A stretch of DNA of 20,588 nucleotides from a virus, in the IMG/VR virus record IMGVR_UViG_3300047564_003397, positions 1-20,588 of that record, one strand, 5' to 3'. Position 1 is the stretch's first letter; every line of letters starts with the position of its first letter. Position numbers and translations under genes: made by a program. The notes under the pieces were generated by a model. The model saw only the letters and a program-made list of their open reading frames with translations, did not search any database and had not been told where the DNA came from. This document shows positions 1-20,588 of this stretch, one piece after another.

Positions 1-158
1 CTTTTAATGTTGCCCCGCCATCTGGAACAACAGACTTCCGTTTTTTTCAAGGCTCAACGACTAATTCATATCCGACTGTAACCTTGGTTGGTGTTCCTGT
101 TGGGACAACGGCAACTTACACTTCATCAACATCAACTCTTTCTGTAACAGTTCCATGA
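1..158 (+). CDS. C-terminal end of a structural/tail protein (partial)
   Basis: An open frame enters from the left edge and ends with TGA at 156-158; about 51 residues are visible. They are rich in Thr, Ser, Val and Gly and end TSTSTLSVTVP, typical of beta-structured virion proteins such as tail or baseplate proteins. The stop overlaps the next start as ATGA, so the two genes are translationally coupled. The product itself cannot be identified from this fragment; the virion assignment rests on composition and on position just upstream of the tail-fibre gene. Confidence 0.6.
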   Translation, partial: FNVAPPSGTTDFRFFQGSTTNSYPTVTLVGVPVGTTATYTSSTSTLSVTVP

Positions 159-355
159 TAATTCCTCCTAACGAAAATGGCTGGTCATACGATGAATCAG
201 TAGGAAACTGGAAATTAGTATATGAAGATAAAACAATTATGTTTTACGAGCAAACAGATATGTCAATTGCAACTCAAGATGTTCTTTTTGTTGGAACTCA
301 GCAGGAATGCGAAGATCAAATATCTAATTTGAATTTATCTTTACAAGAAAACTAA
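155..355 (+). CDS. Small protein of unknown function, upstream of tail fibre
   Basis: A 66-residue acidic protein (begins MIIPPNENGWSYDESVGNWK, ends LNLSLQEN), rich in aromatic, Asn and Gln residues, with no membrane segment or cysteine pair. The start overlaps the preceding stop as ATGA. The opening, NGWSYDESVGNWKLVYEDKT, resembles short tail-associated proteins that carry W-Y/W-W motifs, but I do not recognise the family. It is probably a virion or tail accessory protein by position. An intergenic gap with a candidate promoter follows before the fibre gene. Confidence 0.65.
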   Translation: MIIPPNENGWSYDESVGNWKLVYEDKTIMFYEQTDMSIATQDVLFVGTQQECEDQISNLNLSLQEN

Positions 356-388
356 CCTTATAAAACTGCAAAAAACATTATTCGTGCG

Positions 389-418
389 TTGACAAAAATA
401 GAATGCAATGCCATAAAC
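389..418 (+). promoter_or_regulatory. Candidate sigma70-type promoter for the fibre gene
   Basis: TTGACA (389-394) is a perfect -35 box; CATAAA (412-417, spacer 17) matches the -10 consensus at four of six positions. The site lies in the only gap between the 155-355 gene and the fibre gene at 440. Prediction from consensus only. Confidence 0.4.
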
Positions 419-439
419 AACAAATAGGAATGTAATATT

Positions 440-2080
440 ATGCCAATTGATTTCCCAATACCAACAAATGTAGGCGAGCTGTTTACCGCAGGAGGTAAAA
501 CATGGGTGTGGAATGGTTACGGCTGGGACGCTGTAACTCCAACTGCTATTGGAGCTACCGGAGCCACAGGTATTCCCGGAGCAACAGGGATTCAAGGAGC
601 TACGGGAGCTGGTGCTACTGGAGCCAATGGAGCAACTGGTATTCAGGGTGCTACTGGCGATCTTGGAGCCACGGGAGCCACTGGATTGCAGGGCGCTACT
701 GGAACTCAGGGAGCCACTGGAGATGTCGGACCTCAAGGTGCTACTGGATTACAAGGTTCTACTGGATTACAGGGTTCTACTGGCTTGCAAGGGGCTACAG
801 GTGATCTTGGTGGGTCTGGTGCGACTGGACTTACTGGTTCTACTGGCCCTTCTGGAATCGGCGTTGATGGTTCTACCGGAGCAACTGGAGCTACTGGCAT
901 TACAGGAGCTACGGGCGCTACTGGAATTGATGGTGCTACAGGCGCTACCGGCGCTGGATCAACAGGCGCTACCGGAGTTGGAGCGCAAGGCTCTACAGGA
1001 GCAACTGGGCTTACGGGAGCCACTGGTTCTTCTGCTTCAATAACTCCCGGTATTATTGACAATGCGGTTCTTCGTGCGGACGGGACAGGCGGAACATTGC
1101 TTCAAAATTCCGCTATTTTAATTGATGACGCAACAACAACAACGCAAAACAATGTTGCGATTAGAGTAGATCATCCAAGCCAAACCAATTCATCTTTGGT
1201 TTTAACGCCAAAAGGAACTGGTGCTTTTATTCTTGGCCCGAAACCAAATGGAACAGCAACTGGAGGAAATGCAAGGGGCAATAATGCGGTAGACTTGCAA
1301 TTTAGTAGAGGGGATAATACGCAAGTTGCATCTGGAAACGACTCTTTTTGTTCAGGCAATTCTTGCTCTGCATTATCCAGTTATTCTATTTCAATGGGGA
1401 ATTCTAATACTTGTTCTGCATTTTCGGGCAGTTCTATTGCTGCTGGCGGCTCCTCTAATTCTGTTGCGTCCACTTTTTCAGGGAATTTTGCTGGGCAATC
1501 TAATTCTGTTGGAAGTGGTAACAATAGTGTAATTTTAGGCGGATTTCAAAATAGAACAAACAATATTTTTACTTCTATTTGTGGTGGGAGAGAAGCATTT
1601 GCTGATAGGTGGGGAATGGAGGCGCGGTCTTCTGGGTCATTTTCTGGCTCCGCGACCGGAGATTCTCAATTTGTAAGATTTATTCTCCGTAATAAAACAA
1701 CCAATGACACACAAACAGAACTTTTCTTGGATGGGGCTACTCAAAGGCTAACAATTCCTTCTGGTAAGATATTTAATTTTACAATAAAAATTGTTGGAAT
1801 TAAATCAGACGGAACCGATCAAGTTGCAACATCTGAATATTATTCCGCAACCCCAAGCACCAGTCCACTTATATATAGCGGATGGATTAAAAATGTATCA
1901 GGGACAACTACATGGAATTTTGGCGGCAGTAAATCTTATACTCGCGGAGATTCTGTATCATGGAGTATATTTCCAAACGATCCTACTGACTCTCTGTATA
2001 TCGGAGTCACAGGAAAAACTGGAGAAACATGGCGTTGGACTGCTGTTGTTGAAGGCGTTGAAATTGCTTACGGAACATAA
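440..2080 (+). CDS. Collagen-like tail fibre with YadA-like beta-roll segment
   Basis: A 546-residue fibrous protein. Residues 1-36 ([25 protein letters not shown]) form the short N-terminal module often seen at the start of phage collagen-like proteins, probably the virion-attachment end. Residues ~38-196 are Gly-X-Y repeats dominated by GAT, with few prolines, expected to form a collagen-type triple helix. Residues ~197-290 carry [10 protein letters not shown] and [16 protein letters not shown], beta-rich motifs common in phage fibres. Residues ~290-375 repeat a G-N-x-[SC]-x-A-x-[GS]-x-[SN] pattern like YadA-type head repeats. The C-terminal ~150 residues form a beta-rich tip ending [11 protein letters not shown], probably the receptor-binding or trimerisation domain. 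It is probably a homotrimeric host-recognition fibre, preceded by its own promoter. Repetitive DNA makes this gene prone to repeat-number change. Role inferred; fold class well supported. Confidence 0.85.
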
Positions 2081-2083
2081 TTT

Positions 2084-2326
2084 ATGAAAACATTTGGCGT
2101 TATATTTCAAGACGGACGGAAAGAACTAATCAGCATCGTTCTTAACGAAGAAGGAAACCCTCGCATTGACACGCTCGCCCCATATCCCAAGCCCGATGAA
2201 TGGATTGATCCAGTTATTGTGCCGTTGGTAAAAATTGATAAGCCAGAAGAAGGCGAGTGGGAGCCTATCGTAGTATGGTTTGACGATAGGGTGGAGCGTC
2301 AATGGGAGCCTGCAAACAATAACTAA
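2084..2326 (+). CDS. Small unknown protein after the tail fibre
   Basis: An 80-residue acidic protein (MKTFGVIFQDGRKELISIVL...) rich in Pro, Trp, Glu and Asp; the end contains EEGEWEPIVVWFDDRVERQW. It starts four bases after the fibre stop and shares a TAATG stop/start with the next gene. There is no membrane segment or catalytic motif. By position it could be a tail-fibre assembly or accessory protein, but no family is recognised. Confidence 0.7.
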   Translation: MKTFGVIFQDGRKELISIVLNEEGNPRIDTLAPYPKPDEWIDPVIVPLVKIDKPEEGEWEPIVVWFDDRVERQWEPANNN

Positions 2327-2655
2327 TGCCATTACTTCCACAATTCGGAGATTCCAAGAACAATCTCATAGCAAAGATCGCTATTAATACTGGTCCCAAT
2401 CCTCCCTTGCGTGGAGATGGGATGTGGAATCTTCTTTATAAGGTTTGCCAGAACACATACGAGAGCGCAATAAACGGAAGTATTGGCGATGTTAGAATTT
2501 ATTCCGATCTGCCAATTGAGATTAACAATCCTCCCATTAAGTCTATTTATCTTGTTAGGGAAGCCAGTGGAATTCCTTTGATTAATTCCCGTGAAGCTGG
2601 TTTATACATTAGGGTAACAAGTAACGGAGACATTTCAGACTGGATTAAAGCATAA
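2326..2655 (+). CDS. Putative virion-associated protein
   Basis: A 109-residue protein. The N-terminal part (GPNPPLRGDGMWNLLYKVCQ) is followed by a beta-rich half with PPIKSIYLVREASGIPLIN and AGLYIRVTSNGDISDWI. That second half resembles short tail-tip domains of metagenomic phages built around LVREGSG and GLY-R motifs, but I do not assign a named family. It overlaps the previous stop (TAATG) and sits between the fibre gene and the lysis cassette. Probably structural; function unknown. Confidence 0.65.
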   Translation: MPLLPQFGDSKNNLIAKIAINTGPNPPLRGDGMWNLLYKVCQNTYESAINGSIGDVRIYSDLPIEINNPPIKSIYLVREASGIPLINSREAGLYIRVTSNGDISDWIKA

Positions 2656-2659
2656 TTAA

Positions 2660-2860
2660 ATGAATATTGACCCACCAACTTACCCGCACCATACTGGAAT
2701 TATGGGTTCCGCTACAAGTTTACTAGCTGTAGTTATCTCTATCTTGCCTCATGTAGAGCAGTGGTTGCGTATTAGTTCACTTGTATTCGGAACAATTGCA
2801 GCTATCGTATCAATTATTGTAATGATAGAGAAACGAAACAACGATAAAAAAGACAAATGA
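2660..2860 (+). CDS. Holin-like small membrane protein, two TM segments
   Basis: A 66-residue protein with two predicted hydrophobic helices (about residues 16-32, SATSLLAVVISILPHV, and 38-57, ISSLVFGTIAAIVSIIVMI) joined by a short turn, then a charged tail KRNNDKKDK. Size, two-helix topology and basic C-terminus match class II phage holins, which make lesions in the inner membrane and time lysis. The stop overlaps the next start (ATGA), and the lysozyme lies three genes downstream. The holin role is inferred from topology and neighbours; an antiholin is the alternative. Confidence 0.6.
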   Translation: MNIDPPTYPHHTGIMGSATSLLAVVISILPHVEQWLRISSLVFGTIAAIVSIIVMIEKRNNDKKDK

Positions 2861-3150
2861 AAGCACTACTTATTAAAGCCATCTCCGCTATTACTGGAGC
2901 ATCCAAGTCTGTTATTGAGTTCATCATTCCGATCCTTCGGGAATCTGCTACTTCTTTGTTGAAAGAATTACTTCCTATCGCGCTAGATGTTGTGTCTTCA
3001 TTGCTTACTTCTGACAAGAACGGAGACGAGAAGCGTAAGATCGCAGCGGATAAGATTAAAGATGCTGCCGTTAAGGAAGGTATCAATGCTTCTAACCGCA
3101 CGATCAATCTTGCAATCGAGCTTGCTCTTGCAAAGCTCACCGATAAATGA
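2857..3150 (+). CDS. Lysis-cassette protein, amphipathic/holin-like
   Basis: A 97-residue protein. The first half is a long hydrophobic to amphipathic region (ALLIKAISAITGASKSVIEF and LLKELLPIALDVVSSLLT). The second half is charged and helical (EKRKIAADKIKDAAVKEG, then SNRTINLAIELALAKL). The gene overlaps its neighbours by four bases on both sides. The pattern of a membrane-associated helix followed by a charged amphipathic helix occurs in some phage holins and holin accessory proteins. I cannot say whether it is the holin, an antiholin or another membrane factor. Confidence 0.55.
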   Translation: MKALLIKAISAITGASKSVIEFIIPILRESATSLLKELLPIALDVVSSLLTSDKNGDEKRKIAADKIKDAAVKEGINASNRTINLAIELALAKLTDK

Positions 3151-3608
3151 CCGAGGAGAAGGCATGGTGGCAGAGTCGGACGATCATCGGAATCGTCGTA
3201 ATGCTATTGGCGCAAGCCTTGAAGTTGCTAAAGGTTGACATTGTTAATGACGAGTTGACCGATATTGTCACGCTTGCGATGGAGTCTATCGGTGCAGGAT
3301 TAGCTATCTACGGACGGGTTAAAGCTAGAAAGACTATCCGCAGAACCACACCCGGCGGGAAGTTTAATCCAAACGCTGAAGTCAGAAAGGCAAAGCCAGC
3401 TAAAAAGTTTCTAGGTATCTTCCTAATCTTCGCCGCAACAAGTATGCCTGCCATCCCATATCCAAGCCATGTGTGGTATCAGAACCCAATTAAGGTTACG
3501 CCTATCGTGGATGATCGTTCCTTCTTTGTTCGCTTAATCGACAGTCTTCATTTTAGAGTATCTATCCTTCCAATCAAGGGTGAGATTAAGGGGCAGGCTG
3601 AATTCTGA
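3147..3608 (+). CDS. Holin-like membrane protein with extra C-terminal segment
   Basis: A 153-residue protein. Residues ~6-55 (WWQSRTIIGIVVMLLAQALK, then a second hydrophobic stretch MESIGAGLAIYGRVKARKTI) match a common phage holin layout: WW-S-T, two helices, then a basic KARKTIRR tail. Residues ~78-153 add a further hydrophobic segment (FLGIFLIFAATSMPAIPYP) and a beta-rich tail, beyond the length usual for that layout. There is no lipobox cysteine, so it is not an obvious outer-membrane spanin. It overlaps the preceding gene (ATGA) and the lysozyme (TGATG). Probably the main holin, or a holin fused to a second lysis function; the extension is unexplained. Confidence 0.6.
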   Translation: MTEEKAWWQSRTIIGIVVMLLAQALKLLKVDIVNDELTDIVTLAMESIGAGLAIYGRVKARKTIRRTTPGGKFNPNAEVRKAKPAKKFLGIFLIFAATSMPAIPYPSHVWYQNPIKVTPIVDDRSFFVRLIDSLHFRVSILPIKGEIKGQAEF

Positions 3609-4183
3609 TGAGAGTATCCACGACAGCAGAGCGGTTAGAGATGGCTGACTTTATTCTAAAGTCTGAGGCTCGGCGTGATAAGATGGGTAGGCTGAAGGTT
3701 TATCCGTTACCTAAAGCTGACGGGGGCGGAACATTTGAGATTGCTGGAATCAACGATAGGTATCACCCTAAAGCAGCTAACCATATCAAGTCATTATTGG
3801 ATAACAATAAACACGCTCACGCTGAGAACTATATCAAGAAGTATCTGGTTGAATACACTGATGTCGTTAAGGCTTGGACAGAGGAGCCTGCTATCGAAGC
3901 ATTCCTGCGGGATACTGCCTTTAATCGCGGTCCCAAGGGTGCTTTAAGAATCCTACAGATTGCCCTACAGATCGCGGATGACGGGAAGTTCGGGCCTGTC
4001 ACTAAGGCTACTCTTGCTAAAGCAATAAAGAACATTTCAGAACTTCTCAATCATCTTCGTGTAGCTAGGGAGACTTACGAGATTCGTGTTGCCCCACCAG
4101 TTGGCGCTAGAGCTAAGTTCTGGAACGGTCTAAAGAATAGATGGGACAACGCTCTTGAGTTCAGCAGAAAATTTATCAACTAA
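3608..4183 (+). CDS. Phage lysozyme, GH108-type with peptidoglycan-binding end
   Basis: A 191-residue endolysin expected to cleave the glycan backbone of peptidoglycan at lysis. The N-terminus has ADFILKSEARRD, with E20 in the place of the catalytic Glu of GH108 muramidases (usually E-G-G). This is followed by DGGGTFEIAGINDRYHP (38-54) and FLRDTAFNRGPKGALRILQ (99-117), the FNRG/LQ signature of the family. Residues ~118-135 (ADDGKFGPVTKATL) form the D-G-x-x-G-P-x-T turn of the peptidoglycan-binding-3 part. There is no signal peptide, so it needs the holin to reach the wall. Overlap with the upstream holin-like gene (TGATG) supports co-translation. The replaced E-G-G (here E-A-R) is common in a subset of these enzymes. 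Confidence 0.85.
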   Translation: MRVSTTAERLEMADFILKSEARRDKMGRLKVYPLPKADGGGTFEIAGINDRYHPKAANHIKSLLDNNKHAHAENYIKKYLVEYTDVVKAWTEEPAIEAFLRDTAFNRGPKGALRILQIALQIADDGKFGPVTKATLAKAIKNISELLNHLRVARETYEIRVAPPVGARAKFWNGLKNRWDNALEFSRKFIN

Positions 4184-4187
4184 ATAT

Positions 4188-4349
4188 ATGGAATACGATT
4201 CTTCTAAAGACTCCTCTGAAGAGAGGAAAAGAAAAAGAGAAGCATTGATGGGCAAGTATCGTGAAAAAGGCTTTTTAGAAGAAGCTAAGAAGGGACTCAA
4301 GGAATGGTGGGAATTTCAGCAACAACGCAGAAAAGGTAATGTAAAATAA
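4188..4349 (+). CDS. Small charged helical protein, unknown
   Basis: A 53-residue protein (MEYDSSKDSSEERKRKREAL...) almost entirely charged and probably helical, with EEAKKGLKEWWEFQQQRR near the end. The start at 4188 is chosen because it lies just after the lysozyme stop; an upstream in-frame start at 4155 would be inside the lysozyme gene. TAAATG links it to the next gene. No domain is recognised; it may be a virion-internal or regulatory small protein. Confidence 0.55.
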   Translation: MEYDSSKDSSEERKRKREALMGKYREKGFLEEAKKGLKEWWEFQQQRRKGNVK

Positions 4350-4475
4350 ATGAACGACATAGAAGCACTGAAGAAACAAAACGAAAAGCTAAAGAGTATT
4401 CTTAGGCAATGCTTGAGAGCTAGGCAGATCAACCATGTAAAACAAATTATTAGGGAGGCATTGAGTAATGAGTGA
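4350..4475 (+). CDS. Very small protein, unknown (41 aa)
   Basis: ATG at 4350 immediately follows the preceding stop; the frame runs 41 residues (MNDIEALKKQNEKLKSILRQ..., ending REALSNE) and overlaps the next gene by eight bases. The opening is a heptad-like coiled-coil stretch. Tight spacing on both sides and a sensible composition argue it is translated. Function unknown. Confidence 0.5.
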   Translation: MNDIEALKKQNEKLKSILRQCLRARQINHVKQIIREALSNE

Positions 4476-4755
4476 GGCAATTAAATCTGCGATGAAACGA
4501 CTCGGTGTTTCTGGAGTTAATAAACCAAAGAGGACTCCAAGCCACCCTACCAAGAGCCATGTCGTGCTTGCCAAGGAAGGATCAAAAGTTAAAACAATTC
4601 GCTTTGGGCAGCAAGGCGTGTCTGGTTCTCCAAAAAAAGAAGGGGAATCTGAATCTTATCGTAAGCGCAGGGAGTCATTCAAAGCTCGCCATGCAAAGAA
4701 TATTGCCAAGGGAAAGATGTCTGCGGCATTCTGGGCCGACAAGTCGAAATGGTGA
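4468..4755 (+). CDS. Conserved small basic phage protein
   Basis: A 95-residue, strongly basic protein (Lys/Arg/Ser rich). The middle, HVVLAKEGSKVKTIRFGQQG, and the end, RRESFKARHAKNIAKGKMSA followed by FWADKSKW, match a short protein family I have seen repeatedly in tailed-phage genomes, generally annotated as unknown function. The start is fixed by a good Shine-Dalgarno, GGGAGG, nine bases upstream. It could bind nucleic acid or be packaged, given its charge, but that is inference. Confidence 0.7.
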   Translation: MSEAIKSAMKRLGVSGVNKPKRTPSHPTKSHVVLAKEGSKVKTIRFGQQGVSGSPKKEGESESYRKRRESFKARHAKNIAKGKMSAAFWADKSKW

Positions 4756-4771
4756 TATATCAATAACTTAC

Positions 4772-4822
4772 GAAGTCATATAAAAATATCTTTTGACTTC
4801 TTAAAACAATCTGAAATTCTAT
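4772..4822 (+). promoter_or_regulatory. Inverted repeat plus weak promoter before the peptidase gene
   Basis: GAAGTCA (4772-4778) and TGACTTC (4794-4800) are a perfect 7-bp inverted repeat around an A/T-rich loop. It could be a weak terminator for the upstream genes or an operator. TTGACT (4793-4798) inside the right arm is a near-consensus -35, but the -10 18 bases on (TTCTAT, 4817-4822) is poor. The overlap of arm and -35 would let a dimeric repressor block this promoter. Low certainty. Confidence 0.3.
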
Positions 4823-4826
4823 TGTC

Positions 4827-5129
4827 GTGCGACCCAAGCGAATAAGTGTTCGTGTCAAATCGGAAACTTGGAAAGTTGTTTTCAAACGACCAACTGAAGA
4901 CGATTATATCGGAGTGGAAGAGGACGACATTGGGTTGTGCGTAGAAGAAGACAAAAAGATACTCGTTGACCCAGACCCTTCTTCCGTCCTATCAACCGCC
5001 ATCCACGAAGTGCTACATGCTGTTTACCCTCAGTTGAGCGAGGATGCGATTATTGACGGAGAAGATGCCTTGGTTGACTTGCTTCACAAATTCCCTCAAG
5101 AACTATTACATGATGATACCCAAGCCTAG
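4827..5129 (+). CDS. Small HExxH putative metallopeptidase
   Basis: A 100-residue acidic protein with LSTAIHEVLHAVYPQLSED: H60-E61-x-x-H64 is the zinc-binding/catalytic motif of zincin peptidases. Short versions with this IHE-LHA context are common in phages and are annotated as putative metallopeptidases; a third zinc ligand may be one of the downstream acidic residues. The only start in frame near the motif is GTG at 4827, without a clear Shine-Dalgarno. The last 20 bases overlap the following gene. Substrate unknown; the protein is short and could be non-catalytic. Confidence 0.65.
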   Translation: MRPKRISVRVKSETWKVVFKRPTEDDYIGVEEDDIGLCVEEDKKILVDPDPSSVLSTAIHEVLHAVYPQLSEDAIIDGEDALVDLLHKFPQELLHDDTQA

Positions 5130-5307
5130 TAGCTGGTGGACATTCCGTGGAGATCAAAGCGGATGCGGAAAAGACCAGCAGGTAGTTATGTCGAGTTCAG
5201 GCGAAACAATTTCATGGGGAGAAGGATTCTCATGGATAGGTTCTACTGAATTATTCTTAAAGTTATTCACTCCAACGGAAATGAAACAACACAAGGAGAT
5301 ACAATGA
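5110..5307 (+). CDS. Small unknown protein with GDQSGCG motif
   Basis: A 65-residue protein beginning MMIPKPSSWWTFRGDQSGCG. ATG codons at 5110 and 5113 are both possible; the longer upstream frame would lie inside the peptidase gene. It is rich in Trp, Ser and Gly, with SGETISWGEGFSWIGS in the middle, and has no recognised domain. It overlaps the peptidase gene by 20 bases and the following gene by four, so it belongs to the same transcript. Confidence 0.55.
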   Translation: MMIPKPSSWWTFRGDQSGCGKDQQVVMSSSGETISWGEGFSWIGSTELFLKLFTPTEMKQHKEIQ

Positions 5308-5522
5308 GCTTACGCTACGAACAACAGTTCTCCCTGTATGCAACGAGGGAATTCCTGCGTGACCTTCTTCATCACTCTACGAGGCCCAAGACGGCTTCTG
5401 AATTGAAAGATAGAGCGCATCGTTGCCTTCGCCACTTTCCGTTTTTAGATAGCCGTGGTGCGCCTATATGGAGCAAGGATGACTTTGAATGCCCAGAAAT
5501 ACGCCATGAAAACAAACGATAA
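5304..5522 (+). CDS. Conserved small phage protein, unknown
   Basis: A 72-residue protein. SLRYEQQFSLYATREFLRDL near the start and AHRCLRHFPFLDSRGAPIWS near the end look like a conserved phage family of unknown function: polar, aromatic, helical, with one Cys next to LRHFPFL. The start is well fixed by AAGGAG five bases before ATG and by four-base overlap with the previous gene. Position between peptidase and phosphoesterase genes gives no firm role. Confidence 0.7.
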   Translation: MSLRYEQQFSLYATREFLRDLLHHSTRPKTASELKDRAHRCLRHFPFLDSRGAPIWSKDDFECPEIRHENKR

Positions 5523-6264
5523 ATACAAACCGTTCTCCGTAACTAAAGGCTGGAAGAAGTGGATGGCGGTTAGCTGTTCCCACGGGGATCACATTGACCC
5601 AGAGGCTAGGGATGCTGTCCTTGCATTCAAAGAACGATTCAAGCCTGATACAACGATTCACCTTGGAGATTTCGTGGATATGGCAGCAGCTCGGTCTGGT
5701 GCGATGAATGATCCTAATGCTTCGGACAGGGCGGCATCTGTAGCCGATGATTTGGCCGCTGGTGTTGACTTCTTGCAAGAACTTCGCCCGAACCACATCC
5801 TTTACGGCAACCACGAAGATCGCTTATTCCGCCTCGCCAGCTCGCCGAATGCTCTAGCCGCACATGCATCAACCCTAGTAATTCAGGAGATCGAGAAGAC
5901 GGCAAAGAACCTCAAGGCGAGGCTGTATCCATACCAGATGCAATGCCATCCTATTATTGGCGGGACAAGATTCATTCACGGATTCATGTATAATGTCGCG
6001 GCGATCCGAGATCATGCTGAAACATTTGGTTCCTGCGTTATGGGACATATCCATAGAGTTGGTATTGAGCAAGCCCGAACACTCAATGGAGCTGCCGGAT
6101 ATTCCGTTGGTATGCTCATGCGATTCGATGCGGATTACGCTAAAACAAAAAGGCAGACACTGGCTTGGAGCCAAGGCTTCGGTTACGGATACTATTCAGA
6201 CACACAAATAACAATAAACCTATGCGAAAGAAAACGAAACACACCTTGGATGCTTCCGATGTAA
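5506..6264 (+). CDS. Calcineurin-like metallophosphoesterase
   Basis: A 252-residue protein with most metallophosphatase motifs: SCSHGDH (23-29) at motif I, HLGDFVD (52-58; G-D-x-x-D) at motif II, YGNHEDR (100-106; G-N-H-E) at motif III, a lone His in FIHGF (H158), and MGHIHR (179-184; G-H-x-H) at the end. These side chains hold two metal ions for phosphate-ester hydrolysis. The usual first Asp of D-x-H is Cys/Ser here. Phage members have been linked to nucleic-acid or nucleotide phosphate processing; the substrate here is unknown. The start at 5506 (MKTNDKYKPF) is preferred over one 17 codons upstream because it limits overlap with the previous gene to 17 bases. Confidence 0.85.
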   Translation: MKTNDKYKPFSVTKGWKKWMAVSCSHGDHIDPEARDAVLAFKERFKPDTTIHLGDFVDMAAARSGAMNDPNASDRAASVADDLAAGVDFLQELRPNHILYGNHEDRLFRLASSPNALAAHASTLVIQEIEKTAKNLKARLYPYQMQCHPIIGGTRFIHGFMYNVAAIRDHAETFGSCVMGHIHRVGIEQARTLNGAAGYSVGMLMRFDADYAKTKRQTLAWSQGFGYGYYSDTQITINLCERKRNTPWMLPM

Positions 6265-6482
6265 AGGATGCTTGGCAGAAATTGTTTGATGAACACAAGA
6301 CATACGACGAGGCCGAACTAAGCAAGCAAGGATGGTTGAGCATACACGAAATCTCAGATCGTTTTAATATGTCGATAAGTGGCACGAAAGATAAAATGAG
6401 ACGAATCAATGCAGAGAAAAAAATGTTCACTATCCATCGAGGTGGAGGAATACGATTGGTTAGTTTCTATAGGGTAAAATAG
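6222..6482 (+). CDS. Small winged-HTH-like DNA-binding protein
   Basis: An 86-residue basic protein starting MRKKTKHTLDASDVKD. Residues ~36-62 (QGWLSIHEISDRFNMSISGT) form a helix-turn-helix, and FTIHRGGGIRLVSFYRV would be the following beta wing. The start at 6222 lies inside the phosphoesterase gene, overlapping it by 43 bases; upstream in-frame starts would overlap further. It is the last gene of the rightward operon and is followed by a hairpin. Probably a transcriptional regulator or small replication accessory; its target is not evident. Confidence 0.6.
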   Translation: MRKKTKHTLDASDVKDAWQKLFDEHKTYDEAELSKQGWLSIHEISDRFNMSISGTKDKMRRINAEKKMFTIHRGGGIRLVSFYRVK

Positions 6483-6509
6483 AAGAGGAGGGCTTGCGCC
6501 CCCCTCTTC
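6482..6509. terminator. Hairpin between convergent operons, possible bidirectional terminator
   Basis: GAAGAGG (6482-6488) pairs with CCTCTTC (6503-6509); GGG (6490-6492) pairs with CCC (6499-6501) around the loop CTTGCG. It lies exactly between the end of the rightward gene at 6482 and the leftward resolvase ending at 6564. There is no T-run on either side, so intrinsic termination is uncertain. Confidence 0.45.
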
Positions 6510-6563
6510 ACCTATGAACACACATGAAACACCCACGCTTAACGAGGGGTGCGATAACATTAA

Positions 6564-7025
6564 CTAATGCTTTAGCGTAGTCAATTTGTTTTCTGCATAT
6601 ACCGCAACGGCTAGTGCCGACCAAGTGTGAGATTTTAATCCGTAGGTTGGTCCTTGATTGTCTTTAGTTCCCTGCTGTCCTACTAGGTTCAGTAATGCTT
6701 GGCGGATGTCTTTATCTTTAGACCTCATCGTTTTGCATAGGAACATCTTGATGTCCTTCCTGTAGCACAGGATTGTCTCTGTCCTAGCAACCTCAGTGAA
6801 TCTACCTACCCAGCGGCAAGTATCGAACACGCTGGCTCCTACCGCCATTCCGTAGCTGGCTACCATCTCGCAGGCTACGACATCATACTCCCTGCCAATC
6901 AAGAGTTGCCGCATCTCAAAGTTATCAATGTGTCCGTGGTCTATAACCTTTCCGTTCCATTGAACGAATGCTGACTTCTCTGGGCCGGGGTCTATTGCGA
7001 ATATTCTTTTAGGATGTGTAGCCAT
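6564..7025 (-). CDS. RuvC-like Holliday-junction resolvase
   Basis: A 153-residue RNase H-fold nuclease of the phage RuvC-like group. RIFAIDPGPEKSAFVQW (7-23) gives the first acidic residue D12 in the IDPG strand; VVACEMVASYGM supplies E53. KDKDIRQALLNLVG is followed by YGLKSHTWSALAVAVYA at the C-terminal helix, where classical RuvC has the last acidic residues; here the acidic position in SHTWSALA is not obvious. It would resolve recombination or replication junctions before packaging, working with the exonuclease and ERF protein encoded downstream. Last gene of the leftward operon; its start overlaps the HNH gene by 17 bases. Confidence 0.75.
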   Translation of the reverse strand: MATHPKRIFAIDPGPEKSAFVQWNGKVIDHGHIDNFEMRQLLIGREYDVVACEMVASYGMAVGASVFDTCRWVGRFTEVARTETILCYRKDIKMFLCKTMRSKDKDIRQALLNLVGQQGTKDNQGPTYGLKSHTWSALAVAVYAENKLTTLKH

Positions 7026-7284
7026 TTTCTTTTGCCCAAGCTGGATTGTCGTGCGCTTTTGTATGACATATACGGCAAATCGCCAAGAAGGTATCCTTGT
7101 TACACAGGTTGGCTCCTCGCTTTGCCTTGTGATGTATGTCTGTTGCTGGTTGTCCGCAGACTTCGCAGAACGGATGAAGCATCATATACTCTTTCCTCAC
7201 AACAGAATACTCCTTGAGCTTACCCCTCTGCCTGTCGGAGATTTTGTTGAGCGGCTTATTTCTTTTTAGGTTTCCTCGCTTCAT
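7009..7284 (-). CDS. HNH endonuclease
   Basis: A 91-residue basic protein with the HNH zinc-finger layout: HPFCEVCGQPATDIHHKAKR gives C40-x2-C43 and the H51-H52 pair; FLAICRICHTKAH gives C70-x2-C73-H74. The Cys pairs hold a structural zinc and the His pair is the DNase centre. ATG at 7284 is chosen; a TTG three codons upstream would only add MKN. Free-standing small HNH proteins occur near phage packaging or recombination genes and may nick DNA during either; the site and role here are unknown. It is nested between the resolvase and an unknown gene with short overlaps. Confidence 0.8.
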   Translation of the reverse strand: MKRGNLKRNKPLNKISDRQRGKLKEYSVVRKEYMMLHPFCEVCGQPATDIHHKAKRGANLCNKDTFLAICRICHTKAHDNPAWAKENGYTS

Positions 7285-7471
7285 GTTCTTCAAAGTAATT
7301 CTTCATCTTCTGTAAGGCTCCTTCAATGTCTTGTTCAACAATACCATCGCATCCAGAAGGGAAGTCATTCTTGCGCTTGTGCATCGGGCTTAACGGGTAT
7401 AGCTTGAACGGAGATATATGTATTCGTAGTTTTCCAGAATCATCCAAGCCAATAAACGGATGTAGGATCAT
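7256..7471 (-). CDS. Small unknown protein
   Basis: A 71-residue protein starting MILHPFIGLDDSGKLRIHIS and ending in a basic tail EEHEARKPKKK, with a helical DIEGALQKMKNYFEEHE stretch before it. No catalytic motif is seen. It overlaps the HNH gene start by 29 bases, consistent with operon membership. About 57 bases separate it from the MazG-like gene; that gap contains an A/T-rich stretch with TATAAA on the minus strand that might act as a weak promoter. Confidence 0.55.
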   Translation of the reverse strand: MILHPFIGLDDSGKLRIHISPFKLYPLSPMHKRKNDFPSGCDGIVEQDIEGALQKMKNYFEEHEARKPKKK

Positions 7472-7528
7472 TCCAAGAAAACTTTATAAATAACGCAAAT
7501 AAAAACAACTGATACCAATAGGACCGTA

Positions 7529-7876
7529 TCAGGGCTTATCGGCGCGGGTTTGTGCGTCTTCATCTGTGTATTGGATTTTGGAATACCTCTTGGAAAGTTT
7601 ATCCATGTTCTCTTTAATTGTCTCATCCCGTGATATTCCAACTGACTGACGGAATCCTTCAAGGTAAAACTCAATATCACCTAGTTCTTCGATGACATTA
7701 ACTCGGTCGAGCGGCTTGCGGTAAATGACTGCCTTTTTCACCGCATCCAGCAACTCTCCTGCCTCACCGCAGATTCCCATAATCATATGAATCGTGTGGC
7801 ACTCGTTGCCTGTTAGTTCTGATTTAATCTTGTCCCCGTCTTTAACGAGGGCGGTAACGAACTCTTCGTATTTCAT
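7529..7876 (-). CDS. MazG-like nucleotide pyrophosphohydrolase
   Basis: A 115-residue all-alpha NTP-PPase. IMGICGEAGELLDAVKKAV has E38-x-x-E41, and DRVNVIEELGDIEFYLEGF has E64-x-x-D67; together they give the ExxE...ExxD magnesium site of MazG/dUTPase-like enzymes, which hydrolyse (d)NTPs to monophosphate and pyrophosphate. In phages these proteins are thought to clean the nucleotide pool or alter host stringent signalling. The start at 7876 forms an ATGA overlap with the zinc-ribbon gene stop, ruling out the longer reading upstream. The acidic C-terminal tail is poorly conserved in such proteins. Confidence 0.8.
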   Translation of the reverse strand: MKYEEFVTALVKDGDKIKSELTGNECHTIHMIMGICGEAGELLDAVKKAVIYRKPLDRVNVIEELGDIEFYLEGFRQSVGISRDETIKENMDKLSKRYSKIQYTDEDAQTRADKP

Positions 7877-8157
7877 TCTTCTAGTTTTTTGTTGATCCGT
7901 TCCAACCAATCGGAGGGTTCGGGTGTTGTTTCTGTTCTTCGTTCTTTCCAATCGAGCCTTCGATTTCGATTGTATTTCGGAGGGATAATTTCACAGATAA
8001 TTTCTATCGTGGAAAATCTGGTGCTGCACTTGTCGCATTTGTGCCTGCGACGAATCTTGGGGCCAGAGTATTCATGCTCTGTCGAAACAACCGTTCTGTC
8101 TCCAGCAATGCGAGAGTCGATTACTTTAGTTTTAGATTGGCAGTTCGGGCAGTTCAT
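7873..8157 (-). CDS. NrdR-like zinc-ribbon protein without ATP-cone
   Basis: A 94-residue protein. MNCPNCQSKTKVIDSR (C3, C6) and IRRRHKCDKCSTRFSTIEII (C41, C44) reproduce the N-terminal zinc ribbon of NrdR, the repressor of ribonucleotide reductase genes, including the typical VIDSR and RRR-C-C-RF pieces. NrdR continues with an ATP-cone that senses dATP; here the remaining ~45 residues are a charged tail (RRLDWKERRTETTPEPSDW) without one. It would bind DNA but not sense nucleotides in the NrdR way. It is coupled to the MazG-like gene by ATGA, hinting at nucleotide metabolism, though a generic phage zinc finger is possible. Confidence 0.75.
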   Translation of the reverse strand: MNCPNCQSKTKVIDSRIAGDRTVVSTEHEYSGPKIRRRHKCDKCSTRFSTIEIICEIIPPKYNRNRRLDWKERRTETTPEPSDWLERINKKLEE

Positions 8158-8404
8158 CGTTTGGCTTCCATTCTTGTGTTGATTCTTCCGAGAGAACCTT
8201 GTCTCTGGCTCGGTCTGCTGGGATGTTCAGCATGTCGCAACATGCCTCGTAGAATTTTGTGTTGAAAAAATCCCTTGCAGTTCTCTTGGCTTCTTCTCGT
8301 TCGTTCTTAGGGCAGGCAGATGGAACTTTCTTGCGAACATCATCCACTGCGTAAAGCATCATTCCAGAAAGCAATTTTATTACCGGATCGCCTGCGGTTT
8401 TCAT
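8132..8404 (-). CDS. Small unknown protein of the leftward operon
   Basis: A 90-residue helical protein starting MKTAGDPVIKLLSGMMLYAV, with NEREEAKRTARDFFNTKFYE and ACCDMLNIPADRAR in the middle and an acidic end. The start at 8404 overlaps the upstream stop as ATGA; a longer reading upstream would lie inside that gene. The end overlaps the zinc-ribbon gene by 26 bases. Similar short helical proteins accompany phage replication genes, but I assign no family. Confidence 0.6.
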   Translation of the reverse strand: MKTAGDPVIKLLSGMMLYAVDDVRKKVPSACPKNEREEAKRTARDFFNTKFYEACCDMLNIPADRARDKVLSEESTQEWKPNDELPELPI

Positions 8405-8805
8405 TTCGCTTTGTTCTTTAGGATTTGGCAGATCGTGGCGACTGCTTCTTGCGGATCGAAGTTTAATCCAGATGTGACAACCTCGCACCATACTCCATCA
8501 ATTTTGACCTCATAGCTAGTGCGCTTGCAGTCGTCATCGCTTGAGTCGTAAGAACGGAGCGGGAACCCAAGGAATGATTGATCTGGAGGGTGTGCCTGTT
8601 CAAACTTCATTCGCGCAATCTCACCCTCGGCAAGCATTCGTTTATACCTTTCATTGCGTAGCTCGGCTCGTAGAGAATCAAGCTCGCACATAGTCAGCAA
8701 TCCGGGGTTGGCTAGTTCTGGTTCATCGGCTGGACGGACATTATATTTCCATCCTTCCTCGGATTCCGGCATAGACATTATGCCGAGTGTTTCGTGTGTG
8801 TTCAT
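8401..8805 (-). CDS. Unknown protein, first gene of the leftward operon
   Basis: A 134-residue acidic protein starting MNTHETLGIMSMPESEEG. A helical centre (CELDSLRAELRNERYKRMLA) is followed by a beta-rich end containing YEVKIDGVWCEVVTSG. No catalytic motif is recognised. It starts 47 bases from the divergent 8853 gene, so the promoter for the leftward operon must lie in that short gap or further upstream. TTGACA exists on the minus strand in the gap, but a matching -10 is not convincing. Confidence 0.6.
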   Translation of the reverse strand: MNTHETLGIMSMPESEEGWKYNVRPADEPELANPGLLTMCELDSLRAELRNERYKRMLAEGEIARMKFEQAHPPDQSFLGFPLRSYDSSDDDCKRTSYEVKIDGVWCEVVTSGLNFDPQEAVATICQILKNKAK

Positions 8806-8852
8806 ACATCCAACTTGAACGGCACTTCATGTTGTGTCAACATTCAAATTCT

Positions 8853-9026
8853 ATGAAGCCAGAAGAAAAAATTAAAACCTACTTGGAAGAATCTATTCGA
8901 CTCATCGAGTCTGCGATGCTCTACAACGCTAGAGATCAGATCAATTATGCCGCAGATGAAATTGATCTTGCTAACGAGAAGATCATGCAGGCATACGCAA
9001 TCGCCCGTGAGTATTCAGACTTGTAA
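8853..9026 (+). CDS. Small helical protein, unknown
   Basis: A 57-residue acidic helical protein (MKPEEKIKTYLEESIRLIES ... MQAYAIAREYSDL). The start at 8853 gives the shortest divergent gap; an upstream in-frame start at 8787 would overlap the leftward gene. The two-helix, regularly spaced Leu/Ile/Ala pattern suggests a helical hairpin. It heads the rightward replication operon and is followed by a 188-base non-coding leader. Function unknown. Confidence 0.55.
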   Translation: MKPEEKIKTYLEESIRLIESAMLYNARDQINYAADEIDLANEKIMQAYAIAREYSDL

Positions 9027-9033
9027 AAAAAGA

Positions 9034-9110
9034 TTGGACACTACACCGAGAGAGTGTAGATTCCGAGTTGCTGTAGCAATACAGCCGTCCGTGTGGAAAC
9101 GGATGCCAAC
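9034..9110 (+). ncRNA. Candidate structured RNA: hairpin plus three-way junction
   Basis: Hairpin 1: TTGGA (9034-9038)/TCCGA (9062-9066), then CTACAC (9041-9046)/GTGTAG (9054-9059), loop CGAGAGA. Next, GTTG (9067-9070) pairs with CAAC (9107-9110) and encloses two hairpins. One is CTGTA-GCAA-TACAG (9071-9084), with a GNRA tetraloop. The other is CGTCCGT (9086-9092)/ACGGATG (9099-9105), loop GTGGAA. Only one unpaired C lies on either side of the last hairpin. Nearly every base is accounted for, which is unusual for random sequence. It is non-coding and lies upstream of the replication gene. It matches no RNA class I recognise; candidates are a cis-regulator, a small RNA or an origin-associated structure. 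Confidence 0.5.
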
Positions 9111-9137
9111 TGAAGATTAAATCGAAATATAAATATA

Positions 9138-9203
9138 TCACCTCTCCGCTACGGAATATTTCCACCCGACAATCAATCGGTCTTCAACCGTAGCGGGGGG
9201 TGG
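9138..9203 (+). promoter_or_regulatory. Long hairpin in the leader of the replication gene
   Basis: CCGCTACGG (9146-9154) pairs perfectly with CCGTAGCGG (9188-9196). The stem continues outward, with one bulged base, through TCACC/GGTGG to 9138 and 9203, about 16 pairs in all. The 33-base loop holds a smaller CCGA/TCGG hairpin (9166-9180). The 3' arm ends 12 bases before the ATG at 9215, so folding could hide the initiation region. The left arm and loop contain CTACGGAA and TTTCCACCC, words shared with the iterons inside the replication gene; the initiator may bind here and control itself. Confidence 0.5.
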
Positions 9204-9214
9204 CCCCTCTTAGT

Positions 9215-10114
9215 ATGGAATATAAAATTGAGCAATACGAACGATGCGAAACAATGCACGATGGAAGCATTGAAGATATACTGATCGGAGTTACGAAGCC
9301 ATCAATGGACAGGCTGCTCAAGATGCAAAGCCCCGGAGACTGCATTGCTCTGTATGCCTTTTATTGTTATGTGAGAAAATGGCAGAAGAACAGCAATGTG
9401 TTTGCCACCTCTGAGTATGCCATGAAAGCCTTAGACTGGGGAAGAGATAGGTTCTCAAGAGCAAAAAGCCAACTTGTAGAGGAGGGGTTTATTTCGGATG
9501 TAAAAGTTAGGACTGAAGAAAACCGAATAGATGGATGGTATGTAAAGGTTCGATACGCCATGAATTCCACCCTAGGGAAATTCCACACTACGGAAATCCC
9601 ACAGGGTGGAAAAACCTCAGACAAATACCCTTTAATGGTAAATGAAATACCTTTTAATGGTAAACAAATACAAGAGCGTGATGAAAAGAAGAAAGAATTG
9701 AAAGCCTCAAGCGAGGAATTTGATTCATTCTATTCCTCATACCCGAAGAAAGTAGCCAAGCCGAATGCACGGAAAGCATGGGACAAAAACAAGTGCAACC
9801 TAGATCAAGTTCTACCAGCCCTAGAGAAGCACAAGAAGACTTGGAACGATCCTCAATTTATTCCCCACCCTGCTACATGGCTTAACCAACGCAGATGGGA
9901 AGACGATGTTCTTGTTAAACAAGAATCATCCACACCGAAAGGCAGGATGACACCAGCAGAAGCAGTCAGACAAAACGGATGGACAGACGAGTTCTGGACA
10001 TGGCTCCATTCAACTATGGACAGAACGGATATTCAGCGCGACTACCTAACCACGGTAGAGGATCGTTGGCTAGTCGAGTTCATCGCATTCAAAAAAACCA
10101 ACGGATATTTTTAA
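9215..10114 (+). CDS. Phage replication initiator (O-like), carries origin in its gene
   Basis: A 299-residue protein. The N-terminal ~110 residues (PGDCIALYAFYCYVRKWQKN, YAMKALDWGRDRFSRAKSQL) look like the winged-helix domain of phage replication proteins. A low-complexity linker (~115-155) is encoded by the repeats described separately. Residues ~168-235 (FDSFYSSYPKKVAKPNARKAW, then PHPATWLNQRRWEDD) are the conserved Y-P-K-K...HPATWLN-RRWED module typical of phage replication proteins. It would bind the origin and recruit the host or phage helicase. ATG at 9215 is chosen over GTG 9200, which lies in the leader hairpin. No Shine-Dalgarno is evident. First main gene of the replication operon. 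Confidence 0.75.
   Translation: MEYKIEQYERCETMHDGSIEDILIGVTKPSMDRLLKMQSPGDCIALYAFYCYVRKWQKNSNVFATSEYAMKALDWGRDRFSRAKSQLVEEGFISDVKVRTEENRIDGWYVKVRYAMNSTLGKFHTTEIPQGGKTSDKYPLMVNEIPFNGKQIQERDEKKKELKASSEEFDSFYSSYPKKVAKPNARKAWDKNKCNLDQVLPALEKHKKTWNDPQFIPHPATWLNQRRWEDDVLVKQESSTPKGRMTPAEAVRQNGWTDEFWTWLHSTMDRTDIQRDYLTTVEDRWLVEFIAFKKTNGYF
9557..9620 (+). repeat. Tandem 16-bp iteron-like repeats (4 units)
   Basis: Units 9573-9588 (TAGGGAAATTCCACAC) and 9589-9604 (TACGGAAATCCCACAG) match at 13 of 16 positions. The flanking units 9557-9572 and 9605-9620 are more diverged (about 9-10 matches). A related word recurs in the leader hairpin at 9149-9167. Confidence 0.6.
9623..9666 (+). repeat. Tandem 22-bp A/T-rich direct repeat (2 units)
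   Basis: Units 9623-9644 and 9645-9666 share AAATACC and TTTAATGGTAAA and match at 19 of 22 positions; AAATAC begins a third partial copy. The copies are read in different frames (YPLMVN and IPFNGK), so they are not a protein repeat. Likely DNA-unwinding element of the origin. Confidence 0.65.
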
Positions 10115-10159
10115 TTTTCGTTGACCAACCAAAACAAACCAACCAAAGTAAAACAACCT

Positions 10160-10309
10160 ATGAAACACACGACCCTCAAACTTGTGGGTATCCAACTCAA
10201 ATACGCAGGCAAGATGACATGGCTCTACATCAAGCGTGAATGGTATATGGCACAGCTTATATTCGTCACCATTCTCGGAAACATCACCAACTTTATCCTA
10301 CGCAAATAA
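10160..10309 (+). CDS. Small single-pass membrane protein, unknown
   Basis: A 49-residue protein beginning MKHTTLKLVGIQLKYAGKMT, with basic N-terminal half and a hydrophobic helix near the C-terminus (MAQLIFVTILGNITNFIL). ATG at 10160 follows a CA-rich leader (AAAGTAAAACAACCT) and is preferred to a TTG at 10121. It lies between the initiator gene and the tRNA. Small membrane proteins in phage early regions often act on the host envelope or exclude other phages; nothing here shows which. Confidence 0.5.
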   Translation: MKHTTLKLVGIQLKYAGKMTWLYIKREWYMAQLIFVTILGNITNFILRK

Positions 10310-10315
10310 AACTTC

Positions 10316-10388
10316 GGGGATGTAGCTCAATGGTTAGAGCAGTCGGCTCATAACCGATTGGTTGGGGGTTCAAATCCCTCCGTCCCCA
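10316..10388 (+). tRNA. tRNA with CAU anticodon, probably tRNA-Ile2 (AUA)
   Basis: A complete cloverleaf of 73 bases: acceptor GGGGATG (10316-10322)/CGTCCCC (10381-10387) with discriminator A; D-arm AGCTC...GAGC; anticodon stem GTCGG/CCGAT around CTCATAA with CAT at 10349-10351; T-arm GGGGG-TTCAAAT-CCCTC. The 3' CCA is not encoded. G1-C72 pairing excludes an initiator tRNA. The short D-loop (CAATGGTTA) and TTGGTTG variable region resemble tRNA-Ile2, whose C34 is converted to lysidine by TilS to read AUA, more than elongator Met; this choice is less certain than the tRNA itself. Confidence 0.93.
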
Positions 10389-10407
10389 AACTCAAAACAC
10401 AAAACAC

Positions 10408-11106
10408 ATGAACGAATCAGGACACTACTACGACCTAAAAGGCAAAGCAGTCTTTGAAGTCCCAAACAAAACTAAAGGCGGATACCGCAAGACAACATTG
10501 CGAGACGCTAAAGGACTCGGTTTACTGCCGTCAGTCACAACAATCTTCAAGTGCCTAGCATCACCGGAGCTGGACCGCTGGAAGCAACAGCAAGTGTTGA
10601 TGGCATCACTTACCCTACCTCGCCAGCAGGACGAGAGCGACGAAGAGTATTGTTCCCGCATTATGGCGGACGCATTCAAACAGGTTGACGATGCAGCAGA
10701 CCTCGGAACGCAAATCCACAAGGCATTAGAGAACCACTTCCAAGGCGAGGCATACGACCCCGTAATGGAATGCTATGTCGAGCCAGTCAAGAAGTGGGTG
10801 GAGAAGAATAATGTCACCTTCCTGAAGCACGAACTTCGGTTAGTGAACGCTGAAGTTGGCTATGCTGGCACAACGGATGCACTCATTGAGAAGGATGGTG
10901 TGTTGCATATCCTCGACTACAAGAGCCGCAAGACCAAGCCTGATTTCGACATCAAGCCTTGGGCAAAGGAGCCAATGCAGATCGCCGCATACGCCAAGGT
11001 TGCTGGCGCAGTAAGGGGAGTCAACCTTTACATCTCGACAACCGAGCCGGGGCGTATCTGCAAATACTGGCAGTTCTCGACAGGCTATCAACCACCCAAG
11101 AAATAA
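10408..11106 (+). CDS. PD-(D/E)XK family exonuclease
   Basis: A 232-residue RecB-type nuclease. DLGTQIHKALENHF (H104) is the first motif; HELRLVNAEVGYAGTTDALI provides E142 and D157; LHILDYKSRKTK has D170-Y-K172, the metal-binding D-x-K core; EPMQIAAYAKVAG supplies the following Gln-Tyr helix. Such proteins resect double-strand ends to leave single strands that annealing proteins use. The ERF protein encoded 500 bases downstream is a natural partner, forming a Red-like pair. The start follows a CA-rich leader (AAAACACAAAACACATG) just after the tRNA. A Cas4-like or RecE-like activity cannot be separated by reading alone. Confidence 0.8.
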   Translation: MNESGHYYDLKGKAVFEVPNKTKGGYRKTTLRDAKGLGLLPSVTTIFKCLASPELDRWKQQQVLMASLTLPRQQDESDEEYCSRIMADAFKQVDDAADLGTQIHKALENHFQGEAYDPVMECYVEPVKKWVEKNNVTFLKHELRLVNAEVGYAGTTDALIEKDGVLHILDYKSRKTKPDFDIKPWAKEPMQIAAYAKVAGAVRGVNLYISTTEPGRICKYWQFSTGYQPPKK

Positions 11107-11107
11107 T

Positions 11108-11416
11108 ATGACAAGAAAAGAAGTGTTGGAAAACCAACTAGACGAGATCATGGACAGCTTTGATTTCTATCAAGTCGGGAAAATGATGTCAGCCACCGAT
11201 TGGATATGGGCGCGATCCGAAAATGGTGTCCCAGATCAGTATGAGTTGCGGCAAGAGGCTAGGAGATTGATGAAGCAAGCAATCGCAGGAGAAGATTGCG
11301 CTACTGGAGGCTTCCGAGCTTGGGTTACTGACGGCAATGACAAGGATGGGCCTTGGACAAAAATCAACCTGTCTTTCGGTATTGACACCATCCACGATGG
11401 GGAATCGCACGACTAA
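11108..11416 (+). CDS. Conserved small phage protein, unknown
   Basis: A 102-residue acidic protein. DFYQVGKMMSATDWIWARSE near the start, YELRQEARRLMKQAIAGEDC in the middle and the Gly/Trp-rich end (GGFRAWVTDGND ... LSFGIDT) recall a short phage protein seen beside recombination genes, with the pattern F-x-K-V-M-x-x-x-x-W-x-W, x-P, E-L-R. Function unknown. It starts just after the exonuclease stop (TAATATG), so it is probably co-translated. Confidence 0.65.
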   Translation: MTRKEVLENQLDEIMDSFDFYQVGKMMSATDWIWARSENGVPDQYELRQEARRLMKQAIAGEDCATGGFRAWVTDGNDKDGPWTKINLSFGIDTIHDGESHD

Positions 11417-11418
11417 TT

Positions 11419-11556
11419 ATGGAAACAAACGAAGAACTAAAAAAGGAAATCGCATCATTGAAACGAAGGCTCACATCAGCTCTCAAGCAGAGGGATGATT
11501 GGGCGATGAAGTATGCGAAGGTCATGGAATCTTTACCTCAAGAAAAAAAATCTTAA
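11419..11556 (+). CDS. Very small coiled-coil protein, unknown (45 aa)
   Basis: ATG at 11419 follows the previous TAA by two bases and reads 45 residues, METNEELKKEIASLKRRLTS then ALKQRDDWAMKYAKVMESLP, a clear heptad-type coiled coil. Composition and spacing support translation; it ends just before a candidate promoter. Function unknown. Confidence 0.55.
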   Translation: METNEELKKEIASLKRRLTSALKQRDDWAMKYAKVMESLPQEKKS

Positions 11557-11564
11557 AAATTATT

Positions 11565-11592
11565 TTGACATTACCGATATAAGAACTAATCT
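11565..11592 (+). promoter_or_regulatory. Candidate promoter for the ERF gene
   Basis: TTGACA (11565-11570) is a perfect -35 in an A/T-rich gap, with TAATCT (11587-11592, spacer 16) as a modest -10. TATAAG at 11578-11583 is an alternative -10 without a matching -35. If TAATCT is used, transcription would begin within about three bases of the ATG at 11602, giving an almost leaderless mRNA. Confidence 0.4.
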
Positions 11593-11601
11593 GAATGCTC
11601 A

Positions 11602-12333
11602 ATGAACACACAATCTGAAAACATCGGCGACCTCGCAGCCGCTCTAGCAAAGGCGCAAGCGGAGGTTGGCACAGTCCACAAGGATTCCGCGAATCCATTC
11701 TTCAAATCAAACTACGCTTCTCTTGCGGCGGTATGGGAAGCAACTCGTCCAATCCTTTCCAAGCATGGCTTGAGTGTTGTCCAGCTTCCGTCTCACGACG
11801 AGTCTGGATACTATGTCGAAACCATGTTGATGCACGGGTCGGGACAATGGATCAAGAGCCGAACCTACATGAAGCCAGCAAAGGATGATCCGCAAGGAAT
11901 CGGTTCGCTGATTTCGTATGCTCGCCGATATGCACTCCAAGCGGTAACGATGGTATGCCCTGACGACGACGATGGAGAAGCGGCAATGGGTCGGAACGCT
12001 CCTACTCAAAAGCCCGTAGAATCTCCGAAGCCCGTCCAGAAGGTAGAGCCAGCCAAGCCGCAGGAAAAGAAGCCTACAGAGGCTCCTAAAGCGAAAGAAA
12101 CGGCATCTAAATTCAACGGCGAGAATCATCAGGCGTTATTCCAAGAGTTGATGAAGCTCGGTTACACGCCAGAAGAGTTCTTGGAAGCGCACAAGTGGGC
12201 AAAAGACGAGCGTGTTCCAGCTAAGGCAAACGACTTCTTCAAGATGTCAGACAACACTTCATCACTATTCCTTTTCGATGGCATGGATGCTATCAAGAAA
12301 ACAATCGTAGCTTATAAAGCTATTGCAGAGTAA
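11602..12333 (+). CDS. ERF-family single-strand annealing protein
   Basis: A 243-residue recombinase of the ERF family. The N-terminal domain (about 8-125) has the signature AEVGTVHKDSANPFFKSNYA, SLAAVWEATRPILSKHGLSV, MLMHGSGQWIKSRTYMKPAK and DPQGIGSLISYARRYALQA, ending DDDDGEAA. It binds single strands and anneals complementary DNA, which can circularise or repair phage genomes. A Pro/Lys-rich linker (~132-165, with QKPVESPKPVQKVEPAKPQE) leads to a C-terminal helical domain of unknown partner. It works with the PD-(D/E)XK exonuclease upstream and is likely followed by ssDNA-handling proteins. Preceded by its own candidate promoter. Confidence 0.9.
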   Translation: MNTQSENIGDLAAALAKAQAEVGTVHKDSANPFFKSNYASLAAVWEATRPILSKHGLSVVQLPSHDESGYYVETMLMHGSGQWIKSRTYMKPAKDDPQGIGSLISYARRYALQAVTMVCPDDDDGEAAMGRNAPTQKPVESPKPVQKVEPAKPQEKKPTEAPKAKETASKFNGENHQALFQELMKLGYTPEEFLEAHKWAKDERVPAKANDFFKMSDNTSSLFLFDGMDAIKKTIVAYKAIAE

Positions 12334-12352
12334 CATTAACTAAATCAAATAT

Positions 12353-12547
12353 ATGGCTAAAGAAAACAGCGGATTCCTATCGAAGAACAAGTATAAGAAA
12401 GAAGACAAACATCCCGACATCAAGGGTAAAATCAATGTCGGCGGTAAAGATTACGACCTTGCCGGATGGGAAAAGACAAACGATAACGGGAAGTATTATT
12501 CCTTGAAGTTGTCCGAACCTCGGCAACAACAGGCCGAAGCGTTCTAA
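12353..12547 (+). CDS. Small beta-rich protein downstream of ERF, unknown
   Basis: A 64-residue basic protein, MAKENSGFLSKNKYKKEDKH, then DIKGKINVGGKDYDLAGWEK and GKYYSLKLSEP. The pattern of a G-x-I strand, a W-x-K turn and a Y-x-S-L-K-L strand resembles DUF736-like or small OB-like proteins found with phage single-strand annealing genes. A role in single-stranded DNA or replication accessory function is possible but unproven. It follows ERF by 19 bases and precedes a strong hairpin. Confidence 0.6.
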   Translation: MAKENSGFLSKNKYKKEDKHPDIKGKINVGGKDYDLAGWEKTNDNGKYYSLKLSEPRQQQAEAF

Positions 12548-12554
12548 TTTGTCG

Positions 12555-12605
12555 TGCGAACAAGTGGGCGGGAGTTAATGGTTTTCCTCCCGCCCACACC
12601 TCGCA
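12555..12605 (+). terminator. Strong composite hairpin, possible terminator/attenuator
   Basis: GTGGGCGGGAG (12564-12574) pairs perfectly with CTCCCGCCCAC (12587-12597) around a 12-base loop. An outer TGCGA/TCGCA helix (12555-12559/12601-12605) closes it across a small internal loop. The tail is AATAATTTT, a poor U-run, so partial termination or mRNA end protection are both possible. The outer arm includes the word GTCGTGCGA that recurs elsewhere. Confidence 0.5.
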
Positions 12606-12613
12606 ATAATTTT

Positions 12614-12856
12614 ATGGAATACCTAGTCTTAACCAAGCAGATAAGTGACGATCACTACACATTCGCTAAGTTTTTTAATGGCGAAGACGAGGTTATTGAC
12701 CACATTAAATCAACCCCTCAAGACAAATTTCAAAGGGACATTAGGGTAATTTCAGAAAGCAACCTCAAGGTGACGCATGATTTTGACGACGAGGATTTGC
12801 TGGACACTTATATAGACATTCGCGCAACAGCTTTAATTGATGAAGAAAACGAATAA
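12614..12856 (+). CDS. Small acidic protein, unknown
   Basis: An 80-residue acidic protein starting MEYLVLTKQISDDHYTFAKF, with DFDDEDLLDTYIDIRATALI near the end. ATG at 12614 lies just after the hairpin; an in-frame GTG at 12554 would read through the hairpin and is unlikely. Its last 17 bases overlap the ribbon-helix-helix gene. No family recognised; an acidic partner of the adjacent basic DNA-binding protein is conceivable. Confidence 0.55.
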   Translation: MEYLVLTKQISDDHYTFAKFFNGEDEVIDHIKSTPQDKFQRDIRVISESNLKVTHDFDDEDLLDTYIDIRATALIDEENE

Positions 12857-12995
12857 CGACTCTTTCCTTGGACTATATGTCACCAACGATATTAAGAAAT
12901 CGCTGGAGAAAATAGCAAAGTCTGAACACAGAAGCCTTTCCGGTATGGTTCGCGTTATTGTTGAACGATACCTGAGTAAACAAAAACCAAAATAA
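12840..12995 (+). CDS. Ribbon-helix-helix (CopG/Arc-like) small DNA-binding protein
   Basis: ATG at 12840 opens a 51-residue basic frame overlapping the previous gene end. FLGLYVTNDIKKSLEKIAKS (10-29) gives the beta strand and first helix; EHRSLSGMVRVIVERYL (30-45) gives the R-S-x-S turn and second helix of the ribbon-helix-helix fold. Such proteins dimerise and insert a beta sheet in the DNA major groove, usually as repressors. Overlap with the acidic gene upstream resembles antitoxin/regulator pairs, but toxin activity is not visible. Probably an early-gene regulator; its operator might be one of the short palindromes in this window. Confidence 0.65.
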   Translation: MKKTNNDSFLGLYVTNDIKKSLEKIAKSEHRSLSGMVRVIVERYLSKQKPK

Positions 12996-13005
12996 AAACC
13001 AACAC

Positions 13006-14067
13006 ATGACAACAACACTAAAGGGTTCATTCCAAACCCCTAAAGGAATAATCGAACGCACACAATTAGCGGAAATGCTTTCTGCTAAATACAAAACAGA
13101 TGTAAAGACGGCACTTCGCTTGATGAAAATCTGCGAACAGGACGATGAGATTGACGAGGATTCACCAGCAAACCATTTCGAGTTGCTTGAAGAAGCCTGC
13201 GCTATCATTGCATTTGATCGTGGGGATATTGATGCAAAAGAACTGAAGATGACATTAGTGAGGGAGGAGACAAAGCAGGGAACAGAAGAGAGCATTCTTG
13301 AGGCGGCAATTACTACTGGTATGCACAATGGATATACCGCGCTGGCAGAACGCTATGAGTTCAACAACCTAACTCAATTCACCCCACGCGAAGGCGTTAT
13401 CCCATGCCCAGAAGATTATGCGGCGGCTATCGGCCTTGGTGTGGACATGAGTAGCAAAGGAATGTGGCTTGCTGGCGAAGGTATCCGCCACCTATATGCC
13501 CTCGGATTCGAGAATGTCGTAACCCAAATCGCGGCTAACCTAAAGCTGTCTTACTCTCATGTATCCGCATGGGCAAGGACAGCACAACGCATTCCTATTA
13601 AGTATCGTTCGGAGATTTCTCCAACAGTAGCAGTCGAGATTGCTTGTTCTAAATACTCGGAAGATGAAAAAGAGAACAACAAGAAGGTTATCGAATTGGT
13701 AGAGAAAGCCTGCAAGGAAGGCTGGACGGCACTAGAAGCTCGCTCCCATGTCCGCATGGAGCAGGGAAAGGAACCGCTAGGCAAGGCTCCCAAGCAAGCT
13801 CCGTGGATTAAGGAGTTCGGTAGTGCGGAGGAATTGCTGATCGTCGCCAGTCAATACAACATCGGCGGTGGAGCTGGAGAGTTAGATCAATATCATTTTG
13901 TCGGGAAACTGGTGAAGATTTTCCACCAGTTGCGCGAAGAAACCCGTTCAGCGATTAAGCTAATCATCGGAGATCGCTTGAAAGCGCATGAATCTTTAGA
14001 GAAGTCTGGCAAGGCTGGTCTATTTGATGAAGACACAATCCAAGAGCTGAAGAAACTTTCCAAATGA
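13006..14067 (+). CDS. Large protein with central HTH, ParB-like features
   Basis: A 353-residue protein. The N-terminal ~100 residues are helical and acidic. Around residues 150-200, SKGMWLAGEGIRHLYALGF and VVTQIAANLKLSYSHVSAWA form a helix-turn-helix; SPTVAVEIACSKYSEDEKEN and KEGWTALEARSHVR follow, a layout reminiscent of ParB/KorB-type DNA-binding domains. The C-terminal ~90 residues are helical and end with a Lys-rich tail. It could be a partition-like, replication or transcription factor; no catalytic motif is visible. ATG follows AACCAACAC, a CA-rich leader. Its stop overlaps the next start (ATGA), so the two are coupled. Confidence 0.6.
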   Translation: MTTTLKGSFQTPKGIIERTQLAEMLSAKYKTDVKTALRLMKICEQDDEIDEDSPANHFELLEEACAIIAFDRGDIDAKELKMTLVREETKQGTEESILEAAITTGMHNGYTALAERYEFNNLTQFTPREGVIPCPEDYAAAIGLGVDMSSKGMWLAGEGIRHLYALGFENVVTQIAANLKLSYSHVSAWARTAQRIPIKYRSEISPTVAVEIACSKYSEDEKENNKKVIELVEKACKEGWTALEARSHVRMEQGKEPLGKAPKQAPWIKEFGSAEELLIVASQYNIGGGAGELDQYHFVGKLVKIFHQLREETRSAIKLIIGDRLKAHESLEKSGKAGLFDEDTIQELKKLSK

Positions 14068-14384
14068 AGACAAATAAAAACAAAAGCAAACAAATTGAAA
14101 TTGAAACAGGGCCAATGGGAGAAGCTGGAATCTTGTCGCTCAAAGACATTGCGGAAAGCATCCAGAAGACCATTGAGCTGAACGATAGTGAGTTGTCAGA
14201 CAAAGACGGCACACCGCTTGGCTATCAATTCCCGAAAGAGATAATCGAGAAGTTCGATGAGGCTCGTTTCCTTTGCCTGCTAACGGACGCATATCTGACA
14301 TCGTTCGCGGAGTTCTTTCAAGGCAACCAGAGTGTGCAGTCTTTCCTAGAAAATCTGGATAAGATTAAGTCTGGCTTGAAGTAA
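14064..14384 (+). CDS. Unknown helical protein coupled to the HTH gene
   Basis: A 106-residue protein with a Lys/Asn-rich start (MKTNKNKSKQIEIETG) and a mainly helical body (LSLKDIAESIQKTIELND, FDEARFLCLLTDAYLTSFAE). It overlaps the preceding stop (ATGA) and the next start (TAATG). No domain is recognised; it may be a partner of the upstream ParB-like protein. Confidence 0.55.
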   Translation: MKTNKNKSKQIEIETGPMGEAGILSLKDIAESIQKTIELNDSELSDKDGTPLGYQFPKEIIEKFDEARFLCLLTDAYLTSFAEFFQGNQSVQSFLENLDKIKSGLK

Positions 14385-14995
14385 TGCACACACTCAACGC
14401 ATCCGTCCCGCAACATATCTACGGATTCGTAGAGAAGGAGATTCTTTACGGCTTGGACATGGAAGCAGGAACGGAAGCGTGTGTGATAACTGGTGTGACT
14501 TCCATCCCATCTCGCGCCTTGCATTTCTCCATCCTGTGCGAAAGCGGAGCGCAATGGGCGAGGATTCCAATCCATTACCTGTATCACGACAAACCGGGTG
14601 ATGAATACCATCCGTTAGAAGACTTGCAGATGTGGGATTGTATGGGATGGGAGTTTTCAGTTTGCCAGTATTCCTATTTCCGCGAGATGTCCTGCACATT
14701 TAGAAGCAGGAGTGGGAAAGAGATTCCTGCTAGGTATTGGTTCACGCTAGATCATACCGACAACGGGTATAGTCTCTCGCCAGTTCAGCACAAGTGCTAT
14801 CACCTTCTGCTTCTGGAAGACGGCAGTTCTCAGATAGCGGCCATGCCTAACAACAGGATTAGGTGGCATGATCCGTCATTTGCGAATAGCGAATCTCCAT
14901 TGCCAGCATACAAAGTAATGGCCAATTACACTTGGCATTGTGAGTCAAATGGTTTATTGAATCCACAAGATACTGCTATTACACAAGATGCCTAA
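14384..14995 (+). CDS. Unknown phage protein, beta-rich
   Basis: A 203-residue protein rich in Cys, His, Trp and Tyr: VEKEILYGLDMEAGTEACVI, ALHFSILCESGAQWARIPIH, LQMWDCMGWEFSVCQYSYF, SGKEIPARYWFTLDHTDNGY, and AAMPNNRIRWHDPSF. The MPNNRI-W-D segment and the G-L-D opening look conserved, but I do not recognise a family. Two to three His/Cys clusters could hold metal. It sits just upstream of TerS with an eight-base overlap, so a packaging or replication-linked role is possible. Confidence 0.6.
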   Translation: MHTLNASVPQHIYGFVEKEILYGLDMEAGTEACVITGVTSIPSRALHFSILCESGAQWARIPIHYLYHDKPGDEYHPLEDLQMWDCMGWEFSVCQYSYFREMSCTFRSRSGKEIPARYWFTLDHTDNGYSLSPVQHKCYHLLLLEDGSSQIAAMPNNRIRWHDPSFANSESPLPAYKVMANYTWHCESNGLLNPQDTAITQDA

Positions 14996-15485
14996 ACGAA
15001 AGAATGGAGAGTTGACAGAGGGAGAGAAGCGTTACTGCATGGAGCGGGTTCGCGGAAAGAGTCTCGCCAAGGCATACGAAGCGTCTGGCTACGCCGCTAC
15101 GCATGGAAAATATGCGGCAATCCGAGGTGCGAAGATTGAAAACAGACCCCATGTCCAAAAGTATATGGCAGAACTTCGTGAATCTGTTTGGGTTCAGAAT
15201 GCAATGAGCATCGCTGAGAAGCGTTCCCTTCTGGCTGATGTTGCGAGAGCCAAGCCAGCAGACATTACCGAGGAAAGCCCGATTGCTTCCCTGTCTATCG
15301 ACGGAGAGGGTAATCGTAGCCTTCAAGGGCCAAAGATCGGTGACAAGTTAAAGGCAATCGAGCTAGACAGCAGGCTTTCCGGTGAGCTTTCTGGCGACGA
15401 TAATAAGAACCAAGTTCTGATCCAGCTTGTTAATGATAGGTTGGAGATGCCAAGCATGGGGGAGGTGAAGGAAATTGAAGAGTAG
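14988..15485 (+). CDS. Terminase small subunit
   Basis: A 165-residue protein of the terminase_2 type. ELTEGEKRYCMERVRGKSLA (7-26) and YAATHGKYAAIRGAKI form the N-terminal helix-turn-helix, with A-Y-x-A-S-G-Y at its centre; RPHVQKYMAELRES is the following helix. MSIAEKRSLLADVARAKPAD and DKLKAIELDSRLSGELSGDD form the oligomerisation/linker segment typical of this family. It recognises the packaging site and loads the large subunit. The large subunit gene does not follow, which is unusual because the two are normally adjacent. The next gene on this strand is a very small one with a strong Shine-Dalgarno inside the TerS end. Confidence 0.8.
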   Translation: MPKRKNGELTEGEKRYCMERVRGKSLAKAYEASGYAATHGKYAAIRGAKIENRPHVQKYMAELRESVWVQNAMSIAEKRSLLADVARAKPADITEESPIASLSIDGEGNRSLQGPKIGDKLKAIELDSRLSGELSGDDNKNQVLIQLVNDRLEMPSMGEVKEIEE

Positions 15486-15624
15486 CAAAGGATTATACGC
15501 CAACATTAATGCCAAACGCGAGCGTATCGCGGCGGGGAGCGGCGAGAAGATGCGGAAGGTTGGGAGCAAGGGCGCACCTACCGCAAAAGCGTTTAAGCAG
15601 TCGGCTAAGACTGCCAAGAAGTAA
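15475..15624 (+). CDS. Small Lys-rich phage protein (49 aa), TTG start
   Basis: The frame contains SSKGLYANINAKRERIAAGS and EKMRKVGSKGAPTAKAFKQS, a short basic signature I have met repeatedly in tailed-phage genomes (K-G-L-Y-A-N-I-x-A-K-R...PTAKAFKQSAKTAKK); function unknown. The start must be TTG at 15475 because TGA lies at 15466-15468 in frame; GGAGGTGA at 15461-15468 is a near-ideal Shine-Dalgarno nine bases upstream, strong support for the unusual start. It overlaps the TerS stop region by 11 bases and precedes a terminator. Confidence 0.75.
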   Translation: MKSSKGLYANINAKRERIAAGSGEKMRKVGSKGAPTAKAFKQSAKTAKK

Positions 15625-15632
15625 AAGCAAAA

Positions 15633-15670
15633 GGGGATTGGTTTTTAAGGCCAATCCCTGTTTTGTTTTG
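15633..15670 (+). terminator. Intrinsic terminator of the replication operon
   Basis: GGGATTGG (15634-15641) pairs with CCAATCCC (15651-15658) around a nine-base loop, followed by TGTTTTGTTTTG. It lies nine bases past the last rightward stop and next to the end of the leftward block, so it may also limit leftward transcription. Confidence 0.8.
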
Positions 15671-15672
15671 TG

Positions 15673-15828
15673 TTAGATTTTGCTTGCGTAGTTTTTTAGT
15701 AGGCAGATCACTTTATCTGCATCGGATTCTCGGTAGTTCCAGACATCTCCTATCGGCAATCCGATTTTCTTTTTGAGTTTTATTATCAGTTCAATTTTCT
15801 TCTTCGCGTTTGATGCGTGTGAAGACAT
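15673..15828 (-). CDS. Small basic unknown protein, last gene of the leftward block
   Basis: A 51-residue protein, MSSHASNAKKKIELIIKLKK then KIGLPIGDVWNYRESDADKV, ending LLKNYASKI. ATG at 15828 is favoured over one 13 codons upstream because GGAGGAG sits just before it. Long basic helix then an acidic D-A-D helix; no family recognised. It overlaps the next upstream gene. Confidence 0.5.
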   Translation of the reverse strand: MSSHASNAKKKIELIIKLKKKIGLPIGDVWNYRESDADKVICLLKNYASKI

Positions 15829-15976
15829 TTTCTCCTCCCTTCCGTTTGTATGACAGAACCTTTCCATCTTCTGACATTATGCAGCAGTTGTCCTTGATGC
15901 GCTCGACTCCGTAAATCTCGGCGAGCGGAAGTGAATCAAACGCCCGATTCTCGTATGTTGTAGATAGTATAACCAT
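15791..15976 (-). CDS. Small unknown protein
   Basis: A 61-residue protein, MVILSTTYENRAFDSLPLAE then GVERIKDNCCIMSEDGKVLS and a charged end. Alternating strands and turns suggest a small beta fold; C-C in the middle. ATG is preceded by a CA-rich leader (ACACGCAACAAA) without Shine-Dalgarno. It overlaps the downstream gene by 38 bases. Confidence 0.5.
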   Translation of the reverse strand: MVILSTTYENRAFDSLPLAEIYGVERIKDNCCIMSEDGKVLSYKRKGGENVFTRIKREEEN

Positions 15977-15987
15977 TTTGTTGCGTG

Positions 15988-16248
15988 TTATTTAGTTCTG
16001 ATGATCCTGTGGACACGATCAAACATCTCGCATCCGTCGATGAACCCAATCTCGTATGCGATTCTGTCTAGTTCCTTGCGGTAATCGTTGTAATTGAATC
16101 CGCATTCGTAGCCGTCTTGAAAGCCTTGATCGTATGCCTTGCGTTGCCAGTAGTCCGTGAAGACCGGATCGCATATCCGTTCATAGAATCTAGCGTCTGC
16201 ATTTAGGGGGATGAGTGATAAGGCTAGTGCTGTTAGTATCTTTTTCAT
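15988..16248 (-). CDS. Small secreted protein with signal peptide and repeat motif
   Basis: An 86-residue protein. Residues 1-19 (MKKILTALALSLIPLNADA) form a textbook signal peptide: two Lys, a hydrophobic core and an A-D-A cleavage site. The mature ~67 residues contain three Cys and two similar motifs, AYDQGFQDGYECGF and AYEIGFIDGCEMFD, and are rich in Tyr, Asp and Arg. The start at 16248 is favoured because it follows the upstream stop by one base (TAA-A-ATG) and has AAAGGA eight bases before. Periplasmic location is likely. It may modify the envelope, block superinfection or inhibit a wall enzyme; no family is recognised. Confidence 0.65.
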   Translation of the reverse strand: MKKILTALALSLIPLNADARFYERICDPVFTDYWQRKAYDQGFQDGYECGFNYNDYRKELDRIAYEIGFIDGCEMFDRVHRIIRTK

Positions 16249-16249
16249 T

Positions 16250-16423
16250 TTATTCATCCTTTCCGATTGCTTTAAGTGCGTGAGCAAGAATGTCTGCCCG
16301 TGTGTCGTTTGGACTGACTACCATTGCGGCTATGTCCTGCAATGCAGTCAGCAGTCTTTTCTCGCGGGAGGTCATACCCCGTTTGCGTGTGTGTTTTGTC
16401 CAGTTGGTTTGTGTTGGTTTCAT
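16250..16423 (-). CDS. Small unknown protein (57 aa)
   Basis: A 57-residue frame: MKPTQTNWTKHTRKRGMTSR, then KRLLTALQDIAAMVVSPNDT and ADILAHALKAIGKDE. A basic N-terminus is followed by two helices with DTRAD between. The ATG overlaps the upstream stop (ATGA) and its stop is followed at once by the secreted-protein start, so it is tightly packed in an operon, good evidence of translation. Function unknown. Confidence 0.6.
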   Translation of the reverse strand: MKPTQTNWTKHTRKRGMTSREKRLLTALQDIAAMVVSPNDTRADILAHALKAIGKDE

Positions 16424-16557
16424 TTTGTCTTTTTGGTTTTGGGTTGTGGGTAGAAGGATGACCGGAATTTCGGAGTGTAGTTTTCGCAGGCTCTAGCTAG
16501 GCGAATGTATGCTTCTGGCGGGAGACATGTGTGTTCTGTTTTTTCGATTGCGTTCAT
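16420..16557 (-). CDS. Very small unknown protein (45 aa)
   Basis: The frame reads MNAIEKTEHTCLPPEAYIRL then ARACENYTPKFRSSFYPQ and a Lys/Thr-rich end. Start and stop both form ATGA overlaps with neighbours, which is hard to explain if it were not translated. One long helix followed by an extended tail; no family recognised. Confidence 0.55.
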   Translation of the reverse strand: MNAIEKTEHTCLPPEAYIRLARACENYTPKFRSSFYPQPKTKKTK

Positions 16558-17291
16558 TTTTTAAGGTATTTAAGGTTATCTTTTGCCGCTTCTATTGCTG
16601 ATTCCGTTGTTAGTGGTTGATTGAATCTCCAATTATTCAGAGGGTCTTCACCACTTTTCGCGCATTCAAGACAATAGATTCCCCATCCATAGAAATGATC
16701 TACAGATCGGCCTTGAAGGTGAAACCACAAATCGGATAAAACTGATTCGGTGATTTCATCACCTTCTCGCTCATCCCAACCTGCTATTGGTTGGTAGTCT
16801 CCCGATCCTGCAATGCTATCCTCCCGCACAACGAACCATGTCTTTCCATCCTCTCTACCTTGGTCAATGTATTGGCAAGACTCATGCCATCCATTTTCGC
16901 AGTCATCATCACCACAAGACCAAGCGTTTCCAACATCTTCTGGTTCTCCTTCGTAATGAAAATCACCTTCTGCTGGGCAACCGAAAAACAGAGATTCTAT
17001 TGTGGTTTCTTCTCTATTTTCTGGAAGATAGGCGATTCTTTTTGCTTCTTCTAATTCTGAACGGATTTCTTCAATCTCTTTGGCTTGCTTGCGTGAAATA
17101 CATGGTTCCTCAAAGTGTTCCCAATCAACCTCTTCATCATCTGGTTCATTACCGCATTCGGAGCAATAATATGCTGGTTCCTCTGGTGGTTCCCAATATG
17201 TCCCTGCGTGTCCATATTCAATCTCCATTTGCCCTCCGCATTTTAAGCATGGAGAGTTTCTTCTCATTAGTGTTTTTTGTTTTGTTTTCAT
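16554..17291 (-). CDS. Zinc-ribbon-containing acidic protein, unknown
   Basis: A 245-residue, strongly acidic protein, the largest in the leftward block. PCLKCGG (C15, C18) and YYCSECGNEPDDEE (C43, C46) form a zinc ribbon. A helical segment follows (RKQAKEIEEIRSELEEAKRI). Further Cys groups (FGCPAEGDFH, WSCGDDDCENGWHESC) and IYCLECAKSGEDP could hold one or two more metals. The centre also has WFVVREDSIAGSGDYQPIAG and LWFHLQGRSVDHFYGWGIYC. It may regulate transcription or bind nucleic acid or protein; no enzyme motif is clear. The upstream leader contains a 7-bp tandem repeat, and its stop overlaps the next gene as ATGA. Confidence 0.65.
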   Translation of the reverse strand: MKTKQKTLMRRNSPCLKCGGQMEIEYGHAGTYWEPPEEPAYYCSECGNEPDDEEVDWEHFEEPCISRKQAKEIEEIRSELEEAKRIAYLPENREETTIESLFFGCPAEGDFHYEGEPEDVGNAWSCGDDDCENGWHESCQYIDQGREDGKTWFVVREDSIAGSGDYQPIAGWDEREGDEITESVLSDLWFHLQGRSVDHFYGWGIYCLECAKSGEDPLNNWRFNQPLTTESAIEAAKDNLKYLKK

Positions 17292-17297
17292 TGTGTT

Positions 17298-17325
17298 GGT
17301 TTATGGTTTATGGTTTATGGTTTAT
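17298..17325. repeat. Four tandem copies of a 7-bp repeat (GGTTTAT)
   Basis: GGTTTAT is repeated exactly four times between the zinc-ribbon gene start and the preceding gene, whose stop codon falls inside the repeat. Copy number could vary by slippage and change leader length; no function is otherwise evident. Confidence 0.85.
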
Positions 17326-17494
17326 GTTTAACAATAGAGCAGGACATTCTCGCGTTGTGCCGTGCAACACGAATTGCATTGCAGATAGCCTTTGCACGGG
17401 GGATTGTAATGCGGATTTCGTCTAGGTTGTGGCGCTTTGAGTTCTTGATCTCGAAAGACATGAGATCGTGGATTTCTGTTAGTAGTGTGTTCAT
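17315..17494 (-). CDS. Small unknown protein ending in the repeat (59 aa)
   Basis: A 59-residue frame: MNTLLTEIHDLMSFEIKNSK, then RHNLDEIRITIPRAKAICNA, and IRVARHNARMSCSIVKHKP. Two helices around a strand; mildly basic. The start forms an ATGA overlap with the upstream gene; the last codons and stop come from the 7-bp repeat tract. No family recognised. Confidence 0.5.
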   Translation of the reverse strand: MNTLLTEIHDLMSFEIKNSKRHNLDEIRITIPRAKAICNAIRVARHNARMSCSIVKHKP

Positions 17495-17646
17495 TTTGCT
17501 TCTTTGATCTTTTGAATTACGGATTCCATTTCCTTTTCGAGATAATCGGCGTCACTCTCCCCGTTGTATTCTCGGATAATGTCGATTGCTTGTGATAGGA
17601 GTGCTACCAATTCTGCGAGGTTTTCTGTTTGTGTTGTGGTTTTCAT
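17491..17646 (-). CDS. Small unknown helical protein (51 aa)
   Basis: The frame reads MKTTTQTENLAELVALLSQA, then IDIIREYNGESDADYLEKEM and ESVIQKIKEAK: two helices joined by an acidic turn. The leader is ACACACAAACACAC directly before ATG, without Shine-Dalgarno, and the stop overlaps the next start (ATGA). Function unknown. Confidence 0.55.
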   Translation of the reverse strand: MKTTTQTENLAELVALLSQAIDIIREYNGESDADYLEKEMESVIQKIKEAK

Positions 17647-17660
17647 GTGTGTTTGTGTGT

Positions 17661-17891
17661 TCATTCTAGGATGGTTTTCATTGCTTTGACTTGTTCTTCG
17701 TCAAGGAACATGATCTTCGGGCCTTCGCCATATTCTTGGATGATGGTTATGTCGCCGCAATCATTGTCCTTGAGGATAATTGTATCGCATCCATCACAAT
17801 CTGTTGTCATGGTGATTGTGTAGGTTGATCCTGTTGACCGCATTTGTTCGACTATTTCATCGCCGATTGTTTTGTTTGTTTTGGTTTTCAT
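17661..17891 (-). CDS. Small acidic unknown protein
   Basis: A 76-residue protein: MKTKTNKTIGDEIVEQMRST, GSTYTITMTTDCDGCDTIIL and IIQEYGEGPKIMFLDEEQVK. Three or four strands with C-D-G-C in a loop, then a helix; a small metal site is possible. ATG follows the repeated leader AAACACAC. No family recognised. Confidence 0.6.
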   Translation of the reverse strand: MKTKTNKTIGDEIVEQMRSTGSTYTITMTTDCDGCDTIILKDNDCGDITIIQEYGEGPKIMFLDEEQVKAMKTILE

Positions 17892-17913
17892 GTGTGTTTC
17901 TATTTTGTTGTGT
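17887..17913. repeat. 27-bp direct repeat, copy 1 (gene leader)
   Basis: The 27 bases here are identical to 18048-18074. On the minus strand each copy ends in AGAAACACACATGAA, holding the start codon of the gene at 17891 or 18052. A related, diverged form precedes the gene starting at 19470 (AATAGAAACCACATGAAT). Confidence 0.85.
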
Positions 17914-18052
17914 TTGTTATTTCTCTTATTGCTTTGATTGATTGCTTAATATATCCCCTACTTACTGGTGATTTTCTCTGCTTCCAAAATTGCATTATTG
18001 TTAAGTAAAGGGAAGTCACGATTGCTCGCTTTGTTTCGAGTGAGAGATTCAT
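17900..18052 (-). CDS. Small basic helical protein, unknown (50 aa)
   Basis: A 50-residue protein: MNLSLETKRAIVTSLYLTIM, then QFWKQRKSPVSRGYIKQSIK and a short tail. The first helix is amphipathic, the second basic. The start at 18052 is inside copy 2 of the repeat leader; a longer upstream frame would run through the leader. Its final codons come from copy 1. Function unknown. Confidence 0.55.
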   Translation of the reverse strand: MNLSLETKRAIVTSLYLTIMQFWKQRKSPVSRGYIKQSIKAIREITNTTK

Positions 18053-18074
18053 GTGTGTTTCTATTTTGTTGTGT
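18048..18074. repeat. 27-bp direct repeat, copy 2 (gene leader)
   Basis: Identical to 17887-17913 and placed the same way relative to a start codon (18052). The two copies lie 161 bases apart, so recombination between them would remove exactly one gene. Confidence 0.85.
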
Positions 18075-18089
18075 GTTGTGTTTGTGTTT

Positions 18090-18506
18090 TCATTTCGTGG
18101 AAAAGAGGCGTGTGCGATATTCTTCGATAGCTGAAGGAATGAAAGAAAGATCGAGTCTCCCGTTTTCATCCTCAGACAAGTCTATTCCTTCAAAGCGGTA
18201 TTTTCGGCCTGAATAGCTTTCAAGGTGCGCTTGAAGGTGCTCCGTGTCCCGCGAGTCCCAAAAGCCCACGCCGTGGCCTGAGAGGGAGAAGTAAACATTC
18301 CCGCCGAAGCTCCGGTCTGATTCTGGCATTTCTATTTCGCGGAGTGTTAAATAGTCACGGAATCCTTCAAGAAATTGCTCCGCGCCTGCGATGAAAGCGG
18401 GGGAAAAATCATCCGGTGTTTTTTTATCCATGTAATAGTTGCCATCATCATCCGGTGCTTGGCCGAAAATAAGGGCGGATAAGAATTCGTGTGTGTCTGT
18501 TTTCAT
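18090..18506 (-). CDS. Unknown protein with GHGVGFWD motif
   Basis: A 138-residue acidic protein. DFSPAFIAGAEQFLEGFRDY, then FSLSGHGVGFWDSRDTEHLQ and LDLSFIPSAIEEYRTRLF. The F-x-L-(S/N)-G-H-G-x-G-F-W-D segment recurs in short phage proteins from unrelated hosts (usually F-W-L-x-x-x-G-H-G-A-G-F-W-D), annotated as unknown. It may mark a small beta domain. The leader is CA-rich (AATTAAACACACATAAAACAC). No catalytic activity can be assigned. Confidence 0.65.
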   Translation of the reverse strand: MKTDTHEFLSALIFGQAPDDDGNYYMDKKTPDDFSPAFIAGAEQFLEGFRDYLTLREIEMPESDRSFGGNVYFSLSGHGVGFWDSRDTEHLQAHLESYSGRKYRFEGIDLSEDENGRLDLSFIPSAIEEYRTRLFSTK

Positions 18507-18562
18507 GTGTTTTATGTGTGTTTAATTGTGTGTTTATCGGCTCGGCGTTGTGCCGCTCCATG

Positions 18563-18586
18563 CCGCGCATCTGTGAAAATGCGCGG
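18563..18586. terminator. Perfect 8-bp GC-rich hairpin between leftward genes
   Basis: CCGCGCAT (18563-18570) and ATGCGCGG (18579-18586) pair around an eight-base loop, with TCCA/TGGA extending the stem after a small internal loop. It follows the stop of the leftward gene at 18597. There is no U-run, so it may stabilise or attenuate the transcript rather than end it. Confidence 0.4.
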
Positions 18587-18596
18587 AGTTGGAACA

Positions 18597-18917
18597 TCAC
18601 AGAGTGTCGAGAGCCTTTTCTAATTCGCGTCTTAATGTGTGGCGAATAAGATCGGCTCTTTCTTGCGCGTCTTTCTTGATGCGCTCCGCAGTTTCCTTCG
18701 CGTCTTTTAGGATTCTTGCCGCTTGCTCTTTTGCAAGGGCGATTGTGCTTTGCTCCATTTTTCGCGTGTCTGCCCATCCCATTTGCGGGAGGAAATCAGA
18801 GCGCATATCTTTTTCTATAAATGGGAGCTGTTCAATTAACCAGTCACCACAATAGGAGTTCGGCCCTAGTTTTTCCGCCGTTTCGCGGAGTGTTTCGATT
18901 TCTTGGTTTTTTGTCAT
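18597..18917 (-). CDS. Coiled-coil protein, unknown
   Basis: A 106-residue protein. The first half is MTKNQEIETLRETAEKLGPN and SYCGDWLIEQLPFIEKDMRS. The second (~62-106) is a long Ala/Lys/Glu heptad helix (IALAKEQAARILKDAKETAE). The start at 18917 overlaps the upstream small membrane protein (ATGA), ruling out the longer frame. The SYCGDWL segment may be a conserved surface. A scaffold or membrane-linked role with the adjacent membrane protein is possible; no family recognised. Confidence 0.6.
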   Translation of the reverse strand: MTKNQEIETLRETAEKLGPNSYCGDWLIEQLPFIEKDMRSDFLPQMGWADTRKMEQSTIALAKEQAARILKDAKETAERIKKDAQERADLIRHTLRRELEKALDTL

Positions 18918-19024
18918 AGGATAATAAAGGTTAGAGTTGCAAGAATGATTGTGAGAATTAATAGGCGTAGGAAAAAGGTTTCTTTCGCTTGGTTGTATTG
19001 AATGCGAGAGTGTAGCTTGTTCAT
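18914..19024 (-). CDS. Tiny single-pass membrane protein (36 aa)
   Basis: A 36-residue frame: MNKLHSRIQYNQAKETFFLR then LLILTIILATLTFIIL, ending in one strongly hydrophobic helix behind a basic segment, so N-in orientation is likely. Both ends form ATGA overlaps with neighbours, strong evidence that it is translated. The fused-stop chain with the coiled-coil gene suggests the products work together at the membrane. Function unknown. Confidence 0.6.
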   Translation of the reverse strand: MNKLHSRIQYNQAKETFFLRLLILTIILATLTFIIL

Positions 19025-19470
19025 TCTTGACCCTCCCCGAAGATTGCAAGAATTTCCTTTCCGTTCTTGATCTCTCGCCGTGCGCTTTCAATCAGTCGGG
19101 CTTTTGTGTGGGATTCGGCGTCAAACGAATCAAGCCAAGCCTTCCCGCTTTTATATGCGGCCTTGCTAGTGCTGAACCACTCATCACGATCATTCAAGAC
19201 CGAGCCAAAAACATCAAAAGCAATAAATCGCTTATTGTTTTTCGTGTCGTATGGCTTAGATCCGTTTGATTCAATGGCCCAAAAAATAAGGCTATTGTGA
19301 GAGATGCCAGAGTCAAGAATGCGAGACTTGAAGGCTTTTCTTGTGGCGGGGTCTGCCCAATGGGATCGTCCTTGCAAGTTTCGCTCGGCGTTGCTGTCGG
19401 GATAGCCCGACTCCTCACGGAATGGATAATTGCCCGAGATTCTGATTGCTTGTTCGATTTGTGGATTCAT
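19021..19470 (-). CDS. Unknown protein, first gene of the leftward block
   Basis: A 149-residue protein. RISGNYPFREESGYPDSNAE near the start, then ADPATRKAFKSRILDSGISH and SNGSKPYDTKNNKRFIAFDV and FGSVLNDRDEWFSTSKAAYK, ending in a charged helix. No recognised domain; the mid-region strands R-F-I-A-F-D-V-F-G and following helix look like a small alpha/beta fold. The leader (AATAGAATAGAAACCAC) resembles the repeated leaders further left. The promoter for the whole block should lie in 19471-19767. Confidence 0.6.
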   Translation of the reverse strand: MNPQIEQAIRISGNYPFREESGYPDSNAERNLQGRSHWADPATRKAFKSRILDSGISHNSLIFWAIESNGSKPYDTKNNKRFIAFDVFGSVLNDRDEWFSTSKAAYKSGKAWLDSFDAESHTKARLIESARREIKNGKEILAIFGEGQE

Positions 19471-19767
19471 GTGGTTTCTATTCTATTGGTTTTTTCGCGG
19501 CTTGATTGCCGCACCTATGACAAAGCAACCCCCGTGCCAACTCCCGCACAGCCCACAAAAGGCCCGAAATCCTGCACAGCATTTTTCGTGCCATGGGAAG
19601 ATTTTGCCGCTTTTAGGGAAAAGATTGCCTAGTGCTAGGCAAGGTTTGCCGATAGGAGGGGAACGCTACGGTTTAACAATAGGGCGGGAGACTTGGCATG
19701 GATCATGCTATGCAATAGGCAGGGGAACGCACAAAGCGAACCCGCAAACAAAAAACCAAAAGACAAT
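19471..19767. other. Divergent intergenic region, likely control region
   Basis: This 297-base gap separates the leftward block from the rightward gene at 19768. It contains GCGGC-TTGATT-GCCGC, a small hairpin shortly upstream of the leftward start; the 18-bp palindrome listed separately; the repeated word AGGGGAACGC (in 19650-19735, twice); and GCATG-GAT-CATGC near 19697. No strong promoter match is seen, but divergent promoters are expected here. A possible rightward gene (19517-19771) also crosses it. Confidence 0.5.
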
Positions 19768-19771
19768 ATGA
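19517..19771 (+). CDS. Doubtful small gene ending in ATGA overlap
   Basis: ATG at 19517 opens an 84-residue basic frame (MTKQPPCQLPHSPQKARNPA ...) whose stop overlaps the start at 19768 as ATGA, the pattern of real genes here. Against this, the frame crosses the perfect palindrome, has low-complexity composition and shares the region with a competing frame ending at 19632. It may be coincidental. Confidence 0.2.
   Translation: MTKQPPCQLPHSPQKARNPAQHFSCHGKILPLLGKRLPSARQGLPIGGERYGLTIGRETWHGSCYAIGRGTHKANPQTKNQKTI
19625..19642. promoter_or_regulatory. 18-bp perfect palindrome, likely operator
   Basis: TTGCCTAG-TG-CTAGGCAA is a perfect inverted repeat with two-base centre, the size of a dimeric repressor site. 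One half plus flank (GCTAGGCAAG) recurs at 20202-20211 after the last gene of the small rightward operon. It lies in the divergent gap, where an early-gene regulator would act. Confidence 0.5.
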
Positions 19772-19980
19772 TAATCGAAACACCCGATCAGTTCGCAATA
19801 TTCAGAATCCTCCAACTCCGTGCCGCCCTCCGTTTGGAATGTGCAGGCATGAAACACTCAAGTGGAAGATCAGTCTGCCCTATCGTCAAAAAGATGTTTG
19901 GATGGAAGGGAAAGAAGGAAGCCATCCTTGCCAAACTTTGCGAGCATATCGAAACCATGAAAGCGAATGGCGCGAAATGA
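19768..19980 (+). CDS. Conserved small phage protein, unknown
   Basis: A 70-residue basic protein: MIIETPDQFAIFRILQLRAA, LRLECAGMKHSSGRSVCPIV and KKMFGWKGKKEAILAKL. The arrangement F-R-x-L-x-L-R-x-A-L-x-L-E-x-x-G-M-K...G-R-S...V-K-x-x-F-G-x-K-G-x-K recurs in short phage proteins of unknown function, often in early regions. It is helical and basic, possibly nucleic-acid binding. ATGA coupling to the next gene. Confidence 0.7.
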   Translation: MIIETPDQFAIFRILQLRAALRLECAGMKHSSGRSVCPIVKKMFGWKGKKEAILAKLCEHIETMKANGAK

Positions 19981-20201
19981 GAACGCACACAATGCACACG
20001 CAAAAACCCATTTTGCAAATGATCCAAACGGGGGTTGATGAAAGCGGGAGACTAGCCCCACAAATCACCATCACGAAATACAACGGCACATTGCAAGACA
20101 GGTTCGAGTGCTATCTACTGAACGCAAACGATGGAAAGGGGGGCGATATAACAAGGGGAGGCGCACCACTAAAAACATTTGAGGAATGGATGGGATCATA
20201 A
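19977..20201 (+). CDS. Small unknown protein, end of rightward pair
   Basis: A 74-residue protein: MRTHTMHTQKPILQMIQTGV, QITITKYNGTLQDRFECYLL and RGGAPLKTFEEWMGS. A beta-rich middle and an amphipathic end. It starts by ATGA overlap with the gene before and is followed by a terminator. No family recognised. Confidence 0.6.
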   Translation: MRTHTMHTQKPILQMIQTGVDESGRLAPQITITKYNGTLQDRFECYLLNANDGKGGDITRGGAPLKTFEEWMGS

Positions 20202-20230
20202 GCTAGGCAAGACACGCAAGACATGAGAGA

Positions 20231-20260
20231 CGGGAGGACGAAAATCCTCCCGTTTTTCTT
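20231..20260 (+). terminator. Intrinsic terminator
   Basis: CGGGAGGA (20231-20238) pairs perfectly with TCCTCCCG (20245-20252) around CGAAAA, followed at once by TTTTTCTT. It is a standard rho-independent terminator for the two-gene rightward unit. Confidence 0.9.
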
Positions 20261-20588
20261 GCGGCTATTTGTTCATTTATTTCTGAACAAAGTGAAATGT
20301 GGGAAGGGGAAAGGCAAGGGGCAGCGCACGGAATGGCAGGGCGAACCATGGCGGACAATCGGCAACGCAATTCCCCGCCCTATAAAAGCAGGGCATTTCC
20401 TCCCGCATCATTCCCCTTGCCAGCCAATCAAAACAATTCTAGGGGCAACCTCGCGCAATCTACTTGCAAGCTGTTTGCGTTAAGCGGCCTGCGTTTCAGT
20501 ATCTTCTAGTGCTGTTATATGAAGTTATCTTGATTACCAAGGACTTATATAAGCCACCTCGTTATGTCATGCGCATGCCTTGCTCTAG
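20261..20588. other. Non-coding end region with inverted repeats
   Basis: No convincing gene is visible. Notable features are GGCAAGGGG (20313-20321) with its complement CCCCTTGCC (20413-20421); GCCCT-ATAAAAGC-AGGGC (20377-20394); an imperfect 10-bp inverted repeat TTATATGAAGT/ACTTATATAA (20515-20552); and a palindrome CATGCGCATG near the right edge. These could be a promoter/operator set or a packaging or attachment region; nothing distinguishes them from the sequence alone. Frames of 70-86 codons here have improbable composition and one runs through the terminator. Confidence 0.4.

Follow-up and report, generated by a model that had tools for sequence, protein, structure and literature searches.

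A structured, non-coding segment directly ahead of a phage replication gene raises the question of what kind of element it is and what it does for the gene that follows. The window considered here, meaning the whole stretch of 20,588 nucleotides that was analysed, is a 20.6-kb record from an uncultured phage, and an initial annotation placed a compact, branched RNA fold of no recognised class at positions 9034-9110. The claim of a compact fold stands: the predicted energy of this segment is -30.3 kcal/mol, as compared with -16.5 +/- 2.8 kcal/mol for 200 dinucleotide shuffles (z = -4.9), and none of the 200 folds as well. Comparison of the region with Rfam 15 gave no match up to E = 5, in agreement with the statement that no known RNA class was recognised. 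For eight loci of the classes I to IV defined below, Rfam 15 returned only sub-threshold similarities at chance level (e.g., RsaJ at 20.6 bits, against a gathering score of 100). A literature search for such a leader identified no paper.

The gene that follows (9215-10114, plus strand) encodes a replication initiator (phrog_270, E = 2e-22). It contains iteron-like repeats at 9563-9611 (TTCCACcctagGGAA and relatives), a layout shared with lambda O, where the repeats also lie inside the initiator gene. Analogous CCGCAAGNTGCGG repeats were observed in loci L094, L101 and L096. The repeats of both kinds are probably replication origins. In protein searches, two types of initiator N-terminus matched nothing, and the third had only distant wHTH/O-like matches. 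A DNA search of phage records for host and annotation gave no match except for a tRNA gene. In the window, a tRNA-Met (CAT) gene (10316-10388) lies directly 3' of the replication gene, and positions 440-2080 are taken up by a collagen-like gene, for a tail or fibre protein, that has long G-A-T-G repeats.

Distribution, gene context and promoter

Relatives of the leader precede initiator-type genes in more than 100 contigs of uncultured phages. At 12 loci with related initiators, conservation is unbroken from the stop codon of the upstream gene to the initiator ATG, and the upstream genes differ among these loci. A pattern of two invariant blocks found 23 stretches and a second pattern five more loci. 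The covariance model, trained on 17 pattern-found stretches, matched all 33 sources searched (the copy in L041 is cut by the contig end). When 96 loci were fetched via their initiator proteins, 70 gave strong model matches (E of at most 1e-7), all of which stop where the initiator begins. We distinguish four classes: class I is the type found in the window, classes II and III have other core sequences, and class IV is a shorter relative. The pattern for class II, which is diverged, found 106 stretches, and in 79 of the 80 that were readable an ATG comes 6-12 nt downstream of the element's terminal GCC. A strict helix parser failed on 16 of 80 class II loci; L160, which is among them, resembles a chance match.

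The leader element was absent from isolated-phage records and from the bacterial genomes scanned by pattern and by protein. The initiator genes of L066, L069, L078 and L081, though related, lack the leader; different sequence lies immediately 5' of them. Among the 18 long phage records tested, most contain one copy, a count in which the model trained on class I missed two class II records. Weak second model matches inside initiator genes proved to be repeats encoding IPQxA, not leader copies, and a third weak match in record G013 (24 bits) lies within coding sequence.

The element is found before several unrelated initiator N-termini and also before genes for small wHTH-like proteins; matches to replication-initiation PHROGs were obtained for several of the latter. 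The type of promoter and first hairpin (P1), the leader class and the gene type occur in many combinations; thus, we conclude that these are recombining modules. Record G013 encodes a second full leader body without promoter and P1 (L138:1635-1778, minus strand), directly before an HNH-endonuclease-like gene, and this copy shows the leader body to be portable. A class II element, in L190, also precedes an HNH gene.

Ahead of the leader we identified a -35 hexamer, TGGACA (9035-9040; TTGACA in most relatives), and a -10 hexamer, TAGATT (9057-9062), separated by a 16-nt spacer. TTGAC(A) with a weaker -10 hexamer at a spacing of 15-19 nt is present in nearly all of 66 distinct homologous upstream regions, and the promoter of L037 matches 11 of the 12 consensus bases. 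In these regions the predicted transcription start falls on or near the first base of the hairpin that carries a GCAA tetraloop in the window. Judged by this conservation, 9035-9062 is a sigma-70-like promoter, with a predicted start at about 9070. Dyads are frequent in the spacer, present in some promoter types only and different between types; that of the window (CTACAC...GTGTAG, 9041-9059) and its counterparts are probably operators.

This reading replaces the extended RNA hairpin that the initial annotation had drawn at 9034-9066. As RNA, the upstream region has a mean fold z of only -1.1 over the 66 regions (z < -2 in 19), and several relatives have no hairpin here. We therefore rejected the hairpin as a conserved RNA structure, in favour of a promoter whose spacer happens to contain a dyad. 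The GTTG/CAAC closing helix that had been proposed around the two following hairpins (9067-9070 with 9107-9110) is not kept in relatives; it shares a base with the GCAA hairpin, namely the first one of the latter, and part of it falls 5' of the predicted transcription start.

Fold of the leader RNA

The leader RNA, as delimited by comparison of homologues, is about 145 nt long (9070-9214) and reaches the initiator start codon at 9215. The extent first given, 9034-9110, was too short, since both conservation and structure continue to 9214. The two hairpins within it are present; they lie in non-coding sequence, on the same strand as the replication gene, and covary in homologues. The architecture built around them, one extended hairpin followed by a closed three-way branch, gives way to a knotted domain that extends to the start codon.

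The 5'-terminal hairpin P1 (GCTGTA-GCAA-TACAGC, 9070-9085) is predicted to begin at the transcription start. Its loop is of the GNRA type in 57 of 58 parsed relatives of classes I to III and in 63 of 64 parsed relatives of class II. P2 (CGTCCG-tGTGGAAA-CGGATG, 9086-9105) adjoins P1 directly and corresponds to the hairpin with a seven-pair stem seen earlier, whose loop turns out not to be free: GTGGAAA (9093-9099) is complementary to TTTCCAC (9159-9165), 60 nt downstream, and the two strands covary as the helix PK1. A mini-hairpin, P4 (CCGA-CAATCAA-TCGG, 9166-9180), follows; it also covaries, CCG/CGG becoming GCG/CGC and CTG/CAG in other classes. The helix P5 pairs TGAAGA (9111-9116) with TCTTCA (9181-9186) and is interleaved with P3, the closing helix of about 15 bp between CACCTCTCCGCTACGG (9139-9154) and CCGTAGCGGGGGGTG (9188-9202), which gives a second pseudoknot. 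The predicted leader is thus a multi-pseudoknot domain, with at least two pseudoknots. From P3 to the start codon runs a tail, GCCCCTCTTAGT (9203-9214). In loci of class II alone (L121, L101, L135 and others) we noticed, by eye only, a local hairpin in the 3' half of P3a (e.g., GGTGG-TAAT-CCACC), which excludes the upper part of P3 and resembles an alternative folding state.

Between P5 and P3 lies an A/U-rich joining strand (9117-9138) with near-invariant TTAAAT and ATATAT(C/G) motifs; a short pairing of this strand to the P4 loop is possible. The joining strand is near-invariant within a class, yet the core differs between classes, where a riboswitch is expected to have a strictly conserved ligand-binding core. 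No conserved reading frame is apparent by eye in the leader. The minus strand of the conserved linker has an extended -10-like motif (TGATATATT, 9132-9140), which could be an antisense promoter.

P1, P2, PK1, P5, P4 and P3 all covary strongly. In a MAFFT alignment built without structure, 97.4% of 573 cells are paired and 19 of 34 pairs have two-sided changes; shuffles gave 9.7 such pairs, with none of 500 reaching 19, and moving the partners by 1-3 columns left only 38-48% of cells paired. For four helices cut out of 35 distinct parsed sequences, taken from classes I to III, every one of the 735 cells is paired, with two-sided changes in 18 of 21 pairs. The helix counts are biased towards pairing for P5 (33 different helices) and P3 (35), which were found via a best-helix search, as they are for P1 and P2, which came from a parser that demands pairing. 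PK1 has an independent anchor, its 3' strand lying directly 5' of P4 in nearly every member. It is fully complementary in all 58 parsed relatives, as 12 distinct helices (variants include GTAGAAA/TTTCTAC, GTGAAGAA/TTCTTCAC, GTGAAGC/GCTTCAC and GTAGGAA/TTCCTAC), as compared with full pairing in only 10 of 106 combinations of swapped partners. In class IV the pairing of loop and strand is kept with other sequences (TAGAACC/GGTTCTA, TGATAC/GTATCA and TGAACC/GGTTCA). Homologous leaders thus carry strong compensatory covariation, which, along with the fold energy relative to shuffles, supports the initial view that the replication gene has a structured RNA of no recognised class in its leader. U-G occurs at the second position of P1 in 16 of 35 sequences and G-U in PK1 in 11 of 35. 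These pairs would be A-C mismatches on the other strand, so the functional molecule is the sense-strand RNA.

Possible modes of action

We consider it rather probable, from the comparative evidence, that the leader is a cis-acting 5' RNA through which the phage regulates expression of its replication initiator. Transcription would start at about 9070 from the promoter at 9035-9062, giving an mRNA that begins with the GNRA-capped P1, which probably protects the 5' end. The nascent RNA would then fold into the compact knotted domain, with the P2 loop paired to 9159-9165 and P5 formed across the P3 helix, a step that rests on covariation. P3, which is transcribed last, would also form last. Covariation bears on the helix itself; as for its effect, formation of P3 would be the OFF state. 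In many relatives the U-tract after P3 would then lead to attenuation of transcription, and in every class P3 covers the region needed by the ribosome, which would block translation. The pseudoknots would set how easily P3 forms. We propose that the balance may then be shifted by some factor of host or phage, or by how fast the RNA folds, so that the initiator would be provided at the right time or dose. As the main effect, attenuation of transcription is our tentative first choice, translational control is possible though somewhat doubtful, and a like share of doubt and possibility attaches to other roles taken together.

Attenuation is suggested by what follows P3. In class II the tail is GCC and U5-7, with 66 of 79 loci having U5 or longer; class IV has a U-rich run immediately 3' of P3, and both arrangements resemble intrinsic terminators. 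The other genes in the window have A-rich leaders without U runs, mostly free of Shine-Dalgarno sequences, so the U-tract is peculiar to this element, and P3 is therefore read as the OFF helix. A sense-strand terminator scan of the window and of L062 identified none, but the scan accepts only loops of 3-8 nt and is blind to P3. Attenuators of the pT181 type are driven by a countertranscript. A title cited in PMC10724649 names such a transcriptional attenuator of an initiator gene; the phage leader likewise has a terminator-like helix directly before an initiator gene, whereas there is no consistent evidence of a countertranscript for it.

The U-tract is weakest in class I, the window included (TCTT), and the main rival is therefore control at the level of translation, with a pseudoknotted fold 12 nt before the ATG promoting or blocking ribosome entry. 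The short distance from the end of P3 to the ATG (12 nt in the window, 9-15 nt in class II) is fixed in all classes, before many unrelated genes, and the 3' strand of P3 is purine-rich in most members, both of which argue for this reading. The U-tracts of classes II to IV fit a terminator better, and no Shine-Dalgarno sequence was identified at the usual spacing, nor do most genes of this phage have one. Sequestration of a Shine-Dalgarno sequence was rejected as a general mechanism, because the spacing is wrong and there are counter-examples: the G-rich P3 strand could not act as a Shine-Dalgarno sequence in L100 and L135 (GTGACC). Translational control as the main effect is thus conceivable, at well below even chances. 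In plasmid initiator leaders, the loop of a hairpin pairs with a strand near the start codon. Titles cited in PMC10724649 name such initiator-gene pseudoknot leaders for IncI-alpha (ColIb-P9 repZ), IncB and IncL/M (repA) plasmids. The phage leader shares with them a pseudoknot between a hairpin loop and a downstream strand in the leader of a replication initiator (all 58 parsed relatives have PK1, and 49 nt separate its 3' strand from the ATG in the window). It differs from them in its several interleaved helices, in sequence and layout and in belonging to phages, and we noticed no leader peptide gene and found no consistent antisense promoter. By analogy, it would work most like these plasmid leaders, with no membership among them implied.

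A phage counterpart is the operator of T4 gene 32, a 5' pseudoknot with A/U-rich RNA that lies 67 nt upstream of the start codon and is bound by the gene's own protein (PMC3014915). Like it, the leader described here is on the mRNA of a phage replication protein and has a 5' pseudoknot and A/U-rich RNA. Unlike it, the leader is conserved ahead of gene products that are not, and its fold lies right next to the start codon. Binding of the leader by the product of the downstream gene is unlikely, because the same leader class precedes unrelated N-terminal domains.

Readings other than a cis-acting leader fare less well. A stand-alone small RNA of about 145 nt, acting in trans from its own promoter and terminator and next to the initiator gene by chance, has in its favour the promoter at the 5' end and the terminator-like 3' end in classes II and IV. 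We regard it as improbable, given that a start codon always comes directly after the element and the gene it opens is nearly always of one functional type, that no unpaired seed is conserved (the P2 loop varies with its intramolecular partner), and that the class I terminator is weak. No better placed is a leader that, like those in the copy-number control of plasmids, is bound by an antisense RNA, with the A/U linker doubling as a promoter for the other strand. Of 51 distinct linkers, 25 have an extended -10-like motif in their minus strand, as compared with 3.8 expected from simple shuffling, but these motifs are at two different places and missing in half of the linkers, and full minus-strand promoters are present in only 15 of 58, scattered.

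The put RNA of HK022, about 70 nt long with two stem-loops, lacks a comparable pseudoknot domain, is present in two copies per phage and acts on RNA polymerase (PMC9378689). The leader resembles it in that an early phage transcript is predicted to open with two hairpins side by side. An antiterminator of this kind, which would modify the RNA polymerase as it enters the early operon, is very unlikely here: the hairpins are followed by a larger, conserved knotted domain that makes up most of the conserved part, the element is twice as long as put, its 3' end is formed by a helix with a U-tract, its position is tied to a start codon, and it occurs as a rule once per record, with one copy lacking P1 and promoter. 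Least probable is a DNA element, such as a replication origin or recombination site, which would suit a position at the replication gene, where modules recombine, but the GNRA loops and sense-strand G-U pairs point to RNA and the candidate origin is inside the initiator gene instead.

Meaning for phage replication control

Control of the start of phage replication is known mainly through proteins, namely repressors, antitermination factors and the dose of the initiator. A review from 2010 considered the pseudoknot of T4-type gene 32 as possibly the sole viral example in autoregulation of translation (PMC3014915). Described here is a strongly covarying, multi-pseudoknot RNA in more than 100 contigs of uncultured phages, absent from Rfam and from isolated-phage records. 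The modular, knotted leader might, as a more speculative possibility, be an undescribed switch of phage replication, a cassette exchangeable between promoters and initiator genes that would itself sense the state of the host or the infection through the equilibrium between P3 and the pseudoknots, and so time the start of genome replication. The variety of initiator genes that carry this leader suggests that the RNA serves as a general point of control in phage replication.
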